DNA of 64,000 bases from positions 62,001-126,000 of the forward strand of contig BCIO01000003.1 in NCBI GenBank assembly GCA_001599975.1. Reading direction: 5' to 3'. This document shows, one piece after another, positions 1 through 64,000 of this stretch. The notes beneath the pieces were generated by a model that saw only the letters and a program-made list of their open reading frames with translations, did no database searches and was not told the DNA's origin. Every line of letters starts with the position of its first letter. Position 1 is the first letter of the stretch. The DNA is from Cystobasidiopsis lactophilus. Its lineage: Eukaryota; Basidiomycota; Agaricostilbomycetes; Agaricostilbales; Chionosphaeraceae. A program made the position numbers and the translations under genes.

Positions 1-594
1 GCCAGTCGGGCTGATATGACCCAGTCTAGGACACCAGGTCCACTTCAAAGCCGTGTTTTGTGGAGACCTCGAAGGGGTGGAGCGCTTCGGTGATGAAGAG
101 ACCAGTTTCCTTTCCGTCTGGGTAAAGCGGCGCGTGTGCAGAAGTTACAGCTATCAGGGCTCGTTGAGTCGGACTCATACTTTCGTGTCTTGGTTGGTCT
201 GAATAGAGAGCTTCTCCGCTGCTTTTAGCGCCGCTTTCATGACGTTACTCCTTCGAACGTCACAATCACACCATTCGAAGTTGGTCACCAGCGACGATCT
301 GATTTGAGCACGCTCACCTCTCACCTGTAGCGATAAGGCTGAGGATCAGTTGGCAGGTGGCGATTTCGATTTGCCACCTGGACCAAATTCAAGGGTGGAA
401 CAATGGAACATTAAGCACTCGAGACCGTCCTATTCTCCTGCAACGATCCTCTGTTGTACAGTATCAGGAATGCTCTGGCGACCTGTAATGCAATACCGCG
501 AGTCACTATGCCATCAACGAGCCCGTGCCGCCGATTCCATCCTCCTTCACGTCTGACCGCGACGCCTGGCCCAGTATCCGCTTGGGAACGCGGA
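1..594. other. Left-edge non-coding stretch
   Basis: No reading frame here looks like a protein family or has a plausible splice structure. The last part is probably the promoter and 5' UTR of the F-box-like gene that starts at 595. Nothing else can be supported. Confidence 0.5.
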
Positions 595-1991
595 ATGTCT
601 CTCGAGGCACTGCCGCCTGAGCTGCTTATCCCCCTTGCTCATGTCCACCTGCGAGGTGAGAGCATGCCACTCCCAATTGCGCTTCCGGCCGATCCCTGAA
701 AATGCCGCTCGCAGAGGGCGCCAGCTTGCAAAGGGCACAGGCCGATGTCTTCTCCCTGAGAAGTGTCTGCAAGCAAGTGCGAGCCGCCATACCTCCCCTC
801 AAGGCTGCCAGCTTGACACTCTATCTTGACTCGGACCCGGTCTCCTCCTCGACTCTCGACTTTCTCTCGCGGAATCCCGACATCGACTCGCTATGTATCA
901 AGTTCAAGCATCGAAGGCGTCGCTTCTCCAAGCAGGAACCAAATGTCAAGAACGTTGCCATGCTGCTCCCCAATCTTAAGCACCTCACCTTCCTGTTGAC
1001 CGGCCCCATCGTCTGGCATGAAACGACGAACCTTCTGTCGCCATTCCACCTAAACAACTGCCCTATTCAGCAACTACAGCTGCTGTCGCTGGAGCCGGCT
1101 GCTAGCGTCTTCGTCGGCAATCTGGATTCCTTTCTGCGGCGCGTTGCGGCATTGTGGCCTCACCTCGAGGCCCTTTCTGTCAGCGCTTCGTTCATGTTCG
1201 GAATTGTGTCATCGCCAGCGCGCCACTCCCCGTTCCCTTTCGATTCGCTGCGCATTCTTTCCCTCACTCCGTTTGGTTTGCGCGACGACGAACTCCTTAC
1301 AACCCCTTCGTTCAACTTCTATCCAAAATCATTCAGTCCCGGCATCGAAGTTTTGAAGACGGTGTCCCTTCCGATCGGACTGTTCTGCTCGACGGCCGAA
1401 GTGACGGAGTTTACCACCGCTGCTCGCAATCTTGAAAATGTAGCGATCATGGGCCCAATGCGCGGCGATGTAGACGGCCCGCCATTGGTGAATTTGCTAG
1501 CTTGGATGGAGTCTCGCCCGGCAAAAGTCACGTCTCTAGAGCTGGCTGGCGAATTCCCGCAAAAGGTGATGGTCAAGGCTCTCGCTGCCTTCCCATCCTG
1601 TTCTTTCAACATTCCGCACCTGGCGTCCGAAGCATACGCATCTTACGGATTGGGTATCTGGAGTCTCATAGACAGCATCAAGGGGAGAGCGCCCGAGGGC
1701 TCTTGCCGCCGAGTCATCCTCATGGCATGGGACTACAGTGCGACCGCACAACGCACCGAAAACGACCCCGACTACCATTCAACTCACGCGACCGCCCTTG
1801 AACGGCTACGCCGCGTTCTTTCCTACTCGTACAACGTTGAGACTCTTTTGGTCAAGAGTCGAACAGGTTTGTACCTGCCTCCCGCTATTTCTGCTCCAGC
1901 AGAGGATTTCATTTCTTCTACAGGCGTTATAAGTCAAGTGATGACTTCCCAGTCGGTCGTGGATGTGATTGAGGCCGTAAATGGGGCTTGA
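595..1991 (+). CDS. F-box / leucine-rich-repeat-like protein
   Basis: Likely substrate-recognition subunit of an SCF-type ubiquitin ligase, by analogy to F-box proteins. Exon 1 (595-655) begins MSLEALPPELLIPL, the usual F-box opening. A 59-bp GT-AG intron (656-714) is followed by exon 2 (715-1991), which supplies the rest of the F-box (VFSLRSVCKQVRA). Spliced length is 446 codons (445 aa). The remaining roughly 400 residues hold irregular leucine-rich stretches (LPNLKHLTFLL, LWPHLEALSV, FDSLRILSL), typical of fungal F-box/LRR proteins. Exon 2 has its own in-frame ATG at 702, but starting there would drop the LPPELL motif, so the upstream start is preferred. The substrate cannot be predicted. 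Three other F-box-like genes lie nearby (4982, 17444, 19275), but this one is not obviously a close paralogue of them. Confidence 0.72.
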
Positions 1992-2888
1992 GAAGCTGGC
2001 ATGTCCAAGGTGTGGGTGTTAACTTTTGGCTCAACTGGCGGGCATTGCCTGACGCCTTCCCCAGTACACAGCAGTATAGGGGTCATCAAGTGCAGACCAA
2101 CGTGTTCTAGAGCGCGTGGCAAGTCATGCAAAGGTGCGCCATCCTCTGACTGCAGGTCGTGCTGGTTTCTTACATCCTCTGTGACGATTACGCTCCCAGG
2201 GCTTTGCACCAGGTGTGTTGCACTAGGTCCACGCTCATGATGATCTATGAGAAGTCAGCAAGCGCTCGTCAAAAGCTGAGGCTGCAAGCGAGGAATGGAG
2301 ATCATCATTGGCAGAACCCGAGGGCGAACGTCTGTGCTTCGTTGCACTTCCATCGCGCATCTGGACTCCATGATAGCTGTACACTGTGATGCAATCCACG
2401 CCTTTAGCTCCAAACCACCTCACGCCACCGGCATCGAGCTCTCGGCAGGACTGTTTTCTCCGCGCGCCCTCGACTCTTCATCCTTCGGCCATCTGTCCGC
2501 TTACTTCTTGCTAAGAACTGCCATCCAGGCTTTCATCGATCTCAAAATGGAGACCCGGGCGCTGTGCTGCATCTCGATTCTACGACAAACCGTCCGAAAT
2601 CGATGGCCCGCGGTTTGATCGATTGTCCGGGCTGAGGCGACTGCAGTGCTTTGTCGGAGCTTGGGAGTCTAAGCGAGCTTAACTGGGCCCTGCTCTGGTC
2701 TTTGAAGCATGGAGGCCGACTGTTTAGGTGGGATTTGCCGGGGGAGCGCCCTTGTTTCTGCGCGCGTGAACAAGGTGGCGAAGCTCTTCTTGATCAGAGA
2801 AGCCTTCTCTTGGACCCGGACCACGGCTGTCTCGTTTCCTGAACTCTACACTCCTTAAAACACTTTGTCGTCGTCCCACCCCAAAGCC
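1992..2888. other. Intergenic, 0.9 kb
   Basis: Several short open frames are present but none has family character or splice support. The last 60 bp before 2889 is C/T-rich, as expected of a fungal core promoter for the downstream membrane-protein gene. Confidence 0.45.
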
Positions 2889-4741
2889 ATGAACAGCAGC
2901 ACAGAACAGACGCAGCTCCAGGCGAGCTTGCACGAGCTGTCACTGGCCGCCCGCCAAGTTTGCACCGAAATCGACTGCTTCCAGGTGTTCGGGCCTTACC
3001 TGATGGGCGCGCTGCTCAACGTCGCCTGCGCCACCCTCGTCTGCGGTCAGGTGAAGCAGATTTGGTTCTTGTACTTTGAGCGGCGCTACCGTCGACTGAA
3101 GATCATCGTTCGTGATCCTCCACCCGCTTCAGACCTCTTGCTGATGCTTATGTGATTTCGCGCAACAGGTGCTGCTGGTGGCTTTGATGTCTTGCGCCCA
3201 CACCGCCTTGGACATCGCCCGAGTCGCCAAGATCTTCACTTTAGGCTTTGGCGACTGGGCCCACTTCCTGCAGCCTAGGATCGAAGACAGCTTGATCATC
3301 ATCCTCTCCGTCCTCTTGTCCGCTCAAGGTATCGTCCCGTGCCCTCCCAATTACGCCTTGATCATGCGCATAATCGAGTTGGTCTTTGGGCGAACAGTTC
3401 AAGGCTACCTGTTGAAGCGACTTTGGTACCTCTCCAGCATCTCATTAGAGCCCACCAGGATCAACACGGCTCTCAGAGTCTCGGTCGCTCTCCTCTTGGG
3501 CTTGGCCATCTTGGGCTACGCCGCGTCCGGGTTCTTGGTTGGACTGTGCGTTGCCATCTCTACCTTAGTGACGATCCAACACTAACAGTGGTCCGGCACT
3601 TCACAGGGAGCTGGTGAAAGCCAAGAGCGTGTCCGACCTGCTTTCGGGAAAGGCGGGAGGTCATCCGCTTTTCAGGCTCGGAATCGAATTAGGGTTCATC
3701 TTCGGCACCGTGAGTTGACTTCCCCCTCTATTTGTTTGGTCAAATATGATGGCTAAGAGGCGATACTCACAGTCAGTGGACGTGATCCTCACCTGCCTGC
3801 TCCTGCACCAAGTGTCCTACGCGTCCAAATTCACCGACTCGTCCGTCAACCTGCTCACCGTCGAAGAGCGCATCAAGCGCACCCTGACCATGTTTATCCA
3901 CTCGGGCCTGTTTGTTTCCTTGGTCCAGATTGTCGCTGTCGTCTTGTGGTGCGTGGTCCTCTCCCTCCGAGAGCGCTGCTCTCAGCTCGCATAGGATTCG
4001 TACAGGTACGGCCGACTGCACTATTCGGGCTGGGCCTACATCGCCACCACCTCCATCAACAACGTCTACACCTTAACCTTCAACGCATCCATAATCGCAC
4101 CGCGCTCGCCTAAGAAGCCTTTGCACCTCCTCTCGCCCGACTTTCAGGCTCCAGTTCATGTGGTCAAGAACTGGTCGGAGCTCAAACTGGACTACGCTTC
4201 TACTTCCACTTTCACACCTGGCCTCTCGGACGGGGAGAGCTTCTTCCCCAAGAGCCCGATGGAAGAGCGAAGGCACCACCTCTGCTTGTCGCTGGCGGAG
4301 CAGCGCGTTTCCCCTTCCACCTTACGCCACTCTACCTCCACCCGCTCTCGTCCTTCACCGAAGGAAACCCTCTTCGCCCCCAACCAGCAACCGAACGAAG
4401 AGGCGGAGGCGGAGGTGGAAGATCGAACGGCCGACTTTCGCTTCGGCCACCTGTCCCACTCGCCCCCATCTCGATCGCTCAGCATGCCCCAGCTCCCATC
4501 TCGCTTCTCGCCTTGGACCTCCTCCGCAGAGTCCTCCTTGGATCACTGCGACAATGGCGAAAGCAGCAAGTTCAGCGACTACTCGTCTTCCTTCAACCCC
4601 TCGTCCATCTTGACTCGCCGGAAGAGCTCAAGCGCTTTCCAGCCGGCGTCGTTCCAATCCTTCAGCGTCCCGGCGGAAGGCAAGGGGGAGTTGTTGGAAG
4701 TCCCACCGTCGTCCAGGCGACCGTCGACTTTCTCAGCTTGA
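2889..4741 (+). CDS. DUF6534-type multi-pass membrane protein
   Basis: Function unknown; this is the seven-TM DUF6534 family of basidiomycetes. Six exons (2889-3107, 3169-3328, 3398-3545, 3607-3709, 3773-3948, 4006-4741) give 514 codons, in frame throughout with GT-AG introns of 57-69 bp. Hydrophobic segments start at residue ~30 (GPYLMGALLNVACATLVCG), followed by LLVALMSCAHTALD, SLIIILSVLL, ALLLGLAILGYAA, a segment with TSVDVILTCLLLHQ, and LFVSLVQIVAVVLW. The family signature of a cytosolic loop before the last helix (VEERIKRTLTMFIHSGL) and the late NNVYTLTFNAS stretch are present. The C-terminal ~200 residues are low-complexity, rich in Ser and Pro (repeated FSP/SSFNPSS-like patches), probably a cytosolic regulatory tail. 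The ATG at 2889 is the first in frame. The family assignment is by pattern, not by search. Confidence 0.8.
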
Positions 4742-4981
4742 TGCTTCTACTCGCACGCTCACTTCTCTCTCGGTTTCCCACGCATTTGATGGTTCACCAG
4801 GTCGTTCTTCGCATTGTAATCATCTTCCTTGTTCTTGGAGAGTCGGGAACTCTCACACAAAAGCACGCACTCGTTCGGTTTTTTCTTCATGCACGCCTCA
4901 CATCCTTTGCATCGTCCATTCACCCTCACCGTGATCCGTCTTCTCGCGATTGTCCTTCTGCTTCTGTCCTTCTTTTCTGCC

Positions 4982-6320
4982 ATGTCGACATCTCCGTCCG
5001 AATCTATACAGGAAGCCATGCTGCCTTTGCAGAGGTGAGTCTTCTTGAAGCCGGGTCGATGAGAATGGCTCCGAACTCACAGGGAGCGGTGCTTCAGTTC
5101 TGCCACAAAGCCGACCAAGGGAGTGGGAGCAACGGGATGGGCAATTGTCAGAGCAATGGAAGGCGGCGGGCCCATTGGATCATTCAATTCTGGCAACAAG
5201 CCGCACTCTGGCCCTCGTGTTCAAGCCTATCTTATGGCGTGCCATCGACATACAATTCACATCGCAACCACGAGCACCTCCTGTCGCCGACCGCATCAGT
5301 CAAAACTTCGTTGCACTGCTATGTCGGCTGCAACAACCCCTCCGCTTCGTCCAGTCGCTTCGGTTATCTGTGGTAAGACGCCACCCGGACTGTCTTCAAG
5401 CTCTTTTTGCTTCGCCGTCGTTGAGGGACAGACGATCGGACGACCTGGACCTGATAATGGCCTTCCGTTCAGCGGACGATAGCCTCCGATGGCTACAGAG
5501 CAAACAATGGCCTCAACACTGGCTGGTGAGGTTGGTGATAGCGAACCTCGCCTTCCAATTGCGCGAGCCCGTCTGCCTCGATGCTTTTAGCCGCCTTCGC
5601 ACCGTGCAAGCTCGTATGTCTGACTATACGTTCATGTACAAGGACAAGCGATATGAGGCGTTTCCAGCGGACGAAATGGAATGGAGGGTTGGAAGGACGG
5701 ATCTACTGGCACAAACAATGACCATGACGCTGCTGGACAGGCATCCTATCTTGGGACCCCAGGGTCGTGACTGGATGCAGCAAATGTGGAAGCCGCACGA
5801 CAATGTCCCGAGTTCGATGACTTTTCGGAGCGGCCGGCCGACGATTGCCAAGGTGGATTGGAGCGAGTTGATGAACCAGCTGCCGTCTTCTTTGCGGCGC
5901 CTTTCCTTCCATCTCTGCTACTCCGGAGGCGATTTGGATTATATGCCGTTTTCTTCGATGCACGAATGGTCGCCCTTGTCCCGCCTGTCGTCATTGAAAG
6001 AGTTGAAGATCACCTTCCTCCACCCTATGCTGTTTGATTCGGTAGCCTATGCTCGCAACGACGGCATCTTGCAGTTGGATACTCTCAAGATAGCGACACT
6101 ACAACGTCTCACCATCGACACTACGTGGATGCCTTTTCAGCACGCCACTCGGCTGGCCGAATCCCTTTTGCGCTTGCTCGATCACGACCACCCGGGCCTG
6201 CCGGCTCTGAAACACCTACGACTCCATATCACCCAAACGGCTATCCCTCTCATAGTCCTAGACCAGATCGACGAGAAGGCAGACCGGCGTCGCATCAAGT
6301 CCAACATTCGAGTCGTCTAA
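4982..6320 (+). CDS. F-box-like protein (5' end uncertain)
   Basis: A single open exon ending at 6320 encodes about 390 residues containing LDHSILATSRTLALVFKPIL, the second half of an F-box-type helix bundle, then dispersed leucine-rich segments (LRFVQSLRLSV, LPSSLRRLSFHLCY, LKELKITFLHP, LKHLRLHITQ). No ATG opens this exon upstream of the motif. The best 5' exon is 4982-5034 (MSTSPSESIQEAML), joined by a GT-AG intron starting at 5035 (GTGAGT). The acceptor that keeps frame is at 5086, giving an exon from 5087. An acceptor at 5082 is stronger but breaks the frame, so the start stays provisional. The sequence upstream of 4982 is strongly pyrimidine-rich, typical of a promoter. Probably an SCF adaptor; target unknown. 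Confidence 0.6.
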
Positions 6321-6631
6321 CGGCTAAGGTGAGCATTCTTTCTATGCTTCTACCTGCCCTCATACCCATCCTGATGGCTCGAAAAGGTTCGATGCATCAG
6401 GCAAGCGAGGGAGCGTAGGCTGTCTTCTGCGTTGAGACAAACTCTTTGGACAGGGACAGCACTCTCGAGATGATGACTATGTTCCAGTTCACATTTGTGT
6501 GCTTTGTACTCTCCATGTATCTGTTCGTTTGCAACTTTCGCGCGCCACCATTCCTCCTGAGATAGCCGATTTCGGCTCCATCACTGATAATCCAAAGTTT
6601 GCCTCCGCTCAGCGACATCCAGCTGAAAACG

Positions 6632-7471
6632 ATGAGCAAACGCGGCTGTTTCATCGTCTTAGAGTACGCTTTGCTTTAACCGGCCTGAGCAACGCTGAAA
6701 GCACGCGAACAGAGGGCTTGACCGGTCCGGCAAGTCGACCCAAGTTCAAAAGCTTGTGGACTGGCTGTCCGCCCAGGGCTTGTCAGCCAAAGCGGCCCGC
6801 TTCCCAGGTATCAGGATCGCTCTTTGGCTGATTCGGCTGCTCAAACAATGTTCTTGCAGACCGAACGACTGCGATTGGCGGCATGATCAATTCTTACCTC
6901 TCCTCATCTGTCGACCTCGACGACCGCGTCATCCACCTTCTGTTCTCCGCAAACCGTTGGGAGCGAGCGTTAGTTATTGTCTTGGCTCAATGTTGAGCGC
7001 GATTGACGCGTGGCAGAGCAGCAAAGCCATCGAACAAGAGCTGTCGCAGGGCACTTGGATCGTTTGTGACCGCTATGCTTTCTCGGGCGCGGCATTCACC
7101 AATGCCAAAGTCTGTTTATCTCAATCTAGGAGGGCAGTCATGCTGAACGTGAAGCGCAGGGGCTTGACATGGAGTGGTGCAAGTCACCGGATCTTGGCCT
7201 CTTAGTGCCCGACCTCGTCTTCTTCCTTGATGTCCCGCCTGAGGTTGCAGAGTCAAGAGGTGGGTATGGGGAAGAGCGCTACGAGAAGCAAGAGTTTCAA
7301 GCCAAAGTCAGAGCCTCCTTTCAAGAGATGCAGGCAACGCTGCCGCCTAACTGGTGGCACCCCATCGACGCTTCGCCTTCCTTACAAGAGGTCGCCGATC
7401 AAATCATTTCCGGAGTACAAGGCTTGATCGGGAAAGATCTGAGCGCATTGGGTTGGGCGCTGTGGAAATAA
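6632..7471 (+). CDS. CDC8: Thymidylate kinase (dTMP kinase)
   Basis: Phosphorylates dTMP to dTDP with ATP, a step in dTTP synthesis in the nucleus or cytosol. Five exons (6632-6663, 6713-6807, 6860-6968, 7019-7109, 7160-7471) give 213 codons (212 aa), the normal length of eukaryotic thymidylate kinase. Seen in the product: the P-loop GLDRSGKST formed across intron 1 right after FIVLE; the DRT loop after the second intron; FSANRWER; the DRY motif in VCDRYAFSG; and the lid region after [19 protein letters not shown]. Introns are 49-52 bp. The start at 6632 gives [11 protein letters not shown], the standard family N-terminus. It is transcribed towards the convergent b561 gene, whose stop is 86 bp away. 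The gene symbol is by homology to the yeast gene. Confidence 0.93.
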
Positions 7472-7556
7472 TTCCACATCTAGATTAGATGGGCTTGGTT
7501 ACACTGAGGGATCCAGGGGACCTCAAAGGCCCAGTTTTGCAGGTCTTCATCAAGTG

Positions 7557-8460
7557 TTAGCAGCTGAGCGAGGACTGGCTTAATCGAAAGGCCCACTTCA
7601 GTCCTCGAGCCACTCCGACCAGAATGCCGACCAAGCTCAAAGCCGCAATCGCTCGTTCGGCAAACGATAGGTTGCCTGCGGGCACATCGAATCTGAGGAT
7701 TGCTGTCCAGCTGGCTGCCGACTGGAACACAGCTCACCCTTAGCCCAGCCTGAGCTGTAAGCGCCGAGACCGGTGGTGAGCATGAAGCAGAAAGACCCCA
7801 TGTAGCCTGTATGACACATCAGTTTTAATAAGCTACTGTCCAAAAGATGAAACTTGCCAGCTAAGCGGTGCCACTTCCAAAAGCTTTTGGCTTGCGCCTC
7901 TCGCAGACCCAGGGCACGCATCGCGAATTGCCGAGAGACTGCCGTTCCGAAAGACGACAGCACTACGAAAAGAACAAAAGTGGTTATTCCGAAAGTGCCA
8001 TGCCAGCTGGTGAAGTGCGGCCTCGACAAGAGTTGCTCTGGCACGTTCCGCTGAGCTTTGCGTTCGCCCTCGGAATCCAGAAAGTTGGCTCACTGTTCGA
8101 GTAGATGGCGTATACTCCAGCGGTTGTTGAAGCTACGGCTAGGCTCTGGAAGGCTTGATGGACGTCAAGTCCAAGCTCTTTATCGGTCTTCGTCTGCGTG
8201 GGTTGAAGGGCCAACAGCGCTTGGACTGAGAAGACCAGGGCGAGGAGCTGGCTTGCAGGCTTTCCACGCCTGCTGCATCAGTCTCGCGATTGACTGAGAG
8301 GCACAAGAGCGTACATGGAACCAAAAGCGCGCTAGGCCGAAGAGCCAGTCAGCACTAGGAAGCAGGCAGAACAGACAATGCCGAGCCTACAAGGCGGCGA
8401 CACAGCGAGAACACGTCCAAGGACCAAAACGAAGGACAACAATGACGCCTGGGCCAGCAA
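7557..8460 (-). CDS. Cytochrome b561-domain membrane protein (5' end uncertain)
   Basis: Predicted trans-membrane b-type haem protein moving electrons from ascorbate or similar donors (ferric reductase-like family). Exons read on the minus strand: an incompletely defined first exon ending at 8391, then 8315-8331 (only 17 nt), 8094-8259, 7858-8037, 7738-7806 and 7557-7675; phases agree throughout. Family features: FWFHP formed across the micro-exon; LLALVFSVQALLALQPT; a His-containing helix (VHQAFQSLAV); AIYSNK then PHFTSWHG with a haem-ligand-type His; KWHRLAGY; and GILVGVARGLK near the end. The intron at 7807-7857 has a GC-AG boundary (GCAAGT donor), needed to make HRLAGY. Upstream of 8460 the frame is closed, so one more 5' exon with the start codon is missing from this model. 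Confidence 0.75.
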
Positions 8461-8814
8461 CTAGCAATACAGAGCACCTCATTGGTCAACAAGCGGAATG
8501 GCCTCGGTGGCGTCAGAAACGAACCGCTTGCGAGCTCAGAGCATTGCGACGGATTAAGACCAAGTGCTGATACATAGCAACAGCCAGATGGAAGCGAAAG
8601 CAGAATGCTTTTAATAGATCTCGGTCGAGCGGTGGCAAGCTTGTTCAGCTGAGCTCGGCCTGAATAGCTGATGCTCTTTGTAGCTGACGGTGCGCATAGG
8701 AAGTCTAATAGGGGTTCCAAACAGCTCGTAAGAAGCGCGTAAAAACTGTCTCTCTATCTACAACAGCCCATAAATGAACAACGAATTAGGGGGGAGGAAC
8801 CAAGAGGGGCGCGC

Positions 8815-11800
8815 TCAGAGCGACCACGTCGTTGGGCCCCAGCCTTCCGCAGGCGGGGTGCGATAGGACGGCATGTTGTAGTCCGCCGTGTTTTGGTAAA
8901 CCGAGTTGCCCCACCAGTTACTGTGATGGCAAGACATCGGTCAGACTTTTGAGCGTCAGTTGGAGTGAGGCCACTCACACTTCGAGGGTGCCACCCTTGG
9001 GGAGTTGCAAGCAAATAAAGATAACGATGCCAGCGAGGAGCGTGCCGCCTTCGAGCGAAGCCGACAGCACAAAGTTGAACTGTCAGTCCACGATGAGGAG
9101 AGCCCAATCGAGCAAAAGGGAGACGTCAACTGACCTTGGACCACCATCTGAAGCGGTGCCGGCGCATCCAGTACTGGAAGATGAAGCCAACGATGAACCA
9201 AGACGAGTAGTTGATGCCCGCGCCAGGCGGGATGTAGGAGGCGCCGGTGAGCAGCACGGGCACGTTGATGTACCGGAGCCAGGACTTTGGCCAGCGCTTG
9301 GCGAGCAGCCAGAAAGGAATCGGCAGCACAGCGCCGATTAAAGTCCAGTACAGCATGGGGTGGTACAGCTGGGGCGCCGAGAAGGTGAGCTTGGGCCCAA
9401 TCAGACCCCTTGATCTCAATATGAGCGACCACTTCCTTTGGGCGGAGAAAGAGAGGGGAGACATACCAAATGATGGAGCTGGTGTAGAACACGCCCCCTT
9501 GGGGGCAGATCAAGAAGCTGCGCTGGTCGGGGGAGCACAAGTCGGACACGCTCCTTTCGAGCCAGGCCTTGATGCCGCACTGGACGATGCCGGCGATGAC
9601 GCCGCAGACGATCTGGATGGTGAACGTGACCCGAGGCGGCAGCTTCATGTAGTGCCCCAACTTGAGGTCCTGCACGAAAGTCAGGCCGGAACCCAGCGCT
9701 TGGACGGTGAAGGTTTTGGAAGCCATGACGGCGATCGGCTTGCCGGGCAAGAGGTAGCCGGGGATGAGCTCGGCCAGTAGGTTCAACGTGATCTGTGCGA
9801 TCTGAAGATTAAATGGAAGCCCCCAGAGTGGCTTAAGGGAGATCAGTGACACACCTGCTGGGAAGTCATGGCGAAGATGAAGCCACCGGGCAAAATGTAG
9901 GCGGCGGCCACGACCAAGGACAGGAGCAAAGCCCAGACTGGCATGCCCGTGTCGTAAACCTGTGCATTCGAGACAATGATTGAGAATCCAAAGTTCCCAA
10001 AGGGGTAGATGGCCAGAACGCACCTCGATGACGACAATGGACAGAGCGATAAAGATGGCGGTGTAGATGAGGTACCACCAATCGGGCACCTCGGGGTAGT
10101 TGCGCATCAGCTTGGCGTGCACGTCCTCGGCCTCGGTGCGGACGTTCTTCAGCTTGCGCACGATGCTCTTGCCGTGGTAGAGGGCGGTGTGGACGATGGC
10201 GGCGGTGGACAGGGCGAAGGCGATGGAGTAGACCGACACGTACGTCGCGGGCATGTACAAGGGCGAGTACTCGAGGTAGGCCGTCGCGTTGAAGTTGTGG
10301 TTGGCGTCGAGGACCGAGTCGACGTCGTACACGTTGCCAAACCGGTCATAAACGTCGGTCGACCACATTGGCATATAAGAGAAGAACCAGAACTGTGCGC
10401 GACAAATCCTTTCGATCAGCCAAAGGGAAGGATGATAAGGGGAAGAGAACAGCGCACGTTGGCATAATAGAGAACAGGGGTGAGCAACCAATAGAAGAAG
10501 ACGAAGCCGGCGAACACGTTGACGATGGCCCACCAGGGCGTGATCAAGGGGGAGCCAATGTAGGCGATTTGCCCCCAGTCGAACGTCAACAGGCCCATGC
10601 CCAAGCCGGTGGAGACGCCGAACAGCTGGTTGACGATGATGTTGTCGGGCCAGATCCAGCAGATGTAGGAGAAGGTGGAGAGCGCGGTGAAGAGGAAGTC
10701 GGGCAGGATGTAGTAGCAACCCGCGGCGGCGGAGACGATGGCGAAGAAGCGGAAGCGGGTCATCGACCCGTCCCGCCCGTCGTCGTCCTCGGCGTGGAAG
10801 GTGTTGAGCAGAGTGCAGATGACCAGGTTGGAAGGCCAGACCATGCCGGCGGGCCAAACGAGGAAGCGGCGGCAGAGGCCGGCGAAGCCGTAGCCGACCA
10901 TTTGGGTGGTGAGGACGAGGAGGATGTCGAAGCCGACGCCTTGGGGGATGTTGTAGTACTTGTCGAGCACGATGGTCAGGTTCAAGGCGTAGGCTGGGGA
11001 GATGGCCGAGTTGGCCATGATGATGATCGCCGTGTGTTCTGCATTGCCACCTTAAACGGAATGCACAAAGACATTAAGGGAAAGGAGACGAAAATACCTT
11101 TGATGTTGAAAGGACCCGGGTTCAAGGACCACTCCGAGTCCCAGCCGAACCACCTCTGGCAAAAGCCGGGGATGGGGAAGGAGGTGGTGGGCAAGAGGGC
11201 GGCGAAGAGCTTTCCGATTGGGTAGGTGACGATTTGGACGAGGATGGGGGTGAGGTACGGGGAGGGGTAGCGCAGCTGGAAGAACAGGTTCAAGCCGGCG
11301 CACACCGCCGTCAGGGTGAGGCCGATGACCCAGGAGCGGAAGGTGAGGCAAGGCATCTCCGGGTCGTCAATGTTGGACACGGACGCGCGCACTTCCGGGA
11401 AGGGCGAGTCCTCTTCTTCGGGGGCCAGCTCGTCGAGCAGGTCCATCGGGTCCGTGCCGTCAAACGTCTCGAGGTTGGCGAATTTGTGGTGTAGGGCCTT
11501 GGCGTCGTCGTCGAAGCCCTTGTTGAGCTTGTGGCCCATGTACCCCAAAGCTGGGTAGTCGATGTCGCCGTCCATGGAGAAGCCGCCCTGGGACTCTTGC
11601 GGGGGCCTGTTTTGGGCGGCGCGCTGCTGGGCGGCGAGGTAGTCCTCCTGGATGTGGTGGCTGCCCTGGCCGGACTCGTCGGAGGACTTGTGCATGTGGC
11701 CGGCTTGGCGGATGCGGTCTGCGAGCTCGATGACGGGGGCGCGGGGGCTGTGGACGGAGTAGCCCTCGGACTGGGCGGAGGGGGGCAGGCGGCCAAAGGG

Positions 11801-12178
11801 GTCGTCGATGACGGAGCCGCCGTCAATGTAAGGGGAGATGGGCGGGACCGAGTGTTGGCCGGCGGAGCGGTGCTGGCCAGAGTTGAAGGCGGCGGCGTAG
11901 GCGGCGGCGGGCGAGATGTGGGAGGCCTGGGAGTGGGCGGTCGCGGTGAGGTGGTGGGTGGAGGAGACGGCGGTGGGCGGGGCGGAGGAGGGCTCCGGGG
12001 GCAAGAAGGAGAACATGCCCTCGTCCTCGTCGTCGTCGGCGGCCTCGTGGATGGGGATGGGCAGGGTGCTGACCGCTGAAGTCGGGGGTTGTTGAGCTGC
12101 TGCTGTTGTTGGCCTGGCTCCTGTTTCCCCTGCTGCTTCCCCCATGCCGCTCCCGCCTCTGGTCGTTGGCCGGTCCAT
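8815..12178 (-). CDS. OPT-family oligopeptide transporter
   Basis: Proton-coupled importer of small peptides or related compounds, expected in the plasma membrane. Eight exons (11098-12178, 10458-11038, 10024-10392, 9855-9959, 9467-9801, 9135-9408, 8979-9079, 8815-8920) sum to 984 codons (983 aa), with introns of 53-65 bp. The first ~270 residues are a long low-complexity cytosolic N-terminus (Ser, Pro, Asp, Glu). The OPT body then begins at SPFPEVRASVSNIDDPEMP, the classic first family motif. Later landmarks are NPGPFNIKEHT, the KLPPR loop (family KIPPR), PQGGVFYTSS, and the C-terminal block GINYSSWFIVGF then NWWGNSVYQNT near the end. The start codon at 12178 is the first ATG of the long exon. 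The TRI12-type pump upstream lies on the same strand about 1.1 kb away. Complete and apparently functional. Confidence 0.94.
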
Positions 12179-13319
12179 CCCTTTAGCTATGCTGGCCTGG
12201 TTGTCGCACGCACACCAAACACATTAGCCTTTGAACAATACACACACGGAGACTATATTTTTTGCGGCGACTCACCTGCGTATCACCACTCTGCGGCCCG
12301 GTCTCGCACGCAGGGCTCCAGGCGTGTTATTATCAGCAGACACTAGCAAGGTGGTTCGGTGGACAGCAGCCAAGAGCCAAACAACACGGTCGGCCCGGCA
12401 GATTATTGGGCGTCTGGGCGAGGGGAGACTCTAGCAAAACACAAACAAATGCGGCTCAGAGTCGGCGTGGTGAGTGTATGGAATAGCAAGCAGCAATAAC
12501 GCAGGGCATTAAGGGCTGCTGTTCTCAATAATAATTATTAGGCGTCGTCGTCGTCCCTCCTCAAGCTGTGCGCATTCCTCTGCGACAACTCGTCTCAGCG
12601 TCTCTCTCGTGGGTTTCGAATTCATGCAACCGCCACTTTGTATTCTCCCTCCTGCTTCTGCCCTTGTTCTCATTGATGATTGACTGCACACTCCGGCCAA
12701 TAATGTTGATGTCACTCGCAAGTCCAAGACGCTAGCCAAAGTTGCCCCATGTTTTTGTGTGTGTCCGCGCTCGGCCTGGATCCAACTCCCAAGAACCAAC
12801 ATTCAGCCTCATCCATCCATCCACACTCCTCCTCAAAGAGCCGGACGGACAAGTCGCCGTCGGTTGGGGGCCGGGCGGCTCGCATCGTTGGGCCATGCGA
12901 CCCAATCGCGTCCTCCTTCCCACGCTGACTGGCTGTCGTGCTTTTGTTTGTGCATCACTGGCGAGCGAGGCAGTTGAACAAAGCCGCGGGTTGGCGACGA
13001 ACGCGTCCATAACCTCGACTCGGTCGGGTGGCAAGGGACAAGGCGCGCGCTCTCTCGCGAGAACAGCTAGGTGTGGAAGTGTCCAAACTCATTTGAAATG
13101 GCATTTGAAAACGCGTACGTCCAAGGCCCAGTCTCAAAAAGTCGTCGTCGCGACCCAGACGCAGGAAGCACTTCTTGCTCTCTCCTCATTATTTTGCAAA
13201 CTCGCTTGTGTGAAAACACTTGTGTACAATTTTGTGTTGTCAAAGTTCCCCCCGTTGTCAAAGTTCCCCCCAATGAAAGGCCATTAGAAATAATGTTGGT
13301 GAGCAGTGGATGTTGGTGT
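12179..13319. other. Intergenic between OPT transporter and TRI12-type pump
   Basis: This 1.1-kb stretch holds the OPT promoter at its left end and the 3' flank of the efflux-pump gene at its right. Open frames here (for example 12742-13287) lack family character or splice support. One perfect tandem repeat lies within it (13236-13271). Confidence 0.5.
13236..13271. repeat. Perfect 18-bp tandem duplication
   Basis: The unit GTTGTCAAAGTTCCCCCC occurs twice head to tail (13236-13253 and 13254-13271), about 50 bp beyond the stop codon of the minus-strand efflux pump. Probably a slippage product in the 3' flank. Confidence 0.85.
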
Positions 13320-16240
13320 TCAGGCCATGGGCTTGGTCGAGGTCCGCTCCTCGTTGCTGAGGAAGTCGGCGTTGGCATCTTGGCCCCTTCGGTACACGCG
13401 GCGGGTGATCCTGTTTGATGCCACACAATGCAAATTAGTTCTGAGCTCTTTGAAGAAGGAGAAAAAGGGGGGAAGGGAGACTTGCTTGTTGGCTGGTTTG
13501 TTGAAAGGAACAAAATCAGCAAACGTGCATTGAGGACAGAAAGGGAGGGCTGAAACGCACTGAAGTACTCGTCGTACGAAGGGATGAAGAGGCAAACGAG
13601 CAGGCCGAACACGGTGCATGCGAACCCGGCGTCTGTTTTCCACGATCAACTTGGCCCCAAAAGAGAGTGGCAAAAAAGGAAAGAAAAGGGAGGCGGCTTA
13701 CAGGTGACGTATCGGAAAGCGTCCGCATCTATCACCATCACGTCCATTCAACGAAAGGAAGAGGAGGGGGAAAGGGGGGGAAGGAGGACGAACAGCCATA
13801 AGGGATCGCAGCTCCAACAGCCGCCAATGCCTCCGGGGTCATGCCCGTCACGTTCGCCAGGGTGGTAGGGGCAGTCAAGACGGTCAGATCCAGCTCGGCG
13901 AGGTTGGCTTCCGGGAAGCCATTGGCCAGAGCGGCCGAGTTGACGCGCGCCGCCATTTGGCCCGGCAGCTTGTTGCTCACTGGCCTCGGTAGCGTTCAGC
14001 CAACAGAAAGGCATTTGTTCGCGGTGGGAGAAACTCACGGATGCTAACGAAGACGGTGGAGAAGACTTAAGAAAAGGAAAAAAAGGGTCAGTCAAGTGGC
14101 GCCAACAAGGAAGATGGGGGAGGAGCACTGACCAGAGCCGAAGAAGTTTTGGATCTGGCCATAGCACGTCAAAGTAAGTTCGTGGCCAGTTGGAGAAAAG
14201 AGAGAAAGGGCAACGAACAAAGAGCAACAAGCAGACGACGAAGCCGACTTCGTTCTCGCGGCACACGAACTGGGCGAAGAGAAGTGGGAAGCTGTTGGCC
14301 ACCAACCTTTGAGATCTGTGCTACAGGTCACAAATAGGGTTCAGAAGCTCACTCTTGGAGGAAACCAGTAGGGACCAGGGCCAAGTAGGACATGGCCTCG
14401 CCGACCTTGAGCTTGGTGGGGTCGATGGCAATGAGGCCGCCAAAGAAAGCGACCGTCCAGACCGAGCCGCCAATCATGATCCAGCGGGTGTGCTTGAGGT
14501 ACTTCATGAACGGCAAGAGGGCGAGGGTCGAGATGGCGCCAAAGTCGATGGTGGTCGTCGCCCACGCGGCGCCCTTCCAGTCGGTCGAGCCGCCAAAGAA
14601 GATGTCGGCCACCTCGGAAGGCCAGAGGATGTTCGTAGATGTGTAAACACTGAGGAGCGGTTCGTGAGCCCCAGTTGACAGCAAAAGAAGCGACAAGACC
14701 CACATTCGTGCCACAGTGCCAACAACGATGAGAACGGTGAAGCCTTTGGTCTCGACAAAGATACGCTTGGGGAGAAGAGGCAAGCGAGGGTGGGCGAAGA
14801 GTTCTGTCATACGGGGGTGAGATAGGTCCATGGCCAAAGAGGTGACAGGTCAGACTCACCATAGAGCACGAAAGCCAGCAAGCAGACAAGTCCAGAAACT
14901 AGCAGGCCAATGATGCGGCCCGAACTCCAAGGGGTGGTAGCTCCGCCGCCCCACGAAACGCCGAGGATGAAAAGGACGGAACCGGCAATGAGCAAAAACA
15001 AGCCGCCAAAGTCGATGCGCTTGACTTCGTCCATGTAGGTGCGGTGAGGACCGTGGATCTGGCGGAAAGAAGGTGGGTGATAGCAGAAGAACATCATGAG
15101 GACAGCAGCGCCGTTCAAAGCCTGGATGTGCCTTCGTGTCAAATTTGTACAGGAACATCTTGGAGGCCAAACACTCTTACGATTCCTATGTAGTAGCCGT
15201 AGCGCCAGTTGTTATAGCGGCAGAGAGCGTTGGCAAAGTAAGGGCCGAAGCCGTTGGCGTTCAAGTTCCAAATGTAGAGGGGCCAGAGGAACCAGAACTT
15301 CCACTTGGCGGGTGCGACCTCGGCGAACAAGACGTAGGCGATGTAAGGACCGCCGCCCATCCCAAGCATCACGTTGGCGCCAATCAAAGTGTTGATGTTC
15401 TTTGCTGTGGCCTGGAGGGCGCCCGCTTGTCAAAATCGGCTATGGCGATGTCAAGAAGAGACTGAGCCTTACTGCCACGATGCAACCAAGCAGAGCAAGA
15501 GCCGGGCCATAGACGGCGAAGAAGCGGCGACCGAACTGCAAGCTCGTCAGCTTGGCGTTTTCAAACCCAAATGAAAAGAAGGCTAACTTGATCGGAAAGG
15601 CGGCCATAAATGATGAGGGCGATAGGCACCGAGACTGACCAAACGATGCTGTTGCCCAGCGCATGGTTAGCCATGCCCTGCTTCTTCGTTGGAATCGGGA
15701 CTTACGTGAAGAGCGAGTCGTTGTCCGAGGCACCGAGATCCGCCTGAGTGGCAATTGGGCACGGAACTCGCATCCTCTCAAGCTCGGACTTACGATAATG
15801 AAGGGCACTGAGTTTGCTGGGATCAAAAAACTAGTGGAGAGTGCACGAGATCAGAGTCCGGCCAAAGAGGCACAAGTTCAGGGGGCAAACGCACCTCCAG
15901 TAAGTGGCCAGTGTCGCCATGCCGACTGAAACAGGCCTTCAGTCTCTCGGCGTCCAGCCGGCTTACGAGCGCCACTCACCAGCCATACAGGTGCCCCAGA
16001 GCTCCCAGCTTCTCATGTAGCCTTGGGCTTGAGACCTGATGAAGGTGTCGGCACGCGTCTTTAAGAATAGGAAGGCTGGCAAACGCACAAGTCCGTGACA
16101 ATAGCATCTGAGCGAGCTCTGTCCTGAGCTCGCATTTCCTGCTCTTCATCGGTGGTAAGACGGTGCTCGAGGTGAGATGCCTCGGGCTTGGCTTGGGGGA
16201 AGGAGTCATGGCTGCCTTGCGCCGTGATCTTTTCAGCCAT
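13320..16240 (-). CDS. TRI12-type MFS efflux transporter
   Basis: Major-facilitator drug or metabolite exporter of the fungal TRI12 (trichothecene efflux pump) family, plasma membrane. My model has 19 exons summing to 613 codons (612 aa), an extreme intron load. Exons: 16100-16240, 15980-16058, 15895-15925, 15794-15830, 15706-15743, 15588-15648, 15473-15535, 15181-15411, 14860-15121, 14704-14803, 14353-14649, 14240-14306, 14133-14154, 14039-14065, 13794-13979, 13702-13728, 13561-13632, 13486-13492 and 13320-13410. Family marks: IYGRLSDQFGRRFF, NINTLIGANVMLGMGGGPYI, NWRYGYYIGI, RIDFGGLFLL, VPTGFLQELVANSFP, and GYADAFRYV near the end. The 7-nt exon 13486-13492 and the GC-AG intron 13411-13485 are inferred because only they yield YDEYFTNKITRRVYRR. 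The first intron (41 bp) is the least certain join. The exported compound cannot be read from sequence. Confidence 0.88.
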
Positions 16241-17443
16241 TTTGGTCGACGGCGATGGTGGATGGGCGCAAGAAGCAGGAACGCAGTAAACACACGAGCA
16301 CTGTGCCTACGGAGAACGCCAAAAAAGTCGACCTACGGCCGGCTGAAATGAGATCTGCCCCACCCCACACTGATGCCACGCTGATTTGTGCTTTTCGCAG
16401 AGATTAGAGCTTGCCCGCCAATGCCCACTTCCTTGCCCGCTGCCAAGGACTTGCCCTAATCTAAACATAGACTGCCAGTAACTCAAATCCCAGGACTCGA
16501 GGCAGACATCTGAAAACCCCGCAAATTGGGCCAGGCAATCTGAGGCAATGACGCAGGCTAAAGAAGCCGGAGGTTGTGCCGCGCCGAGGAGATCCTTGTA
16601 TAGCCAGTTCTGACCGGGCAGCGAGGCCATGCATCGAGGGCGTTTCGTGCACAGGCCTCGAAAGCAGGCTCAACTTTTTGGCTGCTTCCACTGGAGCAGT
16701 CGGTAGTTCTACATCAAGCGGACGCCCGCGGCGGATTTGTACAGTAGCTGGCAGCAAGCCTCGCGCGCATAACTTTAGTTCAAAATAGCACGGGCAAAGC
16801 AGGCGGACATGGTCAGGATCGAGGCAGAGCTGAGTGGCCAACTTGAAAGAAGGGGCAGCTGCATGATCGCGGCCACGGAAGTTCACATGTCTAGCCAACG
16901 GGCAACTCAGGACGCAGCGCCGTATGTAGTAGAGAGAAAAGTAATGGCAGGAAAAGAGGAGTGACAGAGGCATCGAAGGTGCTCGTCCCGAGCCGAGAAG
17001 TTCGAACTTGAGCGCCGCGCCATTAATCTGATCAGACCGGTGGCAAATGTTGGCTCAGTGTCAAGCGCAATTTCTGACGATAGGATCGCCAGTCTGTGAC
17101 AAGCTACGGGACTAACGTTGATAGAAGTCGAGGGAGCAGCCATCCCGGTCAGGTCAAGCTTGAAGGGAAACTCATCGCCGGGTGGCAACTCGTCGATGGG
17201 CTAGTTTTGACTATTCGCCATGGTTCCCGGATGCACTCTGTTGCATTGAATTTCGCATTGAATGAATCGCTTCGAGGATCAACAAGCCCGCAGGCCAAAC
17301 CTCACGTCACAACATCCCCATGAGTTGGCTTATTCGCCACGACCCTGATTTTCAGCAGTAGTACTGCATAATGGTTAAATTCAGTGAGGTTCGTGGTGAA
17401 AACTGAGGACACAGGCGCACTTGGACAGCAATCAGACCGATCT
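16241..17443. other. Intergenic, 1.2 kb
   Basis: Upstream region of the efflux pump and 3' flank of the next minus-strand gene. The longest open frame (16461-16973, minus) has no recognisable motifs, no nearby splice logic and compositional bias only. No gene is supported. Confidence 0.45.
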
Positions 17444-18810
17444 TCAGTAGAGACCAGTATCGCGGGTTTCGCCAGTGGGTTCGCTGCCCGAAAAGGCGAC
17501 TTCAAAGATGACCTGCGGACAGGCAGACTGGAGTGACAATAAGACCTCGGGCGGGAGACGCTGATCAAAGGTATCGATCTTGAGGGTTCTCAGACTTGGA
17601 AAATGGAGCGGAGACTCGGCGAGCGAGGCGACCAGCGCCGACGAGAGCTTGGAGCCGGTGCGCAGGACTATCTCTTGAACTGTGTGCGGGAGTCCGACGA
17701 GACTGGGCGAAGGGCCATCGATTTCGCGGATTCCCTGGGAGGCGGCGGGCTCGGGGCGGGCTGGAGCTTCTGCGAATTGGAATCGATCGAGATGGCCAAA
17801 GCGAGAGGTCGGGCTGAGGTCGGGAAAGGTCGTCTGTCGCTCATGCTCCACGCCCAGCTCGACTTCCAACACTCGAAGAGACTCAGTGGCCGAGACAGAG
17901 CCGAGCCACTCTGCCAGCGATCTGGAAAAGCCGTCGCGTCTCTGCACCTGCAAGCCCTCGAGCTGATCACTGGCGGCAAGCAGACCCATGGCCTGATCGT
18001 ATTGGTCGAAGCCCGGAGAGTTCTGGTTGGCGGGATCGGGATCGCAGATGGACAGCCAGCGGGTGCACCACGTTCCATTGCGTTCGCGGTCTGCCACCCA
18101 TTTCTGGACCAACGGTGAAGAAAGCTCCATCGACGGGGCCAAGAACTGCATGAAGCGGGGAGGGCTGCACGAAATTGCAGTCAGATTGGGAACCGACTCC
18201 AACGAAAGGCCGACGTGTTCGGGGGAGAAAAGGGTGGGGAGATGATTGACGTCGATGTCGAGCTTGCCCAGTATTCGGCAAAAGCGTTGGACAGCAGCGT
18301 GCTTGAGGAAGAAGCTCGTGTCGTGAGCGAATCCGCCGGATATGATCAGGTTGAGCTGATCCAAGGTGAGGGAGGCCTGATGAATCGCGTCCAGGCCACG
18401 GAGGGCGAAGTCATTGCACAGCAAGGTGGTCAGAGCGACGAAATCGATTCGGCGAATGAGGCGAGAGCGCTTGGCGAGGGCCGTGGAGAGAGCGAGTCGA
18501 TGCGCTTCCAGTTGCGACGAGGGCGGGAGATCACCCTTCAATATCACGTCGACGTGCTCCCAGTAGGCGGTCGATGTCAAAGCACCTAATTGCTTGCAGA
18601 CAAGTCCAAAAGTGGGCAGAGTGGCCTCGAACCCCCAGCGTGAGGGACGGCTGGAGCGCGAGGTCATGTCAAGGCATTTGTACGTCGGCCTGTCGTCGAC
18701 GGCGAGACGAAGGATTGGGAGCAGGATGTCGGTAGCTTTGTGACTATGTATGAGCGCACGAAAGCCCATTGGAAGCGACAGTGCTCACGGAGATCCAACA
18801 ATTTGGTCAT
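17444..18810 (-). CDS. F-box protein, paralogue 1 of a tandem pair
   Basis: Exon 1 is only 22 nt (18789-18810, MTKLLDL). A 53-bp intron (18736-18788) is followed by exon 2 (17444-18735); the sum is 438 codons. The splice rebuilds LLDLPTDILLPILRLA, a clear F-box start. Then follow GLVCKQLGALTSTAYWEHVDV, which completes the F-box, and a leucine-rich body ending in LPHTVQEIVLRTGSKLSSAL and LRTLKIDTFDQRLPPEVL. An alternative in-frame ATG lies nine bases upstream (18819). The gene at 19275-20757 shares the same 22-nt first exon, intron position and domain order, so the two are tandem duplicates. Likely SCF substrate adaptor; target unknown. Confidence 0.8.
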
Positions 18811-19274
18811 GATGACCATTGACAGGCAGCGCTTGTCGAGAGTTCCTGGCCTGCTGTAGGACGAATCGGCGCGTGGGACAGCTTCCAGCGGGCTTTCCGA
18901 TCTGTCTGGACTGGTCGACGGCGCACCAAGGCAAACGCGAGCACTTGTGATGGCCTGGTGCTCGTCCAGATCCAATCATCCAAAGTGCGAATTTTCGGCC
19001 GGATCGAGGTGGTGCTCAACCTGCTGGCCAGTGGTTGTGGATCAAGCCGTGAAGATCTCATTCGAATCAAAATGTCATCCTCGTTGAGGTGCTTGCCCGC
19101 CCGGGGAAGAGTACAAAGAAATAGTCAAGAGGACACCACAACGCACCAGCGACGGTCCACCACTTGGTTCTAGCCTGTCAAGCCCTGTGGCAAGGTATCC
19201 GACTAAGTGAACAGCGTGCAATAAGCTTGAGGTCACAGAAAACAAAGAGAAAGGGCCGACGCTCACCACACGCC
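18811..19274. other. Intergenic between tandem F-box paralogues
   Basis: About 460 bp separating two genes on the same strand; it should hold the promoter of the 17444-18810 gene. No other feature seen. Confidence 0.5.
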
Positions 19275-20757
19275 TCAGTCTGCTTCGCTGCCTTCCGACT
19301 CGTCGCTACAACCGTACCAGCTGCTGTATTCAGAATCGTCACTGCTATCGGCAGATTTCTCTGTTGCGGAAGCAGATATGAAGTTGAAGACATTCTGCTT
19401 TCCAGAAGCGGCGCTTCCAGAAACGGCGAACTTGACACTGGCATTTGGATAGGCCGCTTTGAGGGAGTTGACGATGCGTTGGGGCAAGCGCTTGCAATAG
19501 GTACCGATCTCGATGAGACGAAGATCTGGTAAAACCGTTGGAGTGTCTACAAGAGAAGTGATGAGGGCGACTGCCAATTGGCGAGAGGTGTAAATAACGA
19601 TCTGGTGCACCGATGGCGGGAGCCCTTCGAGCGATGGTGGACGTCCAACGAAAGAATCGGACGACATTCCGACATTATTGAAGGAAGAATACTGTTCTTC
19701 GAGCTGGAACCTGAGCAGACGGACAAGTCGTCGAGCAGAAGTGAGATCAGGGAACTCCACGGGGCGAGGGGAATACCGCTGCAACAACTTTATGTCCAGC
19801 AAGAACAAGGAGTCTGGGACCGCGCATTCCAACCAATCCGCACAGCGGGATCCTGAGCCTTCGCTCTCCACCTCCACGGCCAAACACTGCAAGCTGGGAG
19901 AAGACCGCAGGAGACGAAGGGCTTGATTCCGCTTTGCTTGAGGGGAGACTGTGCTGGGTGGCAGCATGAGTTCAAGCTGGTCTGGGCTGTCGCGAATGGT
20001 CAGAACGCGGGTCGACCATGAGCCATCAGTCAGCCGCTCTGCCTGCCATGTCTGAATGCGAGGGGACAGAAGATCGGCGAAGGGCGCCATAGACTCTAAC
20101 ACAGAGGGTGGTGAGATAGAGAAGCGCTGAAGATGCGGAAGCGTGACGAGGGGCGAAGGCGGAAGTGGCCCAAACATGTTGATAGGCGTCGCGGTAATGA
20201 TCAACGTTACAAGGATGTCGTGGAACTTTCGGAATGTAGCGTCGAGTAGGAGGTTTCCGGCTTCGGTAAAGTTACCCGAGACCAGCTTGACCCGGAGCTG
20301 CGTCAGCGATAGAGCCGTATGCATCACATCCAGACTTTGAAGCGCATAACGGTGCCACCGTGCGTTGGCGTGGGTATGGAAGTCCACGCGGCGGATGAGG
20401 TGGGCGCGCTTGGACAGAGCTGTCTCCAAAGGCTGCCGGGGCTCGTTGTGGGAACAGTATATTGTGACCCGGTAGTCGAGCTTGATGTCAACGTGCTCCC
20501 AATATGCTCGCACGCCGATAGAAGCCAACCGCTTGCAGACGAAGGTGACTGCCGGTTGGACGATCTCAAACCCCCAGCTTTCGCAGTAGCTGCGGCCGAT
20601 ATAGAAGTAGTTCCAATATTTGTACATTGGCCGATGCACCATCGCTAGGCGCAGAATCCTAAGAAGGATTTCGTTGGCTGCCTCATGATACACAGTTAGC
20701 CACAAGACCTTGGTTCAGGACATTCGAACGCTCACGAAGGTCCAGCAATTTAGCCAT
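19275..20757 (-). CDS. F-box protein, paralogue 2 of a tandem pair
   Basis: Exon 1 (20736-20757, 22 nt, MAKLLDL) and exon 2 (19275-20677) are joined across a 58-bp intron, giving 475 codons. The join yields LLDLPNEILLRILRLAMVHR, a canonical F-box start, then TFVCKRLASIGVRAYWEHVD. The body aligns with the neighbour at 17444-18810 (shared AKRAHLIRRVDF-type block, PPSLEGLPPSVHQIVI, LPDLRLIEIGTYCKRLPQRI). This copy has an extra acidic Ser/Asp/Glu tail of ~35 residues (DSSDDSEYSSWYG region) absent from paralogue 1. The shared first-exon length and intron phase show duplication after intron gain. Divergence is substantial, so the duplication is not recent. Confidence 0.82.
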
Positions 20758-21120
20758 TTTTGCAAGCCCAAAATGCCACTCCGCAGATCCAAATTCACTA
20801 CCAATCCACTACCACTGCCACACCAGACCGAAGACAGAGCCAGACCAAAGCAACCGAGAAGGAGAGGAGCGAAAAATTTAAAACGAATAGGAGGGAGCAG
20901 CACCGCTTTTCAGAATTGTGGCCTGTTTGGTTGGCAACGGGGCGCAGGGACGACGATGCAGGAGCCGCAAGAGTTCACGGAGACTAGGAGAAGCTGCAGA
21001 GAGGCCAACGAGAGCAAATCGGGCAAAGCACAAGTCGCTCGTTTCAGTGCAAGCTTGAATTTATGCAGGGCGATCTTCAATGTTGCCTGAGGACGAATTG
21101 ATGGTTCACTACTGAATCTG
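20758..21120. other. Divergent promoter region
   Basis: About 360 bp between the minus-strand F-box gene and the plus-strand HOOK gene, so it probably serves both. No discrete motif could be assigned. Confidence 0.45.
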
Positions 21121-24100
21121 ATGTCGCTTCTGGCCTGGGTGAACGCAGTGCAGGACGAGCGGGTGGCGTCGCTGTCCGAGCTGAGCGACGGCTTCATCCT
21201 CTCGCGCGTGCTGCTCCTCGCGTTGGTTGCCTGCTTGCCTTGCCACACGCAGCGCTGATTGCCCGCCGGCACCAGGGATGGCGACTTCTTCAGCCCATTA
21301 CAATCCTATTCGCACAGGCAGGGACCGGCCCAGCTGCTCTGGTTCGTCAAGGCCTACTTCCAGCAAGTGCTCGGGGCCACTTTGGCGTTGCAGCACTCGG
21401 CCGTCGACTTGGCGCTGGTCACCTCAGAGCAGGACGAGGCTGAGATCACTAAACTGGCCGCGTTGGTGCTGGCGCTGTGTGTTCAGAGCGGAAAGGTAGG
21501 GCGTGCATTGCTGGCAAAGGGAACAGTGGGCTCGAGCTTAACGACCGACCCACAGAACCAATACTTCGTGGACAAGATCCAGCACTTAGGTTCGTCCGAG
21601 GATCTACACTAGAGCTGCATATGCTGGTCAGCTAAGGCCGTCGAAATGGTGAACAGATCCCAGCTTGCAAGAAGAGCTTATGCGCACCATCGAGACTGTG
21701 TGTTTCTGCCTCCTCCGTTCAGATTCCCATGCCTTGTGACCCAACGCGATCAACCAGATCACTTCAAGCTTGAAGCGGACCAAGACGAGTCCAGACCTGT
21801 CCCAGCCTGAGTTCGTGGCGGTCCTTCAATCAGCAAATGTGTATTCCTGCTGAACCCCTCATCCGACTCCACGAACAGCTTAGAGCAACTCCAACACACC
21901 GTACGAAACTTGACCAACGAGCGGGACTCTCTCAAGCACCTGCAGTCCCTTGAAGCTCCGGTTCGTCGTGATTGCTCCCTCCCGTCCCACCTTGAGACCT
22001 CCAGTTCACCTACGCGGACAGGCTTCGACACTACTGGCCCCAATCCGAAGATCGTCTTCAACCTCGAATCACAATGGCGCTAGCGAAGAGGCTTTCGAGC
22101 GGAAAGAGCAAATGTACAAAGCCGAAGTCGATCGGCTCACCTCCGCACTGTGCGTCCCCCTATTACCCTATCCACGTCTTGGATATGAGCAAACGATGGT
22201 CGCACAGACATCAAACGCAAAACGACTTGGCCGAAGTCGAGGAGCAGCTCAACCTGCAGTCGGCCAAAGTCGAGGCTTTGGACGCCGCCTTGAAAGACGC
22301 GCACGGCAAGCTCGAGGAATTTGATCAGGTGAAAGATCAGGTGGACGAGTACAAACATGGTTCGTCCGCTGCCGCTTTACTTGTATCAGTCGAGCAATTG
22401 ATTGATCAAGAAACGGTGCGCACCAACAGCGGCGGACAAGCTGAACAAGGCCGAGAACACGCTGGACAAGTACAAGCGCAAGCTGGAAGAGTCTGTGGAT
22501 CTCAAGCGGGCCATCAAGGTGCGGTGTTACTTCCGCCCTCCGATAGTTTCTCTGTCTGAGTTCTTTCTTTTTTAACCCCTTACAGACTCTGGAGGAAGAA
22601 AACTTGGCACTGGTCGACCGTACAGCCAAGCTAGAGGACGACCTGGCCAAGCACTCGACCTCCAAAGCACTCGCAGACACCTACAAGGGCCAAGCCTCGT
22701 CGCTCGAGTCCAAGCTGGCAGCTTTGACCAAGGAGAACGAGGCGCTCAAGGTGTCCCTTGAGTCCACCTCGCAAAAGCTCGACATGGCCGAGCGGGAGCG
22801 CGAGCGGGATTCGGAAGCCGTGTTGCTCTACGAAGAACGGATCAAGGAGATGGAAGCCTCGCCGGTCAAGTCGCGCCGGAAAAAGCTGTCCAATGCGTCT
22901 TCCGACCAAACTGTCACCAACGGGCATTCCTCAGAGGACGACGAGGACGCGGAAGACGCTTTGGCGTTTGCGGATTCCGTCTCGGGAACCACCATGACCC
23001 AGCTCCGGCTACAGGTGAAGAGGCTGACGAGGGAGCTGGAAGAGGCCAAGACCAGCAAAGCCGACGCTTCAAGAGTCACCGTGCTGGAGAATCTGCTCCA
23101 GGACGCCAACAGCACCAAAGACCGCTATGAAGCGGACTACTTGGCCGAGCACCGGAGCCGCCTCAAGTTGCAGAATACGCTCGATGAGATCCAGAGTGGG
23201 AAAGCAGATCCCAATGCGTGGGTGACCTGCTTGTCTTCTTGCAACGTTCACGCTCTGATATCTTCCGCCCGCTCTCACCTTCGACAGGCCGGAAGTCGCA
23301 CTGGCTCTCAGACATCGGCTAAACGAAGTGGTGGAAGAGCTGGAACTGCTCAAGAAGACCACCGTGGCGCAAGATTTGGAGCTTACCGCTGCCCGCGATC
23401 AATTAGCTGTGGCCAAATCTGACCGTGAGTTTCATTATCCACTCGAGTTAGCCCGGACTCAGACTGGCCTACGGCATTACACAGTCACTCTGGTCAACAA
23501 GGACCAGCTTGACATTGTCGCCTCCTTACGCGAGTCCGTGAACAAGGAAAAGGAAGGCCTCCTGTTGCAAGTCGGCTCGCTCAAGAAGCAACTGGCGAAT
23601 GCAGCAGAGACGGCGAGCATGCACTCCGGCCAAATCAACAAGCTTTTGCTGGACAAAGTGGAGCTGCAGGCCGACTCGATCGAGCAGAGGGACCGCATGC
23701 TCAAGAGCAAAAAGTCTTTGCAGTCAGTGGCGCGCTCCACCTCCTGTGATTATGATCTCAGTCAGTCTGTGCTGCTAACAGGGCACTTCGAGCAAGCTGG
23801 GAAAAAGGCGGCATGTCTAACGAAGACCAAGTCAACTTTGCTGCCGTCCAAGAGGAGCTCGAGGCTCGATCGCAAGAGGTCGTCAAGCTACAAGACAAGC
23901 TGGCTAAAGCGAAAGCCGTGCGTTACTTGATCTCCCTATCCCATCGTGGATTCCCATTCAGAGAATGTACAGTTCATCCAAGAGCAAGACGCTCTAGCCA
24001 AAGAGAAATACGCGTCTCTTGCCACCGTTCGTTCTTTGTCCATTTTCGCATGAGATATGCCGATCTATAAAAGCAGGGCTCCTCCACGGCCGATGTCCGA

Positions 24101-24307
24101 GAGCTGCAAACTCAAGTCGAGCACCTTCAGCTCGAAGTCGACCGCGCCCGCGCTCAAAACTCCGAGATGGACCTCAAGTACCGCAAGGAACAGCAGCTAC
24201 TGGTGGAAGCTTGGCAGCGCATTGGCTTGGAGCACCTTATGCAGAACCCATCCTCGCGCTCCGGCCCAAGCTGGCTGGAACAGCAACGGGCGAAATACGA
24301 TCTATGA
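21121..24307 (+). CDS. HOOK-family coiled-coil dynein adaptor
   Basis: Predicted cytosolic linker between cargo (endosomes) and dynein. The N-terminal globular HOOK domain is assembled from exons 21121-21221, 21276-21495, 21556-21589 and 21657 onward, reading MSLLAWVNAVQDERVASLSE, DGDFFSPLQSYSHRQGPAQL, FVKAYFQQVLGATLAL, NQYFVDKIQHLD then PSLQEELMRTIET. After ~residue 180 the product is almost entirely heptad-rich coiled coil spread over many small exons up to 23.9 kb (EEQLNLQSAKVEAL, LTKENEALKVSLEST, LRLQVKRLTRELEEAK). It ends with SWLEQQRAKYDL and a stop at 24305-24307, like the conserved Hook C-terminus. Introns are 54-67 bp. Not every exon in the coiled-coil part was resolved; the start and end are well supported. 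Confidence 0.83.
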
Positions 24308-24679
24308 CCCACTTCATGTCTTCCTGTCATGGCTGTTACGATTCGGTATGTGGGCTCTGGAGGTAGATTTTGGGGGATGGGCTTTTCTTTTTCATTCCAC
24401 TACCGACGAGAGGCGAGAGAGAAGTTATGGCGATTACCACAGAGCACCGAGTAGAATACCAAGTTTTGCCTTTTTCCCTGACTCTGCGTGCCAACAAATA
24501 GATATAATAATAATAAGACTGTACGCTTCGTTTTTACAACAACAGGATGCATTTTGGTGGGTCAAGTCGGAGTAGCGACAGTGGGTGCAAAGTGAAGTTC
24601 TTGAGCATGTGAGGGTGGCGAGACTTTTGCGTGGCGACAAAATGAAACGAGACGAGAGAAGGAAACGATGCGGGGGGCA
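24308..24679. other. Convergent intergenic region
   Basis: About 370 bp between the ends of the HOOK gene and the PalI/SUR7-type gene. It contains a short run of TAA units near 24500. No gene seen; presumably two 3' UTRs. Confidence 0.5.
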
Positions 24680-25924
24680 TTAGTCGTAGGAAGAGGAAGA
24701 CTGGTAGTTGGACGCCGAGCGAGACTTGGACTTTCGGTGCTTGCGAGGCGGGCGATTGTCAACAGGCTGGGCGGGCTCGTCCAACTGGAACTGCACTTGC
24801 TGGTCCATCTGTTGCTGGTGATCCTGGTAGGAGAACTCTTCCTCGGGGATGGTAGCCTGGGGCTCGTAGGCGTGGCCATTGAAGGACTCGGGCTGGTACT
24901 GGTTCTCCGGCTGATAGCCTTCCGCCTGGTAGAACTGCTGGTTCTGGTTGTGGATGTGCTCGTTCGACATGTGCTGGCTGCCCTCGTCGGCGAAGTACTG
25001 CTGGTTGAAGTACTGCGACTCGCTGGCTTGGCCGGGAGCGTTGTAGAAGTCCTTCTCGCGGCCGAGGACGGATTGCGAGTCGGTCATGTAGTATTGCTCC
25101 TGCATCGACGGACGGGAGATGATGCTGCCGGCCATCAAGAGGGTAGCGAACAGGAGGAGGGCATAGCTGCCAACGGTGGTCCAGACACCGGGGCCGAGAG
25201 CGGCGGGCGAGTTGGCGAACTGGTAGTTGATGCGCTGCTGGGCCATGATGAAGATGGACAGCATGAGGGCGAGTCCCTGTGAAGGTGGCTGTAAGCTTCG
25301 GGATAAGACTGAGGAGCGTGGACGAAAAGCTCACAGCAGTGGCAGCAGCCAAGGCGATAGAAGTGAAAACAACGCCGGCAATCATGGCCCCTCGCTTCTG
25401 ACCGGCACAGCAGTGGACGAGGAAGCCAATGAGGGCGAGGAAAGCAGCTGTGTTTCCATTGTCAGAGAACGCTCAAACCAGAATGCCAAGAAAATCGAAG
25501 CAAACGCACTGAGCGGGAAGAGGATCATGGAGAAGGTGAGGTGGGCGTTGATTGGCGAATCGCCATTGTGTATGCGTCCGGGGAAGTTGACCAAGCCTAG
25601 AGTCAGGTTCAGTGCCAAGTCTTGGAATGCGGCGAGCATGCCAAACGCACTTAAAGAATAGCCAAACTCGGATGCGGGACAGGTGAGCTGGTTCGCCACA
25701 AAGATGCAGCCCTGGAGGGAGCGGCTTGTGTGAGCTGCGGTCGAGATGGCCCAGAATGCAAGACGTACACCCCAAGCGCCCAAGTAGAGCCGCACATTGT
25801 CGTCAAAGTGGCCGATGAGGAAAGCGATGTTCGGGATGAGCGGGGCTGAGACAGAGACGAGGGCGAAGCCGACGATGGCCAGGCCAGAGAAGATGCGCCC
25901 GATGACTCTTGCCACAGACGACAT
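24680..25924 (-). CDS. PalI/SUR7-type four-TM protein with Q/N-rich tail
   Basis: Five exons (25769-25924, 25651-25711, 25510-25596, 25335-25447, 24680-25276) give 338 codons (337 aa). The topology matches the fungal SUR7/PalI group: a first TM helix (SGLAIVGFALVSVSAPLIP), a non-cytosolic loop with a single Cys pair (GCIFVANQLTCP), then three further helices (FSMILFPLTAFLALIGFLVHCC, AMIAGVVFTSIALAAATAGL, TVGSYALLLFATLLMAGS). The ~140-residue C-terminal tail is cytosolic and unusually rich in Gln, Asn, Tyr and Glu (YFNQQYFADEGSQ, HNQNQQFYQAEG), ending in a basic Ser-rich patch. Known members act in pH signalling or at cortical eisosome-like patches; which applies here cannot be told. Family call by topology and pattern. 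Confidence 0.68.
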
Positions 25925-26159
25925 GTCAGCAGCCAATGGAGAGCAAAGTGTGGATGGGAGCAAGAGCAAGAAAAAGCCAGCCCGCAAGGGGCGATCTCCC
26001 GCCTCGGTGACGGATTTGGCAAGTCGCGAAGGGAACGCCTCCCCCTTTCGTGTGCTGCACCAGGGGAGGCTAGCAAGCACTGCCTTTCCTAGTGTAGCGA
26101 CCTGCTACAAACTCCGCTCGTCGCTTTGGCAGATGATAAGCAAGGCTGGCTCATTTAGA

Positions 26160-26981
26160 TGTTCACCGGAGCGGAGCCGAAAAGTTTATGCGGCATGTCA
26201 ACTTCTTGAATCGCTGCCGCACTCTTGCAGCCGAACAAGTGGTTCATGGGCGACCATCGTGTCGCTTGACCAGCATGAAGCAGCGAGAATCAGAGCTACG
26301 AGACGACACAAGAGCAATGGACCGCGTCGCGCCACCGATTGGCGCTGCTCCCTTTCATGCTTTCGGCTGGCTGCTCCTGGATCCCTTGCTGCCTGGCTCG
26401 TGCTGCTCGCGCCACTAGATTACTGTCTCGGCGCCCATTGTCTGCCCAAAGCCACCCCCTCACAGTCTGCCTATTGTCTGCTTCGAAAGCCGACCAGGGA
26501 CCGGCTTGCTGTCTGCTGACTCTATGGCACGCGAGCGAGCTTTTCTCCTGCGGCCACATTTCACATTCCAGTGTTCTGGAACCTGTCTTCATGTGTATTG
26601 AGTTTGTCCGAAGGCACTGCACAGCTGGTGGCGAAGGCAAAAATTCAAACTTCTCCAACCGCTTTTTGTCTCTCGCCACCCTCTTCGTCCAGACTGACCC
26701 CTCCGCCTTCCATACTGGCGAATAACAATTTTACAACTGCAAACAATATGTTTTGCTCAGAAAGCGGCGTCCTTGGCTGCGCTTCGCTTCCAACGGCTGG
26801 GGCTTGTGTGAAGGTTCAAGTGGCTTATTGTCCCGGCTTCCTCTTGGCCTGTCCCTCCAACGGTTTTTCTCGAGTCAAAATTGCTATCAAAATCCCGGCA
26901 CAGCACTCTTGCTCCTCCACCACCGACTTTCTTCTCTCTTCGCCCCGCTCCACTCTCTGGCGGCACCCTTCAGTCCTTCAA
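26160..26981 (+). repeat. 5'-flank copy A of the RING-gene module
   Basis: This stretch is repeated in reverse orientation at about 38212-39022 and 42070-42890, each time immediately upstream of a RING-gene copy. Shared blocks include the AATCGCTGCCGCACTC-type segment, the 26270-26420 region and the last 200 bp before the gene start. It contains no supported ORF of its own and probably carries the RING-gene promoter. Confidence 0.75.
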
Positions 26982-27740
26982 AATGTCGGGCGAGCAGCAA
27001 CTCACGACAGATGACACTCCCAACATTCCAATGACATCTGTAGCTCTGCATGACGAAACGGCTCGGCGAACGTTGAACGCTGTTGGCTTCCAGTTGATAA
27101 ATTTTTCCTTTCGGACGGGAAAAGATTCCAGCCACACATGACTTCCTCATCCAGCTTCAGTAGATAGGTGTAAGGTCCTCCAGCCCGCAACCTGTATGTT
27201 TGATTGATCCACCTTCGCAGTGCCCGTTGGTGGTAGAAGAGGCCTGCACTCTTTACGAGAGCATCGTCAAATACAAAGTGCCTGAATTTGATGCCGTAGG
27301 TCTGTCTAGTGCATGCGTCGTCCTGCCAATTGTCGTCAATCCGGGACAATGCCGTGGAGACCGGACTGGAAGCAAAGGGGCCTCCCTCTGCCCTGTCCTC
27401 TGCGCAGGGAAGGAGTTCTTCGGAGCTTGTTGTTCTGAGTAAGACTGGGTACGGATGTGTCTGTTTGTGAAAGGTCTTGGTCAGAAGCGGCGGCGTAGCT
27501 GGGATGGCGAGGAGCGGTGGTCGGCCTGTTCAATGATGACATGCTTACCTGCTTTCGGGCAGACTTCCATTTGGGCTACCGAAAAAACTGTGGTGCTCTT
27601 GAAAAGTATGACCGTATTCTGCTGGCCCGCACCGGGGCCTTCAAGAGGCCCTTCGACGTCGCGTTCGACACAGCTTCGAACGATCAAGAGGCAATGGATC
27701 TCGAGTCAGTGGATACCCACTCTCTACGTCCATTTCATAT
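26982..27740 (+). pseudogene. RING-finger gene copy A, decayed
   Basis: Homologous to the RING genes at 36784-38211 and 40646-42069 in their N-terminal exons. It opens MSGEQQLTTDD and keeps the HDETARRTLNAVGFQL block that matches the family's HDxxARRxL segment, the CPLVVEEACTLYESIV exon, the long structured intron (27296-27562) and the exon reading GALEKYDRILLA to QEAMDLE. It has an early in-frame stop in exon 1 (after FLIQLQ) and no RING or C-terminal exons: the 3'-flank repeat follows directly. It is therefore a broken copy. It is in inverted orientation to the two others and lies in the arm of the inverted duplication that keeps the intact MET8. Confidence 0.72.
27296..27562 (+). repeat. 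Splice-bounded intronic element, copy A
   Basis: 267 bp, starting GTAGGTCTGTCTAG and ending CTTACCTGC-TTTCGG-GCAG. The ends coincide with the splice sites of the RING-gene intron. It shares a CCTCCCTCTGCCCTG core, a TGGTACGGAT-type block and a TGATGACATG block with four other copies. The last 14 bases can fold as CUGCU-UUCG-GGCAG, so the AG acceptor sits in a tetraloop hairpin. Confidence 0.82.
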
Positions 27741-27960
27741 CTTATGAGCCTATTATTTACATGATATATGCTGCTCCTTCTCATGCACTTTACGAATCTT
27801 GTAGGCTCTGCGGATTTTGGACTTCGAGTTTCCAACGTTGTCTTCATCTTAACACTGCGAGAGACACGGCAAACCCCCAACTCATTGAGCTGATAATGAA
27901 GCCTAGATGGGCACATGGACAAGGAAACCAGTTCCAATGAGAACAGTGTGAAGGGGGTCA
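27741..27960 (-). repeat. 3'-flank copy A of the RING-gene module
   Basis: Matches 36485-36720 and 40340-40600 in the opposite orientation (shared CATGTGCCCATC, CAGCTCAATGAGTT and GTCCAAAATCCGCAGAGC-type blocks). Each copy sits just beyond the 3' end of a RING-gene copy. Here it overlaps the 3' end of the small gene that follows MET8. Confidence 0.75.
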
Positions 27961-28460
27961 CTGCCTGTTTGCAACCCAGTCGCCCATCCCCGGCCCAATC
28001 GACTACCGAGCACTTGTAAACCACGGAAGCCAAGGCAATGAGAGGAAGGAAAGTTGTTCAGGCCATTGTCCAACGCAAAGAAGCACGTCTTGTCGCTGGC
28101 AATCTGCACATACGCGTCAGAGCACAGCGGACGCCGATTTAGGGAGCGCTGTGCAGCTTTTGCCGCCTGTGCTGTAATTTCTAAGATTGTCCCATTCTTG
28201 ACGTTCCCGAGCGTATAGATCACGCCACATAAAGGGTGTTCGAGAAGGCAGCAGAGAATGGCGAGTCGGAGCATGGATGTCGCCCGGTTGGATCTTGATG
28301 GATGAAGCCTCGCAGTGCGTAGAGTCGATCTGGCTAGAGAGTTAAATACACGGGGACAGTCGGCCTGCAGGAGTCGAACATACTTATCGAATTTCGACAC
28401 AGCACAGGCAACCATCTCTTGCGCTGCGAAGTCCGGCACTAGCGAACCGATGGAGCCCAT
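27903..28460 (-). CDS. Small gene downstream of MET8, unknown function
   Basis: Two exons (28384-28460 and 27903-28329; intron 54 bp) give 168 codons. The product starts MGSIGSLVPDFAAQEMV and has a short hydrophobic stretch, SMLRLAILCCLLEHPLCGVIY, then ITAQAAKAAQRSLNRRP and KTCFFALDNGLNNF. I do not recognise the family. A related frame with the same first-exon length (77 nt) and splice phase exists at 40014-40362, beside the decayed MET8 copy. That conservation of exon structure suggests a real gene, although the C-terminal part here runs into the 3'-flank repeat and the two copies diverge after the hydrophobic stretch. It starts 15 bp past the MET8 stop on the same strand, close enough that it could alternatively be MET8 3' UTR. 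Confidence 0.42.
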   Translation of the reverse strand: MGSIGSLVPDFAAQEMVACAVSKFDKYVRLLQADCPRVFNSLARSTLRTARLHPSRSNRATSMLRLAILCCLLEHPLCGVIYTLGNVKNGTILEITAQAAKAAQRSLNRRPLCSDAYVQIASDKTCFFALDNGLNNFPSSHCLGFRGLQVLGSRLGRGWATGLQTGSDPLHTVLIGTGFLVHVPI

Positions 28461-28474
28461 AGGTGTGGAGCCAG

Positions 28475-29419
28475 CTACGATCTGAGGCGAACGTGCTTGG
28501 TGTAAGCCAGCATGGCACCGACTCCTAGCCCGACGCCCAGGAGCACCGAAGGCCAGTCGAAACTTTTCCACCGCTGGTCCACCCACTTGCCCGCCTTGAG
28601 CCTGGCTTGGGCGAGTGGCGAACCACCTTTGATTTCCTCCAGTGTGACCACTCTGCCTTCTTCCCACCCATCCAGCACCATCTTCCTCCCAGCCGGAGTC
28701 AGCTGGCACAGATCGTCCAGAGACCAGGCGTCCGTTACGCGAATCATCCAGGCCATCCGCTTCTTTCCCTCTTCGGCTTGTGGCACTTTTGCACGCAGCT
28801 CTTCCCGAAGCAGCCCCATTTGCTCAATGGCCAGGCCGACATTGGCCGGGAGAGAGCCTTCAATGCGCCGCCGAATCCGATTGGCCAAGCGAGGGGACGA
28901 TCCGTTGGTAGAAACCATGATCTGGAGCGGGCCTCTCTTGATCACCGAGCCGAAGTAGAAGTCGCAAAGCGGCGGCACGTCGGCGACGTTGACTGGTATC
29001 TTCAAACTCTTGCAGCGCTCCCAAATGGCTCTAGAGATCTCAGAGTCGTCCAGGGCCGTCAACACCATATCCGGTTGCTCGCCAGGAGCACCAGAGTCGA
29101 GCAGGTCTAAGGAAGGGTCGTAAAGCCGGTCGACATGTTTGATGCCAAATCTGGCGACTTGAGAAGGATCCTTTAAGCGAAACCGAACTTCCTCGTTCAG
29201 GCCGCTGCCTGGGCAGATGACAGTGACTTGGGGCGTGGCTGTAGCAGGATCGAAAGCGACCAAGACGGATCGAATGCGGTCAGCCGCAACATTGCCGCCG
29301 CCAACAATGAGCACGCGGCGGAGCTTGAGCTGCCAGGCCAAGATCAACGAACCCGAGTCGCTGATGTCTGGGAAACCGCCCTCGCCCATGCTGAGTGGCT
29401 GCCAGCCTCCAAAACGCAT
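28475..29419 (-). CDS. MET8: Siroheme synthase (precorrin-2 dehydrogenase / ferrochelatase)
   Basis: Converts precorrin-2 to sirohydrochlorin with NAD+ and inserts Fe2+ to make siroheme, the cofactor of sulfite (and, in fungi that assimilate nitrate, nitrite) reductase. The 314-aa frame has no intron, unusual in this window. Landmarks: SLILAWQLKLRRVLIVGGGNV with the Rossmann GGG; VICPGSGLNEEVRF; TALDDSEISRAIWERCKSL in the dehydrogenase region; VNVADVPPLCDFYFGSV; TNGSSPRLANRIRRRIE; and the helical C-terminal domain with WMIRVTDAWSLDDL. A ~20-residue hydrophobic segment (VLLGVGLGVGAMLAY) lies at the C-terminus, so the enzyme may be membrane-tethered. The ATG at 29419 is preferred over the upstream non-ATG extension. 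A decayed second copy lies at 39100-39999. Confidence 0.93.
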   Translation of the reverse strand: MRFGGWQPLSMGEGGFPDISDSGSLILAWQLKLRRVLIVGGGNVAADRIRSVLVAFDPATATPQVTVICPGSGLNEEVRFRLKDPSQVARFGIKHVDRLYDPSLDLLDSGAPGEQPDMVLTALDDSEISRAIWERCKSLKIPVNVADVPPLCDFYFGSVIKRGPLQIMVSTNGSSPRLANRIRRRIEGSLPANVGLAIEQMGLLREELRAKVPQAEEGKKRMAWMIRVTDAWSLDDLCQLTPAGRKMVLDGWEEGRVVTLEEIKGGSPLAQARLKAGKWVDQRWKSFDWPSVLLGVGLGVGAMLAYTKHVRLRS

Positions 29420-30124
29420 TCTCAATGCCAAAAAATCTTGGATGTCGTCGACATCCCGCGGCTACGGCTCATCCGGTTTCGCGCTCGTCCCCCCTTTTTT
29501 GCGGCTTGACCCACAACGGGTGACTTCGTTCAGAACCGCCCAGACAGAGCCAGTGTGTAGTCCAGCTGCGATTGCGCTCCGCAAGACTGGCCCCAGCTAC
29601 GAAGTACGCGCCCAGTGTGATCCCCTGCTTTGCCACTCTCAGATCCCCTCTTGGGTGCGGGCGCGGGCGCGGGCCTGTCTTCTGGATTTGACTGTTCCTT
29701 CCACTCTGTTGCCTATCTTAGCCTTGCACATCCTCCAAGCTTGCTCAGACTCTGCCTTGCCACTGACCGTGTTCCTCTTTCACCTTGCCTTGAACGGTTG
29801 CCTCTTCTATCGGAAGAGCCAAGTTTTGTCCACAACAACCCCGCAGGTGCTGCTGTTTGCTCACAGCAAGGCGGTGGCGTGTCTCAGGCTTGGCGCTTTC
29901 CAACGGTCCAAAGCTTGCGGAATTACCGGCCGTCTCTTCGCATGCTGTTTCGGTACCCCTCTCCGCCAACGGCTTCGAGTCATTTTTCACACTACAAAAA
30001 CGGCAAAAGTTGGCTTGCTCTTGCTCCACCACCTCTCTCTCTCTACACTTATCGTCTGCCAACCCTACCAGTACTCCCAGCTCTCACAGCAATCAAGTGA
30101 TCATTCGCTGTCTTTTTTTCGAGA

Positions 30125-30391
30125 GTAAGCTTGTCTAGAATTTGTTAAGGCGCACCACACTGTCTGCATCCCGAACTGTTCCGAGGACGTTGGTCCAGAA
30201 GCAAAGTAGTCCTCCCTCTGCCCTGCCCTCTGCGAGACAACGAACCTCTCGGGGTCGTTCTACCTCGGAAGACTTGGTACGGATGTGTCACTCTGTGGAA
30301 GTCTGAAAGAGTCGGATACGGGGGTTTTGGCTGCAGAGAAGAGGCTGGCAGTTCTTATTCTATGATGACATGCTTACCTGCTTTCGGGCAG
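30125..30391 (+). repeat. Splice-bounded element, copy D1
   Basis: 267 bp, GTAAGCTTGTCTAGAATTTG to CTTACCTGC-TTTCGG-GCAG. Closest to the copy in the RING gene at 40.6-42.1 kb, sharing the CTAGAATTTGTTAAGGCG start, CCTCGGGGTCGTT and TGGAAGTCTG blocks. It has the same 3' UUCG hairpin. No recognisable exon flanks it. Confidence 0.8.
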
Positions 30392-30540
30392 GATTGTGAT
30401 AACTGAAGAGAGGCGCTCTATGTTCTTCCTCCTCGCTGGTGTGTTTATCTCATCTCTATACTGTCTACATGCTTACTTCAAATCTTAGTTTACCCGACCG
30501 AGTTGCCTCTTCTTCGAATCTCGAGATCTGCCTACATGTC

Positions 30541-30797
30541 GTAAGTGATGTCTAGACGCGGCGTACCATGCCCCTCTATCATCCTCTCCTGCCGTCGAGA
30601 CTGGCGACGAAGCAGATCACGCCTTCCTCTGCCTTGCCTCTGCGACGGAGACCACCCCCTCGAGGGTCCTTTCCTGAGTACGTCTGGTACGGAGAAACCC
30701 TCTGTGGAAGGCCGGTCGACACGGTGGGAGTGAGGTGGCAGAGAAGAGCGGGCGGCCCCAGGATTGATGATGACATTGCTTACCTGCCTTCGGGCAG
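30541..30797 (+). repeat. Splice-bounded element, copy D2
   Basis: 257 bp, GTAAGTGATGTCTAGA to CTTACCTGC-CTTCGG-GCAG. The 3' hairpin here reads CUGCC-UUCG-GGCAG: the U-G closing pair of the other copies is C-G, a pairing-preserving change. It shares the CCTCTGCCTTGCCTCTGCG, CTGTGGAAGG and TGATGACAT blocks. No recognisable exon flanks it. Confidence 0.8.
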
Positions 30798-31048
30798 AAA
30801 CGTGCTTGGCGAAGCGAGAAGACCATCAACGCCGTGAAAGACTACAACCCCATCCTTTAACAACGTGTTGCGCCCTTCAAACAGACATTACAGCCCGTCG
30901 CCTCTCCGCCGGCAACCGCAAACAAATCTACTCAATTTTGGGCAGATCTGCATCTCGACCCTGTCGCTATAAGAACACGCGTTTCTCTGTCGCAAAACAG
31001 CAAGAGGAGCTTGTAATTGAAGCATTGATATGCATAATGTTCTCCGAT

Positions 31049-32687
31049 CTATTTGCCCCAAATACGCTCCAGCATGGCTGAGCACAATGCCTCTGATCCA
31101 GGAGTTGCCACCGCCACATTGTACCCATCTGTGGAAGACACCTTGACCTCCATGATGGTCCCGTGCTCAGCCCGGTTCGAGCCTGCTTCGTGGGTGCCGC
31201 GGCGGTCGACCACACACATGCCCCTGGTCAATTTGCCTTGACTGGTTCGCATTCCTCTGAGTATGATCTCGCAGGCGCAGAATATGGCACATACGTCTCG
31301 ATTTGGAATGCGCGCCGAACGGCCTTCCAGGACGGCGACATTGGTTGGGAGGGCGGGTTGTGCAGAGCCGCAAAAACGACGAGTGGGTCTGAGGAAGTCC
31401 TTCAGGACGATCCAAGGTTCCACTACTAGGAGGCATACCATGCAACTGGATGTAGTCCATGTCGAACTGATTCATGATCTCTCGAGTTCTTTCGAGAAAG
31501 GCGCTCGTGAACGCGACCAAAGGCTCCTTCTCTTTGGCCTTGTCGGCCTGGCCAAACAAGGGGTCCACGCGAGCGATGTAGTCTTTGAAGGGCAGTACAT
31601 GCTGCTCGGTGATGTCCAAGGGGAAGATGTGGAAGCCGGGTAAGGCGGCAAGCGGCGACGCGAGGATCTCTTCCACCGCAAAAGGATCCGCCAGCCAGTT
31701 GAACTCGGCAACAGGCGCAGTGTTTCCAGGAACATCCAACTATCTCTGGTGATCAGAATCAGCATCATAGTGGCCGCCTTTCACTCACGGCCCCGCCCAT
31801 TATCAAGACCCGTCCGATGATATCGTCAAAGTGGGCCCCAGAGGCCGTGGAAGCGCGACGAGCCGATGCCAAAGTTGTCAAGGGCCCCATGGCGCAGTAG
31901 GTGACTGACTTAGGTGGTCTGGATGCCAGCAAGTCGATAACGACTTGAGCGCCATTGTCGTCCACCTCGACCAGGTATTCAAAAGTTCTATCGAGGCCCC
32001 GCTTCAAAGGGATCAGTTGAGGGTGCTTGATGCTTATATCGCTTAGCCCATCGCGGCCGTGAAAGTATTTGGCCGAGAACAGGTTGCCCTCCAAAGGGGC
32101 TCGAGAACCCTGGAGAAGTTCATCCTCAGTGACCCTCCCGCAGTCTGCACGGAAGCGGGCTCACGCATGCGAGAATGGGCTTCTTATCCTTGTTGAAGTT
32201 GGGAAAGCGGGCTGCTGAATCCGGGTGCTGCTCAATCTGACGTTCGATAGCCGCGAACAGCTTGAGGACATTCGTCCGGCCAGACTCGACATCGGTGTTT
32301 CCTGCAGCCCTGTCAGCACCGTGCTAACACTGAAGCTCGGAGGTCGTCACAGACCGAAGGTCACGACAATAGCCAGCACCTCGAGCTCTGGCGAGGCCAA
32401 TGCCAGCAATCTGCCTCTTCCGCCTTAATCGAGCCTAAAGCGACCGCGGCTGGAGACCCACAATGCCAGCACTAGAACTAAACATGAGACACTTGTCAGA
32501 AACACAGCAGGGAGACTGACCATCGTCCACACCAGCTGCCGGCGATAAGAGAGCGGTCAGCATAGGATTGAGCACGGCTGGCGCACGAAACTGGCATACG
32601 ATCAGTGTCCACTGCAGGACTTTACCTTCAGACAGATCCTTTCTCAAACGGAGAGAGCATATACGCACAAATGACGGGGATTGGCAT
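31049..32687 (-). CDS. Inosine-uridine-preferring nucleoside hydrolase
   Basis: Cleaves the N-glycosidic bond of ribonucleosides for base salvage; cytosolic. Ten exons (32669-32687, 32600-32611, 32521-32535, 32462-32471, 32355-32410, 32165-32301, 31789-32109, 31439-31739, 31295-31388, 31049-31256) sum to 391 codons. The metal-binding signature MPIPVILDTDPGVDDVLALL is assembled across exons of 19, 12, 15 and 10 nt. Then follow LASPELEVLAIVVTFGNTD, GRDGLSDIS, the second active-site region GNTAPVAEFNWLADP, QLHDPLVVFAAL and LTRGMCVVDRRG, all family hallmarks. The joins keep phase and every residue expected. The last intron (38 bp) is very short. It lies between the two arms of the inverted duplication and looks intact. 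Confidence 0.92.
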
Positions 32688-32786
32688 ATCTCGTTCGTTG
32701 TCGGGCTGGAAGCCTGAAGGGACGCGAAGCACTGTGGCGCCAAGTCTGGTCGTGCACGCACGCCGGTGGTCTCTAATGCACATTGG

Positions 32787-34152
32787 CTATGTCACAAAAT
32801 CCGCCTCCCCGTTAACCGACAAGTCCCGGCTGAGCTCCTCGTCATCCAGCAGCTCGAACTCCGCCCACAGCGCAGCCTCCTCTTCGGCCGTCAATGTATT
32901 TCCAACCGGCGCCGTTTGCTCAACAGGGGCGTCTACTATCGAGTTACTTGTACGCCGTTCGTGCAAGGCGGCAGGGCCAGTCCATGGCGTTGTAAGCCCT
33001 TCGTCGGAAAGGCAAAAGTCGAGAATGGCCGGACTGGCATACGGACAGAAGATGAGGGCGGCAGTCCGAACGACCTGAGCGCCTTCTAGAGGGTTGTCCA
33101 TGACGTCCGTCGACTCCACCATACGCCGCTTGTCCGAGCGAGTTAGGAAGAGGCGGGTGTCCACAACATTGGCCCATGCCAAGCCCAGCGTCGCTTGCTT
33201 CTGACCACTCCGAGGGTGTCCTGAGAAGTGGGGAGATTGATTGGAATAAAGGATTTTGGGCGACGTGGTGTACAAGAAAGGACCGTCGTTCGTTAGCGAC
33301 GGGTCGAATGTGAGCGGCGGCAGACCGGCAGATTGAAAGCCGTCTGTGACTTGATTGACAACGACCACGCAGAGATGATGCTCTTCGGCAAGAGACTTGA
33401 TGCGATATCCAAAAGCCGAGAGATCTTTGGCGCGCTGTCGGAGCGCTTCGTTTGAGTTTGAGTATTCGCTCCGCATGGGTGCGGCCACAGAGTCAATGAC
33501 GAGCAGCTTCAACGGATGAGATGTGCGCTCCAACATTGTAGCTGTCGAGGTGACAGAGTACTGGACAGCGTGCTCCAAATCTTCAAAATCGCTCATTTGC
33601 GCCAGCTGGACTTGATCGGTTGAGGTTGTTCGGTCAGGATACCGCAGTCGCATGAGCTGGCGAAGTCGCCCAATTGGAAATGAGCCCTCGGAGGAGATGT
33701 AGAGCGAAGACCCGTTCAGCCCTCCTTTCGCTGCAGGGAGCTGCACTTGGAGGCAGAGCTGCAGACAAAGGTGGCTTTTGCCGGCAGAGCTGTGCGAAAG
33801 CTTGAGGGCGTGGATCAAACGAATAGTTCAACGGAAGGATTCACGCTTCGCCAACGACTTCAGTGACGGTGCCGGGCCTCAGGCCGCCGCCGAGCAGCTC
33901 GTCAAAAAACGAGGTTCCCAAAGAGAGCACCTCCTCCGTCGCTTGCAGCATTTGCTCAGCCGGTCGGGACTGGGGCAAACGCCACTCAGAAAGTTGACTC
34001 TTGCAGAGCTCGGCATCCAACGCAGACAGGTGGGCGCGTTGGCCGAGAGCGGAAGGCGGGCAGGCCAAAACTTCGCCGGCCACGGTGAGCTGCGCCTTGA
34101 TGAGGCTGGCCCTCAGTCGATTGTTGCCGTCCCATTTCGCCAGCTCGTCCAT
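32787..34152 (-). CDS. RAD57/XRCC3-like RecA-family recombination mediator
   Basis: RAD51 paralogue that stabilises or loads RAD51 filaments in homologous recombination, nuclear. Two exons (33845-34152 and 32787-33789; intron 55 bp) give 437 codons. The splice forms the Walker A loop GEASAGKS, preceded by LGTSFFDELLGGGLRPGTVTE, the typical RAD51-family approach. Walker B is LKLLVIDSVAAPMRSE. The order of blocks (LCLQLCLQVQLP, GSSLYISSEGSFP, HHLCVVVVNQV, LGLAWANVVDTRLFLTR) is that of XRCC3/Rad57. The ~80-residue C-terminus is acidic (TAEEEAALWAEFELLDDEE). The choice between RAD57 and XRCC3 names is only nomenclature in fungi; RAD55-like is less likely because of the QVQLP and SSEG blocks. Confidence 0.85.
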
Positions 34153-34346
34153 GCATCTCGCCCGAAGCGAAAGTCGACGGGAGGGGAGAGAACACGCTAG
34201 AGAGCGGCAAAAATGCCTCCAAGTCCAAAGCCGTTCCTCTCAGTGGTGGTCGCCTTGTTACCAAGACGATGGTTATGATAGAGTGTGCTACTAAGGTATT
34301 TGATCCGTTGCACGCGCAAGCCCCAGTATCTGCCACTAAAGACCAG
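34153..34346. other. Short intergenic region
   Basis: About 190 bp between two minus-strand genes; presumably the promoter of the RAD57/XRCC3-like gene. Nothing else seen. Confidence 0.5.
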
Positions 34347-35642
34347 CTACAGCTTCATCTCGATCACCATCTTCTCGCCGGACACTTGGCCCTTGGCGAT
34401 GAGGTCGACAGCAGCCTGCAAGGCTTCCTTGGCCGTCTTGCCCTCCATCAAGCGAGCCTTGTTGGGCTTGATGATCCCGGCACCGACGAGGGCTGGCATG
34501 AGGTCGGTTTGGAGGTGTTTGGCGTAAAACTCGTTCTGGTCCCAAAGTGCGTTGGGTGGAGGTTAAACGAACGAGACGCGAAGCGAGGCTCACATTTTCG
34601 TAGAAGTAGGTCGTGACTGGTTGAAGTGCCATCAGATTACGATCTGAAATGCGAAAAAAGCCACAAGCGTACTGAGCTTGGCCTGCACCTCGGAAGGCAA
34701 GGGGCTGTTCTCCAGCTCGGTAGCCACTTTGCCCACCTCTCGACCACCATAGCGGATGGGAAGCAAGATGCCGACGACCGAATCAGCTTTGGGCTGGACG
34801 AGCTTGGCGATGGGCGTGATTGAGCCGTCAAAATCGCCGATGGTGTCAAGGACGAGTTTAGGCAAGTTGGAGCCAAAGTCCTCCTTCAAAGTAGAGCTGC
34901 GGTAGTCATAGACGTGGTGGGCTCCAAGGGACTTGAGGTGAAAATGGTGGGCCTTGGAAGCGGTGGCGGAGATGTTGGTGTAGCCCGAGGCGCTGAGGAC
35001 CTGGATTGAGAGCAGGCGTTGAGAAGCAAACCAATAGAACGGAAGGACGCATTATACCTGAACAGCGTATTGGCCGACTGATCCCGAACCGCCCCAGACG
35101 AGGATGGGCACATCGGAATCGGGCGGGGTGGGCTTGCCTCCGACTTTGCCGAGCAAGGTCAACCCGAGGTCGTTGGACAGGGCGTGAAAGGCGGTGACCA
35201 AACTATGACCACGAACTCATTCAGGTGCGGGTCGCCGGAATGGGGGGAGACACAGTGCTTACGTGCTGGGGACGGTGGTGGCTTCGGCCTCGTTGATGGA
35301 TTCGGGCAGCTTGGCGACTCGAGTGCCCTTGTTCAGAACCAGTTCTTGGGCAGCCTTGACAGCGTTGTCAAAGCCATAGGTGAACGAAAAGACTCGATCG
35401 CCTTTGACGAGGTGCTTGACATCGGCGCCAACTTCTTCGACATCGCCGACGAAATTGTCACACGGAACGAGGGGGAAAGCGGTTCCCATCAAGCCAAAGT
35501 TGCCCTGCCAGACATCGACAGCTCCGGGAGAGAAGTAGCGCACTCGGACGAGGACTTCGTCCGCTGCGACTTCGGGAGTGGGCAGCTCGATGACTTCCAA
35601 AGGTTTGGCAAGAGCAGGAAAGGCAATAGCTTTGTGGGTCAT
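34347..35642 (-). CDS. MDR-superfamily NAD(P)H oxidoreductase (quinone reductase / enoyl reductase-like)
   Basis: Five exons (35263-35642, 35058-35202, 34673-35000, 34594-34616, 34347-34535) give 355 codons. An N-terminal GroES-like part (ADEVLVRVRYFSPGAVDVWQ, GDVEEVGADVKHLVKGDRVF) is followed by a Rossmann domain with ILVWGGSGSVGQYAVQVLSA. No structural zinc Cys cluster is seen, so it is the zinc-free type. In fungi such proteins include toxD-like and quinone reductase-like enzymes. Substrate unknown; NADPH is probable but not shown. The start ATG at 35642 (MTHKAIAFPALAKPLEVIEL) is the natural family start. Confidence 0.86.
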
Positions 35643-36484
35643 TTCTGCGGTCGTGGTTGAACAGAAGCAAGGGATGACGAGGCCTCTGTCCCCAGAGCGA
35701 TAGATCGGCCTCCCGTGCGGCAGACCCACGACCGAAAGTTTGCGAGACATCTGAGCGACTCGCAAGCGATTTGAGGGGCAGGCATCTTTCTCCAGGTCAT
35801 CTCCGGCGGGCCTCCTTCCTGTGGCACGTAAGCTTCAGAATGCGCAGGTCATCAATCAGAATGTTTGAAGCAGCCAAGTTGCGTAAAGAGTCGGGCTCGG
35901 AGCATCGATTGGGCCCAGTTGACGGTGCACACTCCTTATGCACAAGCGGGTGTAATAAGACCAGCAAGATGAGCAGCCAGCGTGCGGGAGACATTGGTTC
36001 AAAGAGCCTCCAGCCGTCCTGGCGAGGATGAAGTGTGGTTCGACTCGACCATCTTGCCCTCTGCTAGCTGCCTGTTTTGGCGCGTCTGAACGCTTCCTAG
36101 ATGTTTGAACGTCGTGGCCGGCAATGTGCCCCGGTCAGTAACGCGCCAGAGAGGAAGGAGCGGCGAGCGACCATTGAAGTTTGGCGGCTTCCTTCCAAGA
36201 GCGAGCTTGGCTCCTAGGCTCGCCGCCCTGTCCTCGAAGCGCTGCCTGCATGGCTGCTCATGATTGCGCATGTGGTCATTTGCTGAGCGAGCTGGACAGG
36301 CTCCTCAGCTGCTCCGGTCTGACGATGGCCACACGGAGAGCATCCACATTGCCACCAACATCAAGACGTGCTTCTTTGCCTGGGATAATGGGCCTGATTA
36401 GGCCTCCTTCATCCCTTTGTCCTGGTCTCCGTGGTGTACCAGTGCTTGGTGGTCGAGTGGGCTGGGGATGATGGGCAAGGGGGT
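35643..36484. other. Intergenic, 0.84 kb
   Basis: Promoter side of the oxidoreductase gene; open frames here look like chance. No gene is supported. Confidence 0.45.
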
Positions 36485-36720
36485 TGCAAACAGGTAGTGA
36501 TCCACTGTTCTCATTGAAACTGGCTCCTTTGTCGATGTGCCCATCAAAGCTTCATTATCAGCTGAATGAGTTTGCTTTCGATAAATCTCTGTCGATGTTG
36601 ATACGAAGGCAATAGTCTATAGTACACTCAAAGTTCAAGATCCGCATTGCATACAGGATTTGTCAAGTGCAAGAAACCGGGCGGCATATACGTACAAGAT
36701 CAATGAAAGCACGCGGGCAT
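36485..36720 (+). repeat. 3'-flank copy B of the RING-gene module
   Basis: Homologous to 40340-40600 (same orientation) and 27741-27960 (inverted), located just past the 3' end of the minus-strand RING gene B. It shares CGATGTGCCCATCAAAGCTT-like and AGCTGAATGAGTT blocks with the others. Confidence 0.72.
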
Positions 36721-36783
36721 AGAAGGAGAGCACTTCGTTTGAAATTGCTGAAGCGAGCTGGCGACGAAGAGGGGCCAAGGCGA

Positions 36784-38211
36784 TTAGACGGTGGCCGAAA
36801 GCGGCTTTTGAGCGCCACCGAAGGCAAGGCGGAGAAGTTGACGCAAGATTTGATAGGTACTCGCGTCCTGTAGTAGGGTGGCATCGGCAGACTGGTGATT
36901 GGGCCGAGGTGGAAGCTCGACGGGTTGACCGGTTGCCAAAGCCACCATTTGCGTTTGCAGGACAGCCAATGCTTCGCCTTGTCTCACAAGGATCTCCTTC
37001 ATTGTCGGAGGGCGCCCGTGCTCGTTGTCACCGCGAGTCCTCTTCGCCTGGACGCTCACGCTTTACCTTGAGAACCAAATGATACAGCTACAGAAAGGGG
37101 ACTCACTCGGTGATATGCAGCGATGTAGGCGATTCGGATGTTCTTTGGTGTGAGAGTCGGAGACTCGATCCGGCACGAAGAACACCGATAAAACTGCAAA
37201 ATTGTGAGCGAGAATTTGAAGCTAGAGAAGAGCGACAAACCTGGGAGCCGTCTAGTCTGACACCAGCTCGGGCAATATGAGTAGAACAGTGCTGAATGGG
37301 GCGCGGAGGCAAGTCGAATGCAAAGAGGGTTGCTAAAAGGGGAGAGCCGCTCACGGTGTGCCCACAGTTCGCATAGCCGACTGGATCGGTGATGAGATCC
37401 CAGCAAATATCGCACTCAAGGCTTGAAAATGATGCCAGTGAGCATGGGCTTGCAAAAGAGAGGGTCGGCGACCTCACTGGACATCCAGATTGTCATTGGG
37501 ATCTGGAGGAGGGGACGTGACGAGCTCGTACGGTCTCTTGAGATTTTGAAGGCGAACTTGAGCAATCCGATTGTACTTCTCGATGGCTTCAATAGTCTTT
37601 TCACTGGTCCACAGGCGGCTCTGCCCGAAAGCAGGTAAGTGTCGTCATGAAGCTAAAGGCCGCCCGCTCTTCTCCTCCCACCGCCATGACTGCTTCAGTT
37701 GACCTTCCACAAAAGGGCCGTTCGTACCAAGTCCACCTCCAAGAAGGACCCAAAAGGGCTGCCTGCTCTTTGTATCGGACAGGGCAGAGGAACGACTGCC
37801 TATGCTTCACCGCCACCATCCACAGCCACAGGTCGGGGACTCGATGCTTGGTTCGCCCGGCTCTAGACAACTTACGATGTCATAGGTAGGTCCCAGTGCA
37901 TGCTTCACGAAGGACTCGAAGTACATCCGAGCCTCCTCTTCGACGAGCGGGCACTGTTTCGAAAACTCTTGAATCGCGTATGCCAGGTTCATTAGCACAA
38001 TGCTCACTCCTAAGTGTGAGAGGAGGTCGAAGTATTCGGAGGTGGAAGGCGCTCTCTGGCCAAAGTGGAAGTCGAAGAAACCGTTGACCGGAAACCCAAT
38101 GTAATTCAGTCCGCGACGGGCGGCCTTGTCGTGCATCTGGCGGTAATTGATGGGACTGACGTATCCAGACGAGCGGTAGGTGCCTCTGGACGAAGTCGAC
38201 ACAATCGACAT
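36784..38211 (-). CDS. RING-finger protein, copy B (RING-H2-like variant)
   Basis: Probable E3 ubiquitin-ligase-like protein. Exon 1 is 38008-38211 (68 codons from MSIVSTSSRGTYR). The second exon reads CPLVEEEARMYFESFVKHAL. The long structured intron 37621-37875 follows, then an exon reading SRLWTSEKTIEAIEKYNRIA. The RING reads CDICWDLITDPVGYANCGHT, then HCSTH, then after ~20 residues FYRCSSCRIESP. So the fourth zinc pair uses C-x2-H, where copy C has C-x2-C. The C-terminus has a helical LVRQGEALAVLQTQMVAL stretch and ends LRLAFGGAQKPLSATV. All exon phases I could check agree. The domain between N-terminus and RING is not recognised. Same strand as copy C; copy A is inverted and broken. Confidence 0.75.
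37621..37875 (-). repeat. Splice-bounded intronic element, copy B
   Basis: 255 bp intron of RING gene B, on the minus strand GTAAGTTGTCTAGAG to CTTACCTGC-TTTCGG-GCAG, with the shared TTCCTCTGCCCTGTCC core, TTGTGGAAGG and ATGACGACA blocks. It has the same 3' UUCG hairpin over the acceptor. Roughly four to five times longer than most introns in the window. Confidence 0.85.
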
Positions 38212-39022
38212 ACGGAAAGCTTGAAGGTGTCCGCCGCCGCCGAAGACAGTTGGAAGAAAGGCGGTGGTACAGGAGCAAGAGTGCTGTGTGGGGATTCTGA
38301 CAGCAACTTTGACTCGAAAAAAACCGTTGGAGGAACAGGTCAAGAGGAAGCGGGGACAATAAGCCACTTGAACCTTCAGACGAGCCCCAGCCGCTCGAAG
38401 CGAAGCGCAGCCAAGGACGCCGCTTTCTGGGCAAAACAGATTGTTTGCAGTCAGAAACTTGTCATTTGCCAGCATGGAAGGCGGAGGGGTCATTCTGGAC
38501 GAAGGGGGTGGCGAGAGACAAAAGGCGGTTGGAGAAGTTTGGATTTTTGGCTTCGCCACCTGCAGTGGAGTGCCTCGGGTAAACTCAATGCACATGAAGA
38601 CTCAATACACATGAAGACAGGTTCCAGAACACTGGAATGTGAAATATGGCCGCAGGAGAAAAGCTCGCTCGCGTGCCATAGAGTCAGGCTCAAGCAGACA
38701 GCAAGCTGGTCCCTGGTCGACTTTCGAAGCAGACAATAGGCAGAACATGAGGAGGTGGCTTTGGGCAGACAATGAGCGCCGAGAAAGTAATCTAGTGGCG
38801 CGAGCAGCACGAGCCAGGCAGCAAGGGATCCAGGAGCAGCCAGCCGAAAGCATGAAAGGGAGCAGAGACAATCCGTGGCGCGACGCGGCCCATTGCTCTT
38901 GATGTCGTCTCGTAGCTCTGATTCTCGCTGCTTCATGCTGGTCAAGCGACATGATGGTCGCCCATGGACCACTTGTTCGGCTGCACCAAGACGAAATCGA
39001 TTCAAGAAAGAGCTTGCCGCAT
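38212..39022 (-). repeat. 5'-flank copy B of the RING-gene module
   Basis: Reverse-complement match to 26160-26981 and direct match to 42070-42890. It abuts the start of RING gene B and ends just before the decayed MET8 copy. Blocks shared with copy C are nearly identical over long runs (for example around 38640-38900 and 42470-42740). Confidence 0.78.
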
Positions 39023-39099
39023 AACTCTTGGCTCCGCTCGACGAACAGCTTCGACTGGTTCTCGCATTCTTTGCCTTGCATTGCGTCAAGATAAATTGC

Positions 39100-39999
39100 T
39101 TCCAAAGATTCCGGCTCGTTGATCCTGGCCTGGCAACTCCACCGCTGCGTGCTCATGGTGGCGGCGGCGGCAATGTGCCAGCGGCTGACCTCATTCGCTC
39201 CGTCTTGGTCGCTTTCGATCCTGCTACAGCCACACCCTAAGTCACTGGCATATGCTCCGACAGCGGCCTGACCGAGGAAGTGCGGTTTTGCTTGAAGGAT
39301 CCTTCCCAAGCCGCAAGATTTGGCATCAACCAGTGGCATGTCGACCGGCCCTACGATCCTTCGCTAGACGTGCCCGACTCTGTTACTTGTGAAGAGCTAC
39401 CAGAAATGGTGATGACTGCACCGGACGAAGCGGACATCGCTAGAGCCATTTGGGAGCGCTGCAAGAGTTTGAAGATACCAGTCAACGTCGCCGACGTGCC
39501 ACCGCTTTGCGACTTCTGCTTCGGCTCGGTGGTGAAGAGAGGCCTGCTCCAGATCATGGTTCCCACCAACGGGTCGTCCCCTCGCTTGGCCAATCGGATT
39601 CGGCGACGCATTGAAGGCGCTCTCCCGGCCAACGTCGACCTGGCCATCGAGCAAATGGGGCTGCTCCGGGAAGAGCTGCGTGCAAAAGCGCCCGAGGCTG
39701 AAGCTGGAAAGAAGCCGATGGCCTGGATGATTCGCGTGACGGACGCCTGGTCTCTGGACGATCTGTGCCAGCTGACTCCGGCTGGAAGGGAGATGGTGCT
39801 GGATGGGTGGAAAGAAGGCAGAGTGGTCACACTGGAGGACATCAAAGGTCTTTCGCCACTCGCTCAAGCCAGGCTCAAGGCGGGCAAGTGGGTGGACCAG
39901 CGGAGGAAAAGTTTCGACTGGCCTTCGGTGCTCCTGGGTTTCGGGCTAGGAGTCGGTGCCATGCTGGCTTACACCAAGCACCTTCGCCTTCGATCATAG
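39100..39999 (+). pseudogene. Decayed second copy of MET8
   Basis: The open part 39280-39999 is very close to the C-terminal 240 residues of the intact MET8 at 28475-29419 (VNVADVPPLCDFCFGSV, TNGSSPRLANRIRRRIE, WMIRVTDAWSLDDL all kept). Upstream, homology continues to about 39100 but the Rossmann glycine motif is out of frame, the codon matching Gln before VTVICPG is TAA, and the first ~25 codons are missing. The NAD-binding half is therefore lost. The C-terminal half has stayed largely conserved, so decay is either recent or that part is still used. It lies in inverted orientation to the intact gene and is part of the large inverted duplication. Confidence 0.85.
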
Positions 40000-40013
40000 C
40001 TGGCTCCACACCT

Positions 40014-40362
40014 ATGGGCTCCATCGGTTCGCTAGCGCCGGACTTCGTAGCGCAAGACATGGTTGCCCGTGCTGTGTCGAAAGTCGATGAGTCTGTTCAA
40101 TTCCTACAGGCCGACTGTCCCCATGTACTTAACATTTCTAAACAGATCGAATGCACGTACTGCTAGGCTTCATCCGTCAAGATCCGACCGGGCGCCATCC
40201 ATGCTCCCACTCGCCATTCTCTGCTGCCTTCTCGAACACCCTTTTGGTGGCATCATCTACACAGGTCAAACAGAAAGATTCTTGGCAAGTACAGCATTTG
40301 TGGCCGAAGGTTGCGCAAAGGTCTCTCAGGGGATAGGCAGCTGGGATGCAATCAGGCAGTGA
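40014..40362 (+). CDS. Second copy of the small MET8-linked gene
   Basis: Exons 40014-40090 and 40146-40362 would encode 97 residues with the same first-exon length and splice phase as the gene at 27903-28460. It starts MGSIGSLAPDFVAQDMV and keeps RTARLHPSRS and LAILCCLLEHPFGGIIY. After that point the two proteins differ completely and this one stops earlier. It starts 14 bp past the end of the decayed MET8. Either a diverging duplicate or a remnant; function unknown. Confidence 0.38.
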
Positions 40363-40600
40363 CTGTGACCTGTTTTCATTGGAATCGGTGACCGTGTCGA
40401 TGTGTCCATCAAGGCTACATCATCAGCTCAATGAGTTGGTTTTTACCGTGTCTGTCGCAGTGATAAGATGAAGACAACGTTGGAAACTCAAAGTCCAAAA
40501 TCCGCAGAGCATACAAGATTCGTAAAGTGCATAAGAAGGAGCAGCATATATCATACAGGATTACCCAGAACACAGGTTGGCATAGCACGGGAAGACTTTG
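40340..40600 (+). repeat. 3'-flank copy C of the RING-gene module
   Basis: Matches 27741-27960 in inverted orientation and 36485-36720 in direct orientation (AAGACAACGTTGGAAACTC and GTCCAAAATCCGCAGAGCAT are shared with copy A). Lies between the small MET8-linked gene copy and the 3' end of RING gene C. Confidence 0.75.
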
Positions 40601-40645
40601 TAGAGCTTCGTAGGATGGCGAGCAGGCGATGCGAAAGCGCACTGG

Positions 40646-42069
40646 CTAGACGGACTCTGGAATGCGTTTGCGAGCACCGCCAAAGCCCATACGCAAGAGG
40701 TGGAGCAGGGTCTGCGACACGTTGGCATCGGCGAGGAGGGTCGGGTCAGCTGGCGTAGCTGCCTGCTGCTGGCCGACAGGTGGCGAGAGGGCGAGTATTT
40801 GAGCTTGCAGCGTGGCGAGCTCATCGCACACATGCAGCAAGACGTCCTTGCGCGTCATTGTAGAACCTCTCGCACGTTTGCGCTGAATCCAATTGCTCGT
40901 TAGGGGTGTTAGGAAAGGGATGAAGGAGGCAGACTCACCGCATTGAGCTCCACCAAGTTGGCCAACCGGATATTCTTCGGAACAAGCACAGTCGAGTCCT
41001 TGTTGCACAATGAGCAGCGGTAGACCTGATGCAAATTCATCAGCAGAGCGTCATCTATATCGAAAGGCAAGGCTCACCGGGGGCTGTTTGGGCAGTAAGT
41101 TGCCATAGCGGTCGGCCGGCCAACGTCGAGGTTGCGGTTGCGGATGAATGCAGCTCCTGCAGTACTGAGGATGACAAAATCAGTACACTGGATTTGAAAA
41201 GAACGGAAGGGGCAAGCAGACTGTGTGGCCACAGAACGGGAAGCCGACAGGTTCCTTGAGGTCATCACGGCAGATGTAGCACTCCAGCCTAACGACCGGG
41301 TCGTCAATACTTGTAAGCGGCTGTTGGGCTAGCGAGAGTGACCATCGACTCACTCAAGATCTAAAGCTTCTTGATCTTTCGACGCGTCTTCCAGGGCGTC
41401 CTCCAAAGGCCTCTTGGAAGCGGTGACAGCAACTTCAAAAACCCGATCATACTTTTGCAGAGCGCCAACGGCCTTCACGCCAGTCCAAATGGATGTCTGC
41501 CCGAAAGCAGGTAAGCATGTCATCATAGAAAAAGAACGGCCGCCTCTTGTCTCCGCCCTACCCCCATGACCGCTTCTTCCAGACTTCCACAAAATGCCAC
41601 ACCGTGCCGAGTCTTCCAGAGTAAACGACCCCGAGGGGTTCGTTCCCCCGCAGCGGACAAGACAGAGGGAGGGTTACTTTGCTTCTGGACTGACGTCCCC
41701 GGCCACAGTTCGGAACATCGATAGTCTGGTACGCCTTTACAAATTCTAGACAAACTTACGCAGTTGAGAGTGGGCAGTGCATGCTTCATGATGCAGTCGA
41801 AAAGTTCGCGTGCCTGTTCTTGCACAAATGGGCACTGGGGCCGTTGCATCAGTACAAGAGATGGAACACATGAAGACAAAACGTACTCCCAGCAGCGTCA
41901 GCTCCTGGATAAAATGGTGCGGTTGTGGGTTGTTTTGAGGGCCGAAGACAAAGAACGAGTCGACATCAAATCCCTTCGAAGCAAGCACCCGACGGGCTGT
42001 TGCGTCGTGGAGAGCTGAAGATCTTTTGACAGGCTTGGCCGTGGGAGCAGACGATTCTTCAGTCGGCAT
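40646..42069 (-). CDS. RING-finger protein, copy C (C3HC4)
   Basis: Probable E3 ubiquitin-ligase-like protein. Seven exons (41887-42069, 41760-41834, 41354-41496, 41222-41288, 41078-41164, 40939-41025, 40646-40882) sum to 293 codons (292 aa). It begins MPTEESSAPTAKPVKRS and shares HDATARRVL, CPFVQEQARELFDCIMKHAL and ALQKYDRVFE blocks with copies A and B. The RING reads CYICRDDLKEPVGFPFCGHT, then YCRSCIHP, then VYRCSLCNK, a complete C3HC4 pattern. A short helical C-terminal region (LLHVCDELATLQAQILAL) ends in LLRMGFGGARKRIPESV, matching copy B. The N-terminal part is not a known domain to me. The long structured intron (41497-41759) sits at the same position as in copies A and B. Confidence 0.82.
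41497..41759 (-). repeat. Splice-bounded intronic element, copy C
   Basis: 263 bp intron of RING gene C on the minus strand, GTAAGTTTGTCTAGAATTTG to CTTACCTGC-TTTCGG-GCAG. It contains CCTCCCTCTGTCTTGTCC, CCTCGGGGTCGTT and CTATGATGACATG blocks shared with the other copies. The 5' GTAAG is complementary to the CTTAC lying 14 nt before the 3' end, so the two intron ends could pair. Confidence 0.87.
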
Positions 42070-42890
42070 TGTGAGAGTCGATGACTGCAGCGGTGAGGAA
42101 AAAGCGGCCCAGAGAGAGGACGGTGGTGCGGGAGCAAGAGTGCTTTGCGGAGACTCTGATAGCAATTTTGACTCGACAAAAGCCGTTGGAAGAACAAGGT
42201 CAAGAGGAAGCGGGGACAATAGGCCACTTGAACTTTCACGAGCCCCAGCCGTTGGAAGCGAAGCGCAGCTAAGGACGCTTCTTTCTGACCGAAACCTATT
42301 GTTTGAACCCACGCAGTTGGCATTGTTGAGCATGGAAGGCGGTGGGGTCATTCTGGAGGGAAGGGGGTGGCGAGAGACAAAAGGCGGTTGGAAAAGTCTG
42401 AATATTTGGCTTCGCCACCAGCTGGGCAGTGCCTTCGGCTAAACTCAATGCACATGAAGACAGGTTCTAGAACACTGGAATGTGAAATGTGGCCGCAGGA
42501 GAAAAGCTCGCTCGCGTGCCATAGAATGAGCACACAGCAAGCTGGTCCCTGGTCGGCTTTCGAAGCAGACAATAGGCAAGCTGTGAGGGGGTGGCTTTGG
42601 GCTGACAATGAACGCCGAGACAGTAATCTAGTGGCGCGAGCAGCACGAGCCAGGCAGCAAGGGATCCAGGAGCAGCCAGCCGAAAGCATGAAAGGGAGCA
42701 GAGACAATCCGTGGCGCGACGCGAGCCAATTCTCCTGGTTTAATCTGGTACCTCTGATTCTCGCTGCTTCATGCTGGTCAAGCAACACGATGGTCGCCCA
42801 TGGACCACTTCTCCGCCAACAGCGTGGCGCAATCGATTCAAGAAGCAGCATGCCGCATAAACTTTTGGGCCGCGGTTTTCGCCGGAGCGA
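42070..42890 (-). repeat. 5'-flank copy C of the RING-gene module
   Basis: Direct match to 38212-39022 and inverted match to 26160-26981. Marks the outer end of the second arm of the inverted duplication. Confidence 0.78.
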
Positions 42891-43262
42891 CTCCCTTGCC
42901 TGCACGACGAATCAGCGAGCTAACAGAGCGACGTTAACGCATTCAAGTTCTTGCTATGGTGCGCGTAGACGGATGCCGTTCCCAAGAATCGTTCCTCTGC
43001 CTCAGTCATCCGCCCCTTTTCCTGCTTGTCCGCTTACGGTCCGCGTGGCTCGTGATTTACTGCTTGGCAACCCCTCCTGCTTGAGTGTCGGTCGTTGAAT
43101 AGGTAAAGAACCGATATGTTCATCCCTGCTGGCTGGACGGACGGACGCGCCTTAAATTGCACATCATCCTTGTTGTGATCTGCAATAATCCGTGTTGCGC
43201 GAATTTGCTGAATCTTCAATACGTATTCAAACGCTGCTTCTCCTTTTCTTCGGATACCGACG
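42891..43262. other. Promoter-side intergenic region of the secreted protein
   Basis: About 370 bp with no supported ORF; the last 60 bp are T/C-rich. Confidence 0.4.
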
Positions 43263-44543
43263 ATGATCTGGCCGGGCGCATTGGATTTGGCGGCAGCGGT
43301 TTCTGTGCTGGGCCTCCTGGCCCATGTTGCCGTCGCCCAAGAGCTGCAGCCTAGGGCAGCTGCTGTTCGAACGACGACCATCTATAAAACGAGGACCGTT
43401 GTAAAGCCGGTGACCACGACCAAGACCGGCCCGACTAGCTACGAAACTACGGTGCGCCGCTTCGATTCCCTGTCCTTTGGCAGTGGCTCACCTCTTTTTC
43501 TCTTGCTCACAAACAAAAACAAAACAGACACTGATTCGGCCGACTACGCGAACGGTCACCTCGCTCATCACCGTCCGGTTGCCCAGCTCCTCCTCCGCTC
43601 CTTCGTCTTCCAGCTCCGGCTCTCCATCCTCCGCCAGTGCCAGCTCGCCGTCGTCCAGCTCCACTGGCGCTCCCAGTTCCTCTTCGCCACCGTCCTCCAG
43701 CTCTGCTGCGTCCTCGACGCCTTCGTGCTCGGCGCCCCCGGCCAACGCCATTGCTTTCCAGCTCCAGCAAGCGTGGCAGAGCAGCTACGACCGCTACTGG
43801 GATGTCTTCCGGCGCTCTCTGGACGCGGCGCTGAGCACCTATTGGGTGCAGTGCGTGGGCGCGCTGTCGGGCGGGGCGTGCGGGGGGCCGGGGGCGTGCG
43901 CGCAGAGTTGCCGCTCTTGCCACCTCAACCCTTTCTGCCGGGAAGCGCCGTGCTACGAGGCTTGCAGCGTGCCGCACCCGCAGTGCGACGTGGGCGTCGA
44001 AGCTGGCTGCATGTCTGTCAACCCTGCGGCCCTGGGCCAGCCCGTGAACACCGAGCTGTGCGGCCAGTACACCACCCTCGTCCGCGGCGGCCTGGCCGCC
44101 TTGTGGACCGGGGGCCTCTCCAAGGTGCTCCCAGCCAAGTGCGAAGCGTACTACCTCCGACCGGCCATCGACTGCCGGTTTCGCCTGTCGCCACCTACCT
44201 GGCAACCGGATTCGGACTGGGGGCCGGCTTACGGCTGGCGGGACCCGGCGTTCGTCAGCTACTGGCAGTGGCACGACGAGTGTGCGCCGACTTGCACCAT
44301 CTTCAACGGCCGGGGCTTCCACTGGGAGCAGCCCGCGCACGCTTGGGGCTTCCAATGGGATCGGATCGGCCAGGCTGTAAAAAGACTCTTCCTCTCTGGT
44401 CTTATCCACATTTGCTCACGAGGTTTTGGCGACAGGTTCACGACGCCGAGTGCGGCCACCAATCGAACTGGAAGCCGGGCGGGACCTGCTATGCGTCTAG
44501 CCCATTGGGAGGTGGCGGCCTTGAAACTGGCCAGGAGCCGTAA
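43263..44543 (+). CDS. Secreted Cys-rich protein with Ser/Pro-rich stalk
   Basis: Three exons (43263-43451, 43528-44376, 44436-44543) give 382 codons (381 aa). A signal peptide is evident: [20 protein letters not shown], followed by [10 protein letters not shown]. Residues ~40-90 are Thr-rich. Then comes a ~60-residue run almost entirely of Ser, Pro and Ala, probably O-glycosylated. The C-terminal ~220 residues form a Cys-rich globular domain with regularly spaced cysteines ([39 protein letters not shown]) and many aromatics ([23 protein letters not shown]), ending after [16 protein letters not shown]. No GPI-anchor signal is obvious. I do not recognise the domain. It could be a cell-wall or effector-like protein; that is inference only. 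Confidence 0.8.
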
Positions 44544-45075
44544 AGAACAAGGGCACGCCGCGCCTGGATTCGCTACTGCTATCGCCCCGTAGCCAAACAA
44601 TGAAATGGGAAAGAAACATGGGTGCATTTGCAAGGAAAAAAAAGGGGAATTATCAAAAACTAGGTTCATGGGGTGAGAGAGGAGAGCAAACAGAAAAAAC
44701 GAAGAGTAAAGTTTCGGAAGAAGAGGCAAATTGTACAATTGTGTGTTGTGTTTGGGTCGAAAAGATTTGCGTATGAGAGAGTCAAAGGAAGAAAAGAACG
44801 CGCCAAGAAAGAGCTTCCACCCGTCCTCCGCCCGTCCTTTGCCCCTGCTTGTCCGGCTAGCGACCGCTTGAGAGTTCTGAGACAGCACTTGAGAGTGTCT
44901 AAGGGTGAGGGTGCGGGGAGGAGGTGAAGTGCAAGTTGTGTAGGAGGTGGTGTGTGGGTGACAGGGTGATAGGGACGATCTAAAGGGTGGATGCTGTTGA
45001 CTCCCACAGTCATTAATTCCAACACATCGGATAGGGAGTAGACAGGCAGACCAACCGAAGCAGCCTAGTTCCCAT
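44544..45075. other. Convergent intergenic region, 0.5 kb
   Basis: Two 3' flanks between the secreted-protein gene and ATG8. A/G-rich on the plus strand. Nothing else seen. Confidence 0.5.
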
Positions 45076-45748
45076 TCAAAGGCCAAACACATTCTCCCCT
45101 GTTCCTGACCCCTCAGTTGCCATCCAACGCGGATGTAAGTAAACAAGGGGGACGAACCGGAATAGGTGACGTATAAGAACCCGTCCTCGTCCTTGTGCTC
45201 CTCGTAGATGGCGGACATCAAGGCGGCCGTGGGGGGCAGGACCTCGTCGACAAAGATGAAGATGGCCTTCTCCGGGGCGAGCTTGATCCGCTTTCGAATC
45301 ACGTACACGAACTGGCCCCTGCCACCACACATGTGTTAGATCATTGAGCAAGGGCGATGGATGGAAGGCAAACGAACACGGTGAGGTCGGAGGGGACGAG
45401 GTACTTCTTCTTGTCGATGGTGGCAATGTCCGACCGATCCGCCTTCTCGCAGATGACCTGTCACGCAACATCCATCTGTCACCATCTGCTACACACACAC
45501 GTAGACACACAGAAGTGACGAAGACGAACGGGGATGCGGTCCGGGTACTTCTGGCGAATGCGCTCGGCCTCGGCTTTGCGCTTCTCGAATCTGTTCATGC
45601 TCGCCACATATCTCAGCTTCACTGTATCCTATGCAGCTATGGCAGTGAGGCAGCAACGAACGGGTGCTCATCCTTGAACTGAATCCAATCCGCCACGCAA
45701 TCAGCTTCGAGCTTCCCCTTTGAGTCGGACGCGCACCTTGGACCTCAT
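45076..45748 (-). CDS. ATG8: Autophagy ubiquitin-like protein Atg8
   Basis: Lipid-conjugated ubiquitin-like protein that drives autophagosome formation and cargo capture. Six exons (45737-45748, 45662-45678, 45530-45590, 45378-45457, 45158-45318, 45076-45098) sum to 118 codons, so 117 aa, close to the usual length. The product starts [20 protein letters not shown], has [57 protein letters not shown] and ends GENVFGL. The C-terminal Gly is followed by one residue (Leu) that Atg4 would remove before conjugation to phosphatidylethanolamine. The first two exons are only 12 and 17 nt. Four of the five introns start GTTCGT. Confidence 0.97.
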
Positions 45749-46059
45749 CGCTTGGGTCTGCCCTGGGTTTGTTGTTGTTGGCTGTGGATGTGGGAGTGTG
45801 GATGCTGGCTAGGGCGCTAAGGGAGGACAAGGTGGACGCTCGACTCCAAAACAGGCCCCAAGAGGGGCTCAGGCGGAGGTCAGCTGACTCATTTGGGGGC
45901 GCGCGAGGATGGTGGGAAGTGGCAACATCGGGCTAGCGCTCAAAGGGCTTTGTAATACATTTTAAAGGTCAGGGATATAGAAGTGGGAGCGCGAGAGGAT
46001 GGAGAGGGTTGGGTGAAGAGAAGGAAGGAGGGGTTTGGCACCCGCGCCACCACGTCCGA
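45749..46059. other. ATG8 upstream region
   Basis: About 310 bp between ATG8 and the tandem-duplicated locus, with purine-rich stretches on the plus strand (pyrimidine-rich upstream of ATG8). No ORF supported. Confidence 0.45.
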
Positions 46060-46139
46060 GGGATCTACTTGGCACAGCTACTTGCTAACCGCAGCATCCA
46101 TACCAGTCTGTCAGAAACCGATCCTGCAACCGATCAGCA

Positions 46140-47310
46140 CACGCGTCGAGGAGAAGCTGATTAAGGTAAAGGCTCAAGTACTGACCTGGCGCCTCAATTG
46201 ATCTCGCCGAGAAGCCTGTGTCGTTGTACCGGCGCTATAATCAGAACGTGCGATTAGAACTGATGTAGTGGGGCTCAACACACCTTGCAAGCCTGTGAGA
46301 GAGGACAAAAGCACGACATGCATCGTGCTGGACTCGCCCCAAGCTGAAAGATTGATCGAAGAGCAGCAGATCATCTGTTGGCGCAATGGTTGGCCGGAAT
46401 CAGACTCGACTGATAGTGGGAGGGCAGAGCACTAACCTTCTTGCCAAAGATTTCACCACGTCGGGATGGCGATGCCAAGTCAGATCTCTACACGTCGGCG
46501 GTTCGTGCCAAACACGACTTATCAGCATGCGATTCTGATGATATGGTACGAGGTAGGGACGAACCTTTCGTAGATCTTCAAGTCCACTCGGCCGTGGGCA
46601 TTTCGAGTCCAAAGTGGTGTGCTCGACCGACAGATTCAATCTCTCTAGGCAGGCGATGGCACATAGAGCAAGAGCAGGGTTCGGCACTCCGTCATTATAG
46701 AATACTCTGTCAGTTCGGATGCAATATAATCAACACTCGAAGGAAGGCTGATCAAGTAGAGGCGAGCGCTGACTATACTGAAGAAGCCAAAGGGCTGGGG
46801 CCGTCTGTGCACAAAAACGACAAGTCATATCAGCAAACGTCACCAAGGCGAACTGATAACGTAAGAGGCCATCACGCACCTGAAAGCCTTGCGATGAAAC
46901 ACACGGTAGAAGCGGCGGGGTGTCATCTTCCCAGCTACAAAGAGCGAGCTTTGAGTAGGGTGCCATCAGATATAAAATTTCTGTTGGCGTCCTTGCAGCC
47001 GCTCAGCCAATGGAATGACTAGGGTGAAGAGCGAGGCACCAACCGAGTAGACCTTGATGTCCGGCGTCCGGGAGAGGCACTTGAAACTGCCTGAGCTGTT
47101 CGCTCGCAAAACCTGACAGTATCAGCCCAGTAAAGGATGATAAGGTACCAAATAGGGACGAACGACCGATATCCGATCTTTGATTTTCGGCAAAGCCTCG
47201 GCCAAGTCAGGTCTTCTTTTCGAGCTGAACAGCAGATTTGGTACAGCTCTTTGGTAAGCCCAGCGTCAGTACGACTCTGTCAGACAAAACAGCTTTCACA
47301 ATCAGCACGC
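46140..47310 (-). repeat. Tandem unit I
   Basis: About 1.17 kb matching unit II over its length, roughly 80-90 percent in blocks I compared by eye (for example 46500-46720 against 47690-47910). Shared: GATGATATGGTACGAGG, GCAGGCGATGGCACATAGAG, TAGAATACTCTGTCAGTTCG. Confidence 0.85.
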
Positions 47311-48430
47311 GCCGAGGGAAGCTGATTAGGGTAAAGGCTCGAGTACTGACCTGGCGCCTCAATTGATCTCGCAGAGAAGCCTGTGTGGATGTACAGGCCC
47401 TATAATCAGAACGCGCGATTAGAACTGATGCAGTGGGGCGCAACACACCTTGAAAGCTTGGGAGAGGGACGCCGAAAGCACGACATGTAACTTGCTGGAC
47501 TCGCCCCAAGCTGAGTGGTTGATCGAAGAACGGCACAGAATCTGCTGACATAACCCAAGCTAGGCATCAGACTCAACTGATACTGGGAGAGCAGTGCACC
47601 AACCTTTTTGCCAAAGATTTCGCCACGTCGGGATGACAATGCCAGGTCAGATGTCCACACGTCAGCTGTCCATGCGGACCAGGACTACATCAGCATACGA
47701 TTGAGATGATATGGTACGAGGCAGGGACGAACCTTCATGGATCTTGTCTCTCCTTGGCCCTGTGCTGCTCGAGTCCAAAGTGGTGTGCCCGGCCGAAAGA
47801 TTCAATCTCGCTGGGCAGGCGATGGCACATAGAGCAAAAGCAGGGTTCGGCACTCCATCATTATAGAATACTCTGTCAGTTCGGATGCAATATAATCAGC
47901 ACTCGAAGGAAGGCTGATCTAATAAAGGCGAGCGCTGACAATAATGAAGAAGCCAAAGGACCGGAGCCGTCTGTGCACAAAGATCCACAAGTTGATATCA
48001 GTGAACACCTGTAAGCTGATGAGGTAAGAGGCCATCGCGCACCTGAAAGACACCGATGGACAAAAGTGTAAGAACGGCCGGAGCGACGTCTTCTCAGCTA
48101 CAAAGAGCGAGCTTTGAGGAGGATGCCGTCGAACAGAAAGTTTCTGTTGGTTCAAATTCAGCTGACAGTCAATCTAACGACTAAGGTGTAGAGCGAGGCA
48201 CCAACCGGGTAGACCTTGATGTCCGGCGCCCGGGAAAGGCACTTAAAACTGCCTGAGCTGTTCGTTCCCGCAAACTGGCAGAATCAGTCCAGTAAAGGAT
48301 GGTAAGGTACCAAATAGGGACGAACGACCGATAGCCGCTCTTTGATTTTCGGCAAAAGTCTCGGCCAGGACAGCTCTTCTTTTCGAGGTGAACAGCAGCG
48401 CGTCCAGCATTCGGGTAGCGCGCCAAACTG
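47311..48430 (-). repeat. Tandem unit II
   Basis: Second copy, immediately adjacent to unit I. The end of the unit (48190-48420) matches 47020-47250. Boundaries are approximate to about 20 bp. Confidence 0.85.
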
Positions 48431-48554
48431 AAGCTTCATTTACAAAGGCCAGCGAAGCCCGAAGTCCGCCAAAGTCGGAAGGGGGCCAAACTGAGAGCAC
48501 CACCTCGCCGCTGATTCGAGTGCTGGAGGGATCGCAATGAAGTTTCGCTGGCAA

Positions 48555-49730
48555 AGAGGAGTCCTTCTAGCGCAATTGTCGTGTGTTATCAAGAGGTTGA
48601 CTGGAACCAATCTTGGCCCAACCTTGCTGGCTGAAGCGAGAAGAGAAGAGATGATGCAGGCTGTCAAAACTGGACAAAATGACATCCATTTCCTGCCAGT
48701 CAAAGCATGGGCTTCGAGCTCCCCCTGGGGTCATCCACAAGCAGGATATGTAGCGGAAACGAGGCCGGAAAGAGAGCGGGTGACAGGGCTGAGCTCGGCT
48801 TCTGGTCGCATGAACGAAGTCTGTTCGGTGGCGACATTTAGGTTGATTTGGAGGGCGGGCAGGGCCACTGCGGCCTGCATTTAGGACAAAATGGAGCCTC
48901 ATGCGTCGAATGCATCTCAGAGCTTGGCGAGAAGAAGTATAGAGGAAGAGGACTTGGTGTTCGGCGGACAAGGAGCGCAAAAGTTAAAACGCCTCATGGA
49001 GCGGGTCGGCGACTCTTGACTAGTTTCAGTTGACCAGTTTCAGGCTCTCTTATGCTCAACCTTGACCGGCTGTATCCTTATGAGCTAGCACTAGGGTGAC
49101 CTCGCTGCCCCTGCGCTTCTTTGGCATGGTTACGTTCGCTCTCCGGCTCCGACCTCGCTGCATGAAATATGGCCAAGGTGCTCTGAGGACCGACGTTTGT
49201 TTTCATGAGTTCTCGGGGAGACCTAGTTATCGGTCCGTAGACACCGAGTCCAAGGTTCCCAGAAGGCGTTCGAAGGAACCGTCTTGACTCTTGCCCCTTC
49301 CTTGGACGAAATGAAATGGAGCTTTCGGTTGTCGTAGGCCTGTAATTGTTGTCTGTTTTCTGAGGTACTAACATTTGGACTATGGCAAGCGACTCCTTGC
49401 CGTATTGCCTAGAAGCCCTCTTCCCATTCTCGTGCCGACGACCTCGCGGGGCCCGGTTCTTAAGACCATCCTGTCTTAGACCTCGCAAAACCCCTTCAGA
49501 GTACGACACGCATCTCATGTCTTGACCCGTTTCAGGATGATGTCAAGCCTTCTTGCAGACAGTGGCGGAACCCCCCTCGCTCTCTCTTTCTCTCGCTGTT
49601 CTGTCTCTCTCTGTCTGTCGCTTCCTTCTGCCCAGACACATCCTGTTTGTTGCACTCCCGAGAATTAGCACTGCCTTTTCTGATACATCGTCGCATTATA
49701 ATCCGCAGTTTCCTTGCCTCAGCGTGAAGA
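48555..49730. other. Intergenic, 1.2 kb
   Basis: Open frames such as 49078-49518 (minus) have no family character. The last 150 bp before 49731 are rich in CT/TCTC runs, typical of a fungal promoter for the GNAT-like gene. Confidence 0.4.
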
Positions 49731-50348
49731 ATGGCCTCTAGCGAAGAAGCTCAGATTTCGATCGAGACAGTTCATCCCAACACCTGGGACGATTACAAGT
49801 TCTTCTCACAAGGCATGGCTGAGCCTAAGCCTGAAAATCGCGACTACATCAGCGTTCTCACGGAAATCGAGGCGGCATACGACGAACGCCTTGCGAAGCT
49901 TCAGAATGCCAAAGGTGCCGGCCGCGAGTATTGCGTCTACGTCGCTCGTGATCATGGCAGATCCAACACGCACTTGGGCTATATGGCAGTCCGTTTCGAG
50001 ACCCAAGTTGCCCCCGATGGAACCATTCGGGCGGTGTCGGCCCATATCAATCGCGTTTTCGTGTATCACCGCTCTCGCCGCCAAGGCCTTTCTTCGAAGA
50101 TCGCATCGGCTACTTGGCCAATAATCTGCAACCACCTACACAGCTTTGAGTCGGCGGGTTGCCCGAAGCCCGCGCTCTACGTTTTGTCGACCCCAGCTCC
50201 CCTCCTTGTCAAATACCGCCAGAAGATGGGATTCAAGCGTGAGGAGCGCTACACGGACGAGCATCAGCTGGGCCATTTTAAGACATCAGAGGGCGATCTC
50301 AAGTCTAGCGCTTTGGCAGTTCGATTGTCCAGTTCCCCTCTGGAGTAG
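49731..50348 (+). CDS. GNAT-fold N-acetyltransferase-like protein
   Basis: Intronless 205-aa frame from MASSEEAQISIETVHP. The centre shows an acetyltransferase pattern: HLGYMAVRFE (strand), INRVFVYHRSRRQGLSSKI (strand, then the R/Q-x-x-G-x-S/G-type acetyl-CoA loop as RRQGLS), PALYVLSTPAPLLVKYRQKM and GFKREERY, the usual final GNAT strand. A role as a small-molecule or protein acetyltransferase is likely; the substrate is unknown. The start ATG is preceded by a CT-rich promoter. Tandem with PRP3 on the same strand, 253 bp upstream of it. Confidence 0.72.
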   Translation: MASSEEAQISIETVHPNTWDDYKFFSQGMAEPKPENRDYISVLTEIEAAYDERLAKLQNAKGAGREYCVYVARDHGRSNTHLGYMAVRFETQVAPDGTIRAVSAHINRVFVYHRSRRQGLSSKIASATWPIICNHLHSFESAGCPKPALYVLSTPAPLLVKYRQKMGFKREERYTDEHQLGHFKTSEGDLKSSALAVRLSSSPLE

Positions 50349-50601
50349 TACTCAGTGCAATTTCCTCGCGCTAGTTTCGCAGGCGAGGTGCTAGCACAAG
50401 ACCTTCGAATCAACGTCTTGAGGGATAAAGGCTCCTGCAGGCGTCGTTCAATTAGGTCAAAACCGTGCTACCAGGCATGCCAGGGAGCGCCACCGTTTGC
50501 ACGTGGAAGGAGCAGTTCCCGAAGCGTTCCCGCGAGCGCCAGTCTGCGTTAGCTGCTCTTGGCCATCAACGGCCCACACTTGACATCAGCAAGTTTGCAG
50601 C

Positions 50602-52662
50602 ATGAGCGGCAAACGGCCAGCGGAGGACGATGCGAGCCCAGGCGCCAAACGGCTCAAGACTGGGGCGCCCTCGTTTTTGCCTCCAAAAGGCGACTTGAAG
50701 CCACCAGTTCCTGCTTCTGACAAGGTCTGTGCCCCTCTTTGCCCCCGCTTGTTATTGCCACCAACTGACCACACCTCTGAGGCCGAACAGATCGCCGCCC
50801 AAATCGCAGCCAAGAAGGCAGAGATCCAAGCCAAATTCGCCAAATTCGCGCCGCCCTCTGCGTCGACCTCCAAAGCAGCGACAGCGCCACCAGCAGGCGC
50901 CAAGGAGGAGGCCGCCAGGCCCAACATGAGCGAGATCCAGAAGCGAGTCGCCGAAGCCAAGCGCAAAGTCGAGGAGATGACGGCTCGCAACGCCGCCAAA
51001 GGACCGGCTAACCCGTACTTGGTTCGTTGCTCTGCTTATTACCCTAGCCATCTGTCACCGTGGCTGATCAACATTGGATTGAACGAACAGGCCTCGAGCG
51101 GCGGCGCCTCGTCAGCTGGGCTGCTGGCCAAATCCACGCCGGCGGCGGAGCTCCAACGGCCCGCGTCTGGCATCCACCCCTTGCTCATGGGCAACTCGGT
51201 CACCGCGGCGCCCACCGCTGCTCAATCCAAAAAGGACCGCTACAAGCCCATGCTGCCCAAGTTCGCCTCCACAAAGGCCAACGCCCGTCAAGCCCAACCC
51301 GCACCCTTGGCCAAAGTCGCCACCCCTCTTGAGATCGTCGCTGCGCCGACCATCGACGAAGCCCGCAAAGACCCGCACTTTGACCGCCGATTGGGCTTGG
51401 AAACGCTGATCCCGCGGTCCAAGAAGCGAGGGCGGGAGATGAAGTTCAACCAGCGCGGCAAGTTTACCAAGATAGGCGACGCGCTCCGGCAAGAGGCCAA
51501 GATGGAGGCGCTGAAAGCCAAGATTTTGGAGAGCGCCAGGAAGGCGGGCTTGGAGGACGAGATGGAGGCGGACGGCGGCTTGGGCAAGAAGGTCAAGAAG
51601 ACGGTGCCGCCCAGCGTCGAGTGGTGGGACGCCATGTTCGTCCAGGGCAACAGCTACGAAGACTTGGACCTGGATGGCGCCCAGCTGGTTGTGGAACACG
51701 GCTGCTCTGACCTGGTCCAGCACCCAATCCCCATCCCAGCGCCGGGCGACAAGAAGGTCATCCCAATCAAGGCCCTCATGCTCACAAAGAAGGTTGGTGG
51801 CCTCCCTTCATCATTTCTCTTCATCGTTTTGCTGAGATATTGAGTGCGCTCTCAACAGGAACGGAAGAAGATGCGTCGAATCCGTCGTGCGGCCGCCTTG
51901 AAGGACCACCAAGACCGAGTCAAGATGGGCCTCGCGCCTCCAGATCCGCCAAAGGTCAAGCTGTCCAACATGATGCGCGTGCTCACCCAGGACGCGGTGG
52001 CCGACCCGACCAAGGTGGAAGCCCAAGTCCGGCGCGAGATGCGGCTTCGAGTGGCCAAGCACGAAAAGGCCAACAACGAGCGCAAGCTCACGGCGGAAGA
52101 GAAGAAGGAGAAGATCGAGAACAAGGCGCGGGTCGAGGAGAACAAGGGCATCTTTGCCGCCGCTTTCAGGTGGGGCCTTCGCTCCTTATTGTTCCCTGAC
52201 CGTCTACTAAGGTGCTTGTCTGGCAGGATCAAATACTTGGCCAACCCTTCGCACAAGTTCAAGGTGAAGAAGAACGCCGAGCAGCTCTTTCTGACCGGTG
52301 TTTCCCTCTACACCCCCAAGTTCGCGCTGGTCATCGTCGAAGGCTCAGCGGCCTCCTTGAAGAAGTACAAGCGGCTCATGCTCCACCGCATCAACTGGAC
52401 CGAAGAGATCACCGCGTCCTTCCACCACCCCGACGACCCGGATGCGCCGGCAAAGGACGAGCCCGAGGAGGAAGAGGTCAAGATCGACCTCTCGCAAAAC
52501 TCTTGCTCGCTCGTGTGGGAGGGCGAGCACCGAGAGCGCATCTTCCGCAACGGCTACCGCACCAAGTCGTGCCCCTCGGACCACCTCGCTCGGGAGTACT
52601 TGGGCTCAAAGGCGGAGGGCATCTATGACATGGCGAGGAAGTGGGAGGAGACCCAGAGTTGA
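50602..52662 (+). CDS. PRP3: U4/U6 small nuclear ribonucleoprotein Prp3
   Basis: Spliceosomal U4/U6.U5 tri-snRNP component that binds the U4/U6 duplex, nuclear. Five exons (50602-50724, 50782-51021, 51091-51792, 51859-52169, 52227-52662) give 604 codons. The N-terminal third is basic, Ala- and Pro-rich. The PRP3 domain starts near DPHFDRRLGLETLIPRSKKR and continues through MKFNQRGKFTKIGDALRQEA, PPSVEWWDAMF and HPIPIPAPGD. The C-terminal DUF1115 domain has GVSLYTPKFALVIVEG, KRLMLHRINW and CSLVWEGEHRERIFRNGYRT. The last intron contains TACTAAG, a perfect branch-site consensus. It ends only 37 bp from the end of the convergent kinase-like gene. Confidence 0.95.
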
Positions 52663-52699
52663 TTGGGATGGACTCCATGGGGAGATCTTTGTTTGCAAA

Positions 52700-54741
52700 T
52701 CACATGGGAATGCCCGAGTTGCGGATCATGATGTCTAAGATCTCCCGGTCGCTTGAGATCCAGCTCTGCCAGACTACCTCCTCGACATCGGACCTTAGAA
52801 CAACCGTCTCCAAGTCCACAAAGACCACGTTTGGGTCTTCTGCGTCGTCAGGATTGGGTATGACCTGAAGGAACAAGTTCAGACGAGGCCACCAACTTAG
52901 ATAAATGTGCCCACCAAGATGTCCTCAAAAGTGAAGTCGAAGCATGCCAGCCCCGAATCATGCAGCTCAGCGAGCCTATCCTGCAGCTTCTTGACGAGTA
53001 ACTGGGTCTTGGCAGTCTCCGACCACTCGTAGATAGGCAGCGGTGCTCCCTCAATTTGAATGTAGCAGGTCTGAGTTGCCCTGCAATGTTGAAAGTTCAG
53101 CAAACGCTGCTTATAGAGTGATAACATGGAACTTACTGGAGCTGAGCTTTGGCCTTCGCCTGCACAAAGTCGAGCAGGTTCTCGCCCGCGACGAATTCCA
53201 TCAATATCCCAAAGGCGATGCGAATGCCGTCGCCGTCCGATTCGACCTCGGCACCCACCACTCCATAGCAAATTGGCAGCGACACGCCCTGCAAACGTCG
53301 GCCTTGCTCGTAAGCCTTTGCCTCGCGCTGCACTCCTCCCAAGTCGCCATAGTCGAACTTGAGGACCATCGTCGCGCCTCTGCCTTCTGTGGACGCCACG
53401 GCTCTCGACGCGGGAGAGTTGTCTAACAAGCCGTCGTCGATGCAAACCAATGATGTAGCTGTGGTCGTGATAGCATTCCATTTGAGCGATTTGACCTCCT
53501 TGACGTTGATCCCTAGCAGGGGTTGCGCAAGGAGAGACGGGAAAAGTGAGCTGCGCCGTATAGGAAGCGATCTTGAAGGGGACTGCGGGGCCGAGCGGGC
53601 CGAATCTGGGATGGGACATAGGCACGGAGGGTAGGTTTCGCGGCTCAAAGCCATGACATGCTGTGTCGTTCTAAATCGCCTGATGCCGATGTCATAAACA
53701 CAATGCATGGGCTGTGGACTGACTAACCTCTGATGCGTCGACGAGGCTGGGAGAGAGTGGCCATGCGCAGGTCTTGGTGCAGCAGTAGCTCCCTGAAACC
53801 CCGAAAATCTGACCGATGTCATCGCGGTAGAATTTAAGTGGTGAACCTATATGTCACTCAAAACTGCTCACTCTGATTGAACTCTGGGCGTGACTTGATT
53901 GATCTCGGCTAGAAGGCTTCGATGGACAGCGGCAAAGCCAGCATTGTCGAGTCCTGCTTTGAAAAGCCACAAAGCGTGCGCTCGATTAACGGAAATCGCG
54001 CCCGGCACTCCTTCTTGTCCCACAATGATTTCGACGACAGAATTTCTGTCGCTCAAAAGTTCGAGCATCGACGAACGAACAACCGGAAGAACGAATCCTA
54101 AAAACAAGTCCCGCTCTTGGACTGCGATATAGAAGCATCGAGTGGTGCATTGAAAGCCAAGCGTCAAGGAACTCACGAGCCACGTATCGGCTCTTTTCCC
54201 GCTCCGCGTGCCGCAAAACTTGTGAAAACGCAATATCCTGTAGAGCTGCACCGAATTGGGGTCCAGGGCCTTTGGAGAGTAGATCACCAAGGTTGATCGT
54301 GCCAGGTAGCTTGACTTGTATGCCAGCAATCGCCGTACGCCGAAAAGCCCACAGGCCATCAACCCTGGTCGACGATGTCGATGGAGGAGCACCGGAGGTC
54401 GAGCTCCGGAGCTCGAGCGACCAATCAGAGGGAGAAAGAGCTGTGAGGGCGGCGCCGACTACTGGCCAAGCATCATTGTGCAAAGCGCCAATCAGGCCTG
54501 CCTCGGAATTCAAGGGGAAGAGCCCTCCATACGGAAGAGCGAGCTGTTGGTTCACATGATTAAGAACTGCGGTAAAATCGATGTCGAGCTGGGTAGTGTC
54601 ACAGCGTGCAAAGGTTCCGCAAAATTGGCGGTACGACATTGTGCTGGCGGAGGATGCGTGACCGTAAGGCCTCAGGTTGGGATATCGCTGAAGATCAGGA
54701 AGGGCGCGGTCAAGAGCAGCATTGAGATTAGCGAACGGCAT
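52700..54741 (-). CDS. Divergent protein-kinase-like protein
   Basis: Multi-exon gene. The first exon starts MPFANLNAALDRALPDLQ at 54741. Middle exons include VRSSMLELLSDRNSVVEIIV. The kinase-like region has MVLKFDYGDLGGVQREAKAY (candidate Lys and helix C), GILMEFVAGENLLDFV (hinge), LHDSGLACFDFTFEDILV (catalytic-loop position) and VVFVDLETVVL (metal-loop position). It ends MIRNSGIPM. The usual HRD...N and DFG are replaced by CFD...D and VDLE, so catalysis is doubtful. Architecture and N-terminal extension are like the FunK1-type or fungal-specific kinase-like proteins, but that is tentative. Exon joins between 53.4 and 53.8 kb are not settled, so residue numbering is approximate. Confidence 0.6.
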
Positions 54742-54922
54742 GATTCAGCGATGCAAGCGCAGTCAGACGACGGCGGCTGAGGTTCAAGGCTCAACTTGGC
54801 TGGTGGCGTCGCTCGCCCATTCCGCTGGCGACCATTCGGATGTGGTACAATTTTGCTCCATTGCAAATGCCCGCGGCGCATGTTTTATGTCTCATTTTGG
54901 CCGTATGCAACAAGAGCCCAGA

Positions 54923-56091
54923 TCACAGGTCGATGGGCACTTGACCGGGAGCGAACATCATCCAACGCCCCAGCCTCCACTGGAGGAAGATGAAGGCACA
55001 GAGCATGTCTTTGTCTTCCAAGTCAAAGGGTCCTTGTGCGCGAGTATCCCAAAGATAGTAGCGGGGGACCAACAAGGCGGCGACCATGGTGAGCGTCAGC
55101 AACAGGATGCGGACGAAAGGAATCTCTGCGCTCGTGTGCTGGACGATTTGCCACAAGATTGCGGTGATGAGGACGGGCCAGAGAACGACCGAAATGGCGC
55201 GGCGCCGGTTGTCAGCTACTTCGCCTAAAGTCCGCCCAAAGCAAAAGTCAGAAGGTGCAACACAACCCGCTTGCGCGTTAAAGAACAACACACTTTGTTG
55301 GACAAGAGTATGATGCCTTCCACGAATGAGCGCCATGATTGAAGAGGCACGAGTCAAGGCGTGAAAGGCCTGGTCCGACAGGGCGTCCCAAAACTTCATG
55401 GCTTGGCGGGTGTTGCTGAACGAGATCTCTTGCGCTTCGCTAGGCTTGATACATCCAACACAGGCCACGGCTGATGAAACACATGGAACAAAACTGAATG
55501 AGACAGTGTCTTGAACAAAGTGTGGCAAATGTGTCAACGCACCGCGGTCAAAAGCGACCATTTGGAGAATGCTGACCCGGATATTGTGCTCGAGTGGGCG
55601 CATTTGGGATTCCAGGAACGTGATGAGTTCTGTTCTGGCTGCACTGTCGGGTAAAGTTGCGATTCTGCGAGAAGGACGGTTTGGCTTCGGGCAACGCAGG
55701 AGACAGATAGTGGACAAAAATTGCACACTGGGCTTTCATGTCTTGCGTGACTTTTATCAGGATTCTGAAAGGAGCGCTCAGCGAATGCGACGACTCGAGC
55801 AAGAAGCTCCGTACTCGCTGTAGTGAATGCCGGCATTGACATCGGGCAGGCAGGGCATGGCCGTCGGGCCAAACTGGCCGTCGTAGATGATACCCGCGCC
55901 GCAGACTATACCAAAAGTCTTTTGCAGCTCCTGGCGGCAAGTCTCCCTGGTTCTTCCTCGGACCTGACACGCGGAGCGTCAGCGAACTCGAGGCCAGGCC
56001 GACAAGAGCTTCCACTTGCCATCAGCAGAGCATCTCTGGGAAAGCTTTCAGGCAATGCGAAGTGGAAGCTGGCAGCGGAGAGGTCCATCAT
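54923..56091 (-). CDS. Membrane protein of unknown family, tandem paralogue 1
   Basis: Exon 1 is 56020-56091 (24 codons, MMDLSAASFHFALPESFP). A GC-AG intron (55964-56019, donor GCAAGT) follows. Exon 2 reads GRTRETCRQELQKTFGIVCG and FGPTAMPCLPDVNAGIHYSE. Further exons give DMKAQCAIFVHYLSPAL, RTELITFLESQMRPLEHNIR with VSILQMVAFDRG, and a C-terminal part with several hydrophobic helices (AISVVLWPVLITAILWQIV, FVRILLLTLTMVAALLV, CAFIFLQWRLGRWMMF). It matches the two next genes in exon 1 length class, phase-0 first intron, the MPxLxxxxxxxY motif and the C-terminal helices. Function unknown. Middle exon boundaries are approximate. Confidence 0.62.
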
Positions 56092-56428
56092 GCGAAATGG
56101 TTGGACCGAAGGAAGAAGCAGAAACCTCGAGGCTATTCAGCTCTCGCTCGCGTCAATTGTAGGTCAACTTCCGCTCTTCATGACAGGAGCTACACTGTTG
56201 GCACGGCTCATACTACGGAGGCTAAATGGAAAGGGAACGACGAGAGAAGCGGAACAGATCTGCCTGGAGAGTACTCGAAAGGCCCGCGCGCGCAGAGCTT
56301 CGTGTTCTCGCTCTGTCGCAACCTGAAACATGCTGAAGTGGAGTCAAGCACATTGGCCAAAAGGAGTAACGTGACGCCGAACGTACAAAAGCAGCGTACG
56401 ATTATAGCGCTTTTGAGCGGCCCAGCTG

Positions 56429-57574
56429 CTAGAAGAGCACAGTGGGAGGGTTTTCGTTTTCCGCCTTCCACGGGATCCAGCGCAAAGCCCGGTATATCAC
56501 AAAGGTGAGGCCGATGATGTTTTCGGGGATCTCGACGGGCAGAAAGCCGAAGCCTTCGTCGGCACGCAGGCAGCCGCGAGCCAATAGCAAAGCGCCGTAA
56601 AGGATAGCAAAGATATAGCAGGTTCGCTTGCCAAGCGATGCGACGTCAACGGCTTGAACCACCTGCCACATCATGAAGGTGATGGCGATGACTGTAATGG
56701 CGGCTATGATGGCCTTGCGCTTGTGACGGAAGTCAGCTAACCATCAACAGAATCTGAGCACGTCGTACACAAGGCCAAAAAGCATCGGCGAGTCACCCTT
56801 GTCAATGATTTCGAGGTAGTGTTTGCTGAACCCGTCAACGAGGGTGGAGGCCTTCGCAAAGCCCTCCGACAGGTCAATTTGCAGGACAGCCCCGAGTTTC
56901 ACGAACGTGGCCTCATCCGGGTTGGCGATAGTTTGAGCATCGCCAAGCTTAAGAACGGGATGGTTGGGCTCGGCCAGAGCTGTGACAATCGAGGACTCCT
57001 GCTAAAAAAGGCGCCCCGAATGCGAAACTCAAGGCTGAACCTGCCTCGGTCGAGAGCTGCCATTTGGAGAACAGTCGTTCGCAAGAGGTATTCACAGGGT
57101 CCAAAGCAGGAGGCCATGGTCGCCAGCAAGGCGGCTTTTTCCGCGCTGGGTTGTAAGGCGGTCACGCTGGAACCGGCGCACGCTGAGCTCGACTGATGCG
57201 TCAGCAAAGACGCGAAGACTTGCCTGGCTTTGATTTCTTCAAAAGGCACGATCAGGATACTGGATGCCAAGGTCAGTCAGCCTTAAGTGATTGCACAAAA
57301 TGACAGCGCCTTGCTTCTCAGGGCGTAATTTGAAGTCGAGTTCGGCTAGCGAGGGCATGGTTTGGTGGCCTAGTTGACTCTTGAGAGTAAATCTGTCCTT
57401 CAAAGCATTGTAGCTGTGCTCCAAGTCGGTTTGATAGCAGCTGCGAATTGATAGCTGTCAAAAAGGCGTCAGATCCTGGGCTCCCGGCGTGAAAGCGGCT
57501 GCGTGACTTACGCTGAGGGTGGAAGTCAGCTCTGCTGGCAAATCGACGTGGAAGCTCAGAAGTGTCGTATCCAT
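56429..57574 (-). CDS. Membrane protein of unknown family, tandem paralogue 2
   Basis: Exon 1 is 57512-57574 (21 codons, MDTTLLSFHVDLPAELTST). A 57-bp GT-AG intron (57455-57511) is followed by an exon starting LSIRSCYQTDLEHSYNALKD, with HQTMPSLAELDFKLRPE aligned to the MPCLPDV block of paralogue 1. Later parts are EYLLRTTVLQMAALDRGRFS (same VLQMxAxDRG motif as paralogue 1) and a C-terminus with CYIFAILYGALLLARGCL and IIGLTFVIYRALRWI. The conserved first-intron position and phase support common descent. Internal exons between 56.7 and 57.3 kb were not resolved in full. Confidence 0.6.
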
Positions 57575-58001
57575 TTCCGATATTCGTCTCAGCGGAAAGA
57601 AAGCGCAGAAAGGGGACCTTGGAGCTGCAATTGCGCAGGATCACGAGTTGTGGGCACCTTCGGACACAAGAAGCTTATAAAGGGCTTGTGGGACTGCTCA
57701 GAAATGGCAAAGCATCTCGATGGAGCCGGCGGAGCCAACAAGGCAGCCGCGTTGAAGCAACTTGAAGCCAATCGATAATCGATGCCAACGGATGGTTCGC
57801 CACTCGCACCGATATCCTGTGACTGGACGACAAAATGGACATAAAGCGGGCGAGTACTAGCAAAGACGGAGGGAAAGTGCTCAGGTGCGAGCGCGGTTGG
57901 CCAACTGGCGAGATTTCAAAAAGTTGCTCGAGCGAACAAGACCAGATATCGCAGCCCTGCTGTCCACTTCGCCTGACGAGCGCGGCCCATCCCCGAACAC
58001 T
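57575..58001. other. Intergenic between membrane paralogues 2 and 3
   Basis: About 430 bp, promoter side of paralogue 2 and 3' flank of paralogue 3. Minus-strand open frames here start upstream of the family-consistent ATG and are not supported. Confidence 0.45.
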
Positions 58002-59043
58002 TCAGTCCGCTTTGGCGAAGAGGGCCTGGTCGCAGAGCCACAAGAGCCACATGATGGTCAAAAGCCAGTGAGTTCCCTTGATGCGATGCAGGTTCAAGCT
58101 GCGATTTCTGGAGGTGGCGATGCGGCCGACGATCAGGCAGGAGATCAAGAGGGCGTAGATCGGCAGGATGCGTCTTCCACCGACTTCGATGCGCTTGACG
58201 ATCTCGATAGAGCCGCCACCGATGACAAGCATAGCCAGCGGCATGCCGAGCACAATGCGCAGGCCATGCGCTGCACCCTTTACAATCAGAAGGACCAACG
58301 AGAAACAGTCGAGGAAGCGCTCACCATACTGGTTCTTCTCGCGAAACTGGTTCCCATTCTCGCAAACCACTATAGCCAGCTCCATCTGCTTGCGAGCGAC
58401 CTCCTTCAGGGTTTTGTCGATGAACAAGGTTATCTCGCTCTCGCTCTTGAACTCCAACCTTGAGAACCGGTTGTTGAGAATGGATTGGTTTTTGGCGAGC
58501 GCTGTCAAGCCTTCTTTTAGCATTGTCGTAAGTGGGTTACAAGGCCTCAACGCACCATCGTAGAGCGAGAAGAGCTTCAAGAGATGTTCTCCGATGTCAA
58601 ATTGATCCAAGGCAGTGCGCTCAATGGCGTATACCATTTTGCGCTTCTCCTGGGACTCTGGCAGGGCTTTGATCCTGCCAACGCCTGTGAGCTGCAATCC
58701 AATGCGAGCCAGATTGTCAAGGTGATCACTCACTCGCTCAACAGGTCTTTGCAGAGGTCAACCCGTAAGTCGTGGTCGTAGAAAGCTTGATCGCGCGGCA
58801 TGTCTTCAATTCGGTTCAAAGGGACGTCTGGGCGTCCGTCTCTGCCACAGAGGGTCATCTTGCCCGCCACATTCTCTTCGAAATAGCCATAGATCCAGTT
58901 CTTCGCGGTAGTACGCGATTCCATCTGGCCAGACGCTGTCAGTTCTTTTGATCCTCAGTGGAAGCCGCACTCACAACGTGATCAGGGGAGAGCTCTGGCA
59001 AGCGGATGCCCCATGCATAGTCTTCAGGCAAGAGGGCAGCCAT
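58002..59043 (-). CDS. Membrane protein of unknown family, tandem paralogue 3
   Basis: Four exons (58975-59043, 58734-58924, 58556-58674, 58002-58513) sum to 297 codons (296 aa). Starts MAALLPEDYAWGIRLPELSP, then NWIYGYFEENVAGKMTLCG, EDMPRDQAFYDHDLRVDLC, a helical basic region (KNQSILNNRFSRLEFKSESE, LKEVARKQMELAIVV), and two to four hydrophobic helices (CFSLVLLIVKGAAHGLRIVL, MPLAMLVIGGG, ILPIYALLISCLIVGRI, LLTIMWLLWLCDQALF). The phase-0 first intron matches paralogues 1 and 2. An extracellular or luminal role cannot be assigned. The best resolved of the three. Confidence 0.7.
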
Positions 59044-59238
59044 AGCCAGACGAAAGCGTTGGTGGTCCAGGCAAGAAAGTGAGCGGAGGCTGACAGCTTC
59101 CGCTCAAGAGAAGAGTGCCCTTCTGCCAACGTCATCCAAGCGCCCTTTCATTACTGCCTCGCGTCACTCATCATCACTCAGGTCTTCAAAGGCTTTGGCT
59201 CGACGCGGCCAATCTCCAGCCGGCGGCTGCCTCCTGCT

Positions 59239-59655
59239 TTACTTTGAGTTCTTCAGCCGCAATTTCTTGAGAGCTAGGCGCCATTTGCTCTCTTGCTGTT
59301 CGTCTTGAATCTCTCCGGGGTCCTCTATTTGACGCGAGCAGTCGGGCCTGAACCACCAATCACTGTAGAAGCGGTCGATCTGATTCTTGTTCCATGCAAT
59401 TGAGCCTTGTTCAAGCCATTCAGAAGGGCCTTGCTCCCTCGAAGTGAACTGTATCTACGGGTGTGAAACTGTGTACTCATGAGCATTGGGCTCCAAGAGT
59501 GTTTTGTAGAGCAGCACAATACTGACTTGCAAAAGGTCTTCGATCTCTGCGGGATCGCCCGTGAACCTTGCCAGATCCTCCAGTGCGCGTTCGCTCTTCA
59601 CAATAGCCAGCATGTGGATCTCAAACCCGTTGAGGCGACGCGCCTTTTTGCTCAT
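59239..59655 (-). CDS. Small unknown protein, 114 aa
   Basis: Two exons (59527-59655 and 59239-59454; intron 72 bp, GTCAGT to GTAG) give 115 codons. The product starts MSKKARRLNGFEIHMLAIVK and continues EDLARFTGDPAEIEDLLQ, then QGPSEWLEQGSIAWNKNQID and RFYSDWWFRPDCSRQIEDPG, ending in a basic WRLALKKLRLKNSK. The splice turns two poor frames into one continuous, well-balanced soluble protein, which is the main support. No family recognised. It is divergent from the YbjQ-type gene (208 bp between starts). Confidence 0.6.
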
Positions 59656-59863
59656 CGATCTTAGAGACCTCTGGTCGCAGGGTGCAACAGTGAGGGGTCG
59701 AGGAGTGGCGTCTTCGGGGTGCGCCTCTCAAGAGTGGTGCTCGTCGGAAATGTTCTACCATCACCTCCTTGCACTTTTAAAGAAAGTCTCAAGGAGCAGA
59801 GCGCTCTCTTATTCAGACAACGACCAAACTAGCGAATTAGCCGCGTGTTCTCCGCACGCCACC

Positions 59864-60691
59864 ATGACCGATTCTAGCAAGAGTGATGCCGACTTGCAGA
59901 AGATGCACAAGCATTTGAACAAGTTCAACAGTGGCCTGCCCGACCAGCTCTTGGTCGTGTCCATGAATGATCTGCCCGGCAAGTGTGACCGCTTTGGCGG
60001 GAGGCGAGGTCGAGCTGAGACGGCTGGCACTGTACGCAAAGGCTATGAAATTGTGGACGTCATAGGTCCAGGTGAGAGTTGATGGTCGTACGTAAATTCA
60101 CCCAAGGTTGATCGTCGAGTCGCCTAGTTTACGGCGTGACGGTTCGAAGTCGGTGCGCTGACATCCTCCGCGGCGCCTGAGGGTTCTGCAGGCTGACAAC
60201 TGCCCCAGAAACATCTTGAGCAAGTGGGTAGAGAGCATGGGCACCATCTAACCTTTGACCGAGAAGGACCACCCAGCCTGGGTGCTGCGTTCAAGTCTCT
60301 GGTCGGCGGAGAATTGAAGGTCAGGTCCACATCCCAGGAGTCAACGAGGTTAAAGCAAACGTACTGACGCCCAAGTGCGACGCACAGGCAGTGACGAAGG
60401 TGACCTTTGACGCGAGGGAGGAAGCGGTCGATAGACTGGTGGGCAACGCATTGATCCTTGGCGCTGATGCTGTGGTGGCGTTTCGATTTGATGGTAGGTT
60501 TTTTCATGGCGCAGAGGTACGGTTGAGCACTGAGGGCGCCCCACAGTCAGCGAGTGGAACTCGGCCAACGCTGTGACTGCATATGGTAAGTTGCCACCTT
60601 CTTCGGCCAGTGGTAAATACTCACAAGCATTCGAAAAGGCACGGCTGTCAAAGCCAGACGCATCCGCCCAATTTCGACTGAGGAGTCTTGA
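59864..60691 (+). CDS. YbjQ/UPF0145-family protein
   Basis: Small protein of the YbjQ (DUF74, 'heavy-metal-binding') fold; true function unproven. Eight exons (59864-59978, 60042-60071, 60128-60152, 60209-60223, 60277-60319, 60388-60493, 60547-60585, 60639-60691) sum to 142 codons. Family blocks: VVSMNDLPGYEIVDVIG, GVTVRSRNILSNLGAAFKSL, VGGELK, FDAREEAVDRLVGNALILGA, DAVVAFRFDVSEWN, AVTAYGTAVKARRI. Making DLPGYEI requires a GC-AG intron (59979-60041, donor GCAAGT), and VRSRNILSNLGA requires a 15-nt exon. Homologous fungal and bacterial members are ~110-140 aa, so length fits. Confidence 0.85.
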
Positions 60692-60833
60692 CGGCTCGGC
60701 GCCAAACCGACGCCATGAAAGTCTTGTACCATAGCCTGCCGTTCAAGCTCCGAAGTGTCCAAGAGGAGCGAAATCAATGCCAAATCTGAATCGAGGGCAT
60801 CGACTTGTTGTATCACGGTCGGATGTGCCGCCA

Positions 60834-61851
60834 TCAAGTTCCCGCGGCTTGCCGCTGTTGCCCCGGATCTGGCGGCGGTGGCGGCAAAGCGAGCTCTGCA
60901 ATCTTGGCTGAGTCCCTCTTGACTCCCTCCCTCCTCGTATCCGCAAACTTCCTGGCGTTCTCCCTCGCTTTGGCCAGCGATGCTGACGCGTGGGCATGGT
61001 TGGAGTCGGTGGACGAGACGATGGCGTTCTTTAGCGCGCCTTCCGGGTTGTCAGGCGAGGCGTGCGGGATGACGCCCAGGATCTGAGTGAGGTAAAGAGC
61101 CAGCCAAGCGCCTCCTAGCAGGGCAAATGTCCGCTTGTTGGTCGAGTGGTGCGCTTCCTCCTCTTCTTTCGACCGGGCAGCATTGGGGGTGTAGAACTGA
61201 GATGATGAAGAGGATGTAGAGCCTGGCCAATCCCACTCCGAGGAAGGGTAGTAGGGCCGCTGGTGGGACATGCGCCCAGGCGGCCGAGTCTTGGGCCGGC
61301 CCCAGGGGTTGTGCCGGAGGTCAAAGGGGATGTCAGAGGCCGAGCCATAGATCCGATTAGCAGCGGCGTGCCACCCCAACCCAGATCGCAGGAACATCGA
61401 GCGCCGTTCCGGGTCCTTGAGCAGATCGTATGCCGATTTGCTGTTTGCCGCCTTCCAAGTCAGCTGAGGGCTACGAGACAGCTGCAGAGAATGGTGACTA
61501 ACATTGCCATGAAGTGCTCCGCCGTTTTGGCTTTATCCGGCGCTACAGACAGATCGGGGTGCTGTCCGAGCGAGCAACACACGACCTCAATCCAGCGCGC
61601 GCGGAAGGACGAAAGCCGAGCTCACATATAGCATGGCCAACTCTTTGAATCTCGCTTTAACATCCTGGGAGCTGAAAAGAGACGAAAGTCAGCTGGCGAT
61701 AAGGGCAATCGAGCTTGAAAGCGGCTCGACGCGAGAAGGCGAACCTAGCAGATCGGGGCAAGTGCAGGAGCTCAAATGGGCTGGGATTGGGCTTGGTAGG
61801 GTACGGGAACTCTCTTAAAGTGGCGGCGAGGCGGGTGCAGGTACATCTCAT
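60834..61851 (-). CDS. J-domain (DnaJ-like) membrane protein
   Basis: Hsp70 co-chaperone type. Four exons (61745-61851, 61626-61671, 61503-61561, 60834-61440) sum to 273 codons. The J-domain is assembled over three introns: NPSPFELLHLPRSASSQDVK, ARFKELAMLYHPDLSVAPDK with the diagnostic HPD, then AYDLLKDPERRSMFLRSG. After a Pro/Ser-rich linker a single TM helix lies near residue 180 (FALLGGAWLALYLTQILGV), then a basic helical tail. The N-terminus (MRCTCTRLAATLREF) could act as a mitochondrial presequence, so a mitochondrial inner-membrane or ER location are both possible. Confidence 0.85.
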
Positions 61852-61921
61852 AATTTACGGTCGCGGTGAAGGAGCAAACTTTGAGAAAAGCCGAGAGATT
61901 ACAAGGAGTCCAAGAGGCTCT

Positions 61922-62793
61922 CTATTGCACAGGTTCTGGTGGTGTTGCTGCTGGTATTGAGTCTGATGCTGGAGGCGGTGTGACGGAAGCTGCTTTGACC
62001 GCCGGAGCGGTGATGTGAATGTTGCCCCTCATGCCCAAATCATCCTTTGTGACAAACTCGGTGGCCACCGGCATCTTGTTGGAGGCCAGCTTGAGTGCTG
62101 TCGGTGCCAAGCAGCACCTGGTTAGCAAGGAGCCGTGCTGAAAGGGAGAGAGCACCCACCTGCTTCTGCAATCTCAGCCCGCAAGCCTGGCCCGCCGCAC
62201 TCGAGGATCACTTTGCCCATCGGGACCCTGTGCATGTCCAGTCAATCATAATGCTCGACGACATGAAGGAGCCTGCCCAACGCACCTGACAGACCAATAC
62301 TCAAAGGTGCCTTTGCCCTTGCCCATTCTCGTCTCGTTGCCTTTGATGCAGACCGGCACGTCGGGGAACACCCTCAGGTATCTGTTCAACAGCTCGCGCA
62401 GAATCAATACCAATGGTATCAGGAAGGAGCAGGGCAACGAACAGCTGGGAGCCTTTGACGGTCTTGAGCGCTTTTTTGACAGTGTCCTGCATCGTTTGGA
62501 GCTGCTTGGCCGACAGCTGGACGCCCTCGAGCACGCGCAGGCCAAAGTCGCCCTGAACGACGGTGGTGCCCTTGGTGCTGCCGCCAATCCGCACTGGCAC
62601 CCGCCCCTTGTGCGCCTTGCGATATTTGACCCGCTTCGGCGCCAGCTGGAGCCAATTCATGTTTGAGCCCCTGCCCAGCCCCTTGGGAGACGCGGCATAC
62701 CTGGCCTTTGAAGCGTTGGCACTGGCAAATCGCAGTCACAGCATTGAACGCAGGCCGCCGCGCAGCCGCAGAGAACAGCGAAGTCAACAGCAT
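61922..62793 (-). CDS. MRPL16: Mitochondrial large-subunit ribosomal protein uL16m
   Basis: Component of the mitoribosomal large subunit near the peptidyl-transferase centre. Five exons (62701-62793, 62443-62645, 62286-62381, 62160-62227, 61922-62097) sum to 212 codons (211 aa). A basic, Ala/Arg presequence ([20 protein letters not shown]) precedes [20 protein letters not shown], the uL16 N-terminal signature. Then come [56 protein letters not shown] and a Pro/Ala-rich C-terminal extension. The start of the downstream J-domain gene on the same strand is 70 bp past its end. Confidence 0.95.
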
Positions 62794-63178
62794 TCGAATT
62801 TTTGGCGGACGCTCGACAAGAGCAGTCTGACCCCGGTCGGCCGCTTTGCCTCTCTGTTAACTTGACTGCTGGGCTGCTTGATGATGCTGCTTCCTGTCGT
62901 TGTTGTTGTCCGCACCGGATTGATGGGGCTTTTAGCTCGAAGTACACCTAGCCTGTCCGAGTCTGAATCGCCACCGAGCGTCACTTAACCCCACTGCTGG
63001 CTCTCATCCGCATCGTTCTAGTTGTCTCTTGCCTCTGTCTGTCCATATGAATGAACAAGGCACAGTCGGCGTTCTCACGAAGGTCTCTTGAGACTGAAAA
63101 TGTCCCTTTGTCTGCCCACCTCGTGCGCGAAAGACAAGTGCACCTTCTCTGCTCACAGCCAGACTGCCAGTGACTGCT
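62794..63178. other. Divergent promoter region
   Basis: About 385 bp between uL16m (minus) and the incomplete plus-strand gene; C/T-rich upstream of 63179. No further feature identified. Confidence 0.45.
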
Positions 63179-64000
63179 ATGAACGACCTTTCCAAGCCGT
63201 TTGAGTTGGACGAACTGCAGAGCTGGCTGCAGCAAAGGCCAGACTATGAATGGCTCAAGGGCCAGTATCGGCATGCGCCGGCTAGCCTTGACTGCCGCGA
63301 TCTACACAGGAACCTGGTCGAGGATCCCAAGCACTGGTCCAAGCACTGGTTGGATCTCATGGAGTTCCTTCAAAGGCATAGTTGGAGGGATCGCGACCGG
63401 GTCACTTGCGGCAATCTCGTCCTCACTTTGCACTTTTACGCGGTGCGCATACTGGCAGAAGGCGTAGATCCTGCCCGACCGAACGGCGACCTCTATTCGG
63501 GTGTCTTGTATGTCCTCGTAGGAATGATCCTCCGTCTCTGTCGCGCCTCGAGGGGGTCTGTCCAAGTCTGTCACCTGGCTTCTCCTCTTTGTTGACCTGG
63601 CTAAGCCAATGGCCTGATCAGATCGGGCCTGTCCATTACACGCATGACGATGTAAGCCTTTAATTGCGGAGACGACGGGGCCAATACTGACCGGATGCAA
63701 GGGCAGACTCGCGGCTTCAAGATTTTCAGTGGCGCGGGCCACGTGAACAATACAGAGCTGACGCCTAGTAAGGAGGCCGAGGAGGCCATAGAGCACCTTC
63801 GATTGCATGTTTCTAGTCGGAATCATGCCTATCCCGTCGAACCGAACCTCGCAAGGGCTTTGCAGGCCATGGCCGCTTCCGGGCCAACCAAACCCATCTT
63901 CCTCGTTTACCTGGTGGATAAAGCGGCCACGACTGCCGCGGAGCCCTATAGAGACGGCAAAGTGCATGATGCGCATCCTCGTAAGTTTCTTAGCTGGCGC
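63179..64000 (+). CDS. Unknown protein, incomplete at window end
   Basis: Exon 1 starts at 63179 (MNDLSKPFELDELQSWLQQR) and runs about 110 codons (HWLDLMEFLQRHSW, GNLVLTLHFYAVRILAEGVD). After about 63520 the frame degrades and a later open stretch (about 63700-63975) reads TRGFKIFSGAGHVNNTELTP, EAEEAIEHLRLHV, ALQAMAASGPTKPIFLVYLV, with a probable donor at 63980 (GTAAGT). These are taken as exons of one gene because nothing terminates or starts convincingly between them; this is inference. No domain recognised. The 3' end lies beyond 64000. Confidence 0.5.

Follow-up and report, generated by a model that had tools for sequence, protein, structure and literature searches.

Five copies of an intron-like element lie in the 64,000-nucleotide stretch of DNA analyzed here (the window, positions 62001-126000 of contig C3 in a 22.1-Mb genome of eight contigs), and they raise the question of why an intron would remain recognizable from end to end in copy after copy. 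The original prediction proposed an introner-like mobile intron or a structured intronic RNA, with a duplicated intron as the plain alternative. All five predicted copies were found on the strands assigned to them, each running from GT to AG. They are listed below by window position, as are all coordinates given without a contig; "rod" denotes the predicted fold of the whole intron.

41497..41759, minus strand: rod intron of 263 nt in the best-preserved RING gene of the window
37621..37875, minus strand: rod intron of 255 nt with a single-hairpin fold
27296..27562, plus strand: rod intron of 267 nt with a single-hairpin fold, in a RING gene with broken frames
30125..30391, plus strand: rod intron of 267 nt, intron 1 of the window array (a locus without a clear reading frame)
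30541..30797, plus strand: rod intron of 257 nt, intron 2 of the window array, with a 12-bp P1 stem and a C-G closing pair in the P2 hairpin (both described below)

Pattern and DNA searches of the genome, which may miss remote copies elsewhere, located 14 copies on four of the eight contigs. The copies outside the window, all from these searches, are the following.

C1:4174181-4174439, plus strand: copy C1
C2:76590-76826, plus strand: copy C2a
C2:76885-77118, plus strand: copy C2b
C5:97418-97684, plus strand: copy C5
C3:265416-265669, plus strand: copy at 265 kb of contig C3
C3:42166-42426, 42578-42841, 42955-43223 and 43369-43633, minus strand: four array copies at 42-43 kb of contig C3

All 14 copies start with GT and end with AG, and their pairwise likeness ranges from 47 to 96%. 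A search for CTTACCTGCYTTCGGGCAG that allowed up to three mismatches returned five matches, every one exact, compared with 0.03 expected. A model search over 16 stretches (176,963 bases) recovered the 14 copies, one of them split across a boundary, and added a weak match on the minus strand at C3:41871-41974 (11.6 bits, E 0.016). Situated downstream of the array of four copies, this match retains TTGTCTAGAGCTGG and has the look of a decayed relic from the element's 5′ end. For three near matches (C3:2330825, C3:199609 and C1:1489756), the full-length model reported nothing at E values up to 5, and a 3′ model gave one chance-level match (E 2.6). The 5′ end of the element, used as a genome pattern with up to three mismatches, yielded 78 matches versus 102 for the reversed control, with nothing convincing besides the known copies (one other match was inspected).

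By its sequence signals, the element is a GT-AG intron of the U2 type. The five window copies (255-267 nt) end in CUUAC followed by CUGCY-UUCG-GGCAG, and the prediction of this 14-base terminal block in all five was confirmed by five exact matches. The pairing-preserving change at its closing pair was likewise as described, with U-G in four copies and C-G in 30541-30797. The 5′ end reads GTAAG in four of the five window copies and GTAGG at 27296, and the complementary CTTAC that had been noted sits directly before the last 14 nucleotides. This branch-site-like CTTAC is present in 13 copies and is replaced by CTGAC in one. The third place of the branch-site consensus is usually a purine, from which the T in CTTAC departs; AUGAC just upstream of CUUAC is an alternative branch-site candidate.

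Eight copies at seven loci occupy one intron position of one RING-finger gene family, and the other six are found in arrays that look derived from the same family. The hosts on C1, C5 and C3 (265 kb) and those of window copies 41497 and 37621 share a phase-0 junction with a RING stretch downstream. Two of the window hosts were delimited.

40649..42069, minus strand: host RING-finger gene of copy 41497; spliced product of 292 residues, exons joined by hand
36796..38211, minus strand: host RING gene of copy 37621; approximate span, start codon placed by eye

RING Pfam models match the product of the 41497 gene at residues ~136 to 164 (one spliced product tested). The host of copy 27296 represents the same gene, its frames broken, and a RING was not found in it. 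The C2 host has a frameshift in exon 1, an exon end and element duplicated in tandem, and a RING that is not recognized. The reading frame and the phase-0 junction are present in five of the six host genes; the sixth is broken. In each of the six genes examined, retention of the element creates between one and four in-frame stops and, with lengths that differ modulo three, this led to the rejection of a coding sequence kept by alternative splicing. When the genome was searched with the 292-residue product, 23 matches were obtained. Twenty of them lie at the element loci named here; the other three (C6, C3:730 kb and C2:3.79 Mb) are confined to the RING region, within residues 113-163. Among the 23 matches of this single query with its limited candidate list, none revealed a family member lacking the element, and no protein relative of the RING product appeared at E 0.001 among 2263 candidates. 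The RING-finger family is fast-evolving. Neighboring introns in the host genes measure 48-71 nt (n = 11), and the predicted four- to fivefold excess in length is thus about right.

The array copies comprise 30125 and 30541 in the window and the four copies at C3:42-43 kb. The exons of the window array have no clear reading frame, a remnant of RING exon 3 lies 3′ of copy 30541, and RING-promoter-like stretches of 28-72 bases (E about 1e-4 to 1e-6) are located upstream of the arrays. In the second array (C3:42166-43633, minus strand), four elements of different subfamilies and repeated small exons are packed into 1.5 kb, a layout that suggests unequal recombination through the introns. A gene for a MET8-like siroheme synthase (28475-29461, minus strand) adjoins the window array. 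Extra copies of this gene, 88-91% alike, are found at 39107-40262 in the window, where the longest open frame is 252 residues versus 328, and at C3:44400-45435. The promoter-array-MET8 block is evidently duplicated. The DNA probably comes from a basidiomycete: among the best 120 of 1463 matches to the siroheme synthase gene, the top named species is Mixia osmundae (47% identity), followed by ascomycetes and smut fungi, and other matches reach up to 56% identity. The upstream regions of three window RING genes (26169-26939, 38253-39039 and 42111-42870) are 85-88% alike (82-88% for the promoters in a second comparison), compared with 56-70% for the exons and 70-71% for the rod introns of the same genes, and the promoters were therefore exchanged among the genes or kept apart from them.

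The two ends of the intron had been predicted to pair. The pairing is present, but its extent was understated: it runs for 8-13 pairs and leads on into a predicted fold that takes in the entire intron. In this first stem (P1), the first 10-14 nucleotides pair with a stretch ending in CUUAC, following the pattern GUAAG(N)UGUC with GACA(N)CUUAC, and the terminal hairpin (P2) follows with zero gap. An imperfect stem extends beyond P1, bringing the predicted pairs to 73-93 per copy, P1 included. The positions of P1 and P2 in window copies are as follows.

41749..41759, minus strand: 5′ arm of P1, GUAAGUUUGUC, at the 5′ splice site of copy 41497
41511..41521, minus strand: 3′ arm of P1, GACAUGCUUAC, in the branch-site region of copy 41497
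41497..41510, minus strand: P2 acceptor hairpin CUGCU-UUCG-GGCAG of copy 41497
37621..37634, minus strand: P2 acceptor hairpin of copy 37621
27296..27306, plus strand: 5′ arm of P1, GUAGGUCUGUC, of copy 27296
27538..27548, plus strand: 3′ arm of P1, GACAUGCUUAC, of copy 27296
27549..27562, plus strand: P2 acceptor hairpin of copy 27296
30784..30797, plus strand: P2 acceptor hairpin CUGCC-UUCG-GGCAG of copy 30541

The P1 arms, folded as local duplexes, form 8-13 pairs with energies of -5.4 to -18.1 kcal/mol. All five GUAAG:CUUAC pairs are made in the local duplexes of 11 of the 14 copies, four in 43369, two in C2a (which has CUGAC) and none in 37621. The best local duplex of 37621 adopts a different register, and its standard register (GUAAGUUGUC / GACACUUAC) appears only in the whole-intron fold. 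In whole-intron folds, the five pairs are complete in 12 copies, and four of the five are made in the other two. When five letters on each side were fixed and the rest shuffled, the local P1 duplex surpassed the shuffled arms at the 0.05 level in 8 of 14 copies. The GTAAG match alone is weak evidence because CTTAC also sits at the expected branch site. The inner arms of P1, with lengths read from the sequences, co-vary (3/3 in six copies, 2/2 in five, and 5/5, 5/6 and 1/0 in one each). The five-base-pair P2 stem forms in all 14 copies and holds the acceptor AG. In the C2 copies (CUGCC-UUAC-GGCAG and CUGCC-UUUCUU-GGCAG), the loop is altered and the stem is kept.

Six of the 14 minimum-energy folds (C1, C3:265 kb, C3:42955, 27296, 37621 and C2a) are clean rods, with a single hairpin and at least 0.99 of their pairs spanning the midpoint. 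The spanning fractions of the other eight are 0.40-0.73, including 0.68 for copy 41497, whose own minimum-energy fold has three hairpins. Only 3 of 800 random genomic 245-mers reach a spanning fraction of at least 0.95, and shuffled sequences with their ends kept average 0.40. None of the 14 antisense strands folds as a rod (highest spanning fraction, 0.69), and the sense folds are on average 18.5 kcal/mol more stable than the antisense folds. The energy z-scores are weak (mean -1.6, with five copies between -0.6 and 0.1; antisense mean -0.7, with C2b and C5 clearly lower in antisense than in sense) and are therefore not relied on. On balance, the comparison of predicted folds between strands speaks for selection on RNA and not on a DNA palindrome; a DNA inverted repeat or MITE was rejected in the absence of any antisense rod. 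In the upper rod of C1 and C5, AGUA lies opposite GAA, an arrangement noticed by eye that we take to be loop E / sarcin-ricin-like and that is not common to all copies.

Substitutions between the copies were examined for compensation. In an alignment of the 14 copies with 98 pairs, whose structure was derived from the same 14 sequences, 76% of the cells pair, compared with 71.2 ± 0.7% after shuffling and 39-49% when partners are slid. Double changes occur at 40 pairs versus 30.4 ± 3.2 in the shuffled controls. A stricter test used nine representatives, omitting both C2 copies and three near-duplicates; for each pair of sequences, the structure was taken from the other seven, and P1 and P2 were excluded. 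Where both partners had changed, 442 of 680 cells (65%) still pair, versus 30-42% in controls slid by -4 to +4; where one partner had changed, the figure is 656 of 1169 (56%) versus 33-41%. These cells are not independent, given that both directions were counted and the copies are related, but the slid controls carry equal relatedness. Held-out pairing fractions are 0.64-0.78 for the nine clusters versus ~0.4 when slid, with relatedness not controlled. The two C2 copies reach 0.52 and 0.57 versus 0.43-0.44, low values that indicate that the shared alignment does not carry the C2 copies. Across the aligned copies, the predicted fold is kept while the sequence has changed, and a fold kept in this way probably does a job.

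Conservation of the element was compared with that of the sequence around it. Among six host-gene copies (15 pairs), the mean identity of the element is 0.69, or 0.65 without its ends. In the same hosts, identity is 0.59 at the end of exon 1, 0.64 in exon 2 and 0.60 in exon 3 (15 pairs), and 0.72 in exon 4 (10 pairs). The flanking introns fall to 0.51 (intron 1, 15 pairs) and 0.52 (intron 3, 10 pairs), the level of shuffled sequences (0.50-0.56). Conversion between paralogs and unequal ages of the segments could inflate this contrast in identity, but not the compensatory-change result. In the array, the two introns differ at 26 of 522 positions and nearby non-coding DNA at 57 of 793 (p 0.13), a comparison that omits MET8 and its surroundings (66/1143, partly coding) and the stretch of the next exon (21/113), which was compared with a paralogous exon and not the closest one. 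The two array introns thus do not appear to evolve clearly more slowly than their surroundings.

These comparisons bear on the idea that a neutral intron was simply copied with its gene and that its likeness reflects common descent and conversion only. The recognizable hosts do belong to one family, conversion is visible, and the two array introns change about as fast as the DNA around them. However, a neutral duplicated intron is unsupported because the adjacent introns are random whereas the element keeps an identity of 0.69. The excess of compensatory double changes over the slid controls refutes this idea unless the alignment misleads, and we regard it as hardly credible. The original prediction had described a merely duplicated intron as one confined to duplicates of the RING gene and diverging neutrally; the former is nearly what was found, and the latter is not. 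Its alternative of a structured intronic RNA is supported by the compensatory changes, the strand-specific rod and the conservation against randomized flanking introns.

Movement of the intron itself, by introner- or stwintron-like insertion concentrated in one gene family, was suggested by the 14 copies on four contigs and by matches between array and RING-gene introns that stop exactly at the splice sites. In one case, the intron at C3:42578-42841 is 96.2% identical to window copy 41497-41759 up to the splice sites. Its flanks resemble those of the 30125/30541 locus, where the intron is 78-80% alike; overall likeness to that locus is 86% across the block C3:42166-42908 and 93% for the exon within it. 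An exchange limited to the intron took place, and gene conversion between existing homologous introns can explain it without insertion. Moreover, the element sits at one homologous position in one RING family, in 14 copies and not hundreds, and the genome DNA and pattern searches found none of the further copies in unrelated genes that the original prediction had raised. The introner-like reading is very improbable. A [D1,2] stwintron was rejected separately: it requires an outer G|GT, and a G precedes the donor in one of the 14 copies (the base is C at C2:76590).

To relate the fold to splicing, the accessibility of the splice signals was computed with 50-nt exon flanks. In the elements, the mean unpaired probability is 0.27 at the 5′ splice site, 0.34 at CUUAC and 0.10 at the acceptor AG, compared with 0.38 for the 5′ splice site and 0.42 for the acceptor AG in the 11 neighboring introns. 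In this prediction, only the acceptor is clearly buried; the mean for the 5′ splice site is little below that of the neighbors. The 5′ splice site is predicted to be mostly unpaired in 42166, 43369 and 37621, and CUUAC in 42955, 43369, 37621 and 41497. A "lock" on splicing would hold firmly at the acceptor but vary at the other two signals.

The best explanation, with a probability of about 0.5, is that the element is a conserved, structured spliceosomal intron that controls the splicing of its hosts. Selection would keep the intron as one long RNA rod, in which GUAAG...UGUC at the 5′ splice site would pair through P1 with GACA...CUUAC in the branch-site region, and P2, abutting P1, would hold the acceptor AG. 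With three splicing signals in or next to helices, removal of the intron would most likely be conditional. Because retention places stops before the RING domain, conditional removal would then set the amount of RING protein that each gene makes. The rod, the compensatory evolution, the strand specificity, the constant position within the family and the penalty for retention are read from DNA sequence; we infer that the spliceosome removes the intron and that the fold regulates this step rather than merely helping it. In a yeast library, splice sites buried in stems lower splicing, branch sites more than 5′ sites (PMC8496845).

The fold could instead help splicing by joining the intron ends rather than restraining it. 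It would then act as a zipper in constitutive splicing, with no regulation. A long intron among neighbors of only 48-71 nt (n = 11) might need such an aid, and yeast introns commonly carry zipper and downstream stems (PMC12350175). Both exon ends would be brought to a single helical junction by P1 and P2, and accessibility of the 5′ splice site is not much lower than in the neighbors. However, P1 contains the 5′ splice site and CUUAC and leaves a linker of 0, whereas yeast zipper stems leave a linker of 42-85 nt and are poorly conserved (PMC12350175). A shorter intron would be simpler, yet the length and core motifs have been kept. A purely constitutive aid is quite unlikely.

Alternatively, the intron may house an RNA with a function of its own. 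On this reading the product would be the excised rod, made linear by debranching, for instance a long hairpin for Dicer/Argonaute or a stable structured RNA; transcripts of the RING genes and arrays would serve as its hosts. Conservation of the element matches or exceeds that of exons 2 and 3, the arrays hold two or four copies with no clear frame in the window-array exons, and the broken hosts (27296 and C2) keep P2 entirely and P1 wholly or mostly. RNAi is likely present in the genome, in which Argonaute matches were found at four loci and RdRP matches at two.

C4:140606-141525, C4:543248-543964, C2:622712-623650 and C2:716120-717147: Argonaute-like loci
C5:2601328-2603389 and C1:1876930-1878586: RdRP-like loci

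Conversely, the rod has imperfections and its pairs have diverged from one copy to another, the strongest conservation falls on splice signals that a processed RNA would not need, and the hosts with broken frames may be too recent for decay to have set in, with the one weak model match resembling a decayed relic. The similar rates of the array introns and their surroundings weaken this reading on a short time scale. Rfam gave no match at the gathering score for the window with its five copies and, at a relaxed E-value for two copies, only matches far below the family cut-offs. A TGATGA in the element resembles a snoRNA C box but is located at the intron's 3′ end; a C/D snoRNA was rejected on this position and the lack of an Rfam match. 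Published fungal hairpin small RNAs are rarely intronic, Cryptococcus neoformans being the exception (PMC9757828). Taken together, a hosted functional RNA is possible, if somewhat unlikely.

A further, unlikely reading treats the whole intron as an RNA device in which the rod gathers the three splice signals in a condition-dependent manner and the arrays are RNA-dedicated loci acting in trans. If this were true, the 5′ splice site, branch site and acceptor would meet at one helical junction, the rod would be the feature worth keeping in a family whose proteins drift more quickly, and the arrays, without clear coding exons, would act by way of the RNAi machinery or by other means.

In fungi, conserved intron folds are difficult to establish, as introns diverge too fast to align; a 2025 yeast survey makes this point for zipper stems (PMC12350175). 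Here a single family supplies 14 copies that have diverged while compensatory changes maintain a fold along the intron, and control of splicing by a pre-mRNA structure that contains the splicing signals therefore becomes testable. No description of the element was found among the titles and abstract openings of the open-licence papers listed, which is no proof of absence.

Several known systems resemble the element in part. Mirtrons and long hairpin RNAs are likewise hairpins bounded by splice sites; animal mirtrons are shorter than the element, which measures ~220-255 nt without P2. In yeast, the zipper is poorly conserved, whereas the fold described here spans the whole intron and is conserved by compensation. 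The yeast downstream stem comprises at least 6 bp between branch point and acceptor; P2 embodies a similar idea with 5 bp (PMC12350175). Sister stwintrons and cropped introns of Hypoxylaceae also have inverse-complementary ends, and a hairpin joins their splice sites. However, they are nested or cropped and occur at new positions in different genes, in contrast to one family at one position here, and nine position-conserved introns tested in Hypoxylaceae gave no fold conservation (PMC8469720, PMC9024468). The (AC)m-(GU)n introns of zebrafish, as described in PMC9024468, similarly join their splice sites through a cross-intron fold built from dinucleotide repeats, none of which is seen at the ends of the element. 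Nonconventional and intermediate introns of euglenids share both paired ends and compensatory changes, and they pair positions +4 to +6 with -8 to -6, which in the element lie in P2 (PMC4770533). The element instead pairs from +1 onward, including +4 to +6, with the CUUAC region upstream of a separate P2, and does so within canonical GT-AG borders.
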